Source: a virus. Taken from it: a DNA stretch of 45,051 bases. Below, piece after piece: positions 1-45,051 of this stretch (within the stretch, counting starts at the first letter, position 1; the number at the start of each line of letters is the position of its first letter). Location of the stretch: IMG/VR virus record IMGVR_UViG_3300006853_000025, positions 1-45,051 of that record; one strand, given 5' to 3'. Position numbers and translations under genes: made by a program. Below the pieces are notes generated by a model. It worked only from the letters and a program-made list of their open reading frames with translations. It was not told where the DNA came from and made no database searches.

Positions 1-100
1 GGTGACCTTTGCCCGCAAGTCTGCTACGTAGTCGTGCCTCCATTTGTGCTGTGCCTTTGCGATCTTGATACGATCCTTGATGAACTCCCTCAGCTCCTTG
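1..100. repeat. terminal direct repeat, left copy (contig circularity)
   Basis: Bases 1-100 are identical to 44952-45051. The repeat lies inside the glycosyltransferase gene, whose frame continues without interruption from base 1 into 44951. This fits an assembly overlap of a circular or circularly permuted molecule better than a true short terminal repeat. The implied unit length is 44,951 bp. Confidence 0.95.
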
Positions 101-963
101 CGGCTGCCGACTGTGAACGGTTCGATATCTATGTCGTACTCACCGCTGTCGTCGTAAAAGCTGCGCTCTCTGAACCTCTCGAATGTGCGCGTACAGTCCT
201 CGTCGAACGCGATGGGCAAGCCAGCACTAAGCATCTCGAAGAACCGTGTGGCCGGGCTGTGATACTCCGTGTGTTGCCGCTTGTCTTCTATGTACAGTCC
301 AGCACCGTACGAGCGTAGTCGTTTTAACCAATTGTCGCCCTTGATAGGCTGCAGCAGGCACAGTCTTGGATACAGCATCGGAAAGTCTTTGCTTGGCGAT
401 GCTACGTGCATCCAATCGCCTGCCTTGGCAAAGTACGTGTCGAACGCCTCCTTGCGATAGTCCCGGAAGTAGCCGTAGTAGATGGCACACCGATCGAGTG
501 CAGACGGCTCTGTGACTGGCGGTAGATCTAACGGCGTGTAGGCCATTGCATTCCAGTTGACGTACCTGTCGCGCTTGTTCTTCACGTACTCTTCGACCGT
601 GGTCCAGAACTCCATGTCCGGCAAGCCTGCTTCCTTGCGCTCACGAAATGCCGCACGGAATGGGCTCTCGCCTTTTGAGTCTGACTTGGGCGGAACGATT
701 GCGTAGTCATTCTGTATCCAAATGATTCGCTTGGCGATGCGTACGGCTGGAGCTACGCATTCTATGTGCTTGCAGAATGCAAACGGCCCATTCACTATGA
801 ACAGCACGTCCAGCTGCTTCAGCTTGCCGACGTTCTTGCCGAACCATTCGTTGTTCCATACGAGCGGAGCATCAGCAAGCTCCGATACGAGCCGTGCGAT
901 CTTGTCACTTGGAGTGATGCTCGTATCGCGCGGCTCTATGAAAGTCCAGACTGCCGCTTTCAT
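1..963 (-). CDS. glycosyltransferase-like protein (5' part; gene crosses the contig join)
   Basis: The frame starts at ATG 963 and has no stop before base 1. Continued through the join it ends at TAA 44928, giving about 328 residues. The sequence reads like a GT-B type glycosyltransferase. It opens MKAAVWTFIEP, and around residues 236-250 carries SPATRFFEMLSAGLP, the donor-site type motif in which a conserved Glu precedes a small Gly/Pro loop. The start overlaps the stop of the upstream 67-residue gene as ATGA. Gene order (TS-like, sulfotransferase-like, this gene, then a thymine-hypermodification-type enzyme) suggests it could glycosylate a modified DNA base, but that is inference. A surface-glycan target is an alternative. 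Family assignment is by motif only. Confidence 0.7.
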   Translation of the reverse strand, partial: MKAAVWTFIEPRDTSITPSDKIARLVSELADAPLVWNNEWFGKNVGKLKQLDVLFIVNGPFAFCKHIECVAPAVRIAKRIIWIQNDYAIVPPKSDSKGESPFRAAFRERKEAGLPDMEFWTTVEEYVKNKRDRYVNWNAMAYTPLDLPPVTEPSALDRCAIYYGYFRDYRKEAFDTYFAKAGDWMHVASPSKDFPMLYPRLCLLQPIKGDNWLKRLRSYGAGLYIEDKRQHTEYHSPATRFFEMLSAGLPIAFDEDCTRTFERFRERSFYDDSGEYDIDIEPFTVGSRKELREFIKDRIKIAKAQHKWRHDYVADLRAKVT

Positions 964-1163
964 AGGCCCTCCACCTTGCCGCACTTCTTGCACTTGTACT
1001 GCACATCGACGGCCGTACATCGCCATACGTCGCTGATGCAATCCCAATCATGACGGCACCATATACGTTGCCACCACTTTGGCGACAACATGAAAAGCAG
1101 AGCAGCGAAGAGCATCGCTGCTAGCACTACGATCAGCATCCACACGCTTGTGTTCAATCCCAT
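960..1163 (-). CDS. small membrane protein with C-terminal zinc-ribbon-like motif
   Basis: 67 residues. A hydrophobic segment at about residues 6-27 (WMLIVVLAAMLFAALLFML) should span the inner membrane. It is followed by a short cytoplasmic tail with WCRHDWDC and KCKKCGK, which looks like a Cys/His metal-binding ribbon of the type common in small phage proteins. The stop overlaps the glycosyltransferase start (ATGA) and the start overlaps the end of the upstream 325-residue gene by 10 bases, so it sits inside the modification cluster. Function unknown. Confidence 0.7.
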   Translation of the reverse strand: MGLNTSVWMLIVVLAAMLFAALLFMLSPKWWQRIWCRHDWDCISDVWRCTAVDVQYKCKKCGKVEGL

Positions 1164-2131
1164 GGCAGATTCTCCTGTACAGGGGCTGTGAACTTGGAAC
1201 GAGTCTTGCCCTCCTTACGCTTGATGCGCATGTACTTGTCGAACTCGCAAAGCGAGTGCTCTATCTCGCGCATTTCAAACGGTGTCTCGCACCTACGCGT
1301 GAGTGCGCTCAGCTTGCGTGGCGCCATCTTCCACAGTGCGCGCATCATGCGGTTATAGTCCGGCCTTGGCTTTCCCGACGGCCACTCGTACGAGCCGCAC
1401 AGCAGCCTATGAATACCGCGCATCGCGCCTGGGCCCGCGTTGGCCCAAGATAGCTTGTCCTTCGCATCAGCGAGCAATCGCGTGTGGCGAAGGTCACACA
1501 CGATCTCATACGCAATGAAAGGCCCTATGGTCGGGACCTTCTGTAGCAGCTGTGTTGCGAAGCGCATCGACATCTTGCGCTTGATCTTGCGTGCGAACAA
1601 TCTACGGTTAGGCGGTCGCTGCGGCAAGCCTTTTAGCCGGCGCTCTTCCATGTCCTTGGGGTCGCGACCGTCCCACAACACTTCTAGCGCTTCAGATATC
1701 GTCTTAGCCTTGTCCGGCTTACCTGCCGACGGGATGATGTACGCGCCAGTGAAGATCTGCTTGCCTTCTGCCTTGCGAGCGTGAAGTATCTCTATGGCTT
1801 TGGCCAGATTCCATTTGCGTGGCGCTAGCCCATAGTCCAGGGCGTCGTAGGTTTCCGGCCAGTTGAACAACCGGAACATGGCGACTCTGAACAGTAGATC
1901 TTCATCCTTTTCCACCGCCTTGCTTCCTAGCATGGTGATGTATCTACGGACCCACTCTTGCGTGACCCGGTCATGCTGTCTGAACGGGTTGGTGAACTTG
2001 TACTCCTGCAGTATGCGATCCTTGGTCCAAGGAAAAGGCTTGCCAGTCTTGCGCGACTCGTAGATCTTGTGGCGCTCGTTGATCCAATACCAGAACATGC
2101 GCAATTGCTGCGCTCTCCATTTGATCTTCAT
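1154..2131 (-). CDS. putative DNA base hypermodification enzyme (alpha-glutamyl/putrescinyl-thymine pyrophosphorylase or HMUDK helical-domain family)
   Basis: 325 residues. The N-terminal segment (WYWINERHKIYESRK, KPFPWTKDRILQEYKF, TNPFRQHDRVTQEWV, residues about 14-62) is the characteristic opening of the phage family predicted to have a DNA-glycosylase-like helical fold. In phages with hypermodified thymine, members transfer an amino acid or polyamine to activated 5-hydroxymethyl-dU in DNA. The central part (FATQLLQKVPTIGPFIAYEI) fits the helix-hairpin-helix region, and ANAGPGAMRGIHRLL is also typical. The start overlaps the upstream stop as ATGA. The expected partner, a canonical 5-hmdU DNA kinase, is not evident in the window, but a TS-like enzyme, a sulfotransferase-like P-loop protein and a glycosyltransferase lie immediately downstream. 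The exact transferred group cannot be read from sequence. Confidence 0.75.
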   Translation of the reverse strand: MKIKWRAQQLRMFWYWINERHKIYESRKTGKPFPWTKDRILQEYKFTNPFRQHDRVTQEWVRRYITMLGSKAVEKDEDLLFRVAMFRLFNWPETYDALDYGLAPRKWNLAKAIEILHARKAEGKQIFTGAYIIPSAGKPDKAKTISEALEVLWDGRDPKDMEERRLKGLPQRPPNRRLFARKIKRKMSMRFATQLLQKVPTIGPFIAYEIVCDLRHTRLLADAKDKLSWANAGPGAMRGIHRLLCGSYEWPSGKPRPDYNRMMRALWKMAPRKLSALTRRCETPFEMREIEHSLCEFDKYMRIKRKEGKTRSKFTAPVQENLPWD

Positions 2132-2382
2132 GGTAGGATCACCTTGATCTGAACATCAGAAATGCGATAGCCATCGTCAGGCCCTGATCGTAGTTCAGGA
2201 TTGGTCACGCTAGGATTGTCCTCGTCGTATCCGTTGTGCCACGACACTTGCTGTAGCTCGATGTGCGCTACCTGCACGCCTCGGCACTCCGGTCGCCGCT
2301 GAAAGCCCTCCACTAACGCATGCACTTGTCGCTCCAGCTCGCCCTTGAGCTGGTTGATAGTTTTCAGTTCTTGGTTGCTCAT
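2128..2382 (-). CDS. hypothetical protein
   Basis: 84 residues from the ATG at 2382, chosen because GGAGCAACA precedes it. An in-frame ATG 18 bases upstream (2400) lacks such a site. N-terminal charged helix (MSNQELKTINQLKGELERQV) followed by a mixed C-terminal part. The stop overlaps the start of the hypermodification-type enzyme (ATGA), implying coupled translation. No family recognised. Confidence 0.65.
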   Translation of the reverse strand: MSNQELKTINQLKGELERQVHALVEGFQRRPECRGVQVAHIELQQVSWHNGYDEDNPSVTNPELRSGPDDGYRISDVQIKVILP

Positions 2383-2413
2383 TGTTGCTCCGTACTGCAC
2401 CTACGGGTAACGA

Positions 2414-2575
2414 TCAGCGCGCCGACTTGAATGCGCGGCGACGCTTGCGCACACTGGCGTTGTGCTGCTTGTACCAGCGGAACAGTGCGCAGCGCTCTGC
2501 AGCTGCATTGGCGTTGCAGACGGCCGCACGCTCGGCTTGCTCACGACGATTCAATCTCACGTCTGTGGTAGTCAT
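2414..2575 (-). CDS. small basic hypothetical protein (53 residues)
   Basis: ATG at 2575 preceded by CAGGAGATAGC, a strong ribosome-binding site. The product is 53 residues, very Ala/Arg rich, with a basic C-terminus (SVRKRRRAFKSAR) and two cysteines. A 9-bp stem-loop (2595-2623) lies directly upstream of the ribosome-binding site. A basic tail suggests nucleic-acid contact, but no function can be assigned. Confidence 0.6.
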   Translation of the reverse strand: MTTTDVRLNRREQAERAAVCNANAAAERCALFRWYKQHNASVRKRRRAFKSAR

Positions 2576-2594
2576 GCTATCTCCTGATTGGAAA

Positions 2595-2623
2595 GAGCGC
2601 GGCCCCTAAAGCGAGCCGCGCTC
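2595..2623 (-). terminator. intercistronic stem-loop upstream of the 53-residue gene
   Basis: Perfect 9-bp inverted repeat, GAGCGCGGC (2595-2603) and GCCGCGCTC (2615-2623), with an 11-nt loop. On the minus strand it follows the acidic-repeat protein gene and is followed by only a short T run (TTT) and then the next ribosome-binding site. It could be a weak terminator, an attenuator or an RNA-processing hairpin. Confidence 0.55.
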
Positions 2624-2653
2624 AACATCATCAACTGCGGATTGTGCTGCTAC

Positions 2654-3943
2654 TTACGCGGCCTTGATGAAGCCGCGCTTGACGAAGAGCGGGAGCCACT
2701 TCTTCACCTTGGCGGTGTTGAGGCCCTCTTCCTTCGCCGTCGCTAGCAGCGCCTTGACCTTGATGCCCTTCTTCGGGATCAGAGCAATCAGGTCGGACTT
2801 CGGTCCGCCGCCGGGCCGCTTCTTGAGGAAGCTTACAGTAGTACTGTCGCCGATCTTCACCTTCTCGACGGCCTCGCTCTTGTCGGCCTTGGCGGATTTC
2901 TTCGTCTTCACGGAACTCTCCTTCTTTGAACTCTTGGGTTTGCGACGCGAGGGCTTGTCGTCCTCTTCGTCTTCGTCTTCGTCCTCGTCCTCGTCCTCGT
3001 CATCCTTGGCGGCGCGCTTGGCTTTGGACGACTTCTTGCCGAAGCGCGACTTGCGAGGCTTCTCCTCCTCCTCGTCTTCGTCTTCCTCCTCGTCTTCCTC
3101 TTCGTCTTCGTCCTCCTCTTCGTCCTCCTCTTCGTCCTCGTCCTTACTGCCCTTCTTGCCCTTCTTGGCCTTGCCCTTGCGACGCGAGGGCTTGTCGTCC
3201 TCTTCGTCTTCGTCCTCGTCCTCGTCTTCGTCTTCGTCTTCGTCTTCGTCTTCGTCTTCGTCTTCGTCTTCGTCTTCGTCCTCATCACCGTCCTCGTCTT
3301 CCTCGTCCTTCTCACGGCCCTTGGCCTGGAGGGCGGCGTTCTTGCGTTCCAGTTCTTCGTTCATTTCATCATCCTCTTCTGAGTTGGACTTACTTCTACG
3401 CGACCGGCTTGGAACCGGCCACTCATCCTCCAAAGCCTCGCGGTCACGTATTCTGACTGCACCGGAGTCCTTGGTTCCATTGAGATAGTTGCGCACATCG
3501 AATGCCCACACTACCAGCAATACTGCGAAATCGAATGCCTCTATGTACTCGCGTGTAGCAACTGGCCGTCCGAGCCCCGTGCCTATCAGCAGGCTGAGCT
3601 GTGCCCAAGATAGCTTCGCTAGGCAGGCTTGCATCTCGAACATGAACTTGGCGTCTGCCTTGCGCTCATTCAAGTACAAGCAATAGGTCGGCGGCTTGCT
3701 ACCGGCTTCCTTGAAGCTCTTCAGCATGAAGTCAAAGAGCTGCGGTCTGAAAATCTTCATCTTCACACGATCGAGCATGTGCTGCCGCGCTAAGCGCGGA
3801 TCCTTTGGTGCTCGCGTTTCTTGCCGTCCACCGTTCTTACGCGACTGCTTCTCTTCTTGCTTCGCTCGCTCACGGCGTCGTGCACGCTTCCGTATCGCCT
3901 TGAGCTCTTCTCGTGTCGTCGGAACGAACTCTTTGCTTTCCAC
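2654..3943 (-). CDS. acidic-repeat protein with Asp/Glu tracts
   Basis: About 429 residues from GTG 3943, chosen because GGAGAAACACAA precedes it. The same frame is open further upstream, but there it only overlaps the SNF2 helicase in another frame. An ATG at about 3780 (MLDRVKMKIF) is the non-overlapping alternative. The first about 190 residues are globular (LSWAQLSLLIGTGLGRP, AFDFAVLLVVWAFDV). Residues about 195-350 are DEDEDE and DEEEDE blocks separated by basic KPSRRKGKAKKGKK and KPSRRKPKSSKK linkers. The last about 70 residues (DLIALIPKKGIKVKALLATA, KVKKWLPLFVKRGF) look like a small helical, winged-helix-like domain. A 36-bp segment encoding the repeat/linker junction is duplicated exactly. 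The charge pattern suggests a DNA-mimic, nucleoid or protein-docking role. Function unknown. Confidence 0.7.
   Translation of the reverse strand: MESKEFVPTTREELKAIRKRARRRERAKQEEKQSRKNGGRQETRAPKDPRLARQHMLDRVKMKIFRPQLFDFMLKSFKEAGSKPPTYCLYLNERKADAKFMFEMQACLAKLSWAQLSLLIGTGLGRPVATREYIEAFDFAVLLVVWAFDVRNYLNGTKDSGAVRIRDREALEDEWPVPSRSRRSKSNSEEDDEMNEELERKNAALQAKGREKDEEDEDGDEDEDEDEDEDEDEDEDEDEDEDEDEDEEDDKPSRRKGKAKKGKKGSKDEDEEEDEEEDEDEEEDEEEDEDEEEEKPRKSRFGKKSSKAKRAAKDDEDEDEDEDEDEEDDKPSRRKPKSSKKESSVKTKKSAKADKSEAVEKVKIGDSTTVSFLKKRPGGGPKSDLIALIPKKGIKVKALLATAKEEGLNTAKVKKWLPLFVKRGFIKAA
2942..3214 (-). repeat. low-complexity acidic coding repeat with a duplicated 36-bp unit
   Basis: The minus-strand coding sequence is built from GAC/GAG/GAA codon arrays, seen on the plus strand as runs of gtcttc and gtcctc. 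The 36 bp at 2942-2977 recur exactly at 3179-3214 and encode an acidic stretch leading into KPSRRK. The runs continue to about 3310. This points to growth by slippage and internal duplication. Confidence 0.85.
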
Positions 3944-5352
3944 TTGTGTTTCTCCATTGCTCGTAGCAGCCGCTGCTGCCCCTCGTCTTTCTGTTTCAGC
4001 GACGCGTACATGACGTCGTCGACTGTACCCTTGGCCATTATCAAGTACACTAGCACGCGACGCTTCTGACCTTGTCTCCATACTCGCTGATAGAACTGTT
4101 CGAAGTCTTCTAGGTTCCAGGTCATGGCAAAGTAGATCACTATGCCGCCCTTGCCTTGCAGGTTCAAGCCGTAGCCTGCCGTAGCAGGATGCGCGAACAT
4201 CACAGGCTCTGCGCCACGATCCCATCGACGCAAGTAGCGCTTCAACTCTTTCGGTCGCGTGCTGCCGTCTACGAACGGCGCGTCCTTGAATTGCGGCGCG
4301 TGCTTGGCAAGATACTTCTGTATGCGCTCTCTGTCGTGGCGGAACTCGTAGGCTACTAGCGCAGGCTCGCCATTCAACTCTTCCAGCAGCTCGACTAGAT
4401 TGTCCAGCTTGGCGTCGTGCACTGCCTTCCACCTGCGTGTGAAAGGTTTAGTTTCATCGGTGATGTCACCGTAGTCGTCGTAGAATACCGCGCCGTTTGC
4501 AATCTGCCTGCACTTGCCGCTTGCCACTGCGGCATTCGCGGCTACGACGGCACCGTCCTTGAACAGCATGACGAACTCCTGCTCCATCCTGTCGTACTGC
4601 TCGCGCGCCTTTCTAGGCAGTCGTACCTTGCGCTTTATGAACGTGAGGGGTGGCAGATCTAACTGATCATGTCCGTAGCGCAGAACCAGCGGTTTGATCT
4701 TCTTGAATAGTCGCTTCTCGCCGCCTTCCTGCAACTGCCAATCCTTGCCCATGAAGCCTGTCGGCTCGAAGTAGCTCAGCCTGAACTTGGTTATGTACCT
4801 GCCTAAGCTCTTACCGAAGTCTAGCACGTAGATTTGTCCAAACAAGTTCAGCAGACTGCGTGGCGCTGGCGATCCTGTCAGAATGTATCGACGCACGAAC
4901 CGATGCAGCACCTTCTTCAACGATTTGAATCGTATCGTGCCGTGATTGCGTAGCTTGCTCGACTCGTCGACCGCCAGCATGATCTTGCGATCATTGAACC
5001 ACCAGCGTTGCTTTTTGTGCGTGAGCCACTGCAAGCCTTCGTAGTTCATGGCGAAGATGCTCGCGCCGCGCTTCAACGCAGCTTCACGATCACCGTGCAC
5101 CACGCTGACCTTCAGCCCTTCTAGCCCTTTCCACTTCTTCACCTCTCGTGGCCACACCTCGTAGCATATAGACTTCTTAGCTAGTACGAGAAGAGTATCG
5201 ACTACGCCGAGCGCCTTTAGGATCTTGAAGATAAAGAGAATGATCGAAGTCTTTCCCAGACCTGGAGCTAGAAAGAAGCCGGCTGAGGCACGCTTTAGCC
5301 CGAAGCGCATTGCGTCCTCTTGATAGGGCTTTGGATTGTAAGGCTTTCGCAC
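3790..5352 (-). CDS. SNF2-family DNA helicase/translocase
   Basis: 520 residues, SF2 helicase of the SNF2 group. PYQEDAM (Q-like region, residues 9-15) is followed by motif I APGLGKT (29-35), motif II DESS (129-132), motif III LTGSPAP (158-164) and C-terminal motifs V/VI (GLNLQGKGG, QFYQRVWRQGQKRRV). It should couple ATP hydrolysis to dsDNA translocation, most likely in phage replication or recombination. The GTG start at 5352 keeps the PYQ motif intact and lies within the 3' end of the VRR-NUC gene. The last about 50 residues are Arg/Lys rich and overlap the start of the acidic protein gene. Pairing with VRR-NUC is a common phage arrangement. Confidence 0.9.
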   Translation of the reverse strand: MRKPYNPKPYQEDAMRFGLKRASAGFFLAPGLGKTSIILFIFKILKALGVVDTLLVLAKKSICYEVWPREVKKWKGLEGLKVSVVHGDREAALKRGASIFAMNYEGLQWLTHKKQRWWFNDRKIMLAVDESSKLRNHGTIRFKSLKKVLHRFVRRYILTGSPAPRSLLNLFGQIYVLDFGKSLGRYITKFRLSYFEPTGFMGKDWQLQEGGEKRLFKKIKPLVLRYGHDQLDLPPLTFIKRKVRLPRKAREQYDRMEQEFVMLFKDGAVVAANAAVASGKCRQIANGAVFYDDYGDITDETKPFTRRWKAVHDAKLDNLVELLEELNGEPALVAYEFRHDRERIQKYLAKHAPQFKDAPFVDGSTRPKELKRYLRRWDRGAEPVMFAHPATAGYGLNLQGKGGIVIYFAMTWNLEDFEQFYQRVWRQGQKRRVLVYLIMAKGTVDDVMYASLKQKDEGQQRLLRAMEKHKWKAKSSFRRHEKSSRRYGSVHDAVSERSKKRSSRVRTVDGKKREHQRIRA

Positions 5353-5644
5353 AGTGGTTCAACGCCTCTTCACAGGTGAATGCTACCTTGCATTTGAAGC
5401 CCATCGCTCGATAGCGCGCGTGCCTGATCTTCTGCACTTCAGTCGGGGCCTTCTTGGCGCGCTTGAACTCAATGAGCACTATGACACGGCCGGGCAACAG
5501 CACCAGCCGGTCGTTGCGACCGATGACGCCGTACGGTCCCATCGTTCCGAGCTTGATAGCTTCGCCACCAATCTTATGTATCTTGGTGACGAAGCGCTTC
5601 TCGGCTACCTTCTCAAGACGGCTCACGTGACGTGCCTGGGGCAT
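5177..5644 (-). CDS. VRR-NUC domain nuclease
   Basis: 155 residues. Residues about 10-95 form a VRR-NUC type PD-(D/E)XK nuclease: EKRFVTKIHKIGGEAIKL, then GVIGRNDRLVLLPGRVIVLIEFKRAKKAPTEVQ broken by the catalytic D and E-x-K (IEFK), then Q...H.RYRAMGFKC. These enzymes cut branched or structured DNA. The last about 58 residues are encoded in the 176-base overlap with the helicase, look low-complexity and Ser/Arg rich, and are probably not part of the fold. It overlaps the upstream small gene by 22 bases. Confidence 0.85.
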   Translation of the reverse strand: MPQARHVSRLEKVAEKRFVTKIHKIGGEAIKLGTMGPYGVIGRNDRLVLLPGRVIVLIEFKRAKKAPTEVQKIRHARYRAMGFKCKVAFTCEEALNHCAKALQSKALSRGRNALRAKACLSRLLSSSRSGKDFDHSLYLQDPKGARRSRYSSRTS

Positions 5645-5847
5645 CTAACTCCCAGCGAGCCGTACGATGCCCACCCTATGGGGAGGTGGCTAGCGTGAAC
5701 GTTCGTTAGCGCCCTCTCTATCAGAGACAAGTCCGCAACGTTCATTGATATGCGAGCCGTCATGCCTCTACCTTTACACTCGCAAATGGAGCATATGAAG
5801 ATAGGTGAGAACTTGATCTCCAAGCTAACCGTGTCGTAAGTGTTCAC
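5623..5847 (-). CDS. small protein with two Cys-x2-Cys-like pairs, probable zinc-binding
   Basis: 74 residues from GTG 5847, preferred because GGGAGG lies 5 bases upstream. An ATG at 5877 has no such site and would overlap the upstream gene more. FICSICECKG near residue 20 and GVRCPRH near the C-terminus could bind a metal ion, although the second pair is incomplete. It is placed between a Cas4-like nuclease and VRR-NUC. No family recognised. Confidence 0.55.
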   Translation of the reverse strand: MNTYDTVSLEIKFSPIFICSICECKGRGMTARISMNVADLSLIERALTNVHASHLPIGWASYGSLGVRCPRHVT

Positions 5848-5849
5848 AG

Positions 5850-6581
5850 CTACCTCCCGAACAAGATCTTCTTCCATGCCGTGCAGTTGCCAGCACGATC
5901 ACTTCGTATGGGGCACCATCGACAGTTGTCCTCTGACGGCGAAGGCAGGTACTTCTTTTGCGGCGTCAGCAGCCTCTCCCCCTCCTTGATCCAACGCTTA
6001 GTGTCGCGCTTCAACTCCTTTGGGGTGTACTCGTAAGAACGAACGATGCCCTGGTCGGCATACCAGAATTCGACCTGCACCTCTTCGACTTTCGGATAGA
6101 GCGCGAAGCCTATGCACGCACCGAGGCTTGCCTGATCTGCGTGCTTGGGGTACTCACGTCCAGTCTTCAGGTCTTGAATCCACAGTGTATTGTCACGTGC
6201 GTCGGGCAGAACCGCTGCGTCCATCTTGAAGACGACCCACGAGTTCCACTTGACAGGCTGCCAGTTGGGGTCTACGCCCCAAAACTGTTCTACGATAGGT
6301 TTAGCCTTCTTCAAGCGTTGAAGCTCGTCCTTGAAAGGCAGGAACTCGCGCGGCACTCCATTGATCTTCCCTAGCAGGTAGTTCTCCTGTTTCTTATGAA
6401 GCTCATTGCCCCGCAGTATCGATGGGTTTTCATCTTCGTCTTCGGACTTGACGCCTAGAACGAAGCGTCCGTAGTACTGGTACTCGCAAGTCATCTTGGT
6501 CGACCAGCCTGTGAAAGACCAGCGCGTCACGCGCTTGGCGCCTGCCTGTCTACCCTTCTTCGCAATGCTGCTCACGGGCAT
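5850..6581 (-). CDS. PD-(D/E)XK nuclease, Cas4/RecB-like with probable Fe-S cluster
   Basis: 243 residues. Motifs run in the order of the Cas4/AddB-like PD-(D/E)XK group: an early Cys (MTCEYQYYGRF), a helix with GNELHKKQENYL, the catalytic KMDAAV then DLKTGRE, and a C-terminal CRWCPIRSDRAGNC. One N-terminal and three C-terminal cysteines are what a 4Fe-4S cluster of this family needs. Likely a DNA exonuclease in replication-linked recombination. The start overlaps the stop of the upstream exonuclease. A GTG 6 bases inside (GTGA overlap) is an alternative start. Confidence 0.82.
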   Translation of the reverse strand: MPVSSIAKKGRQAGAKRVTRWSFTGWSTKMTCEYQYYGRFVLGVKSEDEDENPSILRGNELHKKQENYLLGKINGVPREFLPFKDELQRLKKAKPIVEQFWGVDPNWQPVKWNSWVVFKMDAAVLPDARDNTLWIQDLKTGREYPKHADQASLGACIGFALYPKVEEVQVEFWYADQGIVRSYEYTPKELKRDTKRWIKEGERLLTPQKKYLPSPSEDNCRWCPIRSDRAGNCTAWKKILFGR

Positions 6582-7114
6582 AGCGCCGCTGCCTTGAAGA
6601 TGCGCATGAGGTGCTCCGCCTGGAATCTCGCGTCGTCAAGCGCGTTGTGCTTCAAGCCTGCGAAGCCTGGCTTGGGCACCTCGTGATAAAGACGCTTAAC
6701 AGTGCGGTAGTCCCTCTCGTTGAAGAACTTCCATGGAATGGGTAGGGACACCATTTCGTAAGCGACCTCCAGTATGGCCAAGTCGAACGACGTGCCATTG
6801 GCCCACGGCTCGATGTCCTCCTTATCGGCGTCGCGCAGCACCCATCCGCGCAAGTTTGACAGCGCGACCTTCAGGTCGACTGTGCCAACGGACAGCGACG
6901 CTAGTGCGCCCGCATTCTCCGGTCGCGACCAAAATTCTTCCGTGGTCTTATCGGTGATCAGACCGCAACTCAGGCAGTCCTGCACGTTCACATTAATGCA
7001 CCACTCGTCGACGATGCGTCCGGCTTCCACGTCGAAGGCGACGGCACCTATTGACATGATGGCCGCACGTTTGGTGACTCCCATCGTTTCCAGATCGATC
7101 ATTATACGCTTCAT
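6572..7114 (-). CDS. 3'-5' exonuclease, DEDDh family (Rv2179c-like/RNase T-like)
   Basis: 180 residues. The N-terminus MKRIMIDLETMG supplies the first D and E (D7, E9), WANGTSFDLAILE supplies the second acidic motif, and HNALDDARFQAEHL supplies the catalytic His and last Asp, so the DEDDh set is complete. It should degrade single-stranded DNA or RNA from the 3' end. The start overlaps the previous gene's stop (ATGA) and it is followed directly by the Cas4-like nuclease, a nuclease pair in one transcript. Confidence 0.85.
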   Translation of the reverse strand: MKRIMIDLETMGVTKRAAIMSIGAVAFDVEAGRIVDEWCINVNVQDCLSCGLITDKTTEEFWSRPENAGALASLSVGTVDLKVALSNLRGWVLRDADKEDIEPWANGTSFDLAILEVAYEMVSLPIPWKFFNERDYRTVKRLYHEVPKPGFAGLKHNALDDARFQAEHLMRIFKAAALCP

Positions 7115-7338
7115 TTTCTTTTCCTCAGTGAGAACACGTTCTTGGTGATCTTCGCGCCAGCGTTACGCAGCTCGTCCATGATAGCGTCGAAGGTGTACGG
7201 GCTAAACAAGCTCGTTGCATCTTGCAGTAGAGTCACGTCATCAACGGTGATGCGACCGCTAGACGCTAGACGCTTGATCAGCTGCTTGGCAGCTATCTTT
7301 GCTAGGTCACGAGCAAACTCGTCGGTGTTCATTTCCAT
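7111..7338 (-). CDS. hypothetical protein
   Basis: 75 residues from ATG 7338, chosen because TTGGAGACAGCG precedes it; the longer open frame upstream lies inside another gene. Helical and charged: MEMNTDEFARDLAKIAAKQL and then VTLLQDATSLFSPYTFD. It overlaps the upstream membrane-protein gene by 32 bases and the exonuclease start by 4. Function unknown. Confidence 0.65.
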   Translation of the reverse strand: MEMNTDEFARDLAKIAAKQLIKRLASSGRITVDDVTLLQDATSLFSPYTFDAIMDELRNAGAKITKNVFSLRKRK

Positions 7339-7651
7339 CGCTGTCTCCAAGTACTGCCACGGCATCGATGGCCTGTTGTTGATCGGCGTACGGGCCGTAC
7401 ACAAGATACGTGCGCGTCTTGTCGTAGACCCACCACGCAGCCTCGTCGTCCTCATCACGACATAGGTGGAGAACGGCGCTGTTCTCGCACCCTGCCGCGT
7501 GCTCGCCTCCCAGCCAAAGTTCAGCGCGGCACCTATGGCATGGCGCTATCGCAAGGGATAGAAACTCTGGCAACTCTTCGCGCCGGTGCTTTCTCCACAT
7601 CAACCACACTATGATAGCGTTTGCCACAAGCCACAGTATAGCCCACATCAT
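7307..7651 (-). CDS. membrane-anchored protein with Cys-rich segment
   Basis: 114 residues. An N-terminal transmembrane segment (MMWAILWLVANAIIVWLMW) is followed by a basic stop-transfer KHRRE and a soluble part with CHRC, GC and C spaced like a metal site (residues about 37-68). The remainder is acidic. It starts with an ATGA overlap on the DNA polymerase stop. Function unknown; one of several small membrane proteins in the leftward block. Confidence 0.65.
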   Translation of the reverse strand: MMWAILWLVANAIIVWLMWRKHRREELPEFLSLAIAPCHRCRAELWLGGEHAAGCENSAVLHLCRDEDDEAAWWVYDKTRTYLVYGPYADQQQAIDAVAVLGDSDGNEHRRVCS

Positions 7652-9531
7652 GCCGCTGCCCTCGCCCAGGAGAAAGTTGAATACTTAGGTTCTGCCAACA
7701 TGGGCACCCGGAACTTGACGTCGCACATGGCTCTCGCGATGCGAGGGCCGTACTTCTTGCTAGGCGCCATGCAAACCAACTCGTCATGCACTTGTATCGC
7801 AATGCGAGCCTCTGGCACCTGCTCGCGCACGTTGATCATCCCCTGCTTAGTGCAGTCGGCAGCGGATGGCTGAATCTTGTAGTTCAGCATCTTGTACTCA
7901 AAGCTCATCCATCTACCTTTGTCCTTACTGTAGACCATGTCCTCGCAGAAGTACTGTCGTCCGCCCCATGTGCGTAGCGGCTCATCGTGATTGGCTAGGT
8001 CTTCGAGTTCTTCCATGAGATCGGGGATGCCGGGCACTACCTTGAACAACGCCTTCTTTATCTTACGCGCAGTAGCCGTGCCGACTTCCAATCGTGCTGC
8101 CAACTTGCCCAGACCCATACCATAGATGATACCGAATACCGTGATCTTAATGTGCTTGCGCTCGTACAGCACACCGGTCTGCTTGTAGATGAGCTGACGA
8201 ACGAACTCGTGTATGTCCAAGTTCGGATTTTCCAAGTACGCACGCATTAGCACGCCACGTTCGAAGTGCGCCAGAATACGCAGCTCTTGCTGGCTGTAGT
8301 CGACGCAGATCATCACCATGCCTTCGTCCGGTACGATATAGTCTCGCAGCCCGCGAAAGTCATAGTGATAGTCTTCGCGAAGCCAGTCTTCAAGGAGCAA
8401 CAGCGTTTCGCTGTTCTGACTCTCTGCTGGATTGGCAGGCACGTTCTGCAGGTTGGGGTCGCTAGAGCTGAAGCGACCGCTGCGTGCCCCGCCTCCGCCC
8501 TCGTCGTAACCGCGCACCTGATTGAAGTTCGGTTGAATGCGCTCTCCGTGCTTCGACTTCTCAAGCCACGGTTCTATGAAGCTCGTCATGTACTTCTGCG
8601 ACACCGACCTGATGCCGAGCAGCTGTATGAGTTCCTTGTCATTACAGCACTTCTCAAGATGGTCCATCTTGGTCGATATCTGCTTGCCAGATTTAGTCTT
8701 GACGATAGTGTCCAACTTACCGGCTCTAACCAACGCATCTGCAAGCTGCTTGCCCGAGTTGATATTGAAGCCCTTCTTATTAGTTTCGGACTTCAGATTC
8801 TTCGGATCTACGCGCAGCTTCTTAGCTATGCGTCGTATGACGTCGTGTTCCATCTCACGGAACTTGTCGCGGCACTTGGCCAACCGCTTGCGATCTACGC
8901 GCACACCGCCGCGCTCCATGTCCATGGATATTTCCGTGCAGGCCAGCTCGCGCTCGTAGGCCTCCTCCATCTGATGCTTGAGCACGTACTTGCCGAAGCG
9001 CTTGTAGATGCCCGACGTTATGCGCAAGTCGTCGGTAGCGTATTCTCCCATCAGATCGCCCGGCGCTTTCCACATGTGGTCGCCCCATGACGTAGGCTTG
9101 CGCTTAGCCTCTGGCACGTGCTCTAGCACCCACTCTTTGAGTCTATCCTGCGCTTCGGGTGCTATGTCTAGGTACTTGTGCCCTAGCGGCTTCAGTCCAA
9201 GATCACGCTCGTAGGGGTCGTGTAAGAACGATAGGTACAGCGTGTCCTCGACGCGGCGCGGCGTCGGTAGACTCATATGCACACGGCCGACATCCAGGTC
9301 GAAGGCGCTGTGATGGAATACCGTTCCCTTGCACCCATACGCTTCGATGAGCCTAGCACGTGCCGTGCCTACATCGCAGTTGTTACGCTCGGGGTGCCCC
9401 CATGCATAATACTCACGCTTTCCTCCTGGCATTTTGATTGCCACGCCGACTGGCTGCGGTGGATAGTTCGGTCGAGACTCGATGCCTTTCGTTTCGAAGT
9501 CTACTATCGACACGTCTTGTGTGTTGATCAT
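7648..9531 (-). CDS. polA: DNA polymerase I (family A) with 3'-5' proofreading domain
   Basis: 627 residues. The 3'-5' exonuclease motifs are DFETKG (11-16), FHHSAFDLD and YATDD. The polymerase motifs are A (VDYSQQELRILAHF), B (KITVFGIIYGMGLGKLAARL, with Phe at the position equivalent to E. coli F762) and C (QVHDELV). There is no 5'-3' exonuclease domain, as usual for phage replicative family-A enzymes. It is the phage replicase, working with the primase-helicase and ligase of the same strand. Start ATG 9531 follows the 31-residue membrane peptide gene by a few bases and the ribosome-binding site is weak, suggesting translation coupled to that peptide. Confidence 0.95.
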   Translation of the reverse strand: MINTQDVSIVDFETKGIESRPNYPPQPVGVAIKMPGGKREYYAWGHPERNNCDVGTARARLIEAYGCKGTVFHHSAFDLDVGRVHMSLPTPRRVEDTLYLSFLHDPYERDLGLKPLGHKYLDIAPEAQDRLKEWVLEHVPEAKRKPTSWGDHMWKAPGDLMGEYATDDLRITSGIYKRFGKYVLKHQMEEAYERELACTEISMDMERGGVRVDRKRLAKCRDKFREMEHDVIRRIAKKLRVDPKNLKSETNKKGFNINSGKQLADALVRAGKLDTIVKTKSGKQISTKMDHLEKCCNDKELIQLLGIRSVSQKYMTSFIEPWLEKSKHGERIQPNFNQVRGYDEGGGGARSGRFSSSDPNLQNVPANPAESQNSETLLLLEDWLREDYHYDFRGLRDYIVPDEGMVMICVDYSQQELRILAHFERGVLMRAYLENPNLDIHEFVRQLIYKQTGVLYERKHIKITVFGIIYGMGLGKLAARLEVGTATARKIKKALFKVVPGIPDLMEELEDLANHDEPLRTWGGRQYFCEDMVYSKDKGRWMSFEYKMLNYKIQPSAADCTKQGMINVREQVPEARIAIQVHDELVCMAPSKKYGPRIARAMCDVKFRVPMLAEPKYSTFSWARAAA

Positions 9532-9535
9532 TGAG

Positions 9536-9631
9536 TCAACCCCACCACAGGCTTGCGATAGATATGCCTATCGCAATTAATGCGAGTCCTATCGCCGCTA
9601 TGATCAGCGCCTCGTCGTCTTGCTGTCTCAT
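9536..9631 (-). CDS. 31-residue membrane peptide
   Basis: A tiny frame, MRQQDDEA then a hydrophobic stretch IIAAIGLALIAIGISIASL ending WWG. ATG 9631 overlaps the stop of the upstream gene as ATGA and is preceded by GGGAG, so it is well placed for coupled translation. One predicted membrane helix with an acidic N-terminus. Could be a host-envelope or superinfection modulator; function unknown. Confidence 0.6.
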   Translation of the reverse strand: MRQQDDEALIIAAIGLALIAIGISIASLWWG

Positions 9632-9849
9632 GCCAAATACTCCCTCAGCTCACGCTCCTGTCGCACCTTCGTGTAGCGTCGATGCAAACGCAGTATGACG
9701 TCGTTGCGACGCTCAGCGTCGAGCTTGCCAGCTTCTTCCTTCAGCGCTGCCAACAGTTCGTCCTCGTTCATGTGAGGCAGCGCTTCGTTCACATCGCGCC
9801 AGCTGGCCAGCACGTTGTCCGGCCGATAGCGCTCTCTAATCTTCGACAT
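9628..9849 (-). CDS. hypothetical helical protein
   Basis: 73 residues, strongly charged and helical (MSKIRERYRPDNVLASWRDV, NEDELLAALKEEAGKL). TAGGAGACTGCC precedes the ATG. A stem-loop at 9865-9896 sits just upstream of the ribosome-binding site. Looks like a small phage regulatory or adaptor protein, but no family is recognised. Confidence 0.7.
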   Translation of the reverse strand: MSKIRERYRPDNVLASWRDVNEALPHMNEDELLAALKEEAGKLDAERRNDVILRLHRRYTKVRQERELREYLA

Positions 9850-9864
9850 GGCAGTCTCCTAACG

Positions 9865-9896
9865 CAGACTGCGCGGCCATGAGCACCGCGCGTCTG
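9865..9896 (-). promoter_or_regulatory. intercistronic stem-loop
   Basis: CAGACTGCGCGG (9865-9876) pairs with CCGCGCGTCTG (9886-9896): an 11-bp stem with one bulged base and a 9-nt loop (TGCTCATGG on the minus strand). No T tract follows in either direction, so a processing, stabilising or translation-control role is as likely as termination. It lies in the 104-base gap after the acidic-tailed protein gene. Confidence 0.55.
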
Positions 9897-9953
9897 AAAT
9901 CACACACTAGCCAGCGTTGGCCGCGTAGTACTCGCGATCAAGCAGCTGACAGT

Positions 9954-11051
9954 TTACCTGCTGAAGCGCGAGCCTGAGCGCTTTTTGCTCTTGGGCTCGT
10001 CGTCTTCATCTTCGTCGTCTTCGTCGTCGTCTTCGTCTTCGTCTTCGTCTGATTCTTCATCAGACTTACTCGAAGATCGAGAACGTCGGCCATCCTTGCC
10101 AGACTTTGAACCTCCCTTGCGAACTGAGCGTTTTCCGCGTCGCTCATCTTCTTCATCGTCTTCCTCGTCGTCCTCATCGTCTTCATCGTCGTCTTCATCA
10201 TCTTCGTCATCGTCTTCGTCGTCATCGTCTTCTTCATCGTCGCCATCATCGTCCTCCTCGTCGCGCCGGTATTTGGTCTTCTTCGACTTTGACTTCCTGC
10301 GCGACTTGCGGTCGTCATCGTCTTCATCCTCATCATCCTCATCCTTGCCACCGGTGCCCTCGAACGGCTCCATGAGCAGCTTGCGCGCCTCTTCGATGCG
10401 TTCCTTCAGCGCCTCGACGACCTCCTGGTCTTTGATCTTCTCCTCCAGCTCGAACGTGGGCACGGGGTACGCTTCGTCCTCGTCGAACGACATAAGAGTC
10501 ACGACGCTGTACGATGGACGATGGACTTCGTTGTCCAACGTCTTCACGTAGGCGCCCCACGTGTTGTCCTTGCCCTTCTTCTGCACAGAAGTGACTGGCA
10601 GATCTATCGTGGCAATCGCCGCCTCTGCCACATCCTCGGCAGATTCGATGTCGTCGACGTGTATGAGAGCCAAGCGGCGTCGCCCCTGGCACGCCTTAGC
10701 GCGCCCCTTGCCGCTGCCCCACTCGTTGAACGGACAGCCGTCGCACTCTTCGTTCGGCGGCTTCTTCACATTCTTGTGCGGAGCCATGTCCTCACCGTCT
10801 TCGCTCAGCGCGAAGCACGACGGGATGTTCGGCTTGTCCTCTCTGAACTTCCCCTTGTACAAGGTGTTCAGGTATATGAAGTCCAGCACTACGACCTTCA
10901 TCTCTCGGCCGAGCTTCTCTTCGCCGAGCGTGTACCGTCGCTTGCGTATGCTGATCTTGTTGCCGCCACCGCCGCCTCGCGACTTCTCGCGGGCTGACGA
11001 TCGTGAAGCCTCCTTGGCTAGATCTTTTTCCCAGCTGCTGCTTTTTGCCAT
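9954..11051 (-). CDS. acidic-tailed protein, possible ssDNA-binding protein
   Basis: 365 residues. A globular N-terminal part (about 1-230) has a glycine patch (RGGGGGNK), a conserved-looking Cys segment (EECDGCPFNEWGSGKGRAKA) and SFDEDEAYPVPTFELEEKI. This pattern fits phage proteins placed near polymerases and annotated as ssDNA-binding, but I cannot confirm the OB fold by eye. Residues about 235-365 alternate Asp/Glu runs with Lys/Arg/Ser linkers. Acidic tails of phage SSBs recruit polymerase and nucleases, although this one is far longer than usual. It lies just upstream of the polymerase operon section. An unrelated DNA-binding or scaffold role remains possible. Confidence 0.6.
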   Translation of the reverse strand: MAKSSSWEKDLAKEASRSSAREKSRGGGGGNKISIRKRRYTLGEEKLGREMKVVVLDFIYLNTLYKGKFREDKPNIPSCFALSEDGEDMAPHKNVKKPPNEECDGCPFNEWGSGKGRAKACQGRRRLALIHVDDIESAEDVAEAAIATIDLPVTSVQKKGKDNTWGAYVKTLDNEVHRPSYSVVTLMSFDEDEAYPVPTFELEEKIKDQEVVEALKERIEEARKLLMEPFEGTGGKDEDDEDEDDDDRKSRRKSKSKKTKYRRDEEDDDGDDEEDDDDEDDDEDDEDDDEDDEDDEEDDEEDERRGKRSVRKGGSKSGKDGRRSRSSSKSDEESDEDEDEDDDEDDEDEDDEPKSKKRSGSRFSR

Positions 11052-11053
11052 TG

Positions 11054-11434
11054 CTACTTCGCTCCTCGTTTTGTGATAGTGATACCAAAGCGTTCGAAGG
11101 AAGCGATGCCGGGAACGGTTTCGCCTTCATCGTGCCGCGCCTTGATGGCGGCCACGCTTGGCCGATTCTGGAACAGGTCCAGCGCCTTGTGCCGTAGCAC
11201 GTACTTGTCGAACAGTCGACGATTCTTGATCGAGTAGAACGTGGCACGACGAATTCGTGCCACGCCCTTCTTTCCCTTGGAGCCATCGATGTCCTCTCGC
11301 TCGAAACTCTTAAGCAGTCGCGACTCCAACTTAGCGCGACGACTCTTGAGCTTTCTCAAGTCGCTCTCGGCTGCCTTGATCCTATCATCAACCGCCTTCA
11401 TCAAATCGATCTGTACTCCAAGGGTTTTGGCCAC
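11054..11434 (-). CDS. hypothetical protein with N-terminal coiled coil
   Basis: 126 residues. Residues about 10-50 form a charged helix (DRIKAAESDLRKLKSRRAKL) of coiled-coil type; the rest is basic and mixed (SIKNRRLFDKYVLRHKALDL). It precedes the acidic-tailed protein gene by 2 bases and probably shares its transcript. No family recognised; it may act with its neighbour in replication. Confidence 0.65.
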   Translation of the reverse strand: MAKTLGVQIDLMKAVDDRIKAAESDLRKLKSRRAKLESRLLKSFEREDIDGSKGKKGVARIRRATFYSIKNRRLFDKYVLRHKALDLFQNRPSVAAIKARHDEGETVPGIASFERFGITITKRGAK

Positions 11435-11437
11435 AGC

Positions 11438-11662
11438 CTACTCCTCCATCAGTTTCAAGGTTTCCTCTTCTGAGAGGTCGTATCTTCGCATGAAGTCGCG
11501 CGATGCCCCATAGACCTCTACTCCACGACTGGTGCGAACGCGCTTCAACTCTACGCTGCCGCGCCAGTAGTACGTCTCGCTAACGTAGTAGGCAAGCGCT
11601 AGGATGCTAAGGCCGAGCGCCATTCCAACAATAATGGCGCCGGCCCGCAGCAACGCGTTCAC
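11438..11662 (-). CDS. small membrane protein
   Basis: 74 residues from GTG 11662, which overlaps the csrA stop as GTGA. The open frame extends further upstream, but that part lies inside csrA. One transmembrane helix ([19 protein letters not shown]) near the N-terminus, then a charged tail ([19 protein letters not shown]). Function unknown. Confidence 0.6.
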
Positions 11663-11907
11663 TCCCGACGCTTGTCCAGATAGCGCTTGTGCCTGTCGCA
11701 CAGAAGGTTAGCCGTGCCTTTGCACGTCTTGCACGCGGCCAATTCTTCCGCCCTGATCCGCTCCCAGATCTCTTCGCGGTGCACCGCTACTTCCTTCGGA
11801 GCAACGACGCCGAGTCGCACCTGATTGCCCTTCACACCTAACACCGTCACAGTCGTGTCTGTGCCGATCATGATAGTCTCCGAAGTCCGCCGTGTTAGTA
11901 TAAGCAT
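11659..11907 (-). CDS. csrA: CsrA/RsmA-family RNA-binding translational regulator with zinc-finger-like tail
   Basis: 82 residues from the ATG at 11907 (MLILTRR, the canonical CsrA start, 9 bases after AGGAG); an ATG at 11913 adds two residues. The CsrA core is complete: [29 protein letters not shown] and [16 protein letters not shown], with the RNA-contacting Arg in VAVHREEI. Host CsrA dimers bind ANGGA motifs near ribosome-binding sites and alter translation or RNA stability. This copy adds a C-terminal [15 protein letters not shown] (C-x2-C-x7-C-x2-H) not found in ordinary CsrA, which may bind zinc. It lies between ligase and a small membrane-protein gene. Likely role: switching host or phage mRNAs during infection. 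Confidence 0.9.
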
Positions 11908-11913
11908 TTCCAT

Positions 11914-12801
11914 CTACTCCTGTTTGTCGTCACGAACCCGCACGAATCGCGGGTGCCTTAATGAGCCACCTTCAGTCTCTTCTTGAAACGAAGCCTCTAT
12001 CAACTTGCCGATGATGCTCTTCGGCTTGTCGAAGAATGCCTTGCGTTGAACATCGGTCATGCCCGACACTCGAACCGTGCGGCCTTTGTAGTCGCACAGC
12101 AGCGCCCCGCACATGCCGACATACTTACCTCTTCCCTCCTTCAGTCCTGTGACTTCTATCTCCACGGTCTCCTCTTCTTTGATCTTCATCCAAAGCCAGC
12201 TGCGCGACGCGACCCACGACGCAGCCATGATCTTGACCATCGTGCCTTCGTACTTCGGCCTGCCAGTTTTGGGGTCTAGGCGCCGATGCTCGTTGTGTGC
12301 ACGCAGCACTTGCTGATGATCCATCGCTCTGCACGGCTGCGATATGGTGATGCCCTTAACAGGGTCATCGTCAACAGCCCGCTGCAAAGCTTCCACCCGC
12401 GACAGCTGTGTTGCCTCGTCGATGCCCCTCTTGAAGAAGCTCAACGGCATCACATGAAACGCATGCAAGCGGCATGTCAAAGCTACCGTGCCCTTCGTGT
12501 GGATTGCTCCGCTCACATCTCCGAAGGTCATGCCCACGGCTTCGGTGTCGAACATCAAGCCTTTGCTCAGCGCCGGGTCGATCGACGACAGCCGCTCGCA
12601 CAGCCGCCGTATGCTCGGATTCAAATGCGTGAACATGCCAAGCTCGCGGCCGTTGCGACTGTAGTACTTGGGCACGCCGTAGCTCTTGACCAGCACGACC
12701 ACACGCACGCCATCCAGCTTCGGCTCGACGTATGCCTCCTTCCATGATTGCACACGTTTAGGGTCGTAGGTCTTGGCCAACATCACATTGAAGTCGCTCA
12801 T
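11914..12801 (-). CDS. ATP-dependent DNA ligase
   Basis: 295 residues, a minimal ATP-dependent ligase. Motif I is EPKLDGVR with adenylated K28, motif III FDTEAV, motif IV YEGTMVKI and motif V WMKIK. The C-terminal OB part (VEIEVTGLKEGRGKYVGMCG) follows. It seals nicks at replication forks or during recombination. The start overlaps the upstream gene stop (ATGA); the stop abuts csrA (TAG then ATG). Confidence 0.92.
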   Translation of the reverse strand: MSDFNVMLAKTYDPKRVQSWKEAYVEPKLDGVRVVVLVKSYGVPKYYSRNGRELGMFTHLNPSIRRLCERLSSIDPALSKGLMFDTEAVGMTFGDVSGAIHTKGTVALTCRLHAFHVMPLSFFKRGIDEATQLSRVEALQRAVDDDPVKGITISQPCRAMDHQQVLRAHNEHRRLDPKTGRPKYEGTMVKIMAASWVASRSWLWMKIKEEETVEIEVTGLKEGRGKYVGMCGALLCDYKGRTVRVSGMTDVQRKAFFDKPKSIIGKLIEASFQEETEGGSLRHPRFVRVRDDKQE

Positions 12802-13106
12802 CGAGCTGTTCTCCGTTCGGCTTCTGGATCGCTCAGACCAGACATAATTAGCGCCTGATATTGCGTGTACCCCTCATCTCGCAAGTTGAGATAGTTGATG
12901 ACGTGCTGCTTGTCAGCATACGGGTACCGCGCCATCACGCGCGCTATACGCTCTTCAGCCTGCTCACTCACTGTACGTACCTCCTGCATATGCACCCATA
13001 CGTTGCGACATCCCTGGCAGTTCCAGCCGCTTCCGTCGCATTGCTGCCAGCGACCACGGCCACGCGCCCAAGCGAAGAAGGCGAAGCCTTCTCTCTGTCC
13101 TATCAC
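12798..13106 (-). CDS. hypothetical protein, possibly two nested products
   Basis: 102 residues from GTG 13106, which overlaps the upstream stop (GTGA) after GGAGGAGCAGCC. The N-terminal half has CDGSGWNCQGC, a possible metal site. A very strong internal site, AGGAGGT with GTG 7 bases later (12971), could start a 57-residue product (MSEQAEERIARVMARYPYAD...) in the same frame; that half is a compact helical protein on its own. The stop overlaps the ligase start by 4 bases. No family recognised. Confidence 0.6.
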   Translation of the reverse strand: MIGQREGFAFFAWARGRGRWQQCDGSGWNCQGCRNVWVHMQEVRTVSEQAEERIARVMARYPYADKQHVINYLNLRDEGYTQYQALIMSGLSDPEAERRTAR

Positions 13107-13321
13107 GGCTGCTCCTCCGCCCACTCTTCGAGGCTGTTGGCGACGTGAGTGGGCGTGCCTCCTTTAGCTATCACCTCTCGCACGTCGCGAACGCAAGCCA
13201 AGTAGCCGGCCAGCCAAGACGCCTCCGGACCGATCAGCTTGTTCCGAGTGTGACGCTCGTGCGCTCGTGCCCTCTCTTCCAGCTTGCGCTGGTTGATGGA
13301 CTTCAACTGTTCGATACTCAT
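13103..13321 (-). CDS. hypothetical protein
   Basis: 72 residues, N-terminal basic helix (MSIEQLKSINQRKLEERARAH) then a small mixed part and an acidic end (SLEEWAEEQP). Both ends overlap neighbours by 4 bases (ATGA, GTGA). Function unknown. Confidence 0.65.
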   Translation of the reverse strand: MSIEQLKSINQRKLEERARAHERHTRNKLIGPEASWLAGYLACVRDVREVIAKGGTPTHVANSLEEWAEEQP

Positions 13322-13530
13322 TGCTTCTTCTCCAAAGCGTCTTCAGCCCGCTTGATCAGCTTGTTCACGTCTGAACGCACGACGTGCAGAATGCAGATGA
13401 ACTCGCGCGTGCGCTGCGCGGATTGAATACCGAACGATTGTCGGTCGGCTATCCTCTGAGCGGCACGCAGTTTCGCATTGATCTGCGATAGATGGTCTTC
13501 ATCAAACAGATCGTCCCACACACTACGCAT
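13318..13530 (-). CDS. hypothetical helical protein
   Basis: 70 residues, mostly helical (LSQINAKLRAAQRIADRQSF, SDVNKLIKRAEDALEKKQ). It overlaps the VWA-like gene by 8 bases upstream and the next gene by 4 downstream. No family recognised. Confidence 0.65.
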   Translation of the reverse strand: MRSVWDDLFDEDHLSQINAKLRAAQRIADRQSFGIQSAQRTREFICILHVVRSDVNKLIKRAEDALEKKQ

Positions 13531-14497
13531 GAGCTTCTCCTATCGCGCGGTATGCTTCCACTGCCTCCCACGCACGCTTGTACTCTTGGATCACAGCTGG
13601 TCTGCTGTAGCACTCGCCGAGTCTTAGCACTATCTCACCGCCGGCTTGCCGCTCGCGCAGCGTTGCAGGCAGGCCACGGTTAAGCGCTGCCCCAAAGCCG
13701 GCGCTAGGTTCCCACGGTCCGGCCCCCATGGCCATGAAGCCGGCTGTGCGCATGAAGCCTACGCTTACCATGGCGCACAACCGATCGAGCACTATAGGGT
13801 CTGCGGCTTGCTTTACGCACCATGCAGACCAAAGGTTTCGAGGCGGTCTACCGTGCCAAGTAAACGGCCCGCTTGTGCTGTCCACTACCCACACTTCGAA
13901 GACGCGCCCTGCCCTTGCCAAGCTGTCCACCAGCAAGGTGCACAGCGCTGCACGCCACAGCGCCATCTTGTTGTTGACCATGGCATTGGCCGTAACGTCG
14001 AACGCCAGTGTGATGCGCTTAGTGTTGACTGCCTGCCGCTGCGTGCGTACTGGCCGTGCCCAAGCAGTGTCGAGCTGCCCGCTCCATACGCGCTGGATGT
14101 CCAGGTCGTCACCAAATTCGCCTCGGACACGCTTGCGCCGTCGTGTCTGTTGCAGGCTAGGGAAGACCGGCAGTTCCAGCTCGATGCCTTCCATCATCTT
14201 GAGAAGCTGCTCGCGCAGCTCGGGCCAGCCGTTTTCAATCTTGTGCTGCACCTCTTCGAAAGACTTGGCGCCCCACCAGTCGATGGAAGTGTCTGTAGAC
14301 CAGGAGCTGGTGCCGCAAGCGACCGTGCGCTTGTACAGGCCGGGACGGTTACGCTTGATCTCGACGAGATCCGGTACAAACTCGTCGAAGCTCTGCCACT
14401 CGTACGACACGCCATCCTCAGTCTGCTTGATCTGCACGTTCATGCGTGCCTTGGCCTGCATGTTGTCAGGTCCGTACATGGTCACATTGCTGCACAT
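13523..14497 (-). CDS. VWA-like (CobT-type) partner of a MoxR-like ATPase
   Basis: 324 residues from ATG 14497 (MCSNVTMYGPDN), chosen for the upstream GGAGAAGAACCT. The central RITLAFDVTANAMVNNKMAL, followed by WRAALCTLLVDSLARAGRV and FEVWVVDS, has the shape of a von Willebrand A Rossmann-like domain, with DVTANA where a MIDAS DxSxS motif would be. AAA+ MoxR and VWA proteins are encoded in pairs and work as metal-insertion or protein-remodelling chaperones. Here the two genes overlap by 16 bases, which supports the pairing. The substrate is unknown. Confidence 0.65.
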   Translation of the reverse strand: MCSNVTMYGPDNMQAKARMNVQIKQTEDGVSYEWQSFDEFVPDLVEIKRNRPGLYKRTVACGTSSWSTDTSIDWWGAKSFEEVQHKIENGWPELREQLLKMMEGIELELPVFPSLQQTRRRKRVRGEFGDDLDIQRVWSGQLDTAWARPVRTQRQAVNTKRITLAFDVTANAMVNNKMALWRAALCTLLVDSLARAGRVFEVWVVDSTSGPFTWHGRPPRNLWSAWCVKQAADPIVLDRLCAMVSVGFMRTAGFMAMGAGPWEPSAGFGAALNRGLPATLRERQAGGEIVLRLGECYSRPAVIQEYKRAWEAVEAYRAIGEAHA

Positions 14498-15696
14498 AGG
14501 TTCTTCTCCGCGGCAGTCCAGCCCTTGAAATACGCGGCAGTCCACTCAGGCTTGCTCCAGCTGTATCGCTCAGTCATCTTGGCCAGATCTTTGATGACGC
14601 GCGTACTCATGATACGCCGCAGCTTGTTCGAGTAGATTTTGTCTCGAACGCTCCATGCCCACTCGCAAAGTTCGACTGGCGCTATGCTGGCCTCCACATC
14701 ACGATTGTAATCAAGCGTGATTAGTCCGACCTTGAAACGGTCGAGCGTCGCCGCGTCCAGCTGGTTGCGCCCCACGTACATGGCATCAGCCCCGTTACCG
14801 AACGTGTTGGCCGCAGCCACCAGCACAAAGTCCTCGTGCTTCGTCACACGACGCTTCTTGAAGCGTTGATTGACCGTGTAGAAATCGTTAGCGACCGCCT
14901 TGTTCATGTACGTGAGCAAGTTGGGATCGGACGCATCGATCTCATCGAGTAGGAACACGCCGCCTTTTTCATAGCGCTCCATCCACTCGCTAGCGTGGTG
15001 CTCGAACGCGCCTTGCTTGCCGGTCGGCAGCAGCTGACCTTTGAAGATGGCCTCGCTCATGCCTTCGGAGCACGACTCATCGCCGTACTCCAGATCTATG
15101 GCCTCAGCCAGCTTCGCGCACAAGAACGTCTTGCCGCAGCCAGCGGGGCCAACGAGCAGGATAGGTATGCGTGCCGAAGCAAGCTGCACCATCTGCTCAA
15201 ACTCAGGCGGCAGCACTCCCTTGACCTGCTTGGTCTTCGTGCCGTTCTTGATAGTGATGGGTGCACGCCGCTCTGCCGCGTCGCGTACCTGCTCCTTGGC
15301 GAAGGCCTCCAGCTGCTTCTTCATGGCATCGACGCACTTGGTCACAGCGTCGAATGCGCGCTCGCCGATACTGTCGCTGTGCTGACTGATGACGTTAGTC
15401 AACGTGGCATACATGCGTTTTTCCATAGCCTCCGGCACCGAGCCGTCTGTGCCCTTTGGCTCTTGCTTGAGCACGATGATCTCGTATCCGGTCTGAGCCC
15501 GTACTTCATTGGCGAGGCACTTCTCTTTGAGAACCTGCGCGTAGGCTTCTTTGGTCTTCGTGTCTTCGCACGCAGAGAAGCAGCCCATCCACTCTGCCAG
15601 CACACGCTGCTGCCATCGCGGCATGCGCTCGAAGTTGGCGTCTTGCACTCGTGAAACGTTGCGGTTCACACCGCGAGTCCTACTACCGATAGCCAT
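14482..15696 (-). CDS. AAA+ ATPase, MoxR/CobS-like
   Basis: 404 residues. Walker A GPAGCGKT (Lys189), Walker B GVFLLDEIDAS, sensor 1 region LVAAANTFGNG and an arginine finger region ATLDRF, as in the AAA_5/MoxR group. The N-terminal about 170 residues are helical (EKRMYATLTNVISQHSDS). CATAGGAGATCATT precedes the ATG. It probably forms a hexameric ring acting with the VWA-like protein encoded immediately downstream. It lies upstream of ligase and csrA in the leftward transcript. Confidence 0.85.
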   Translation of the reverse strand: MAIGSRTRGVNRNVSRVQDANFERMPRWQQRVLAEWMGCFSACEDTKTKEAYAQVLKEKCLANEVRAQTGYEIIVLKQEPKGTDGSVPEAMEKRMYATLTNVISQHSDSIGERAFDAVTKCVDAMKKQLEAFAKEQVRDAAERRAPITIKNGTKTKQVKGVLPPEFEQMVQLASARIPILLVGPAGCGKTFLCAKLAEAIDLEYGDESCSEGMSEAIFKGQLLPTGKQGAFEHHASEWMERYEKGGVFLLDEIDASDPNLLTYMNKAVANDFYTVNQRFKKRRVTKHEDFVLVAAANTFGNGADAMYVGRNQLDAATLDRFKVGLITLDYNRDVEASIAPVELCEWAWSVRDKIYSNKLRRIMSTRVIKDLAKMTERYSWSKPEWTAAYFKGWTAAEKNLCAAM

Positions 15697-15734
15697 AATG
15701 ATCTCCTATGGACGTGTTAGATCGGTCGATCGAA

Positions 15735-15842
15735 TCAGATGTGATTGTACAGTTCCAAAGCAGCGCACACGGCTACTATCAAGTAGCAGGCCACCTTGGC
15801 AATCAGAACAACCCAAGCAGGGATTGGCGTACTGTCACTCAT
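15735..15842 (-). CDS. 35-residue membrane peptide
   Basis: MSDSTPIPAW followed by a hydrophobic helix VVLIAKVACYLIVAVCAAL and ELYNHI. ATG 15842 overlaps the stop of the upstream gene as ATGA, with AAGGGAAAGG in front. Single predicted membrane span. Function unknown. Confidence 0.55.
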   Translation of the reverse strand: MSDSTPIPAWVVLIAKVACYLIVAVCAALELYNHI

Positions 15843-16042
15843 GGTGCCTTTCCCTTGAAAGGGATCGCATCTTTCACATGCCAGTCATCGCCGTACTCGG
15901 CCAGAAGTATTTCGTTCGCTACCTCTAGCGCGTCGGCCTTGTGCCGAACTCTGTGCACCACTATCTCATCAACGATGTGGTTTCCACACCCGACGAAAAC
16001 CGCGTAGTCTAGTCGCGGCACTACCTTTACCCTGCGACGCAT
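15839..16042 (-). CDS. hypothetical protein
   Basis: 67 residues from ATG 16042 (MRRRVKVVPRLDYAVFVG), chosen because AGCAGGAGAGCAAG precedes it; the longer open frame overlaps the upstream gene. A basic start, then a beta-like part and a charged end. ATGA overlap with the 35-residue peptide downstream. Function unknown. Confidence 0.6.
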   Translation of the reverse strand: MRRRVKVVPRLDYAVFVGCGNHIVDEIVVHRVRHKADALEVANEILLAEYGDDWHVKDAIPFKGKAP

Positions 16043-16242
16043 CTTGCTCTCCTGCTGTAGACATCCCAAAGCGTAGGCGCCTGCTTGGCCAGCTTCAGCT
16101 CCTCGCTCCAAACTTCTATCGCGATGTCGACAGCCTCTTCAGGCGAGCCGACGCTCGTGTTTCCCTCGACGACGAAGAACCCTTTATCAGACTCGACGCC
16201 TCTGATAGTACGGCGTCTAGTCTTGTGCTTGATGATTCTCAC
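16027..16242 (-). CDS. hypothetical protein
   Basis: 71 residues from GTG 16242, overlapping the upstream stop as GTGA after GGAGGGCAGAGAA. Composition: RIIKHKTRRRTIRG, then GFFVVEGNTSVGSPEEAVDI, with a helical end. It resembles its downstream neighbour in size and in the beta-then-helix arrangement. Function unknown. Confidence 0.6.
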   Translation of the reverse strand: MRIIKHKTRRRTIRGVESDKGFFVVEGNTSVGSPEEAVDIAIEVWSEELKLAKQAPTLWDVYSRRARCVAG

Positions 16243-17111
16243 TTCTCTGCCCTCCACTTGGCTACAGCCTTGGCCACCTTGCGCCTTGCCTGTTCTACAG
16301 CCTTCTTCGACCACGACCGTGCAGCAGGGTGTGGCAGCTTTACTATCTGCGCACCACTGGCCATGCTCGGCTCGAATGTGGCCTGCGCCACGTTGCCACA
16401 GACTATCACTATGTCTGTCTGCAGCTTGCTTAGGTTAGCCGACAACCATTCCTTGCTCGGCTTGCCCTTGCTGCGTGCGCTGTGAACCAGCTGCGGGCAA
16501 GCATTGGTCACGCGAAAGTCTTGATGACCGATGATGTCGATCAAGCGCCGGCCCGAATGATTGTACGGATTTATATGGAACCAGCGCTGCACCTTGTCAG
16601 TCGGCATGCCCCACATGACTTCCAGTACGACCACGATCTTCGGCCTTGCCGCACGCAGCCTTTCAAGCGTTGGCCCATCTACGTGCATCGGCTCGGATAG
16701 CTCGCCGTCGAAGTATCCGTACAGCACGTCGCGCACCATCTTGATGACCTTGTTGCTGCAACCGTGCGCCCTCAACAGCACCTCGTCAGCGTCGTTCACT
16801 GGCAGCGCCACGTTCTCGAACGCGTCGTTATCGCCGGGCATCGGTTTTAGGTCTTTGCGAAAGAGTGGCTCGAACGTCAGCCGATTCTCTTCGGTGTTCA
16901 AGTTCTTACCTAGCAAGCCCTTCACCGTCTTACCCTTGAGCGACATTAAGATGCCTTCGGCAGTCATGAACTTGTTGCGCCACCGTTCCGGTACGACGTA
17001 CTCTTTGTTGAGTACGCGGAAGTTGCCATTGTCACCATCCGACAAGGCGAATGCCTTGCACAGCATGGGCAGTTCCGTGATCTTCAGAGGCGACTGTGTC
17101 GACTTACTCAT
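16239..17111 (-). CDS. UDG-superfamily-like protein
   Basis: 290 residues. The C-terminal half has elements in the order seen in uracil-DNA-glycosylase-superfamily proteins: INPYNHSGRR (Asn181, motif-I-like), FRVTNACPQLV, KLQTDIVIVCGNVAQATF and LPHPAARSW (His261, the HPS/HPA motif). The N-terminal about 150 residues are unrecognised. AAGGAGATCGAA precedes the ATG. In a phage suspected of thymine modification it could excise host or unmodified uracil, or read or protect a modified base, but catalysis is not assured. The assignment is by motif order only. Confidence 0.5.
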   Translation of the reverse strand: MSKSTQSPLKITELPMLCKAFALSDGDNGNFRVLNKEYVVPERWRNKFMTAEGILMSLKGKTVKGLLGKNLNTEENRLTFEPLFRKDLKPMPGDNDAFENVALPVNDADEVLLRAHGCSNKVIKMVRDVLYGYFDGELSEPMHVDGPTLERLRAARPKIVVVLEVMWGMPTDKVQRWFHINPYNHSGRRLIDIIGHQDFRVTNACPQLVHSARSKGKPSKEWLSANLSKLQTDIVIVCGNVAQATFEPSMASGAQIVKLPHPAARSWSKKAVEQARRKVAKAVAKWRAEK

Positions 17112-17122
17112 TTCGATCTCCT

Positions 17123-17227
17123 TCAGACTACGAACGCCGCCACGAAGGCGAACGCCAGAACACCAAACACGACTATGTCGATCGCCGTTTCGGTCCAGTT
17201 AGTATTGAACACTTTCGAATTGCTCAT
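17123..17227 (-). CDS. 34-residue membrane peptide
   Basis: MSNSKVFNTNWTETAIDI then a hydrophobic helix VVFGVLAFAFVAAFVV. ACGGAGATAGCA precedes ATG 17227. It is the first gene after the long noncoding region in the leftward direction and lies just downstream of two stem-loops. Function unknown. Confidence 0.55.
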   Translation of the reverse strand: MSNSKVFNTNWTETAIDIVVFGVLAFAFVAAFVV

Positions 17228-17247
17228 TGCTATCTCCGTTTGCAGAA

Positions 17248-17298
17248 CAGAGAGCACTCACCATGAATGCTCTCTGCGCTACATGCGTCGCGTTCCAT
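17248..17298 (-). promoter_or_regulatory. structured 5' leader with two hairpins
   Basis: On the minus strand the leader before ATG 17227 folds as two perfect stem-loops. The first is GCGTCGC/GCGACGC (17285-17291 with 17299-17305, loop ATGGAAC); the second is CAGAGAGCA/TGCTCTCTG (17248-17256 with 17268-17276, 11-nt loop). The first loop contains ATGGA and the ribosome-binding site reads ACGGA; both match the ANGGA core bound by CsrA. Whether the phage CsrA acts here is untested. Confidence 0.45.
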
Positions 17299-17803
17299 GC
17301 GACGCTGTATCGCTAATTCAGATGTTCGCTCTTTCGCGATCGGTGCTCACAAGAGCAATGTGCCGATCGCGCAGTTTGCGCGGCATGCATCCGCCATCTG
17401 AAAAACCGTATACCACTAACCGCCGCTGTCCGGGCCACACTGCTTCGATGAGACTGGTGCCCCGCGCATTGGTAGTTTGTAATTGCTGGCAGCTTGCGCC
17501 CTGCCTAACCGGTTGCGTTAACCGGCCGCGTTACCATGCAGCTGCATAGGCTGCACTTGTGCCCCTGCCTTGTTTAAAGCCGCGCAGTGTGCGGCACAAC
17601 GGTTGCTAGGCGTTGCTTGTCGGCTTGCACGTTGGCGCGTAGGTGCAGCGGTGCTTTGCTGCGTTTCTCGCTGGCCTGTTACCTGCCAGCACCTAAGCGC
17701 TACTTGCGCTGCGGGCCACTAACCCCGCGTGCCTTTGGGCGTCCTGCCCGGTGCCCGGCTGTACCGTGCGGTAGCTACCCGCCCGGCCCGGTCTCCCAAC
17801 CAG

Positions 17804-17877
17804 CACATATTATATGTGTGCAACTAGTACCGTTGCAACGGTATTACCGCACATATTTCAGCAACGTTTCGCGTTGC
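17804..17877. promoter_or_regulatory. cluster of three operator-like palindromes
   Basis: CACATATTATATGTG (17804-17818, 7-bp arms), TACCGTTGCAACGGTA (17828-17843, perfect 16-bp palindrome) and GCAACGTTTCGCGTTGC (17861-17877, 6-bp arms) lie within 75 bases. GCACATAT recurs at 17849-17856. Such symmetry is typical of dimeric-protein binding sites. Confidence 0.5.
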
Positions 17878-17909
17878 AGAACAAGCACTTACGCGCGCCG
17901 GCCCGGTGC

Positions 17910-17948
17910 TGCTCAAAAAGTGAGCAAGGTTTGCTCAAAAAGTGAGCA
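17910..17948. repeat. two tandem 17-bp palindromic repeats (TGCTCAAAAAGTGAGCA)
   Basis: TGCTCAAAAAGTGAGCA occurs at 17910-17926 and 17932-17948, a 22-base period (two helical turns). Each has 6-bp inverted arms. They begin just past the primase-helicase stop (17957). The spacing suggests cooperative operator or iteron sites; on RNA they would form two weak hairpins downstream of that gene. Confidence 0.65.
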
Positions 17949-17956
17949 GCATGGAC

Positions 17957-20035
17957 TCAGTGCGATTTTTCTCGTCGGTACTTGGCAAACTGCTTTGCCA
18001 GCCCGACGTAATGATGCGCCCACTCTTTGTTCCGCGCTCCGCGCCATTTGTCCCTATCAAAAACGGCGTAGAGCGTGACGAGGGGCGAGTCCTCTGTCAG
18101 TCGCACGCGACGCTTCTCCAAGCGCTGGTCAGTCAGCATGCTGGCCATGCGCTTGACGGTCACGTTGAATCGGTAGCGCGGGTAAGTGTGCTCAAACGTC
18201 TTCAGCAGGTCTTCGGCTCTGAACAGTGTCATGTCGGGCTTGCTGCCGTTGACCATGAAGATGCGGTCCGGGTCTTCGATGATACGCTCCACGTACTCGC
18301 CAAGCGGATCGAGTGCCAGCTCGATGATCTGTTTCTTCCACTTGGTCATCATGGCGTCGCCCTTCGGATCGACCTTGCTACAGTCCACGCTGTTGAGCAG
18401 GTAGTGCATGATGATCGACGCGCCTCCCGCCTCGCGTATCCACTCGTCGAGCATCCTGTAGGTCTTCGCATCCAAGCGCTCCTCCGGCCCTTCAATCACG
18501 AAGAAGCGGCGGTCGTTGCGCTCCAGCGCGAGCGCGTCCGCGTGATTGGACGTGAAGTAGTAGTTGCAGTAGTCGTAGTACTCCACCTCGGGCTGGAACT
18601 TCTCGTTGATCGTCACCGTCTCACGGACGATGGTGTCCTTGAGCATGCCCATCGCGTCACGCCGGTCGCGGTAGTCAGGCAGGAAGACCTCGTTGGTCAC
18701 AACGAACTGCCTCTTCGCAGCATAGCCGTTGAAGCTGGAGGTGAGTCCCTTATTGGTCAGTCTGTAGAAGTTCCGCGCGCCATAGACGAACTCCATCACA
18801 GGATCGACGATGAACGTCTTGCCAGTGCCCTGCATCTTCGAGTACACGAACGGCGCCTGGAACATTTTGCTGCCAGGATGCTGAACAGGGTACGCGAGCC
18901 ACTGCAGAAACCATTCGGCATACTCAGGCTCACGCATGATGTGATACACAAGGTCGAGCCACATCTTCGCGGTGCCCTTCTTCGGCTGCACTGATGGAGG
19001 CGTCCAGATGTTCAGCTCGTTGTCGCTACTCAGCTCGGGCTGTCCCGGCTGATACACGACGTCGTGCACGGAGCGTCGCGTCGCCGACTTGGCCCACAGA
19101 TCCACGATGGGCACGGTGCGCTTGCCGTCGACCATCGCCTCGCCCAGGTTCAGGAAGCTCTCGCGAACGTGGTACAGGTTCTTGTAGTATCGTCCGACCT
19201 TGATATCGAAGAAGCGCATCTGGCTCTCGACGTAGCAGACTCGCGTGTTGAGGATCTGCACTTTCTCGCTGGCCATGTACGAGTGCCGTTCCAGCTTCAG
19301 GAACGCGTCTACGCCGTGCGCCTTTATATAGTCGTCCAGACCGGTCTTGGGGCCGGCTGTCTCTGCGTCGAGGAATACGAAGCTTATGTCTTCCGGTCCC
19401 TGCTCTTGAGTAAGCGTGAAGGCCAGCATGGACAAAGCCTGTCGCACCTCGGCCTTCCACATCACGTCAGCGTCGAAGCAGATCTCGACCTTGCGTCCTT
19501 TCCAATTGATGTCCTGCAACTCGGGAATGAGATCCCACAGTCGCTTCGATGATTTGAAGGAGTAGACGCCGCCTAAAGCCAGGCAGGCCAATCCCGCCTT
19601 CGCAGCTACGGCAGCTTTTTTCTCGCCCTCCGTGATGAGGATCATCTCGCTCGTGTCCTTGGCGATCTTGTCCCATTTCAGGTACGGAGGAAAGTATGCG
19701 TGAGGGGCGGAGTTGGCCGGCTGCGAGTATCTAAACGATCCGGTGCCCGAAGAAAACTTCCCTTTCTTGCCCTCAAGGAAGCGGACTCGCGAATAGGATA
19801 TTCGCTTGCCTGTGAGATCGAAGTATGGAATGCGATATGAACATCGCCTTTCGCCGACGTAGTCATCCGTGTCGTCGGCAGAAAGAACCTCTAGTCCGAG
19901 CTTTTCGAAATCCTTTGACGTGAGTCCGGAGCGCTTTAGGTCTTCAAGCGCCAGCTCGGTCAGCTCCTCACGCACCTCATCACGACGACGCGACGACTTC
20001 CGTGTTCCGCCGCTTCGACTCTTCTTGCTTTTCAT
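17957..20035 (-). CDS. primase-helicase (TOPRIM-like DUF3854 plus SF3-type helicase)
   Basis: 692 residues. The N-terminal part has a TOPRIM-like segment, MILITEGEKKAAVAAKAGL then VEICFDAD (about residues 130-200), as in DUF3854 primase-like proteins. The C-terminal half is a superfamily-3-like helicase: FVYSKMQGTGKTFI (Walker A, Lys406), then KRQFVVTNEV (Walker B region) and YFTSNHADAL (sensor region). It should prime and unwind DNA at the phage fork. Start ATG 20035 follows GAGGACTTTGA, which lies inside one arm of a long inverted repeat. It is first in the leftward replication block. No separate helicase loader is seen. Confidence 0.88.
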   Translation of the reverse strand: MKSKKSRSGGTRKSSRRRDEVREELTELALEDLKRSGLTSKDFEKLGLEVLSADDTDDYVGERRCSYRIPYFDLTGKRISYSRVRFLEGKKGKFSSGTGSFRYSQPANSAPHAYFPPYLKWDKIAKDTSEMILITEGEKKAAVAAKAGLACLALGGVYSFKSSKRLWDLIPELQDINWKGRKVEICFDADVMWKAEVRQALSMLAFTLTQEQGPEDISFVFLDAETAGPKTGLDDYIKAHGVDAFLKLERHSYMASEKVQILNTRVCYVESQMRFFDIKVGRYYKNLYHVRESFLNLGEAMVDGKRTVPIVDLWAKSATRRSVHDVVYQPGQPELSSDNELNIWTPPSVQPKKGTAKMWLDLVYHIMREPEYAEWFLQWLAYPVQHPGSKMFQAPFVYSKMQGTGKTFIVDPVMEFVYGARNFYRLTNKGLTSSFNGYAAKRQFVVTNEVFLPDYRDRRDAMGMLKDTIVRETVTINEKFQPEVEYYDYCNYYFTSNHADALALERNDRRFFVIEGPEERLDAKTYRMLDEWIREAGGASIIMHYLLNSVDCSKVDPKGDAMMTKWKKQIIELALDPLGEYVERIIEDPDRIFMVNGSKPDMTLFRAEDLLKTFEHTYPRYRFNVTVKRMASMLTDQRLEKRRVRLTEDSPLVTLYAVFDRDKWRGARNKEWAHHYVGLAKQFAKYRREKSH

Positions 20036-20164
20036 TCAAAGTCCTCATCAGGTGAGACGACTAGCGATGCCCGTGGTCCAAGTGCAAGCAAGGCCACGAT
20101 CGCTGGTGCAGAGCGATGACGAGTTGCGGACACTCGCCAGTCGCCTCACTGATGAAGACTTTGA
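20036..20164. promoter_or_regulatory. long imperfect inverted repeat upstream of the primase-helicase
   Basis: A 34-base arm at 20036-20069 matches the reverse complement of 20131-20164 with about three mismatches and one gap. An inner pair, CGTGGTC/GGCCACG (20072-20078 with 20092-20098), could form a nested hairpin. The left arm includes the primase ribosome-binding site, so a transcript starting to the right would sequester it. DNA cruciform or origin function is the alternative. Confidence 0.6.
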
Positions 20165-20218
20165 TTGGAACACACCCAGGAGTGCTCCGACCAAACCTTC
20201 GCGATTCCTACAAACACA

Positions 20219-20246
20219 AACGCCCCGGACGTAGTGCCGAGGCGTT
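20219..20246 (-). terminator. terminator-like hairpin facing leftward
   Basis: AACGCC-c-CGG (20219-20228) pairs with CCG-a-GGCGTT (20237-20246), one mismatch, 8-nt loop. On the minus strand it is followed by TTTGTGTTTG, a T-rich run. Upstream of the primase it may act as an attenuator in the early leftward transcript. Confidence 0.45.
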
Positions 20247-20528
20247 ACCTGCTAACCATGTGCGCTGGCCGCTTGGCCGGCGCGTTGCCCGCCACGCTGT
20301 TGCACCTAGCGCTGCGGCCTTGCTTGCGGGGCGCATTATGCCATGGGCGCGGGCCGGTTTGCAACGTTGGTACTTTTTCGGCAGCGGCAGCGAGGTTGAT
20401 AGGGTTGGCCAGCGCGGGCGCGATATAGCTTAATGCTTAATGCTCTATTGATAGAAGTAGTTTACACCTGATGTGCGTGCGTGATCCGCGCGTTTTACGC
20501 GTTCACATATAAAACATAGAAAGTATCT

Positions 20529-20550
20529 GAGCATGCGAGCATGCGAGCAT
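20529..20550. repeat. tandem GAGCATGC repeats (2.75 copies)
   Basis: GAGCATGC at 20529-20536 and 20537-20544, with GAGCAT following to 20550. Each unit contains the palindrome GCATGC. Located in the divergent control region; likely protein-binding or a slippage product. Confidence 0.7.
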
Positions 20551-20586
20551 TTTGTGTCCGCGACCTAGTTTTAACGGGAGGCGGAA

Positions 20587-20604
20587 TGCTCACACCCTGC
20601 TCAC
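20587..20604. repeat. paired TGCTCAC motifs
   Basis: TGCTCAC at 20587-20593 and 20598-20604, an 11-base period (one helical turn). The same 7-mer, or its complement GTGAGCA, occurs in the other noncoding region at 17344-17350, 17920-17926 and 17942-17948, suggesting a shared regulator. Confidence 0.5.
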
Positions 20605-20722
20605 ATCTCGCCTGCCACGGGCCGGCGGGGCGTTTTGCTTGCCACACATATATATAGGGCCTTAAACTGCGCCAGCCTAAACGGTGCGCGCCCGGCTGTG
20701 CGCAGAGCAGTGAGATCAAGCG

Positions 20723-20863
20723 ATGTTCGAGATCAACAGAGGAGATCCGCCATGTGAAGCAACCGAACTGGTTGAGGTCTATCTCGTCGCATCAAGAGTG
20801 TTGAGTCGTGAAGATGCCGAGTTCATTCTTTCGATCGTTTCGCTACTGGAGGATCCCTCGTGA
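20723..20863 (+). CDS. hypothetical small protein (46 residues)
   Basis: ATG 20723 opens a 46-residue frame (MFEINRGDPPCEATELVEVY...LEDPS), helical and acidic, whose stop overlaps the terminase small-subunit GTG start (GTGA). The ribosome-binding site is weak. A much better site (AGAGGAGA) lies inside it, in front of an out-of-frame ATG-TGA start-stop at 20752. The ending right at terS favours a real gene, but it could be leader sequence. Confidence 0.45.
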   Translation: MFEINRGDPPCEATELVEVYLVASRVLSREDAEFILSIVSLLEDPS

Positions 20864-21441
20864 GTAAGTCAAGCGAGACGGTCGCGCGCGCGAAGCGACG
20901 TAAATCACTTCGTGGAGTCAAGAGCCCGAAGGCTTTGGGCAAGATCAAGAGCCCAGTGCGTCGGCCTTCGCTCACTCACGGCAAAGGGCCGGAGGCTCTC
21001 GCGATGGTACAGGCCAAGTTCCTGACCACGCTCGCGAAGACGGGGAACGTAGGCGCTTCATGCAGAGCAGCTGGAGTCGCACGATCTCAAGCGTACATAT
21101 GGCGATGTGAGGGCGAGCGAGAATACACGGAATCTCAACTCGCGCAGGCCGAGGAGTTCAAGAAGCTCTGGGCCGAAGCGCTTGAGGATGCTGTGGATCT
21201 CCTGGAGAAGGAGGCTGTGAGGCGAGGGCGCGACGGCTACAACAAGCCGATCGTGTACAAAGGGAAGGTCGTGGGCACGTACAAGGAGTACAGCGATCGC
21301 CTCTTGGAGATCTTGCTCAAGGCGCATCGCCGCTCGAAGTTCGGTGATCGCACTGAGCTGACGGGCGCAGATGGAGGGCCGATATCCACCGTGCGCAAGG
21401 TGGAGCGCGTGATCGTAGACCCGCAGGAGAAGAAGCAATGA
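20860..21441 (+). CDS. terS: terminase small subunit
   Basis: 193 residues from GTG 20860, preceded by GGAGG. A basic N-terminus (residues 1-40) is followed by a helix-turn-helix (KFLTTLAKTGNVGASCRAAG then VARSQAYIWRC, residues about 53-85) of the terminase small-subunit type and a helical oligomerisation part (EALEDAVDLLEKEAVRRG). It recognises the phage packaging site and loads the large subunit. Its stop overlaps the next small gene (ATGA). Confidence 0.85.
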   Translation: MSKSSETVARAKRRKSLRGVKSPKALGKIKSPVRRPSLTHGKGPEALAMVQAKFLTTLAKTGNVGASCRAAGVARSQAYIWRCEGEREYTESQLAQAEEFKKLWAEALEDAVDLLEKEAVRRGRDGYNKPIVYKGKVVGTYKEYSDRLLEILLKAHRRSKFGDRTELTGADGGPISTVRKVERVIVDPQEKKQ

Positions 21442-21617
21442 GAACTGTAGGGCCGTACATGGGTGAGCCGATGCCGCTCCGAGAAATAAAGCGCATCGTT
21501 CCGTGGTTTCGAGTACGGAGAGTCTCTAGCAATCTTGTCGTGGCCGTCAAGCGCAGATCGCGCAGATCGCGCAGTCAGGCTCATCAGCGCAAAGTGTGCA
21601 AGGAGCGCGGCTGGTGA
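21438..21617 (+). CDS. 59-residue basic protein between terminase genes
   Basis: ATG 21438 overlaps the terS stop (ATGA), with AGGAGAAGAAGCA in front. The stop TGA 21615 overlaps the terL GTG start (GTGA). MRTVGPYMGEPMPLREIKRI is followed by a very basic stretch (KRRSRRSRSQAHQRK) encoded by a short 9-base direct repeat. It fills the gap between the two terminase genes exactly, so translation is probably coupled. Function unknown. Confidence 0.6.
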   Translation: MRTVGPYMGEPMPLREIKRIVPWFRVRRVSSNLVVAVKRRSRRSRSQAHQRKVCKERGW

Positions 21618-22924
21618 GCTATCAGTTCCGCCAAGGCACGACACTGCAGATCCCGACTGCGCGAGTGTTCCAGCCTCTCCTGGGGCCAGCGCGATACAAA
21701 GGCGCTGATGGCGGACGTGGCTCCGGAAAGACTTCGTTCTTCGCTGGCAACCTCATCGAGGAGTGCATCGTAGTTCCTGGTACGCGGGCCGTCTGCATTC
21801 GCGAGGTGCAGAAGACTCTCGCGCACTCCAGCATGCTCGTGCTCGCGGATACGATTCACAAGTACAAGCTCGCTGACGAGTTCGATATCCAGAAGTCCCG
21901 CATCCTCACTCCAGGAGGCGGAGAGATCATCTTCAACGGGATGCAGAATTACAATGCAGAGAACATCAAGTCTCTTGAAGGCTTCCGTATCGGATGGGTT
22001 GAAGAGGCACAGACTCTCAGCCAGCGGTCTCTCGACCTGCTGCGCCCTACGCTGCGACTCGATCCTGTGCCTGGAGTGCACCACGGATCCGAGATGTGGT
22101 TCAGTTGGAACGGTAGGGACGAGCGCGATCCCGTTGACGCTTTCTTCAAGGGCGGCGAACGACCGCCAGATTCCGTCATGGTCACGGCGAACTTCAGGGA
22201 TAACCCGTGGTTTCCCGAAGTCCTAGAAAAGGAGCGTCAATGGGATCAGCGCCGCGATCCTGACAAGTACAATCACATCTGGGAGGGCGGGTACCTCAAG
22301 CGCTCGAAGGCGAACGTGTTCTCCAACTGGAGGACCGAAGAGTTCGAGACTCCGAGCGACGCGTTCTTCTATGGCGGAGCGGACTGGGGGTTCAGCATAG
22401 ATCCGAGCGTCCTCGTACGATGCTTCATACAGGACCGCACGCTATACGTGGATCACGAGGCGTATGCCGTTGGGTGTGACATCGACTTTACTCCATTCCT
22501 GTTCGCAGGCATGGAGGATCGAGAGGTCAACACGCTGAACGCCGTCGCGCTGAAGAAGCTGGTGCAGTCGGGGAAGCGTTACTCTGGAGTTCCAGGATGC
22601 AGGAACTTCGAGATCAGCGCGGATAGCGCTCGTCCCGAGACGATCAACTACATGAAGCGCCACGGCTTCCCGAAGATCGTCAGCAGTATCAAGGGCGCAG
22701 GATCGTTGGAGGAAGGCATCGAGTTCCTGAAGGGCTTCGATATCGTGGTCCACCCTCGCTGCCGCCATGTGATCGATGAGCTGACATTCTACAAGTGGAA
22801 GATAGATAAGGACACCGAAGAGGTCACGAATGAGTTGGAAGACAAAAAGAACCACACCATCGACGCGCTGCGCTACGCGATCGAGAAGCTTCGTAGGAAA
22901 CGCAAGCGCTCCGGCACTTGGTAG
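21614..22924 (+). CDS. terL: terminase large subunit
   Basis: 436 residues from GTG 21614 (MSYQFRQG), 8 bases after AAGGAG; a frame start at 21596 is less likely. ATPase: Walker A GGRGSGKT (33-40) and Walker B GWVEEAQ. Nuclease: GADWGFSIDPS, SADSARPE and NHTIDALRYA provide the RNase-H-like acidic residues. It is the packaging motor and cuts concatemeric DNA. The packaging mode (cos, pac) cannot be read from this alone. Confidence 0.95.
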   Translation: MSYQFRQGTTLQIPTARVFQPLLGPARYKGADGGRGSGKTSFFAGNLIEECIVVPGTRAVCIREVQKTLAHSSMLVLADTIHKYKLADEFDIQKSRILTPGGGEIIFNGMQNYNAENIKSLEGFRIGWVEEAQTLSQRSLDLLRPTLRLDPVPGVHHGSEMWFSWNGRDERDPVDAFFKGGERPPDSVMVTANFRDNPWFPEVLEKERQWDQRRDPDKYNHIWEGGYLKRSKANVFSNWRTEEFETPSDAFFYGGADWGFSIDPSVLVRCFIQDRTLYVDHEAYAVGCDIDFTPFLFAGMEDREVNTLNAVALKKLVQSGKRYSGVPGCRNFEISADSARPETINYMKRHGFPKIVSSIKGAGSLEEGIEFLKGFDIVVHPRCRHVIDELTFYKWKIDKDTEEVTNELEDKKNHTIDALRYAIEKLRRKRKRSGTW

Positions 22925-22933
22925 GAGATCGAC

Positions 22934-23569
22934 ATGAAGAACCGAACGTTTACTGGATGGATGCTTTTCTTGACGTGCTTCACACTGATCGCACTGTGTG
23001 TCGCGTACATGAGCACAGCGAGTGCGCAGACCGCGCCTACGGGGTCGCTGACCCTCAGTACTCGCGTCAACGCGAATGGCACGCTGACGCCCACGCTTGC
23101 ATGGAGTACCGCTCCCGCTGCGACATCCTGCACCGCATCGGGTGACGCTGCTTGGACCGGTACGAAGGCCGCATCTGGAACGCAGACGCTTGCGGACTTT
23201 CCGACTACGACGCCGAAGGCATACTCTCTCGTGTGTACGTGGCCATCGAACACCTCGGTGCTTCTGGCGTGGACACCTCCGACGCAGAATACTGATGGCA
23301 GCGCTCTAACGAATCTCGCAGGGTATCGTATCTCGTACGGTGTGTCCGCGACTGCGTTGAGTCAAACAGTGCAGGTGGCGAATCCCAGCCTGTCCGCGTA
23401 CACGATCGACAACCTGACTACGGGAGCGTGGTTCTTCGGGATCAAGGCTTATACAACGCAAGGGTCAGAGTCTGTACTGTCTAACGTTGTAAGCAAAACG
23501 ATTGCTCCGCCCGTGGAGTGGACGCAGTCGACTGGAGTCAAGGTGCCCAAAGCTCCGGTGCTGGAGTGA
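22934..23569 (+). CDS. secreted-type protein with fibronectin type III domain
   Basis: 211 residues. A Sec signal peptide (basic KNR, hydrophobic LFLTCFTLIALCVAYM, cleavage near ASAQ) is followed by a Ser/Thr-rich beta region with two Cys and an FnIII domain (VLLAWTPPTQNTDG, LAGYRISYG, YTIDNLTTGAWFFGIKAY). GGTAGGAGATCGAC precedes the ATG. Export is unusual for a gene between terminase and portal. It may be a surface or periplasmic protein, or a virion protein with an N-terminal anchor. Confidence 0.75.
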   Translation: MKNRTFTGWMLFLTCFTLIALCVAYMSTASAQTAPTGSLTLSTRVNANGTLTPTLAWSTAPAATSCTASGDAAWTGTKAASGTQTLADFPTTTPKAYSLVCTWPSNTSVLLAWTPPTQNTDGSALTNLAGYRISYGVSATALSQTVQVANPSLSAYTIDNLTTGAWFFGIKAYTTQGSESVLSNVVSKTIAPPVEWTQSTGVKVPKAPVLE

Positions 23570-23598
23570 TTTGAGTTTCTACAACAGAGGAGATGAAG

Positions 23599-24012
23599 AT
23601 GAACCTGTTCAAGCGATTCGGTCTTGCGCTGCTTCTGGCTGTCGGTCTTGGGACGACGGCCAATGCAGCGAACCTCACCACTCAGACGGTGAGTTCTGAC
23701 TTCACACTATCGCTCGCAGCTGCGGCAGGCGGAGGCGACGCGTTCCTGAACGATGGGCGCACGTTCTTCGTGGTCACGAACGGAGGCGGCTCCCCTATCA
23801 CGGTGACCGTCGGCGTTCAACACACTTCGATCAAGGTGCCGGGACTTGGTAGTGTGACGTTCGCTGCGATTCCTGTGACGGTCAACGCTGGAGTGACCAA
23901 GTGGATCGCAGTACCGAAGGGTCCGTACAACGACTCGAACGGTCGGGTGCAGATCACCTACAGCGGTGTCACGAGCGTGACAGTCGGAGCTGTGCGAGTT
24001 CCCGAGCTCTAA
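23599..24012 (+). CDS. decoration-like beta protein with signal peptide
   Basis: 137 residues from ATG 23599, 6 bases after AGAGGAG (an ATG at 23593 is too close to that site). Signal peptide MNLFKRFGLALLLAVGLGTT with NAA-type cleavage. The remainder (FLNDGRTFFVVTNGGGSPIT, GPYNDSNGRVQITYSGVTSV) matches the pattern of small beta-rich phage proteins found near capsid genes. The combination of that fold with a Sec signal is the oddity, shared with the neighbouring FnIII protein. Confidence 0.65.
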   Translation: MNLFKRFGLALLLAVGLGTTANAANLTTQTVSSDFTLSLAAAAGGGDAFLNDGRTFFVVTNGGGSPITVTVGVQHTSIKVPGLGSVTFAAIPVTVNAGVTKWIAVPKGPYNDSNGRVQITYSGVTSVTVGAVRVPEL

Positions 24013-24024
24013 AAGGAGCGCCTC

Positions 24025-25905
24025 ATGCCGACGAAACCGAAGGGCGCTGGTCTGCTGCGTGTCATGTCAGCAGTCGGCGCGACTACGCGGGCCCTCATCG
24101 CGAAGCTGCATGGGCAGCAGTTCGATGGTGCTCGCGATCTGTACGACGTGTGCGGGTATCCTCGTGCGCTGATGCCATCTGACTACGAGGGCGCGTATCT
24201 ACGCGGCGATATCGCCGCACGCATCTTGGACGCATTTCCGGATGCGACGTGGAGAGAGTCCCCTGTCATCAAGGCTGAGAGCGACAAGACAGGAGAGGGC
24301 GCATTCAAGAAGGCCGTGGATGCGCTGGCCGAGGAGACGAAGCTCTGGTACGCACTCAGTCGTTTGGATCGGCTAGCCGGCATGGGGCACTACGGAGTCA
24401 TGTTGATAGGCATGGCGGGCGCAGAGCCTCTTACTGAGCCTGTGAGGGGCAAGTCCGAGAAGATCATCTACCTGTCTCCGCACAGTGAGCGCAGTGCAGA
24501 CGTGACTCGTTGGGATGACAACGCAACGAGCCCGCGCTTCGGCAAGCCTGAACTTTACAACCTCACGATCGGCGTGGGGCGCACAGGGCAAGGAGGCGGA
24601 GAGCGTCGCGTCACGGTGCATCACTCTCGAGTGATTCATGTGGCTGAGAAGGCGTTGAGTGATGAGGCTATCGGACAGCCTCGTCTGGAGCGCATCTGGA
24701 ACAGGCTGATGGATCTGGACAAGACTCTCGGTGGATCGGCTGAGGTCTACTGGCAAAACGCCGCCATGATCCGTGCGTGGGTCGCAGATCCTGAGGTCGA
24801 GTGGGATCCTAAGGAGCAGGAGGATATGAAGGCTCAGCTCGAAGAGCTCATGCACGGCCTGCGCCGTGACGTTCGCCTGCGCGGTGTTGCGCCCGAAGTG
24901 CTTTCGGGCAATCCCACAGATCCTACGGGAGTGTTCGATAAGCTCATCGATATCATCGCAGGCGCGCAGGGAATCCCGAAGCGCATTCTCATAGGCTCGG
25001 AGCGCGGCGAACTCAGCTCTGAGCAGGATGAAGTGAACTGGGCCTCGCGTATCCAAGAGCGTCGCAAGCACTATGCGGAGCCTCTGGTGATTCGTCCGTT
25101 CATCGACCGATGCATTGAGTACGGTATCTTGAAGATGCCGGAAGGCGGCAAGTACATTGTTGAGTGGGCCAATGCCGACGCGCTCGGTGAGCAGAGCAAG
25201 GCGGAAGTCGCAGAGCGGAAGTCTAACGCGCTACGGAACTACGTGAGCACTCCAGGCGCAGAGTTCGTTGTGCCGCAGGAAGAGTTCCGCACGTCGTTCC
25301 TCGGCCTCGATCCTGTGAGCCAGTACACTGGCGAAGCGCTCGAAGGCCGCGAGGCTCCGGTCGATGAAAGCAACCCTGAGGTCGCTGATGAGTTTGCACA
25401 GAACAGACTAAAGGCGAATGCGAAGCCTCGCACGCTCTATGTGAGGCGCAACGTCCTCAACGCGAAGGACATCTTGCGTTGGGCGTCAGAGCAAGGATTT
25501 GCTAGCGTCGTGCCGGGCGATGAGATGCACGTGACTATCGCCTATAGCGAGCAGCCTGTCGATTGGCTCAAGGTGGGCGAGTCGTATAGTCAGGAGCGCG
25601 ACGGTTCTATGCGTGTCGCACCAGGGGGCGCGCGTCTTGTCGAAGAGCTGGGCTCAGATGACGCTATCGTTCTCATGTTCACCAGCTCCGAGCTTAGCTG
25701 GCGCTGGTTCCACATCAAGGAGTGCGGAGCTTCGTGGAAGTATGGCGAGGACTACCAGCCCCACATCACGATCACCTACGAGGGAGATCCGGAGCTGGAC
25801 CTTACCAGAATCGAGCCGTACAGAGGACCGATAGTCCTCGGACCTGAGATCTTCGAAGAGGTAGTCGACGACTGGTCGTCTGACCTCGAAGAGGTGAGCG
25901 CGTGA
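24025..25905 (+). CDS. portal protein (DUF1073-like) fused to an Acb1-type anti-CBASS domain
   Basis: 626 residues. Residues about 1-450 form a DUF1073-type portal (GDIAARILDAFPDATWRESP, AGAQGIPKRILIGSERGELS, VNWASRIQERR), the dodecameric DNA gate of the head. From about residue 470 the sequence changes to a two-histidine phosphoesterase domain: RTLYVRRNVLNAKDILRWA, MHVTIAYSEQPVDW (H502, T504), WRWFHIKECGASWKYG and PHITITYE (H580, T582). Acb1 enzymes hydrolyse cyclic oligonucleotide signals of CBASS defence, and portal-Acb1 fusions are known in this family. Both HxT motifs are intact. Confidence 0.88.
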   Translation: MPTKPKGAGLLRVMSAVGATTRALIAKLHGQQFDGARDLYDVCGYPRALMPSDYEGAYLRGDIAARILDAFPDATWRESPVIKAESDKTGEGAFKKAVDALAEETKLWYALSRLDRLAGMGHYGVMLIGMAGAEPLTEPVRGKSEKIIYLSPHSERSADVTRWDDNATSPRFGKPELYNLTIGVGRTGQGGGERRVTVHHSRVIHVAEKALSDEAIGQPRLERIWNRLMDLDKTLGGSAEVYWQNAAMIRAWVADPEVEWDPKEQEDMKAQLEELMHGLRRDVRLRGVAPEVLSGNPTDPTGVFDKLIDIIAGAQGIPKRILIGSERGELSSEQDEVNWASRIQERRKHYAEPLVIRPFIDRCIEYGILKMPEGGKYIVEWANADALGEQSKAEVAERKSNALRNYVSTPGAEFVVPQEEFRTSFLGLDPVSQYTGEALEGREAPVDESNPEVADEFAQNRLKANAKPRTLYVRRNVLNAKDILRWASEQGFASVVPGDEMHVTIAYSEQPVDWLKVGESYSQERDGSMRVAPGGARLVEELGSDDAIVLMFTSSELSWRWFHIKECGASWKYGEDYQPHITITYEGDPELDLTRIEPYRGPIVLGPEIFEEVVDDWSSDLEEVSA

Positions 25906-26756
25906 TGCATAGTCACGTGCATACGAACGACGTATTCCGCGTTGATCCGACGCGGACTACTTCGTTGCGCCAGCGATTCGAGAGCGACCTTGCGCGTCGA
26001 TTCGAGAAGCTGAAGCGCCTCGTTACGCAGGTCGTAGAGAACGACAACGGCTTCGGGCTTGCTACAAATGCCGGCAGGTTCGCGTTTGATAGCGATGCGC
26101 AGAAGGCCACAGCGTTCATGCGATGGCTGCGTGAGCAAGCGCGTTCAGGAGTGCTGGAGGTCAAAGAGGGCGAAGCGATCGCCTCTGTGAAGAAGCCTTG
26201 GACCAACAAGTACATCACATCGGCGTATCAGAAGGGGGTGGCGAACGCGGCGTCGAAGCTGAAGGGCGCAGGGGCGAGGGTTTCCGACAAGTGGATAGAC
26301 GCCTCGTTCTTTCGTCCGGTACATGCGGATCGTATCGCGCAGATCTACACGCGAACGTATCGTGATCTTGAAGGCATCACAAAGGAGATGGACAGGCGCA
26401 TCAGTCAGACGTTGGCGCTTGGACTTGCTGAGGGCAGAAGTCCGAAGGATTTGGCACGCGAGCTGAACCAGACGATAGAATCGATTGGCATCACGCGCGC
26501 GCGTACGCTCGCACGCACGGAGGTAATCGCGGCGCACAGCGAGGCCAATCTCACAGCGTTCGAAGAGGCTGGAGTGGAGGGCGTTGAGGTCGAGGCGGAA
26601 CTTAGCACGGCGACCGATGCGTGTCCGCTTTGCGAGGCGCTTGAAGGCAACGTGTACACGATAGCTGAGGCGCGCGGGCTGATACCAGTTCATCCGAACT
26701 GTCGCTGCGCTTGGACACCGAAGATAGTGAATGGCACGGGCATCGAACTGAGGTAA
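25902..26756 (+). CDS. head morphogenesis protein, SPP1 gp7/Mu gpF-like
   Basis: 284 residues from GTG 25902, overlapping the portal stop (ATG 25905 is an alternative). The C-terminus ATDACPLCEALEGNVYTIAE and IPVHPNCRCAWTP is the diagnostic Cys/His end of the Mu gpF-like family, preceded by a helical part with RARTLARTEVIAAHSEAN. These proteins are minor head components made next to the portal and assist head assembly or DNA ejection. Confidence 0.9.
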   Translation: MMHSHVHTNDVFRVDPTRTTSLRQRFESDLARRFEKLKRLVTQVVENDNGFGLATNAGRFAFDSDAQKATAFMRWLREQARSGVLEVKEGEAIASVKKPWTNKYITSAYQKGVANAASKLKGAGARVSDKWIDASFFRPVHADRIAQIYTRTYRDLEGITKEMDRRISQTLALGLAEGRSPKDLARELNQTIESIGITRARTLARTEVIAAHSEANLTAFEEAGVEGVEVEAELSTATDACPLCEALEGNVYTIAEARGLIPVHPNCRCAWTPKIVNGTGIELR

Positions 26757-26761
26757 TGGCA

Positions 26762-27982
26762 ATGAGCAGTAAGACAGCGGTGTTCGGCGCACTCAAGATA
26801 CACGCCGACAAGATCCGTCAGGAGACATTCGACGGGCGTCCACACACAGTCTTGCCTGCGATCATCGCGATCGATGGCGTGATGAATGGCGCGAAGGTCA
26901 CCGCCGAAGAGCTTGGGAAGTACGTCGATAGTTGGAATGGCCGGCCAATTCCGTTGCTCCATCCGCAGAAGGCCGGCGAACCGGTGAGCGCTAATCTACC
27001 GGATGTTCTTGAGCGCAGAGTGGGCACCGTATTCAATGCGTCTATGGATGGCGACGCATTGAAGGCTGAGTTCTGGATTGACAACGAGCGCATGGATCGC
27101 ATAGGGGAGACTAGTATGCTCTCCAACATGGTGGAGGGCAGGGTCGTCATGGAGGTCAGCACAGCATACTTCTGCGACGTCGTCTTGAACGTCGGAGAGT
27201 ACAAGGGTAAGAAGCATGAGGTCGAGCACAGAAATCTGCGGCCCGACCATGTGGCTCTGCTGCCCGAAGAGATCGGGGCATGCAGCGTAGGTGATGGGTG
27301 CGGGGTTCCCCGCGTAAACAAACTGAGGTTCACTATGAACGAGGCACTGAAGACACTGATGAAGGCGCTTGGCCTTCAGACGAACTGCGCGGCGGACAAT
27401 ACTGCCGAGATCGCAGCCAACGTGCTGAAGATTGCCGAGAAGCTGAAGGCGAACGGCAAGCTCACTGGCAAGCAGTTCGAATCGCTGGCCGAAATGGACG
27501 AGGAGCAGCGCGGCATGGTCGGCGCCATCCTCGGCGCTATGGGCGAAGCCGACAAGGCTGCGGCCAAGGCGGCGAAGGCCAAGGCGAAGGACAACGCTGC
27601 GGATGACGAAGAGGACTACACGGAGGAAGAGCCGGCGAAGAACAAGGCCAAGACCAACGGTCGCGAACCGGTGATGATGTCGACCAAGGATATCAACGCG
27701 CTGATCGACAAGCGTGTCACCGAGGGCGTGGAGGCTCGTGAGCGCGCGTCGGTCGTGGAGACGATCAAGGCCAATTCGGCCAACACCTTCGATGACGACG
27801 AGCTGCAGGGCATGTCGCTCGCTGCGCTGCAGAAGTACGAGAAGTCGCTGCGTCCGGTGGACTACTCCGGCCAGGGCGGCTTCGCGACCCATCAGGGCAC
27901 GCAGCTGACGAAGCACAAGCCGCTTCTTCTGAACCACGGCGTTCTCACTGCGCCGAAGAAGGAAGCGGCGAAGGCCAACTGA
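26762..27982 (+). CDS. DUF2213 prohead protease-scaffold fusion
   Basis: 406 residues from ATG 26762, 7 bases after GAGGT; ATG 26756 (TAATG) is possible. The N-terminal about 200 residues match DUF2213, a prohead protease-like domain (RPIPLLHPQKAGE, VVMEVSTAYFCDVV, HVALLPEEIGACSVGDGCG). The C-terminal half is helical and rich in Ala/Lys/Glu (AEIAANVLKIAEKLKANGKL, ADKAAAKAAKAKAKDNAADD), typical of a scaffold. Located directly before decoration and capsid genes. It should template the prohead and then be cleaved. Confidence 0.82.
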   Translation: MSSKTAVFGALKIHADKIRQETFDGRPHTVLPAIIAIDGVMNGAKVTAEELGKYVDSWNGRPIPLLHPQKAGEPVSANLPDVLERRVGTVFNASMDGDALKAEFWIDNERMDRIGETSMLSNMVEGRVVMEVSTAYFCDVVLNVGEYKGKKHEVEHRNLRPDHVALLPEEIGACSVGDGCGVPRVNKLRFTMNEALKTLMKALGLQTNCAADNTAEIAANVLKIAEKLKANGKLTGKQFESLAEMDEEQRGMVGAILGAMGEADKAAAKAAKAKAKDNAADDEEDYTEEEPAKNKAKTNGREPVMMSTKDINALIDKRVTEGVEARERASVVETIKANSANTFDDDELQGMSLAALQKYEKSLRPVDYSGQGGFATHQGTQLTKHKPLLLNHGVLTAPKKEAAKAN

Positions 27983-28044
27983 TTCCGATTCGAGTGCAGA
28001 GCTGATTCGATTTCGCCAAACACACCTTTAAGGAGGTAACGCAA

Positions 28045-28497
28045 ATGGCGAGCAAAGATACTCCGAAGACCATTCTGCTGGGCGGTTGCCACGGTCTTCA
28101 GCGCGAGGGCAAGGCTGGCGGGGCGATCACGCCCGGCATGTTGCTGAACATTCGCGCGCTTGCAGCCGTCGTCGCACACAACGAAGCCGGACAGGAATGT
28201 CAGGCGGCGTTTGCGATCGAGAACGATTTCGTCGGCAAGGGCATCAGCGATGCCTACGCGAACGGCGAGCAGGTGCGCTACGGCGTTCTGCCCGACGGTG
28301 AGCGAGTGTACGCTCTCGTCGCCGCGTCGCAGAACATCGCTCTCGGCGATCTGCTGACGTCGAACGGTGATGGCATGCTGAAGGAAGCCGGTGCGACCGA
28401 CTTCGTTATCGGCATCGCACGTTCGGTGCTCGTGACCGGTGTCGGCGTGACGGGCCGCATCATCCTCGAGATCGCCAAGGGTCGCGGCATCGCGTAG
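28045..28497 (+). CDS. capsid decoration/cement protein
   Basis: 150 residues, with a near-perfect ribosome-binding site (AAGGAGGTAACGCAA), as expected for an abundant virion protein. Beta-rich with Gly turns: GGCHGLQREGKAGGAITPGM, EQVRYGVLPDGERVYALV, NIALGDLLTSNGDGML. Position (protease, this, major capsid) and pattern fit a cement protein. Not confirmed by fold. Confidence 0.75.
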   Translation: MASKDTPKTILLGGCHGLQREGKAGGAITPGMLLNIRALAAVVAHNEAGQECQAAFAIENDFVGKGISDAYANGEQVRYGVLPDGERVYALVAASQNIALGDLLTSNGDGMLKEAGATDFVIGIARSVLVTGVGVTGRIILEIAKGRGIA

Positions 28498-28550
28498 CCT
28501 GGGTCTTCAGTCCGCAACGTTTCGTTTCACATCGACAGGAGAAGGTTCAA

Positions 28551-29654
28551 ATGCCAAGAGCAATTTCTGCGGCAGTGCGCGCGGCAGCGTCCGGCGCAAT
28601 GATTCTGCCGTTCGGCGGGAGCGGTATCGACAGCGAGGCCAAGGTGCTCGCGTCGCGACCGTACATCAACGAAGAGGGGCACCCGTGCATCACGGTCAAC
28701 ACCGGGCAGCTCGACGAGAACGGGATGCCTGTCTACCGTGAGCAGCGCATTCACGTCAATGCGACGCTGCGCAAGGATGAGTGGCTGCGCCTCGATGACG
28801 TGCTGATCACTGCTGCTCGTGAGCGTCTGGTGATCGTCGAGGATCTGCGCGCGGCCGGACTGACGTACAGCGTCGGCGGTCTGGGCGTGCTGATCAGCGA
28901 GTGGGAGAAGAGCTCGGAGATCACGGATGCCGAGGTCACTATGGATGGCGAGTCGGAGACGGATGGCGACCGTCAAGAGTTCGGGCTGAACGGTGTACCG
29001 ATTCCCGTCATTCAGAAGCGCTTCAAGATCGGTGAGCGCGTGCTGATGGCGAGCCGTACCCGTGGCGCGGCACTCGATGTGACGACTGGCGTGGAGGCGG
29101 CGCGTGCCGTGGCTCGTACGTCGGAGAGCATCGTGTTCAACGGCACGACGATGGGCTCGGTGGTCAGCGATGGCAACACCTACCAGATCTACGGCCTGCG
29201 CACGTTCCCGGATCGTGCGACGTTCGATCTGGCGGACTGGGCCAATGCGGCGACGACGCCTCAGGCGATTCTGGACGACATCCTCGCCATGATCAAGCTC
29301 CTGGAAACTCAGGAGCGCAAGTTTGGGCCGTTCACGCTGTACATTCCTGGCGCGTTCGCACACCGCTTCCGCGAGGACTTCAAGGCGAACGGCGATCGCA
29401 CGCTGATGCAGCGTGTGCTGGCGATCGAGTCCATCGCTGCGGTTCGTGTGGCGGATGCGCTGCCGGCGGATCAGGTGATCTTGATCGAACTGGATCGCGG
29501 TACGATCGATCTGGCGGTTGCATCGGATCTGAGCAACATCCAGTGGGGCTCGCCGTCTGGTTGGACCAACTACTTCCAGACGTTCGCAGCGTGGGCTCCG
29601 CGTCTGAAGGCGGACTTCGACGGCCACTGTGGCATTTGCCACGGCACGGTCTGA
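28551..29654 (+). CDS. major capsid protein (HK97-fold, encapsulin-like group)
   Basis: 367 residues. Position after protease/scaffold and decoration genes, length, and an E-loop-like N-terminus followed by a P-domain-like long helix support the call. Recognisable stretches are RTRGAALDVTTGVEAARAVA, SIVFNGTTMGSV, LIELDRGTIDLAVASDL and WTNYFQTFAAWAPRLK. The group resembles encapsulin-like capsid proteins, but this is from pattern, not alignment. GACAGGAGAAGGTTCAA precedes the ATG. Confidence 0.85.
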   Translation: MPRAISAAVRAAASGAMILPFGGSGIDSEAKVLASRPYINEEGHPCITVNTGQLDENGMPVYREQRIHVNATLRKDEWLRLDDVLITAARERLVIVEDLRAAGLTYSVGGLGVLISEWEKSSEITDAEVTMDGESETDGDRQEFGLNGVPIPVIQKRFKIGERVLMASRTRGAALDVTTGVEAARAVARTSESIVFNGTTMGSVVSDGNTYQIYGLRTFPDRATFDLADWANAATTPQAILDDILAMIKLLETQERKFGPFTLYIPGAFAHRFREDFKANGDRTLMQRVLAIESIAAVRVADALPADQVILIELDRGTIDLAVASDLSNIQWGSPSGWTNYFQTFAAWAPRLKADFDGHCGICHGTV

Positions 29655-29689
29655 TCTGAGTCGCTGATCACAACGCTTAGGAGAATCCC

Positions 29690-29902
29690 ATGCTGGTGCG
29701 AGTGAAAGAGGGCCGACGTCACAACGGCCGAAACGAGAAGGGCGTACACACTGTGTACGAGGCAGGCGCCACTCTCGAAGTGACGAGCACGCAGTTCGAG
29801 GCTTTCAAGGACAAGCTCGAACCGGTCAATAAGGAAGAGCCGAAGAAGCTTGTCAAGGAAGAAGACGACAAGAACTTCAAGGGCAAGGGCGAGAAGAAGT
29901 AG
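29690..29902 (+). CDS. small hypothetical virion-module protein
   Basis: 70 residues with TTAGGAGAATCCC upstream. A short beta part (MLVRVKEGRRHNGRN, GATLEVTSTQFEAF) is followed by a Lys/Glu-rich tail (KEEPKKLVKEEDDKNFKGKG). Located between capsid and connector genes. Perhaps a capsid accessory; function unknown. Confidence 0.65.
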   Translation: MLVRVKEGRRHNGRNEKGVHTVYEAGATLEVTSTQFEAFKDKLEPVNKEEPKKLVKEEDDKNFKGKGEKK

Positions 29903-29911
29903 GAGACGACC

Positions 29912-30274
29912 ATGGCCGTTACCGTCGCAGATGTGCGGTTGATTTACGCGGGCTCGGCGAGCGATGCTCAAATCACCGCTGCCATTACAGATGTAGGATT
30001 GTTGGCAGCGGCATGTCTTGCTGCGATCTCGGATGTAGCAGTTCGAGATGCCGTGCAGAAATACTTGGCCGCACATCTGCTGACGATCGTTGACAGCAAT
30101 GGTGCTGGCGTCGCCCAGTCTTCAAGTCTTGGCGATGCCTCTGACTCCTACTCAGTCGGCGCCCTTGGAAAAGGGTTGCGGGCTAGTGCGTATGGCCAGA
30201 TGGCCATAGCGTTGGATCCGAACGACTGCGTGAGCAAGATAGGGAATCCGCGTGCTACATTTCAGAGGGTCTGA
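29912..30274 (+). CDS. head-tail adaptor (DUF4054-like)
   Basis: 120 residues. Helical start (VTVADVRLIYAGSASDAQI, VRDAVQKYLAAHLLTI), then SSLGDASDSYSVG and AYGQMAIALDPNDC, the pattern of DUF4054-type adaptor proteins of siphovirus necks. Position after the capsid and before closure/tail-completion genes agrees. TAGGAGACGACC precedes the ATG. Confidence 0.75.
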   Translation: MAVTVADVRLIYAGSASDAQITAAITDVGLLAAACLAAISDVAVRDAVQKYLAAHLLTIVDSNGAGVAQSSSLGDASDSYSVGALGKGLRASAYGQMAIALDPNDCVSKIGNPRATFQRV

Positions 30275-30276
30275 AG

Positions 30277-30603
30277 ATGGCTTCGTACAAGCGGCACATG
30301 CGTGAGCAGATTACGTACTGGCCTCCGGCTGGTAACGACGGCTTCGGTGGCACCGGATACGGTGCGCCGCAGTCTCGACTGTGCCGCTGGCAGGACGACG
30401 CGACGTTGTTCAGGGATGCTCAAGGGCGGGAGGTGACGAGTCAGTCTGTTGTGTATGTCGACAGTCCAGTGGTGAACGGTGGAAAACTGTTTCGCGGTAT
30501 TAGCGTTGCAGGGACTCCACCCGCAGGATCGTTAGAGATACGGCAGGTCGGCGACTCACCGAATCTGGTTCAGTCTTTGTCGCTTACGAAGGTGTATCTG
30601 TGA
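30277..30603 (+). CDS. head closure/stopper-like protein
   Basis: 108 residues, small beta protein (ITYWPPAGNDGFGGTGYG, LEIRQVGDSPNLVQ). Second in the neck-gene series adaptor, this, gp10-like, terminator. It overlaps the next start by 4 bases. Role by position mainly. Confidence 0.6.
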   Translation: MASYKRHMREQITYWPPAGNDGFGGTGYGAPQSRLCRWQDDATLFRDAQGREVTSQSVVYVDSPVVNGGKLFRGISVAGTPPAGSLEIRQVGDSPNLVQSLSLTKVYL

Positions 30604-30950
30604 ATGCCGGGAAAGTAGAAGGGCTGCAAGTCGTTCTTGGCAATCTGGATCGTCAGATCAGCAGCATAGAAGGACGCACGATGGCTGGTCTGCTGGAAGC
30701 GGGCTTGCAGGTTCAACGGGTGGCACAGGAGCGTACGCCCGTTGACACCGGCAATCTGAAGAACAGCGCTTTCACACGGAAGGAAGGAGAGATGTCGGTG
30801 CTCGTAGGATTCAACGCTGCATATGCGGTGTTCGTCCACGAAAACTTGGAGGCGAAGCATCCGACAGGTCAGGCGAAGTTTTTGGAATCGGCGCTGCGAG
30901 ACAATCGCGACGCCATACTGCGCATCATTCAAGAGAGGGCGAAGGTATGA
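30600..30950 (+). CDS. HK97 gp10-like neck/tail-completion protein
   Basis: 116 residues from GTG 30600. RTPVDTGNLKNSAF, VGFNAAYAVFVHEN and HPTGQAKFLESALRDNRD are hallmark stretches of the HK97 gp10 family. It acts in joining head and tail. Both ends overlap neighbours by 4 bases. Confidence 0.85.
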   Translation: MNAGKVEGLQVVLGNLDRQISSIEGRTMAGLLEAGLQVQRVAQERTPVDTGNLKNSAFTRKEGEMSVLVGFNAAYAVFVHENLEAKHPTGQAKFLESALRDNRDAILRIIQERAKV

Positions 30951-31369
30951 CGACGCCTGCTGTAGAGTTGGCTCAGTTTCTAGCGGACAACGGTATCGGG
31001 CAGCGTGGAGGTGACACTCAGTGGTCCGTTCATGTTTCTCGTGAGCCTGCGGCGCCAGATGACGTAGTGACGTTGTACGATACTGGAGGCGGCGAGCCTC
31101 CGTCTATCAACAGCAATCTACGCGAGTTCGCTTTGCAGGTGCGCGTCCGTAGCACAGACTACGTTGCAGGCATTGCACGTCACCAGTTGATCTTCAACTT
31201 GTTTGCGCAGCCGGATGCGGTGACGTTAGGCGTCGCACTCGAACGGAATATCGGTGCTAACAGATACGTCGGCATCTGGGTGACTGGAGAGGTCACGCAC
31301 ATCGGACGTGATGAGAACGATAGGTTTCTGCTAACGGCGAATTACGAGCTTCATCGAAAACCACTGTAG
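30947..31369 (+). CDS. tail terminator-like protein
   Basis: 140 residues. The start overlaps the gp10-like stop (ATGA) with AGGGCGAAGGT in front. Features VELAQFLADNGIGQRGGD, VVTLYDTGGGEPPS and GIWVTGEVTHIGRDENDRF match the pattern of minor capsid/tail-terminator proteins that cap the tail tube. It directly precedes the tail-tube gene. Confidence 0.72.
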   Translation: MTTPAVELAQFLADNGIGQRGGDTQWSVHVSREPAAPDDVVTLYDTGGGEPPSINSNLREFALQVRVRSTDYVAGIARHQLIFNLFAQPDAVTLGVALERNIGANRYVGIWVTGEVTHIGRDENDRFLLTANYELHRKPL

Positions 31370-31378
31370 GAGTTGACC

Positions 31379-31786
31379 ATGTATAACGGTCGTGCATTCA
31401 AGATCATGAGAGGCACCGTTGCTGCGCCTCTCGGCGTCATCGCTGCTGTGCGCACGAAGAGCGCCACGCGCGCGCGTGAGCCGGTGGACGTGACGAACGA
31501 TGACAGCAGCGGCAATCGTACGCTGCTGCCGGAGCCGGGCGTGCGTTCGGTCGATGTTCAGGTGGAGGGCGTGGCCGACTTGGCCAACTACAACTGGATG
31601 ATCACGACGTGGCTCGGGAACCTGCACTCCGCCATCTTCATACAGAACGCCGATGGTTCGACGGAAGAGGCCGCGGACGGGTTCTTCCTGAACAGCCTGG
31701 AGCACTCGGGTGAGTCTGCTGGCGACGTCGCGTTCACTGCTCAGTTCATGTCGAGCGGCGCCATCACCTACACACCGGCGCCGTAA
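31379..31786 (+). CDS. major tail (tube) protein
   Basis: 135 residues from ATG 31379 after TAGGAGTTGACC (a TTG at 31373 is too close to the site). Beta-rich: RAFKIMRGTVAAPLGVIAAV, LLPEPGVRSVDVQVEGVAD, EHSGESAGDVAFTAQFMSSG. Size and place (after terminator, before chaperones and tape measure) fit the tail-tube subunit. Confidence 0.8.
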   Translation: MYNGRAFKIMRGTVAAPLGVIAAVRTKSATRAREPVDVTNDDSSGNRTLLPEPGVRSVDVQVEGVADLANYNWMITTWLGNLHSAIFIQNADGSTEEAADGFFLNSLEHSGESAGDVAFTAQFMSSGAITYTPAP

Positions 31787-31802
31787 GGCCCAGGTTAGCA
31801 GC

Positions 31803-32249
31803 ATGACAACAAGACAACTGAAGAAAACACTCGACATTCCGCTGCCAGACGGCGAGACGGCCACGCTGAACGTGGACTTTCGCATAATCGAGATCGTAGA
31901 AAGAGTCTACAACCAGAACGCCGACTTAGTGGCGTCTGTAGATCTTTCCACGCCATCTCGCATGCTGCGATCGAAGATCGCTGCTGTCATCGTGGAATGG
32001 CTTGCGGTCAAGGAGACAGGCTTCAAGCGGTCGGAGATCAAGGAGTTCGTACTCACGGCATCACCGCCGATGCTGAATGTGTTTTCTGGATGCATTCAGG
32101 CGGCGGTGCTCTACTCGTTGAAGTACATCGATGATGATCAGTTTGACAAGCTGAAGCGTGGAGAGGATCTCGAAGCTTCAGTCAAGAAGGAACCCAAATC
32201 GGGAAACGACGACGCGCCGACACCTTCGTCGCCGAGTGCTACCGAGTAG
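31803..32249 (+). CDS. tail assembly chaperone (gpG-like, zero-frame product)
   Basis: 148 residues (MTTRQLKKTLDIPLPDGETA). Small N-terminal beta part, helical middle, and a Ser/Pro/Asp tail after the frameshift site. In siphoviruses this protein binds the tape measure during tail assembly. A -1 slippery heptamer (32201-32207) near its end directs some ribosomes into the next frame. The gene stops at TAG 32247-32249. Confidence 0.78.
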   Translation: MTTRQLKKTLDIPLPDGETATLNVDFRIIEIVERVYNQNADLVASVDLSTPSRMLRSKIAAVIVEWLAVKETGFKRSEIKEFVLTASPPMLNVFSGCIQAAVLYSLKYIDDDQFDKLKRGEDLEASVKKEPKSGNDDAPTPSSPSATE

Positions 32250-32425
32250 CAGTTGGTATTTGGGGGTTTGCGCCGAGCGAATTTTGGGCCATGTCTCCAC
32301 AAGAGTTCTGGCTCATAGTCGATCAGCGCAGACCACCTGAGATGATCGGCGCGATGCGGGCGGATACGTTCGAAGAGCTTAGAAGCATGCTGCACGAGGA
32401 CGCTACCAATGCCAAGTCTAGGTGA
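31803..32425 (+). CDS. tail assembly chaperone, -1 frameshift fusion (gpGT-like)
   Basis: If ribosomes slip back one base on GGGAAAC at 32201-32207, translation continues as RRRADTFVAECYRVAVGIW, then GFAPSEFWAMSPQEFWLIVD and a helical end, stopping at TGA 32423-32425. The added about 72 residues have the FWxMxPxEFW motif of gpT-like chaperone parts and lack a good independent start. The fusion would be about 207 residues. The gpG/gpGT ratio is normally set by this slippage and is needed for tail assembly. Confidence 0.75.
32201..32207 (+). promoter_or_regulatory. -1 programmed ribosomal frameshift site GGGAAAC
   Basis: In the zero frame the codons read TCG GGA AAC, giving G_GGA_AAC, a classic X_XXY_YYZ heptamer. 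After slippage GGG AAA CGA leads into the open gpT-like frame. Position (between tail tube and tape measure) is where tail-chaperone frameshifts occur in lambda-like siphoviruses. Confidence 0.8.
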
Positions 32426-34397
32426 ACTTACAGTCGCTCTTGGCGCACTGACTGGACCGTTCAGGCAAGACCTGAGCGATGCCAGAGGTGAAATCAAGAG
32501 CACCGAGTCTTCGATGCGGTCGATGGTGAATACGGCCGGCAAGCTCGGTGTGGCGGCCGGTGTAGCTGGTGCGGCCATCATCTCCGGCCTGGTCAAGTCA
32601 GGATTGGACGCCATAGATTCTCAAGCGAAGCTGGCTCGGAACATAGGGGCCACAATCAACGGATTACGTGGACTGCAGCTGGTCGCTGTGGACTACGGCG
32701 TGAGTCAGGAGGAGATCAACCGAGGCGTGGAAATCTTTACGCAGCGGCTTGGACAAGCGAAGCGTGAAGGAGGTCCTGCTGCCGAGATGTTGAAGCAGCT
32801 CGGATTGAATGCCAGCGACCTGTCGCGCATGGACGTGGACGAGCGCATAGCGACAATTGCCGATCGTGTACACGCGCTAGGACTGTCGACAGAACAGACG
32901 GCAGACCTTTTGCGACAGTTTGGCATACGAAGCTCTGAGATGGTGGACATGCTTCGCCAGGGCGGCGATGCGATACGTTCCGCTCGTAAGGACGTCGAAG
33001 ACTTCGGCCTTTCGGTTAGCGAGGTCGATGCTCGCAAGGTCGAAGAGGCTGGTGATGCGATCGATCGCATCGGTCGAGTCGTAGAGGGCGTACGAAATCA
33101 GATAACGATTGCCCTTGCGCCCATACTGACTGAGCTTGCGGAGAGATTCAACAACACCGCGAAGGCCAACAAAGGATGGGGAGACACAGTGCGCAGCGTT
33201 GTCGAGTCCGCCATACGAGGCTTCGGCAAGGTGCTGGACGTCATTCACGGACTACGCGTGACGTTGAAAGCGGCAGAGCTGGTGGCCACAGGATTTGGCG
33301 CGGCCTTCTACAGCGCGGGACAACTCATTCTAGAGGTGTTTACTCGCGTCGTTGACGGCGTGACTGGTGCCATCAACGTCGGCATCCGTGCAGTCAACAA
33401 GCTCGGCGGCAGCATCGATGAGATACCGAGCTGGGCTAACTCTGACTTCATGGAGGGCGTACGCGATTTCGCCAACAAGTCGCGAGACCAAGTCGGCATC
33501 GTTCGTGAAGAGCTGCACAATCTGGCCATGGAGGAAATGCCAAGCGCGAAGTTCGAAGGCTTCTTGCAAGCAGTGGCAGCACGGGCTCAGACTGCGGCCG
33601 AGAGCCTTGAACGTGCGCAAGCTGCCATGGGCAACCAGGGTGCAGAAGGCTTTGGAGTGGACACTACCGAGGAAGACAAGAAGAAGCAGAAGGAGCTGGA
33701 GGCGCTGCGCGAACATCTTCAGGATCGCATCGAAGCTATCGCAGAGAACCTGTCTACAGAGGAAGAGTTGCAGCAGGCGCATTACGAGAAGGATTTGGAG
33801 GCGCTTCAGGCCGCCGAGGAGCAGAAGCTCATCACGGCGGAAGACTTCATGATCCTGCGACAGAAGCTCGAAGAGGACAATGTGAACAAGCTCACGGAGA
33901 TCCGTAAGAAGAACATGTCGGATCTCGAACGCTTCACTTCTCAAAGCTACAGCAAGCAGGCTGCGACGGTGATTGCGTCGCTTGCCAACATGACAGCTGG
34001 AGTCGCACAGCACTCGAAGACGATGTTCGAGATCAACAAGGTAGCGGGCATCGCCAATGCCGTTGTGAACACGGCTCAGGGTGTGACACAAGCACTGGCC
34101 GCATACCCTCCGCCTATCTCGTTCGTCATGGCTGCGGCCCAAGCTGCTGCAGGATTGGCGCAGATACAGGCTATCAAGTCTGCGCAGTTCGGCGGTGGAG
34201 GCGGTGCGCCGTCTATTGCAGGCAGCACACCGGCGACTCCAGTTAGCCCAGTTACGAGCGGTGCGCCCGGAGGCGCTAGCGATCAACAGACTGTTAGGAT
34301 TCAAGGGCTTGATCCTACCAGCATATTCAGCGGCCGACAGGTCGTGGATCTACTCAACAGCGCCGTTAAAGACGGTGCAAAGCTGGTGCTCGAATGA
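32409..34397 (+). CDS. tape measure protein
   Basis: 662 residues, mostly helical with long coiled-coil stretches (EELQQAHYEKDLEALQAAEE, DKKKQKELEALREHLQDRIE), hydrophobic segments (AGKLGVAAGVAGAAIISGLV and around residue 290) and a Gly/Pro/Ala-rich end (SAQFGGGGGAPS). The start overlaps the gpT-like end, with GAGGAC in front. At about 1.5 A per residue a tail of roughly 100 nm is implied. It sets tail length and may contact the host membrane during DNA entry. Confidence 0.9.
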   Translation: MPSLGELTVALGALTGPFRQDLSDARGEIKSTESSMRSMVNTAGKLGVAAGVAGAAIISGLVKSGLDAIDSQAKLARNIGATINGLRGLQLVAVDYGVSQEEINRGVEIFTQRLGQAKREGGPAAEMLKQLGLNASDLSRMDVDERIATIADRVHALGLSTEQTADLLRQFGIRSSEMVDMLRQGGDAIRSARKDVEDFGLSVSEVDARKVEEAGDAIDRIGRVVEGVRNQITIALAPILTELAERFNNTAKANKGWGDTVRSVVESAIRGFGKVLDVIHGLRVTLKAAELVATGFGAAFYSAGQLILEVFTRVVDGVTGAINVGIRAVNKLGGSIDEIPSWANSDFMEGVRDFANKSRDQVGIVREELHNLAMEEMPSAKFEGFLQAVAARAQTAAESLERAQAAMGNQGAEGFGVDTTEEDKKKQKELEALREHLQDRIEAIAENLSTEEELQQAHYEKDLEALQAAEEQKLITAEDFMILRQKLEEDNVNKLTEIRKKNMSDLERFTSQSYSKQAATVIASLANMTAGVAQHSKTMFEINKVAGIANAVVNTAQGVTQALAAYPPPISFVMAAAQAAAGLAQIQAIKSAQFGGGGGAPSIAGSTPATPVSPVTSGAPGGASDQQTVRIQGLDPTSIFSGRQVVDLLNSAVKDGAKLVLE

Positions 34398-35200
34398 GTA
34401 TCGTCATACATCAAGACCTGACTCTAGCCGGCGATGAGCAGGACGTTACGAACTGCAACCCTCGGATTGGCTACGACACCGTAGTTACAGCCGGAACTGT
34501 GACCTCAGACCAGGGTGCCGCAACGAGAATCAATCTGGCCAACCCATCTACCTACTTGAAATGGACGGCAGATAACAACGGTACGCAGAGCGTCGGGGCA
34601 ACGCTAGTAGCCGCACGCACGGTGAATTACTACGGCATCGCAGCCCATAATCTGGGGACTGCAAGCGCCGTCATCACGTTCCAGTCTAGCATCAACGGCG
34701 TTGATTGGACTGATGTGACAGATGGCGTGCTATTGCAAAACGACACGGCTATGATCGAAGAGTTCGAAGATCAGTTTGCAGCGTATTATCGCATTCTCAT
34801 CGAAGGGGCTACGGTAGCGCCGTCTATCGGGGTGCTGTACATCGGTCGTATGCTTCGCATGCAACGGCGCATCTACGTAGGGCATTCCCCGTTTGTGCTA
34901 CAGCGCAGGACTGTGGTAAGCAGCGGCAAGTCTGAGAACGGCCAGTTCCTCGGGCGCGTGGTTCGCAGCACCACGTACGAGACGAAAGTTCAGATGCAGA
35001 ACCTAACACCTACTTGGGTTCGTCAGCGTCTTGATCCGTTCTTGGCGTTGGCTGCTGATACTCCATTCTTCTGGTCATGGCGTCCATGCGAGTACCCTAC
35101 TGAGGTTGGGTTCGCCTGGACAAAGAACGACCCGTCTGTATCCAATCAGCGGCCTAACGGCATGATGGACTTCAACATGGACATACAGGGGATTCGCTAA
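34394..35200 (+). CDS. minor tail protein (distal-tail-like)
   Basis: 268 residues, overlapping the tape measure stop by 4 bases. The N-terminal beta-sandwich-like region (TRINLANPSTYLKWTADNNG, NYYGIAAHNLGTASAVITFQ, AAYYRILIEGATVAPSIGVL) looks like a discoidin/carbohydrate-binding fold. The rest (RRIYVGHSPFVLQRRTVV, DTPFFWSWRPCEYPTEVG) fits a distal tail ring protein. Directly follows the tape measure, the usual Dit position. Confidence 0.7.
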   Translation: MSIVIHQDLTLAGDEQDVTNCNPRIGYDTVVTAGTVTSDQGAATRINLANPSTYLKWTADNNGTQSVGATLVAARTVNYYGIAAHNLGTASAVITFQSSINGVDWTDVTDGVLLQNDTAMIEEFEDQFAAYYRILIEGATVAPSIGVLYIGRMLRMQRRIYVGHSPFVLQRRTVVSSGKSENGQFLGRVVRSTTYETKVQMQNLTPTWVRQRLDPFLALAADTPFFWSWRPCEYPTEVGFAWTKNDPSVSNQRPNGMMDFNMDIQGIR

Positions 35201-37359
35201 TGGAGATCGTAACGTTCGTAGAGATCGACATCGGAGCGCCTCCAGTGACGTTCCGATTCGGCTATGCTAGCGAAGAAGGCTTGGACTACGAGCACATTCC
35301 GAGCCTGAAGAGTGTGGGAGTGCGGCCGGCAGTGCTAGACCCTGGCGAATCCATCGGCGAGCGTGAGACGGTAACAATCAGCTGCATCGACCATCTTCAC
35401 AGATTTGACACGGACGACTTCTACAAAGGCACGTTCTGGACAAAGTTCCGTGCCCGATACCCGACGATAGAAGGCGCGCCGATGCGCGTATTGCGCGGCA
35501 TTCGTGGCCAGACGTTGGCGAGCATGGACACGTATTTGTACGTCGCGGAGAAGTTGCAGATATCACGGACGGGTGCGACGCTTACCGCGAAGGATCCTCT
35601 GTCGTTGCTGAACTCCAAAGCAGCGCAGGCTCCGCTAGTCACGCAAGGGGAGCTAGCGGCGGATCTATTAGCGGCAGGCATGGCATTCAATCTGACACCG
35701 GTCGGCGTAGGCAATCTGCAATATCCGGCCGCAGGCAAAGGGGTGATTGGAGGCAAGGAGCTCATATCGTTCACGCGCGTGGGGGATGCTATCACGATCA
35801 CGTCGCGCGGCGAAAACATGGCTGCTGAGGATCATGAGGAGGGCGCCAAGTTTCAGTTGGCGCTTGTCTACAATGGGGTGCTGCCATCTGTGATTGTTAA
35901 CGACTTGCTTATAAACTACACAGAGGTCGATCCGGCGTGGATTACGATTGCAGACTGGCAACAGTCGGTCGATGCCTTCATCAACCGCGTGTACACGTCT
36001 ACCATCGCAGAGCCGACTGCGGTGAAGACGTTGCTGGATGAACTTTGCGAAACCATCGGCCTGTCGTTCTTTTGGGATCCGTTTGCCAAGCAGATACGCC
36101 TACGCCCGCTGCTTTCGTCGGCGACCGCGTTGCTGCTAGATCAGAACGCGCTGCTAGATGAGAGCTTCAAGTCGACAGAGCAACCGGAAAAACGCGTGTC
36201 ACAGGTTTGGACATACTACGGGCAGCGTGATCCGGTGCGACCGGTAGACGAGCCGGACAACTATCGTCGTGTCGTCATAAAGTTCGCTCCTAATGAGGGA
36301 GACTTTGCGCAGCCTGCGATACGCAAGATCTTCTCACGCTGGATTTCATTCGTAGGCAGGTCTGCCGCAGAACGCTTGAACGACTTGATCATAGCACGCT
36401 ACCAAGTGCCGCCACGCAAGTTCACCTTCGAACTGTTCAGAGACGCTGACTTCGCGCTACCGCCTGTCGGTTCGTTCGTCAATTTGCGCCACTGGTTTCT
36501 AGTGGACTCTGCTGGAGAACAGGTCACCGTCAATGCGCAGGCCGTTTCGGTTACGCATGACGACTCTGATATTCAATATGCCGCTGAAGAAGTTCGGTTT
36601 GCCGGCGAAGACTTGGAGCCGGAGACCGATAAATACGTGTTCATAGAGAGCGATGTGTTCAACATCAACCTTCGCGAACTGTATAATCAGATCTACAACA
36701 CGCCGAATCCTGGGGACAATATCTTCTTCGTCGTGACGACAGGCACTCGCGTGGGCGGTCTAGTGCGCCCGAACTACGTCGATCCGACTGTGCCGGCCAT
36801 GGATGTTGGGGCATGGCCCGAGGCAGTGAACCTAACGTTGATCAACAACGGCAAAGTGCAAGGCATCGGCGGCACGGGTGGCGGAGCAGAGATCTTAGGG
36901 TACAGCAACCTAGGAACGAAGGGTGGAACCGCTCTGTACACGCGGAGAGCCATTACAGTTCAGAACAACGGTCCGGGCATATGGGGCGGCGGCGGAGGCG
37001 GCTCAGTAGTGCTGTCTACTCCGACACTTGACGCGCGAACCAATACTGGCGGCGGCGGTGCTGGCTTCATAGGTGGTCTGCGCGGACTATCGCCTCCTGA
37101 TGAGTTTGAGTTCGTTTGGATTGTAGATGGCCGTGACATCCGTGATGGTACCGAAACAAACGGAGCCTTCGGAGACATAAGCGACATCGGTGGCCTTGCT
37201 GACGGCTTTGCTGGTAATGGTGGCGCTCCTGGAGAGGTAGGCGGCGGAGTAGGCGGCAGCGCGCCAGTAGCTGGAGGAGCTGCGGGCTTCGCGATAGACG
37301 GGGTTTCATTCGTAACATTCGCGCCTGCCGGTACTGTTCTAGGTCCGCAGGTTAATTAA
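35200..37359 (+). CDS. tail-tip hub protein with glycine-rich adhesin-like C-terminus
   Basis: 719 residues. Residues about 1-480 are a tail-hub-like part (TVTISCIDHLHRFDTDDFYK, KTLLDELCETIGLSFFWDP, KQIRLRPLLSS, RKFTFELFRDADFALPPVGS). From about 500, NLTLINNGKVQGIGGTGGG, ALYTRRAITVQNNGPGIWGG and runs of Gly (IWGGGGGG, NTGGGGAGFIGG, GEVGGGVGGSAPVAGGAAGF) form the pattern of gp38-like receptor-recognition domains, where glycine-rich motifs make a polyglycine-II sandwich. Likely contains the receptor-binding end. TAATG start overlap with the previous gene. Confidence 0.75.
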   Translation: MEIVTFVEIDIGAPPVTFRFGYASEEGLDYEHIPSLKSVGVRPAVLDPGESIGERETVTISCIDHLHRFDTDDFYKGTFWTKFRARYPTIEGAPMRVLRGIRGQTLASMDTYLYVAEKLQISRTGATLTAKDPLSLLNSKAAQAPLVTQGELAADLLAAGMAFNLTPVGVGNLQYPAAGKGVIGGKELISFTRVGDAITITSRGENMAAEDHEEGAKFQLALVYNGVLPSVIVNDLLINYTEVDPAWITIADWQQSVDAFINRVYTSTIAEPTAVKTLLDELCETIGLSFFWDPFAKQIRLRPLLSSATALLLDQNALLDESFKSTEQPEKRVSQVWTYYGQRDPVRPVDEPDNYRRVVIKFAPNEGDFAQPAIRKIFSRWISFVGRSAAERLNDLIIARYQVPPRKFTFELFRDADFALPPVGSFVNLRHWFLVDSAGEQVTVNAQAVSVTHDDSDIQYAAEEVRFAGEDLEPETDKYVFIESDVFNINLRELYNQIYNTPNPGDNIFFVVTTGTRVGGLVRPNYVDPTVPAMDVGAWPEAVNLTLINNGKVQGIGGTGGGAEILGYSNLGTKGGTALYTRRAITVQNNGPGIWGGGGGGSVVLSTPTLDARTNTGGGGAGFIGGLRGLSPPDEFEFVWIVDGRDIRDGTETNGAFGDISDIGGLADGFAGNGGAPGEVGGGVGGSAPVAGGAAGFAIDGVSFVTFAPAGTVLGPQVN

Positions 37360-37370
37360 GAGGAGGCCAC

Positions 37371-37982
37371 ATGGTTGGCATCGTATGGCAGGCGAACATC
37401 GTTGACCTAGAAGGTAACGTCATCCCTGTCGCTAACATCGAGGTTCGAGAACAGATCACAGGGACGCTAGTAGCTCTCTTCGGAGACTACGATCTTACTG
37501 CTCCGCTGACAAACCCCACACAGTCCGATGGCTTCGGATTTGTGCGGTTATTCGTTGCGGATAGAGGACTGTATAGAATTACCGCGAGCAAGGGAACGTT
37601 TAATCGTCAGTGGACGCACGTGTTCTTTGGCGATCCGTTCATATCCGGTATGCCGGCAGGGATCTCTACGCCTGCCGTTCTTGCTGCTGGAAACAACAAC
37701 AATTGGAATGCCGGGCTGAGCAGTGTTATTGGGCGCGTACGCACGCGCGGCGATGCTGGCGGTTCGGTGCTGACCGGCATGGATGCGACGGGGGTAGCAG
37801 ACGGGTATCGTGTCGTGCTCACGAACATCGACGCCAATCCTATCACTGTACTGCACGAGTCGGGGCTGTCGCTTGCGGCCAACAGGTTCAACACGAACGG
37901 CGACTTGTTCTGGCCTTCTGGAGTCAGCCATGAGTTCATACGCGACGCGGCGCTTTCTCGCTGGTCTAAGCTAGGTAACTAA
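37371..37982 (+). CDS. tail fibre-like protein
   Basis: 203 residues with AAGAGGAGGCCAC upstream. The N-terminal GNVIPVANIEVREQITGTLV and FGFVRLFVADRGLYRITAS resemble the small beta domains that open tail fibre proteins. The C-terminal part is beta-rich (VLTNIDANPITVLHESGLSL) with a polar end. It lies between the hub and the long fibre gene and probably attaches to the tail tip. Confidence 0.65.
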   Translation: MVGIVWQANIVDLEGNVIPVANIEVREQITGTLVALFGDYDLTAPLTNPTQSDGFGFVRLFVADRGLYRITASKGTFNRQWTHVFFGDPFISGMPAGISTPAVLAAGNNNNWNAGLSSVIGRVRTRGDAGGSVLTGMDATGVADGYRVVLTNIDANPITVLHESGLSLAANRFNTNGDLFWPSGVSHEFIRDAALSRWSKLGN

Positions 37983-37993
37983 GAGGAGTGAAC

Positions 37994-40156
37994 ATGAAGA
38001 AGCGAACAAAGATAGGGCTGCTCAGCCTGCTGGCGGCAGCATTCAGTACAGTCGTACTAGGGCAATCGTTCACGACCTTCGTCAATGAGAGGGTCACGAC
38101 GCAACTAGATTTGCAAGGAACGCTGACAGCTAACGGCAGCACCGGTACGACTGGACAAGTGTTGACCAGCAACGGCGCTAGCGACATAGCATGGACAACG
38201 CCTGCGACCGGTAGCGTCACGAGCGTGGCGCTGACCGTGCCTTCCGGGCTGAGTGTGACTGGGTCGCCTATCACTACCAGCGGCACTCTGGCGATTTCCA
38301 CCACGCTGAATGGTGTTCTACGGGGTACTGGAAGCGGATTTGCCACGGCTGCGTCATCGGATGTGATCGGCCTATGGTCCGGCACTTGCAATAGCACAAC
38401 GTTCTTGCGTGCCGATGGCAGCTGTCAGGCTGTTGTCAGTACTCCTGGAGGTTCTGACACGCAGGTCCAGTTCAATGATGCTGGCGCGTTCGGTGGCGAC
38501 GCAGGGATGACCTATAACAAGACGACCGACAACTTGACGGTCGGGCTGTTGAACAGCATCGCTCCATCAGATTTCGCACGACTGTCGCAGGCGAACACGT
38601 TCACAGCGAAGAACACCTTCACCGGCATCTCTTCAGGAGCTTCGGCTGGCGGGTTCACTGCTAATCTTGAGTCTACGACTCCCGGACTACAGTGGTTAGA
38701 AACGGACGGGTCGGCTACCAACCAAATCTGGCAGATGTTTGCTGGCGGTGAGCAGTTCGTTTTCAGGCTCGGAGAGGGAGTATCGCAGTCGATACTTACT
38801 GTCGATAGAACTGCGGGCGCAGTTGACACTATCAACTTTGCTAACGGCACGCTTCAGTCTGGTGGCAACCTCGTACCGAATGTAACAAGTGCTCCAACGT
38901 GGACAGGTATTCACACGTTTAGCGGCTCCCCTACAGTCTTCAACAGCACGGCGCCATTCTTTCGGTTTAACGAGTCCGATGAAGGCACCAACGAAAAGCG
39001 GTGGCTAGTAGGTCCGTTTACTGGAAGCTTTATAATCGGATCGGAGAATGACGGCGGTGGCGGCGGCGCGAACGCGTTGGTCATAGCACGCACCGGCACG
39101 ACGATGGATAGCATCACTCTATCCGCCACGACGGTAACCGCCGATAGTGCGGATCTATTTCACACCGGGCGTCAATTTTCTGCTGGTGGCGCCTCTAATC
39201 AGTCTACAGCGATACAGCTGTGCCACGCTGGCTCTGGGTATGCTGTCGTTGGATCTAATGTTGTGTGCACCACGACTGGAAATCAGTACAACTACGGTAT
39301 CAACGATGTAGCGTGGCTTTTGGACTTTGAAAACCAGGGATCTGGGAAGTTGACGTTTAGGCGTGCGGCAGCGGGCACCGGAACAATTTCTTTCAGTGAT
39401 TTAGGGTCTATCGGTCCAGGTGGCTGGACTGTGAACAATGTCAATGCAAGCGGCAACACGCTCACAGTTACTCAAAGCGGTACTGCTAGAATACTCTTGA
39501 ACGACACTGGAGGGGCTGGCAACTCTTTGGTAGTGTTTAGCGACGCGGGAACCACGCGAGGCATCGTAGGATCGTCGAATGCCGCCGGCCAGTGCATATC
39601 GGGCGACGCCGCAGGAGACCTATGCATTCGAGGCGACGCGGGTACGATTCGCTTTTCTACCGATGGCGGCAGCAGCACGGCTGCTACTATCAACTCATCA
39701 AAAGTGCTGAACGCGATCGGAGGCTTGCAGGTCAACGGCACCAATGCTTGTCTTTCTGACGGTACTAATTGCTCGGGCGGTGCAGTAACGACTGGCTCGT
39801 ACACTGGAGCCGTGTCTGGATGCACGACAGATCCAGCGCCTAGCATCAGCTACGCCAAGTTCGGTCCTATCGTAGTCATAACGATTCCGGCGTTCTCGTG
39901 CACTAGCAACTCGACAGCATTCAGTGTTTCTGGTGCTCCGTCTACCATACGCCCTGCCTCTGCTTCGGGCGGGACAATGATGATGCCGTTCGCTACTAAC
40001 AACGGTACTAACAGTGTTGGCACCTCGACTGCAGCGATGAGTTCTGCTGGAGTCCTAAGCTTCGGAATCGGCGCTCCTTCGGGCCAGCTATCGGCATGGG
40101 TGTCTTCTGGAACGAAGGGCGTATTCCTTAGCACCATGACATACTCGACACTGTAG
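37994..40156 (+). CDS. long fibre-like/beta-rich protein with signal peptide
   Basis: 720 residues from ATG 37994, after AAGAGGAGTGAAC. MKKRTKIGLLSLLAAAFSTV with a VLGQ cleavage region is a convincing Sec signal. The rest is low-charge, Ser/Thr/Gly-rich beta sequence (TGSVTSVALTVPSGLSVTGS, NTFTAKNTFTGISSGASAGG, STTPGLQWLETDGSATNQI) as in tail fibres and phage surface adhesins. No chaperone or peptidase domain seen at its end. Whether the signal is used, giving an exported protein rather than a virion fibre, is open. Confidence 0.7.
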   Translation: MKKRTKIGLLSLLAAAFSTVVLGQSFTTFVNERVTTQLDLQGTLTANGSTGTTGQVLTSNGASDIAWTTPATGSVTSVALTVPSGLSVTGSPITTSGTLAISTTLNGVLRGTGSGFATAASSDVIGLWSGTCNSTTFLRADGSCQAVVSTPGGSDTQVQFNDAGAFGGDAGMTYNKTTDNLTVGLLNSIAPSDFARLSQANTFTAKNTFTGISSGASAGGFTANLESTTPGLQWLETDGSATNQIWQMFAGGEQFVFRLGEGVSQSILTVDRTAGAVDTINFANGTLQSGGNLVPNVTSAPTWTGIHTFSGSPTVFNSTAPFFRFNESDEGTNEKRWLVGPFTGSFIIGSENDGGGGGANALVIARTGTTMDSITLSATTVTADSADLFHTGRQFSAGGASNQSTAIQLCHAGSGYAVVGSNVVCTTTGNQYNYGINDVAWLLDFENQGSGKLTFRRAAAGTGTISFSDLGSIGPGGWTVNNVNASGNTLTVTQSGTARILLNDTGGAGNSLVVFSDAGTTRGIVGSSNAAGQCISGDAAGDLCIRGDAGTIRFSTDGGSSTAATINSSKVLNAIGGLQVNGTNACLSDGTNCSGGAVTTGSYTGAVSGCTTDPAPSISYAKFGPIVVITIPAFSCTSNSTAFSVSGAPSTIRPASASGGTMMMPFATNNGTNSVGTSTAAMSSAGVLSFGIGAPSGQLSAWVSSGTKGVFLSTMTYSTL

Positions 40157-40166
40157 GAGAATGACT

Positions 40167-40583
40167 GTGTCCAAGTTTAGTCAAGCGTCGAAGGATCGCC
40201 TCGCTACGTGTGATGCACGGTTGCAATCGATCTGCAACGAGGCCATCGAGATCGTGGATTTCGTGGTGCTGCAAGGACACCGTGGGCAGCAGGAACAGGA
40301 TGAAGCCTTTCGAACCGGCAAGAGCCAGAAGCAGTGGCCGCATGGCAATCACAACGCCGTGCCATCGAAGGCTATCGATCTTGCGCCCTACTTGCCGCAG
40401 GTGAAGATAGACTGGAATGATCTCATCGCGCTCGGCCGTTTGATGGGGGTCATTCAGGCAGTCGCGCATCGACATGGCGTCAAGCTTCGGTTCGGTTTGG
40501 ATTGGGACGGAGACTTCAGGAGCGTCGACAAGGATCCTGACGAAGGCTTCATGGATGCGCCGCATATAGAGTTGTTAGAATAG
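40167..40583 (+). CDS. endolysin, M15 (VanY/L-Ala-D-Glu) peptidase
   Basis: 138 residues from GTG 40167, 7 bases after TAGGAG; ATG 40161 is possible but only 1 base after it. Zinc-peptidase motifs: HGNHNAVPSKAIDLAPY (His and Asp ligands) and DAPHIELLE (third His). M15 peptidases cut the peptide stems of peptidoglycan. No signal peptide, so a holin is needed; candidates follow directly. GQQEQDEAFRTGKSQ is also typical of the family. Confidence 0.88.
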   Translation: MSKFSQASKDRLATCDARLQSICNEAIEIVDFVVLQGHRGQQEQDEAFRTGKSQKQWPHGNHNAVPSKAIDLAPYLPQVKIDWNDLIALGRLMGVIQAVAHRHGVKLRFGLDWDGDFRSVDKDPDEGFMDAPHIELLE

Positions 40584-40598
40584 CAGCGGGAGTTGAAG

Positions 40599-41012
40599 GT
40601 GTTAAACGACGTAGAGAAAGCGGCTGGCCTTGTTGGTAAGATTGGCAAGCGCCTAAAGCCGCCAAAGTCCAAAGACCCTACAGTCAACGCGTGGAGGTGG
40701 TTCATCGTGATGACGGTAACGGCGAATAGTGTGGCGCTGACAGTCCACATTCTTTTGGCGTGCGGCATGACTCCGTTCTTTGCGGGGTTCGCCTACGCTT
40801 CGGAGCAGCATGAATCTCAAGCGCAGCTGAAGACGGCCCGCTTGGAGCAGCTCGACTGGCGATTGTTCGACCTGCGTGTGAAGCAGTGCGAAGCCATCAG
40901 CAAAGGTGAAAGCCCGCGCGTCTTTACATGGCAGCTCGATCAACTGACGCGCGTGTATTTGGAACTATCTGGAAGGCTGCCACAGCTGCCGAGCTGTGAA
41001 CAGATTGGTTGA
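40599..41012 (+). CDS. membrane protein of the lysis cassette, possible holin or spanin component
   Basis: 137 residues from GTG 40599, 6 bases after GGGAG (TTG at 40593 is too close). One or two hydrophobic helices (WRWFIVMTVTANSVALTVHI, LLACGMTPFFAGFAYA, residues about 33-70), then a charged helical tail (LKTARLEQLDWRLFDLRVKQ) with a final Cys. Placed directly after the endolysin. Topology would fit a class-III-like holin or an i-spanin-like protein; neither is certain. Confidence 0.6.
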   Translation: MLNDVEKAAGLVGKIGKRLKPPKSKDPTVNAWRWFIVMTVTANSVALTVHILLACGMTPFFAGFAYASEQHESQAQLKTARLEQLDWRLFDLRVKQCEAISKGESPRVFTWQLDQLTRVYLELSGRLPQLPSCEQIG

Positions 41013-41034
41013 TTGGCAACGAGAGGAGATGAGT

Positions 41035-41640
41035 ATGAAACCGTGGTATCAATCGCTCACCATGAAGGCGCTGATTGTAAGCGCTCTTACGCACCTGCTT
41101 GTGGTGTTAGGTGTAGCAGACGACATCGCCAGCAAGTCCGTGACGGACTTCGTTGAAGGCGCGCTACCGTTCGTAGGCTTGATATCGGATGCGATAGCCG
41201 CCTACGGTCGAGCGCGGGCGAAGGCGCCACTGGCAGCGTCTAAGACCGATGCAGCAAGATCGCTAGTCGTTCTGGCCATGCTGGCGCCAGTGCTCGCGGT
41301 GCTGATGACAGGCTGCACAGGTACGCAGGCTGCGTATAAGGAGGCGCAGGGCGTTGACGAGCAAGCCTACGTGGCAGTGGAACACTACGCTTCACTGCTG
41401 CGCGAGGCCAACGAGTTGAAGGGTAAGGCCACCACTCCAGGCCAAGCGATAGTGGCGATGCAGACAGCAGCCGCAAAGGCGCAGCCGGTGGTCATGCGCG
41501 TGAAGGATCTTCGCGATGCATATGCCAAGGTGCGTAATGCGGAGAACGAGGCGCAGCTGCAGGAGGCGGTCGATGAAGCGATCTTGCTCATCGCCGACCT
41601 TGTGCGTTCGGTCAATCAAGCGAGAGGTGAAGTGCAATGA
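41035..41640 (+). CDS. membrane protein with holin-like start and internal lipobox
   Basis: 201 residues from ATG 41035, 6 bases after AGAGGAG. A first hydrophobic part (MKALIVSALTHLLVVLGV, residues 10-27) and an amphipathic helix (VEGALPFVGLISDAIAAYG) look holin-like. A second hydrophobic stretch ends in LAVLMTGC, a lipobox with Cys94, followed by a helical periplasm-type region (EQAYVAVEHYASLLREANEL...ILLIADLVRSV). This looks like a holin fused to an outer-membrane spanin-like lipoprotein, or one protein with an unusual internal lipobox. It overlaps the next start by 4 bases. Confidence 0.6.
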   Translation: MKPWYQSLTMKALIVSALTHLLVVLGVADDIASKSVTDFVEGALPFVGLISDAIAAYGRARAKAPLAASKTDAARSLVVLAMLAPVLAVLMTGCTGTQAAYKEAQGVDEQAYVAVEHYASLLREANELKGKATTPGQAIVAMQTAAAKAQPVVMRVKDLRDAYAKVRNAENEAQLQEAVDEAILLIADLVRSVNQARGEVQ

Positions 41641-41879
41641 ACAGTGTTACGCTTGCAATCATAGGGCTGCGTGCAGCGGCTCTGTCGCTTGCCATCGCTG
41701 GCGACACGAAGTCATCGGACAGGCTATACCTGCTAGCCGATCTGGTGGAGTCCGGTCGTGCGACCGACGCGCATATGCAGCTGGTCGCAGACAAGCTCAA
41801 GTCACGCGAGCTTACAGAGGCGGACTGGGACGATGTGATGGTGCGCATCGAAGAGGACTTCGCCAAGCTCCAAGGGTGA
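41637..41879 (+). CDS. hypothetical protein, last gene of the rightward block
   Basis: 80 residues. A weakly hydrophobic start (MNSVTLAIIGLRAAALSLAI) is followed by an acidic helical remainder (ELTEADWDDVMVRIEEDFAK). ATGA overlap with the previous gene puts it in the lysis cassette. A strong terminator follows 55 bases downstream. Function unknown. Confidence 0.6.
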   Translation: MNSVTLAIIGLRAAALSLAIAGDTKSSDRLYLLADLVESGRATDAHMQLVADKLKSRELTEADWDDVMVRIEEDFAKLQG

Positions 41880-41933
41880 TGATCGAACGATCACGTTCGT
41901 TCTTGTCGAGTTTCTTCCGGACGTGATCCCTCT

Positions 41934-41969
41934 GAGCGGAGGTCTTCGGGCCTCCGCTCCTTTTGATTT
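41934..41969 (+). terminator. rho-independent terminator of the virion/lysis transcript
   Basis: GAGCGGAGGTC (41934-41944) pairs with GGCCTCCGCTC (41949-41959) around a UUCG tetraloop: an 11-bp stem with one G-U pair. It is followed by CTTTTGATTT. A smaller hairpin (CGAACG/CGTTCG, 41884-41899) precedes it. Confidence 0.9.
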
Positions 41970-42289
41970 CGCACTGTTAGCAGCGCTTGTGCGGTTGGTA
42001 CCAAGGTACCAAGGTACCAAGGCCGGGCGGGCTATTTAACATAACGTGGCACCGCGCCAGCCCGTATATGGGGCTGCTGGCGCAGCGCCGGCCGGGGCTG
42101 CTGGTAGTGGGCGGGTTAGCGCGGCAGCTGCCGGGCCGGGGGCACGCTTTAGGCAGGCCAGGGCGCGCAGGCCAGGGCAGGGCTGGTAGCTGGCGGGCGG
42201 CAAGGCAAGGGTAGGGCACCCCTACCAGGGCGGCAGGGGTGCGGTGCGCCGGGCGTGGCGCTAGGGCAGGCAGGGCAGGGCAGCAGGGC
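41970..42289. other. GC-rich convergent intergenic region, no gene seen
   Basis: Apart from the GGTACCAA units it contains GCGCCAGC/GCTGGCGC (42054-42061 with 42076-42083), CGGCAGCTGCCG (42122-42133) and GGTAGGGCACCCCTACC (42210-42226), plus many GGGC/GGCC blocks. Composition is far more GC-rich than the neighbouring genes. Frames here read as low-complexity Gly/Arg/Pro and lack ribosome-binding sites. It may hold the leftward terminator or a packaging or replication element. Confidence 0.6.
41997..42022. repeat. three tandem GGTACCAA units
   Basis: GGTACCAA at 41997-42004, 42005-42012 and 42013-42020, followed by GG. Each unit contains GGTACC, so the block is nearly self-complementary. It lies between the convergent transcription units. 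Confidence 0.85.
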
Positions 42290-42964
42290 TTAGGCGCTTG
42301 GGCACCACTGATCTAGGTCTCGGTCGATATCGGTAAGCGGAGGACATCCACCGTTCGGATGAACAGGACAATCATCAGCACCATGGGTGCAGCTCTTTCG
42401 TCTGATCACGCCATCACGAAGCGAGTCAGCATCGAGATCCTTCTTAAATATCGGGCCGTGCTCATCGTGACCGAGAGCGCTCGGTTGTCGCTTGGCATTC
42501 TCTTCAGCAGGCAGCACTGGAGTCGGTGCGCCGCGTTCGGCCGACTGCCTATGCGTCATGCCGTCGTCTTCTACGAGCTTGAACGGATAGGACCCAGTCA
42601 AGTCCTTGATAGGATCGTCCCCCTTCGCTTGCGCACGGTAGGCTGCGGCCTGCTCTTCCTGCTGCTCGATGCCTTCCAGTTCCAGAATCGCGCGCTCAAG
42701 TATCACGCGTGTCAGCAAGCCGTCGGAGCGCGCGTCTTCAATCTCGACATACTTCTGCAGGTAGTGCTGCGCCTTCTTCAAATCTTCGACGCCGTTCTTA
42801 TCGCGCCATCGCATCACATACTTCGTGATGTTGCCTTGGAAGTAGTCGAGATTGAACATCGCCACAACATCCCAATGCTGTAGCACCCCCATCTTCTTGT
42901 AGTGATTGCCGCCGACCTGTCGCTCGTTGGCGACTAGAGACATCTCATGCTGCTTCTGTTTCAT
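42290..42964 (-). CDS. DUF3310 (SaV-like) protein
   Basis: 224 residues from ATG 42964 (MKQKQHEMSLVANERQVGGN), chosen because GTAGGAGAGCAC precedes it. GGNHYKKMGVLQHWDVVAMF, LDYFQGNITKYVMRW and GVEDLKKAQHYLQKYVE are the DUF3310 signature, a small phage family of unknown but nucleotide-metabolism-associated function. The C-terminal 100 residues are polar with Cys/His (CTHGADDCPVHPNGGCPP) and unusual for the family. Last gene of the leftward block. Confidence 0.85.
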   Translation of the reverse strand: MKQKQHEMSLVANERQVGGNHYKKMGVLQHWDVVAMFNLDYFQGNITKYVMRWRDKNGVEDLKKAQHYLQKYVEIEDARSDGLLTRVILERAILELEGIEQQEEQAAAYRAQAKGDDPIKDLTGSYPFKLVEDDGMTHRQSAERGAPTPVLPAEENAKRQPSALGHDEHGPIFKKDLDADSLRDGVIRRKSCTHGADDCPVHPNGGCPPLTDIDRDLDQWCPSA

Positions 42965-42972
42965 GTGCTCTC

Positions 42973-44151
42973 CTACTTCTGACGTCGACGTTCCAACCAA
43001 CGGATGCAGGCTGTCGACCAATCCTCTGCCTCGCAGCGCTCTTGCAGATGGGCTTGTGCAGCGTCGATCTTAGTGTTCTTGTCGACTACCTCATCGTCGT
43101 TCTTATACAGTCGCCACGCCGTCATCATAGGCACCGCCACGCTGTGGAAGAACGGCATGATGCGCCCGCCATAGGTGCCTAACCTGTCGTTGAGGAAGTA
43201 GTGGTTCTGTGCCAGCCACTCTCCCCATCGTGGGGCGCTTTCATCAGTCGGCATGAGTGGAACAAGATTGAATCTGGACCGTCCGAACTGATCTGCATAC
43301 GGATCACCATGGCCAACGTCTTCCGCATAAGAAGCGCTGCACTTGAGCCAAGTGTTCTGGCTGGTGTAGACGTGGAAGCTATCGCTGACCTGACGATAGC
43401 ATCCGACTTCGACACCCACGGCGCACGCTACGAACTCTTGTAACATGCTGAACTGAACAGCGTTGGCGCCGTAGGCTCCCCACATGGCGTCGTTGCTGCG
43501 ATTCATGACGGTCATGTCCAACACGCCGTCGCGCAACTTGAACGCGACCAAGTCGTTGCAGGGGATATCCTTGCTCTCACGGTTCAAATCCTTGACTGGA
43601 TCCCACAGGCACAGCACAGCACGACGCGTATCCGGATCTCGCCGTAGTAGCTCTACGATCTCAACGACCTGATCTACCGTCTCCATGCCCACGATGGCGC
43701 GCTCCTCGGGGTGGAAGGAGTAGTTGATTTCCGTACCGAATATCGCGGTCTTGAAGTGTCGTCGCAGTCTGTAGCCGTACGGCGCATTGAACGTCTTGCC
43801 ATCGTCGCTGAACGTGCTGATGTTCGAGTTGAACTGGTTCAGAAACGCCACGTCGTCTCGCCCGTCCATGATCCACAACGCCTCCATGAAGTGGAAGAAC
43901 GGATTGGCGTCGCGCACCGGATTGAACAGCACGCGCTCTTTTGGACAAGCGTACTCTGTAACGAACACTCCCCGGTACTCCAGCGTTTCCATGCCGCGCG
44001 GAGAGATGGTGCGCCATAGCTGCGGTATCTGCGCGAGGCCCATCAGATGGTTGAACGCCTCGTTCACATTACGAACCGAAGCGATATGCACGTTGCCTAT
44101 ACGCTGACTGCGCGTGGCACCAGAGCCGTGCCCGTGTATGAAGTTGGTCAT
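42973..44151 (-). CDS. thymidylate-synthase family enzyme, possible dUMP hydroxymethylase
   Basis: 392 residues. TS-family features: RRAVLCLWDPVKDL (phosphate-binding Arg), DIPCNDLVAFKLRDGVL with nucleophilic Cys198 (His of the usual PCH is Asn), MNRSNDAMWGAYGANAVQF (Asn near the base-specificity position, which suggests a uracil rather than cytosine substrate) and DSFHVY. Phages with modified thymine use such a homologue to make 5-hydroxymethyl-dUMP instead of dTMP. The extended N- and C-termini and the PCN change differ from ordinary ThyA. It precedes DUF3310 and follows the sulfotransferase-like gene. Ordinary thymidylate synthase activity is the alternative. Confidence 0.8.
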   Translation of the reverse strand: MTNFIHGHGSGATRSQRIGNVHIASVRNVNEAFNHLMGLAQIPQLWRTISPRGMETLEYRGVFVTEYACPKERVLFNPVRDANPFFHFMEALWIMDGRDDVAFLNQFNSNISTFSDDGKTFNAPYGYRLRRHFKTAIFGTEINYSFHPEERAIVGMETVDQVVEIVELLRRDPDTRRAVLCLWDPVKDLNRESKDIPCNDLVAFKLRDGVLDMTVMNRSNDAMWGAYGANAVQFSMLQEFVACAVGVEVGCYRQVSDSFHVYTSQNTWLKCSASYAEDVGHGDPYADQFGRSRFNLVPLMPTDESAPRWGEWLAQNHYFLNDRLGTYGGRIMPFFHSVAVPMMTAWRLYKNDDEVVDKNTKIDAAQAHLQERCEAEDWSTACIRWLERRRQK

Positions 44152-44162
44152 ATGGAAATTCC

Positions 44163-44921
44163 TCAGTAGTCGAATCGGTTAGCGATGCGGGCTATGTGCT
44201 TCGCCAACGGTCTGTCTTCCTTCTCCATCATGGCGTAGGTAATGACGTTGGCCTTGTAGATTCCGCTGCTCTTGTTGGTAGGTGGCAGCTCGGGCATCGG
44301 CAGCTTTCGATCCTGCCCAAGCATGGACATGAGTGTCGGCCACTTCTTCGGCACGTCCTCTAGACGAATGGTCATGTCGCAGTTGCCTAGCACTCGCGAC
44401 CAGATTCCATACGCCATGTGCATGGTCTTGCAAAGTCGCGAGACTGTCGTATCGGTGTAGATCTCCTTCATGTATGCTCGATTGTCTACGGCGTACCAGT
44501 GATCGGTCATCGACATGACGCGACTCATTGAGCCGATGACTTTCAAGGGGTCGCGAATTAGGTGCACGACGTAGTCGAATCTGAAATCACTTCGCCGCTC
44601 GCCCACGTGAATCACACGGCCCACAGGCCGGTGGCTCACGTGGTACGGATGCCAGTTGCTGTCTGCGAAGAAGTACCAGCTGACCGTACCGTGCTGGCCG
44701 CAGTGCTCGTGCGGGCAATCGATGTCGGCCTTCTCAAATGTCTTCGCCAGCCAAGTTGTTCCACTGCGCCCGTTCCCAGTGACGAGCAGTGGAAGTCTGA
44801 ATCTGTGAGCATCCAGCTTGCTCACACCGTATAGCGGGGTTCGAGAGCGCTCGCTGATGCGCCCGTAGCTTACCAACTTACGGCCCGCTCCGTAAGGGCT
44901 GCTGTTTGTTATGTCGCTCAT
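44163..44921 (-). CDS. sulfotransferase-like P-loop protein
   Basis: 252 residues. GNGRSGTTW (49-57) matches the 5'-phosphosulfate-binding loop and RDPLKVIGS (123-131) the 3'-phosphate-binding motif of PAPS-dependent sulfotransferases. The intervening part contains PHEHCGQHG, and a helical C-terminus follows (LPPTNKSSGIYKANVITYAM). Sulfotransferases are rare in phages. The location between a glycosyltransferase (6 bases away) and a TS-like enzyme suggests a modified nucleotide, sugar or glycan as acceptor. The acceptor, and whether the donor is PAPS, cannot be told from sequence. Confidence 0.75.
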   Translation of the reverse strand: MSDITNSSPYGAGRKLVSYGRISERSRTPLYGVSKLDAHRFRLPLLVTGNGRSGTTWLAKTFEKADIDCPHEHCGQHGTVSWYFFADSNWHPYHVSHRPVGRVIHVGERRSDFRFDYVVHLIRDPLKVIGSMSRVMSMTDHWYAVDNRAYMKEIYTDTTVSRLCKTMHMAYGIWSRVLGNCDMTIRLEDVPKKWPTLMSMLGQDRKLPMPELPPTNKSSGIYKANVITYAMMEKEDRPLAKHIARIANRFDY

Positions 44922-44927
44922 GTAGGG

Positions 44928-45051
44928 TTACAGTACCTTCTTCATTAGCTTGGTGACCTTTGCCCGCAAGTCTGCTACGTAGTCGTGCCTCCATTTGTGC
45001 TGTGCCTTTGCGATCTTGATACGATCCTTGATGAACTCCCTCAGCTCCTTG
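44928..45051 (-). CDS. glycosyltransferase-like protein, 3' end (same gene as 1-963)
   Basis: C-terminal part of the gene that starts at 963. The last codons after base 1 encode KLMKKVL followed by TAA (44928-44930). The stop lies 6 bases from the start of the sulfotransferase-like gene at 44921, so the two are tightly packed in one leftward unit. Bases 44952-45051 are the duplicated overlap. Confidence 0.7.
   Translation of the reverse strand, partial: KELREFIKDRIKIAKAQHKWRHDYVADLRAKVTKLMKKVL
44952..45051. repeat. terminal direct repeat, right copy
   Basis: Exact copy of bases 1-100 at the right edge of the window. It should be removed when circularising, and genes should be annotated across the join. 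Confidence 0.95.

Follow-up and report, generated by a model that had tools for sequence, protein, structure and literature searches.

The window, as we call the stretch of DNA analyzed here, is 45,051 bases long and corresponds to an IMG/VR virus record. It encodes a 626-residue protein (24025-25905, forward strand) that consists of a DUF1073-type portal and a C-terminal Acb1 domain, with a flexible linker between the two (Table 1). The portal profile PF06381 (DUF1073) spans residues 54-401, with a score of 128 bits against a cut-off of 33.8 (E about 5e-37). In VIA-align, the fold of the portal body matches the portals of Sf11 (9yin, Z 30.4) and Pam3 (8hds, Z 22.2), and many portals are found among its Foldseek matches, so that both profile and fold place the protein in Phage_portal_3 / DUF1073. 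Residues 36-619 match PHROG 146 ('portal protein'), a family that thus already includes fused proteins. A tail motif (DExxPEVxxxF) resembling part of the linker terminates several relatives lacking the Acb1 domain.

Table 1 Features of the portal-Acb1 fusion and of other genes in the window
Feature	Position	Strand	Evidence or remark
5-hmdU DNA kinase helical domain	1154-2131	-	
Uracil-DNA glycosylase family protein	16239-17111	-	
Terminase large subunit, upstream of portal	21596-22924	+	PF04466, PF17288
Portal-Acb1 fusion protein, 626 aa	24025-25905	+	ORF; PF06381 and PF23474; phrog_146 spans residues 36-619
Portal body, residues 1 to about 440	24025-25344	+	PF06381; VIA-align to Sf11 and Pam3 portals
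Linker, residues 441-468, short helix 451-464	25345-25428	+	Model pLDDT 54-73 over blocks 441-470, lowest at 442-446
Acb1 2H phosphodiesterase domain (by profile and fold), residues 469-626	25429-25905	+	PF23474; predicted structure
Y472, equivalent of Acb1 Y12, base stacking	25438-25440	+	Y in 44/45 fused domains
First HxT motif, H502-V-T504	25528-25536	+	H and T in 45/45; motif used in one of two search patterns, hence partly circular
Y573, equivalent of Acb1 F107, base stacking	25741-25743	+	W/Y/F in 42/45
Second HxT motif, H580-I-T582	25762-25770	+	H in 45/45; T in 43, S in 2; absent from search patterns
E611, equivalent of Acb1 E141, adenine N6 contact	25855-25857	+	E in 36/45
W617, equivalent of Acb1 W147, C-terminal lid	25873-25875	+	W in 33/45
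MuF / SPP1 gp7-like head morphogenesis protein	25902-26756	+	PF04233, phrog_758; start overlaps portal stop by 4 bases
DUF2213 protein, downstream	26711-27982	+	PF09979; weak likeness to head maturation proteases, phrog_2229 E 1.5e-10
Thymidylate synthase homologue	42973-44151	-	

The original prediction placed an Acb1-type domain on the portal C-terminus from base 25435 (L471), two residues from the border given by Pfam (residue 469, base 25429), and this assignment is borne out by profile, fold and most of the substrate-contact residues. The PF23474 Acb1 profile scores 127-129 bits over residues 469-619 (cut-off 27), with E = 5.7e-37 when the whole protein is searched and 1.5e-37 when the C-terminal stretch is searched alone, a match far beyond chance. 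An AlphaFold2 model of the full 626-residue protein, built from an alignment of 88 sequences, has a mean pLDDT of 88.5, with values of about 83-98 over the blocks of the Acb1 domain; folded alone, the domain reaches 89.7. The modeled C-terminal domain superposes on FBB1 Acb1 in complex with cGAMP (7t27), with an RMSD of 1.9-2.0 Å over 135 residues and Z of 16.9 for the domain inside the full model and 15.9 for the domain alone. Across 7t26 and 7t27, the compact 2H fold is matched with Z 15.0-16.9 and RMSD 1.9-2.0 Å over 132-135 residues. The next fits are lower, namely the phosphodiesterase of Burkholderia phage BCSR5 (Z 13.0) and LigT-type 2H enzymes (Z up to 10.8).

Hobbs et al. (2022) described H44, T46, H113 and T115 as the catalytic residues of Acb1, Y12, W74, F107 and W147 as base contacts, and E141 as the adenine contact (PMC9117128); their residue numbers exceed those of the T2 protein, as aligned here, by one. 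The four catalytic residues align with H502/T504 and H580/T582 of the portal fusion, exactly the two intact HxT motifs, in the Acb1 arrangement, that had been picked out from the sequence. The alignment preserves four of the five substrate contacts, with Y12, F107, E141 and W147 corresponding to Y472, Y573, E611 and W617. The fifth, W74 in T4 Acb1, corresponds by sequence alignment to E540 in the window protein and is occupied by a phenylalanine in FBB1 Acb1. Y521, at a position that is tryptophan in 41 of 45 fused domains, may or may not take over the stacking role of W74.

Conservation was assessed on an alignment of 45 portal-fused Acb1 domains, across which both HxT histidines, H502 and H580, are invariant. 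Because H580 was missing from the search patterns, its invariance is not circular; that of the first motif is partly so. Here, portals whose body resembles that of the window are termed A-type, and psageB2/Pam3-like portals B-type. Among 422 overlapping, non-independent B-type pairs, the median omega (Nei-Gojobori) is 0.096 for the Acb1 domain versus 0.083 for the portal body; purifying selection acts on the domain about as strongly as on the portal.

Searching viral contigs with the single window protein returned no relative, and relatives were recovered with alignments as queries. A-type relatives were gathered via the portal body alone, blind to the domain, and near copies were removed. The Acb1 domain is present on five of 83 A-type bodies: the window, L176, and three distant portals found by body only (L115, L150 and L162), whose domains carry HxT/HxT or HxT/HxS. 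The nearest relatives, with the same architecture, are L176 (Gammaproteobacteria MAG ZC4RG20, contig PKRJ01000061) and three IMG/VR contigs; they are 56% identical in the body and 63% in the domain and represent a separate virus lineage. In the body tree, the window and L176 are sisters (SH-aLRT 97) within a supported group of ten A-type portals, the other eight of which, with bodies about 46-56% identical to the window's, have no Acb1 domain; none was found elsewhere in their fetched loci either. The body tree requires at least two changes of domain state, and the domain tree is poorly resolved, so that repeated gain and loss are not separable on it.

The window's domain is 58% identical to that of psageB2-type portals, whose bodies are only 24% identical, versus only 42-44% identity to the domains of other A-type portals, suggesting transfer of the domain in the window's lineage. 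Horizontal transfer from psageB2-type portals was the expected outcome, but a topology with all A-type domains in one clade is not rejected by the AU test (p 0.31). Exchange between related portals is clear only in one B-type pair, L021 and L029, where the body is mostly 83-97% identical in amino acids, the linker and domain drop to 59-72%, and the downstream DNA is again 84% identical. Another B-type pair, L022 and L026, displays the reverse pattern, the domain and downstream region being more similar than the body. The different divergence of domain and body in the two pairs points to recombination near the linker. Together, the existence of domain-less relatives and the replacement of the domain between near relatives argue that this module is kept for its own function.

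The closest domains in the phage collection (57-58% identical) belong to phiPSA1/psageB2-type portals of Pseudomonas phages, which combine DUF1073 with Acb1 and differ from the window in the portal body; psageB2 also lacks the lid tryptophan. T4 and FBB1 Acb1 (gene 57B; 7t26, 7t27) share with the window domain the fold, the HxT/HxT tetrad and equivalents of Y12, E141, W147 and the aromatic F107, but are stand-alone proteins encoded near ipI, about 30% identical, and W74 of T4 Acb1 aligns with E540 of the window protein. The portal of Pseudanabaena phage Pam3 (8hds) has the same organization, with an Acb1 domain (matched at E 7.5e-35) C-terminal to the body, and its gene, like the window's, precedes a minor capsid gene of similar size; the bodies are about 25% identical, and the second Pam3 motif is HxS. 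Rhizobium phage RHph_TM3_3_3 is a further culturable phage with a portal of this architecture. In the cryo-EM entry 8hds, 442 of the 621 deposited residues are modeled and the alignment ends at residue 451, whereas the Acb1 domain lies at 466-619. The Pam3 domain is thus either mobile on its linker or cleaved or otherwise missing from the particle.

Stand-alone relatives occur as well. A 149-residue Acb1-like protein of Rhodobacter phage RcXuper (L012:2989-3435) is 39% identical to the window's fused domain, versus 27-30% for T4-type proteins. Plasmid genes labeled 'phage prohead protease' were considered as Acb1-protease fusions, but those examined are stand-alone Acb1-like genes under a misleading name. 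Three stand-alone genes of this kind on Rhizobium and Rhodovulum plasmids (L199:4001-4438, L201:3010-3378, L200:3001-3438) have no phage structural gene visible nearby. HxT and HxS are retained in L199 and L201, which bear the annotation 'phage prohead protease/protein', whereas neither motif is intact any longer in the Rhodovulum copy.

The novelty implied by the original prediction does not stand, since 2H-portal fusions and the same proposed role are in print, and the Pam3 portal and PHROG 146 contain the fusion. Iyer, Burroughs and Aravind (2022) described 2H domains fused to MuF or portal proteins and proposed that they counter oligonucleotide-based immunity (PMC9503650). In kind, therefore, neither the architecture nor the family assignment nor the hypothesis is new. 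The papers on Acb1, portal and anti-CBASS that were searched for these terms do not discuss the fusion. Among 369 sampled genomes from one class, the sole matches were the portal fusion already known and a weak one below the family cut-off. What is new is the window protein itself, on a portal lineage mostly without the domain, together with the presence and absence of the domain among close relatives, its exchange, and the unmodeled domain in 8hds.

Sequence and structural model suggest that the C-terminal 158 residues are probably a catalytically competent Acb1-type 2H phosphodiesterase directed against CBASS signals and acting late, from new portal and from procapsids. The domain would be produced late in infection, joined to an essential head protein, and would work in the cytoplasm from newly made portal and from portals in procapsids, where the flexible linker would expose it to small diffusible substrates. 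It would hydrolyze cyclic di- and trinucleotide signals 3' of adenosine, independently of metal, and would be in position when CBASS fires late in infection. The portal C-terminus faces the capsid side of the ring. That a particle holds few portal copies counts against this reading. Hobbs et al. tested nine further Acb1 homologues and found each of them active; they also report that Acb1 cleavage in T4 infection coincides in time with CBASS, whose onset is late (PMC9117128). According to a review, a prohead protease interacts with a CBASS sensor, which would put the trigger at head assembly (PMC12409349); a portal-bound Acb1 may be tied to such a trigger. The comparisons made here establish the identity of the domain, its fold, its intact tetrad, the purifying selection on it, and its modular presence, absence and exchange, whereas we infer that it hydrolyzes these signals, that it counters CBASS, and when and where it acts.

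Iyer et al. proposed instead packaging and injection, a reading already in print for 2H domains on MuF or portal (PMC9503650), whereas we favor late action in the infected cell. For the portal of the window, this would mean that the Acb1 domain enters the head during packaging, is released from the portal by the head maturation protease, and passes into the cell along with the injected DNA, ready to act as infection begins. The equivalent Pam3 domain, absent from the 442 of 621 residues built in 8hds, would fit such cleavage, but a flexible linker also accounts for the missing density. The DUF2213 protein encoded just downstream, with its weak likeness to head maturation proteases, also speaks for it and is a candidate for a portal-processing protease. 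An uncut portal ring remains in the capsid, which speaks against it. Given in addition that CBASS signaling starts late, so that an injected enzyme would have to persist (PMC9117128), we consider this route unlikely.

Two further readings concern the chemistry of the domain. It could be a 2H enzyme of the LigT/ThpR type acting on RNA ends with a 2',3'-cyclic phosphate, in RNA repair; the superfamily is the same, LigT_PEase and LigT structures come next after Acb1 among the matches, and a phrog_755 match is labeled 'RNA ligase', although T4-type 57B proteins, which are Acb1, share this label in phage records. The profiles for LigT / RNA 2',3'-cyclic phosphodiesterase do not include the protein, as LigT_PEase (PF02834) scores 15.6-18.8 bits against a cut-off of 23.3 and TIGR02258 11.2 against 65.7, and LigT structures fit clearly worse than Acb1. 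With the adenine-contact and lid residues of Acb1 retained, and with no tRNA gene in the window and no RNA ligase seen among the ORFs scanned, both of which count against RNA repair, this appears quite improbable. Least probable of all is an inactive domain whose sole task in the portal is structural or to contact DNA: it does belong to a structural protein, but the invariance of its catalytic residues, an omega of about 0.1, and its absence from the eight nearest other portals speak against this.

If the late-acting Acb1 enzyme that we favor is active, an immune-evasion enzyme would be built into an essential virion protein, neither could be lost without altering the other, and evasion would be timed with head assembly. 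Close relatives with and without the domain provide a natural experiment: CBASS-positive hosts would allow one kind of portal to be compared in the presence and absence of its enzyme. A broader conjecture, which we regard as unlikely, is that the portal C-terminus is a general docking site for exchangeable enzymes, Acb1 here and topoisomerase IB elsewhere, and that the tethered Acb1 destroys CBASS signals at the procapsid, near the supposed head-protein trigger.

Other A-type portals carry different extensions. Two of them (L135:3896-6874 and L149:1835-4540), in separate places of the body tree, continue in frame, after glycine-rich spacers, into a C-terminal topoisomerase IB (PF01028, E 4e-19 and 2e-24), and two more (L186:4905-6833 and L188:4986-6782) have long C-terminal extensions with no Pfam match.

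Elsewhere in the window, PADLOC gave no match on the seven window proteins submitted, and no integrase turned up in the ORFs that were scanned. A 5-hmdU DNA kinase domain, a thymidylate synthase homologue and a uracil-DNA glycosylase family protein are encoded on the reverse strand, and their combination indicates that the DNA of this phage probably contains hypermodified thymine.

Follow-up and report, generated by a model that had tools for sequence, protein, structure and literature searches.

What would a sulfotransferase do among the genes with which a phage modifies the bases of its DNA? The question is raised by the 45,051-nt stretch of viral DNA considered here (the window, by which we mean the whole stretch), where a sequence-only reading had noticed a run of genes, crossing the contig join, that resembles a DNA-hypermodification cassette. 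To our knowledge, no natural DNA base carries a sulfate or a sulfamate; phosphorothioates place sulfur in the DNA backbone.

Searches and samples

We scanned IMG/VR with profiles of the sulfotransferase (ST), of the glycosyltransferase (GT) and of aGPT-Pplase1, the amino acid:DNA transferase-type enzyme of the cassette, and obtained about 180 distinct Pplase loci. The ST family was located by HMMs built for this analysis and by searches of whole records. It was found in 8 phages, i.e., that of the window and seven uncultivated ones (L002, L016, L017, L026, L033, L096 and L067); L096 was first located through the ST search, not the others.

Genome and cassette layout

Since the final 100 bases of the window are an exact copy of its initial 100, its true circular length is 44,951 bp, and it is a complete circular phage genome. 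Outside the cassette there are typical tailed-phage genes (PolA, primase, SNF2 helicase, PDDEXK nuclease, terminase, portal, capsid and tail). Five contiguous ORFs span the join, in the order aGPT-Pplase1, 67-aa protein, GT, ST and TS-like enzyme (Table 1), so that the single leftward run had been read correctly. Its junctions are also much as claimed (4-base overlaps, 6 and about 11 bases): aGPT-Pplase1 and the 67-aa protein overlap by 10 bases, the 67-aa protein and GT by 4, and the gaps are of 6 bases between GT and ST and of 11 bases between ST and TS. The GT gene reads across the join without any frameshift, from position 963 down to 1 and then from 44951 to 44928. The order GT-ST-TS is found again in the sister phage L002, whose ST is 83% identical to that of the window. 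The 67-residue membrane protein, which had been counted as a part of the cassette, is not conserved, its position in L002 being taken by other small ORFs, and its membership of the system is doubtful.

Table 1. Positions in the window of the cassette genes and of the terminal repeat
Feature	Positions	Strand	Length	Basis or remark
Terminal repeat (join), copy 1	1..100	.		Duplicates 44952-45051
GT	1..963 + 44928..45051 (3' end of gene; 44952-45051 repeats 1-100)	-	328 aa in total	PF13524, weak
67-aa protein	960..1163	-	67 aa	One hydrophobic segment, Cys-rich tail; phrog_7696 (function unknown), E 6e-6
aGPT-Pplase1 (amino acid:DNA transferase-type)	1154..2131	-	325 aa	PF18723, E 5.9e-61
TS-like pyrimidine hydroxymethylase, probable dUMP hydroxymethylase	42973..44151	-	392 aa	PF00303, E 1.3e-20; phrog_5131, E 1e-102
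PAPS-type ST	44163..44921	-	252 aa	5'-PSB-like GNGRSGTTW; 3'-PB-like R123-x7-S131

At 2654-3830 of the window (- strand), with the SNF2 helicase on one side and the cassette on the other, there is a protein with very long repeats rich in Asp/Glu, which is also present in L002; a related-looking gene adjoins the SNF2 helicase in L096. The portal protein (PF06381; 24025-25905, + strand) carries an Acb1 (anti-CBASS) domain (PF23474, E 6e-37) as a C-terminal fusion.

aGPT-Pplase1 and the TS-like enzyme

The PF18723 match of aGPT-Pplase1 (206.7 bits, with a cut-off of 25) covers residues 10-308, practically the full length of the protein. The amino acid:DNA-transferase-like call is therefore confirmed and, more exactly, the enzyme belongs to the already known M6-type aGPT-Pplase1 family, which has matches in 461 phage records, including M6 ORF055 at 35%. 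The window protein keeps the residues that are invariant in kinase-type relatives. A sequence search of the PDB with the Pplase gave no convincing match.

In the TS-like enzyme the reported PCN in place of PCH was found at residues 197-199, C198 being the active-site Cys and N199 the residue after it. In the alignment, the motif at this Cys is PCN in the window, M6 and SPO1 gp29, whereas E. coli ThyA has PCH and T4 gp42 has MCT. As a criterion of specificity for uracil over cytosine we considered the Asn of ThyA PFNIASYA, with which N230 of the TS-like protein aligns and which the dCMP hydroxymethylase T4 gp42 does not have. Since PCN is common to the SPO1 dUMP hydroxymethylase and to M6, and the ThyA Asn is kept, the motif is not odd and marks the hydroxymethyl-uracil branch of the TS superfamily; the enzyme fits a probable dUMP hydroxymethylase. 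The closest solved structure to the family profile is the CMP 5-hydroxymethylase 5b6d.

As in the systems of Pseudomonas phage M6, Salmonella phage ViI and Delftia phage phiW-14 (PMC6449724), a dUMP-hydroxymethylase-type TS and aGPT-Pplase1 are clustered in the window (the clustering is shown for M6), but the 5-hmdU kinase of those systems, which has been purified for M6 (PMC6449724), is missing, and ST and GT are present instead. The pairing of a hydroxymethylase with kinases and transferases, named by the sequence-only reading, stands here for the hydroxymethylase and the transferase and fails for the expected 5-hmdU DNA kinase in the whole genome. Precisely, neither the M6 and EP_H11 kinases nor a 13-sequence kinase profile gave any match in the window genome, which has no small P-loop kinase and in which Walker A occurs only in the terminase and in a MoxR-like ATPase. 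The M6 kinase is presumably gp54, as we judge from its P-loop and its position beside the Pplase; GenBank labels it a terminase subunit.

Sulfotransferase and supply of PAPS

The sulfotransferase-like call is sustained by both PAPS-binding motifs and by the fold of a low-confidence model. GNGRSGTTW and R123-x7-S131 match the two PAPS-phosphate sites and have the classical spacing. The SGT loop and the Arg-x7-Ser pair are invariant across the family (n = 8), and the core around SGT deviates in L017 (GTGSSGTK) and L026 (ACGRSGTL). Pfam Sulfotransfer_3 (PF13469) matches the window ST with an E-value of 2e-4 and 22.1 bits, under the gathering score of 27, and a match of any strength was obtained for 4 of the 6 members examined; against the sequences of the PDB, the ST profile had no convincing match. 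The AlphaFold model has a mean pLDDT of 65 and Foldseek alone gave an E-value of 0.035. In a second look, the best 50 structure matches were all sulfotransferases (Z from 9.1 to 6.4), with the STs of CurM and of olefin synthases among the top ones (Z up to 9.1). On this model, a sulfotransferase fold is predicted with moderate confidence. The computed pI is between 9.4 and 9.8 in all the seven members (of 8) for which it was calculated, as for DNA-acting enzymes.

The product of an APS kinase gene makes PAPS, the sulfate donor, and such a gene accompanies ST in two of the phages. In L033 it lies between Pplase and ST (PF01583, E 2.7e-12); in the L067 record a full APS kinase (24767-25321, E 1.8e-67) overlaps by 4 bases the end of the ST gene (24021-24770). 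These were the only two records with an APS kinase over the cut-off among the 50 searched, and none was found in the 42 related records without ST. Because the two couplings are independent and their gene orders opposite, the ST family very likely uses PAPS; these phages invest in the donor for their ST.

Glycosyltransferase

The glycosyltransferase call is backed by an AlphaFold model (pLDDT 80) whose best match is the T4 DNA beta-glucosyltransferase (BGT; 1nzd, Z 18.7, 294 of 328 residues, rmsd 3.8), followed by the T4 DNA alpha-glucosyltransferase (AGT; Z 16.1). The modelled GT-B fold thus appears closest to that of T4 BGT, with an identity of 14-17%; the T4 enzyme acts on hydroxymethylcytosine, whereas the acceptor of the window GT would be hydroxymethyluracil or a derivative. 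D86, invariant in the GT family, is a candidate for the BGT catalytic Asp. The sequence-only reading had named, as a result that would speak against it, structure predictions that put GT and ST in host-surface glycan families without a conserved link to the TS-like gene; the opposite was found, the best matches of GT being the T4 DNA glucosyltransferases.

The GTs that partner ST come from families with no sequence relationship to one another (hhalign probability about 0-1%), and profile comparison with hhalign did not unite the three of them; a single conserved sugar acceptor is therefore not obvious. In L016, L026 and L096, and not in the window, the cassette contains a TAGT (TET-associated glycosyltransferase, PF20691). 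Unlike in TAGT systems, no TET enzyme was found among the neighbours scanned, and the base would come from the TS-like enzyme.

Linkage of the genes among related phages

The aGPT-Pplase1 gene, the TS-like gene and a candidate GT are each present in all the 8 ST phages. The search of other phages for the same neighbourhood has thus added seven cases of ST with aGPT-Pplase1 and a TS-like gene, and the link between ST and the latter, on which the sequence-only reading had made its proposal depend, holds throughout. In five of the 8 phages the gene immediately before ST is a GT or a TAGT. A candidate GT occurs in 33 of the 79 other dereplicated loci (p 0.0016 against 8/8) and, TAGT being left out, in 12 of 79 (p 2e-6 against 8/8), both values ignoring kinship and depending, as do the kinase statistics below, on the families sampled. 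Since, in the records searched, ST always occurs with aGPT-Pplase1, a TS-like gene and a GT, and the APS kinase only with ST, sulfonation is very probably a part of the DNA-hypermodification pathways of these phages.

Besides TAGT, an APH-type kinase and a nucleotidyltransferase are encoded in L016 and L096; with the two additional enzymes the pathway is more complex, and the modification product is probably more elaborate.

Proposed pathway

We hold, with about even confidence, that the cassette is a thymidine-hypermodification variant ending in a sulfonated, glycosylated base. The TS-like enzyme, as its family and motif suggest, would produce 5-hydroxymethyl-dUMP, which would replace thymine in the phage DNA. 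The T4-BGT-like GT would then add a sugar to the hydroxymethyl group or, alternatively, to the group placed by aGPT-Pplase1; its fold is that of the model, and the acceptor is what we infer. Finally, ST, for which the use of PAPS is well supported, would take a sulfo group from this donor and place it on a hydroxyl of the sugar or of the side chain, the position being conjectural; in relatives bearing PIG-L the acceptor would perhaps be an amine. The thymine so modified would be bulky and negatively charged, and may shield the DNA from restriction. The earlier suggestion of a thymine or hydroxymethyluracil that is glycosylated and/or sulfated is therefore supported by the gene linkage, the T4-like GT fold, the APS kinase and the TS motif. 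Against the pathway as proposed we set the low Pfam score and low model confidence of ST, the unrelated families of its partner GTs, the additional enzymes of L016 and L096, and a direct link between ST and Pplase, which would fit other readings too.

Alternative explanations

The main alternative is that ST takes the place of the 5-hmdU DNA kinase: 5-sulfooxymethyl-dU would be made in the DNA, aGPT-Pplase1 would displace the sulfate, instead of a phosphate, with an amino acid or amine, and GT would act afterwards. We consider this possible, though somewhat unlikely, and we give about the same weight to its most novel form, in which sulfate, supplied by PAPS, replaces phosphate as the leaving group in DNA hypermodification, an amino acid or other nucleophile displaces it, and ST and the kinase are interchangeable activating modules. 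What speaks for activation is that ST and the M6-type kinase never occur together. The kinase family is present in 42 of 179 loci and in none of the 8 ST phages (whole records searched), and no ST was found in the 36 records with a kinase that were searched, which include those of two cultured phages (hypergeometric p 0.015 for 92 records and 0.045 for records of at least 20 kb, kinship ignored). In the Pplase tree, ST occurs at no fewer than four separate places, three of which (the tips L026, L017 and L033) are inside or beside kinase-bearing clades. The replacement is suggested by this placement and by the cassette of Escherichia phage EP_H11, where GT, aGPT-Pplase1, a P-loop kinase and TS form one unbroken run and the kinase adjoins TS, in the position held by ST in the window. 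The missing small P-loop kinase of the complete window genome points the same way, as do the fold matches: the STs of CurM and olefin synthases are PAPS-dependent and sulfonate a hydroxyl, making it a leaving group (PMC3903477). They have the predicted fold and, very likely, the PAPS dependence in common with the window ST, but they are polyketide domains working on beta-hydroxyacyl chains, not on DNA (PMC3903477).

However, kinase absence and GT presence are confounded: considering the GT families found here, GT is in 8/8 ST loci, in 4/32 kinase loci and in 29/47 loci with neither, and 29 of the 37 loci with GT and without kinase are also without ST. Moreover, kinase and ST are both missing from many phages with aGPT-Pplase1. 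Three of them, the marine phages G011, G025 and G014 (records of L034, L124 and L054), were read whole: they have aGPT-Pplase1 and TS-like genes, and their sole classical Walker A is that of a helicase. aGPT-Pplase1 is therefore not strictly dependent on a recognisable activator. In the Pplase alignment no column follows the ST type, and no Pplase signature of the ST type was found. As the kinase absence tracks GT with or without ST and the marine phages have neither, we downgraded the plain replacement of the kinase by ST and put decoration first and activation second: most likely, ST sulfonates the glycosylated base.

It is unlikely that hydroxymethyluracil is sulfonated as the end product (5-sulfooxymethyl-dU), with glycosylation going on in parallel on other residues. 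The gene linkage would be the same in this case, and the ST family is constant while the GTs vary; against it we set the strong association of ST with GT and the nature of the product, a benzylic-type sulfate ester, which should be reactive and unstable.

Still less probable is that GT and ST act on a non-DNA target (a host surface glycan, a phage protein or a small molecule) and are neighbours by chance. Most bacterial sulfotransferases do act on glycans or small molecules, and sulfotransferase-like genes unrelated to the cassette occur in such phages; but the linkage of ST to aGPT-Pplase1 and TS in 8/8 phages across at least four Pplase lineages, the tight or overlapping gene junctions and the T4-BGT-like fold argue for DNA. 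Finally, an enzyme of sulfotransferase fold that no longer uses PAPS, e.g., a phosphotransferase, could explain the weak Pfam score and the differing SGT core of L017 and L026, and is very improbable given the 3'-phosphate-binding R-x7-S pair kept in all 8 members and the APS kinase coupled to ST in two phages.

Relation to known systems

A GT homologous to that of the window (26%, E 2e-12) is present in Escherichia phages EP_H11 and IME392, in a cassette annotated as hypothetical, beside aGPT-Pplase1 and TS (EP_H11 was examined); these cassettes differ from the window in having a P-loop kinase and a PIG-L deacetylase and no sulfotransferase. Searching 50,697 phage records with the STs of the window and of L017 gave no match; the ST of L033 had only a weak one, in phage C48C1, where no gene in the surrounding 20 kb is annotated as TS or Pplase. 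Literature searches of the accessible papers for a sulfotransferase with phage DNA modification returned nothing relevant. The statement that no described system combines a sulfotransferase with these parts thus agrees with the cultured phage records and the accessible papers: aGPT-Pplase/TS cassettes and glycosylated DNA were known already, and a sulfotransferase with an APS kinase in such a cassette was found in none of these records and papers.

If the proposal is true, the chemistry of DNA would be extended by sulfonation, through an APS kinase and an ST that phages themselves encode among their base-modification genes. Such cassettes would predict new restriction-resistant bases, and hydroxymethyluracil could be labelled with a tool driven by PAPS. 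Since some aGPT-Pplase1 cassettes have a kinase, others a glycosyltransferase and others a sulfotransferase, it becomes a concrete question what aGPT-Pplase1 does where the kinase is missing.

Other observations

A sulfotransferase-like ORF of a marine Pplase phage (L196) was rejected as a cassette part, being absent from the relatives of that phage. Another one, of a different family (L199, 18417-19088), belongs to a phage with a kinase (record of L056), where it follows TS at a distance of 3.6 kb. The L017 record has at its end (L195; G003 contig, 52757-53314, - strand) a protein of 514 aa whose N-terminal half is sulfotransferase-like; its gene is the second of this kind in that phage.

The window also encodes, at 16239-17111 (- strand), a UDG-superfamily domain (PF03167, E 3e-8), in a phage with probable hydroxymethyluracil DNA.

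Genes for APH-fold kinases are located at 11418-12188 in L036, 8546-9442 in L096 and 5980-6843 in L016. A nucleotidyltransferase accompanies them in L016 and L096, and probably in L036, where an HAD gene lies between TAGT and TS; these enzymes possibly make an unusual nucleotide-activated donor.
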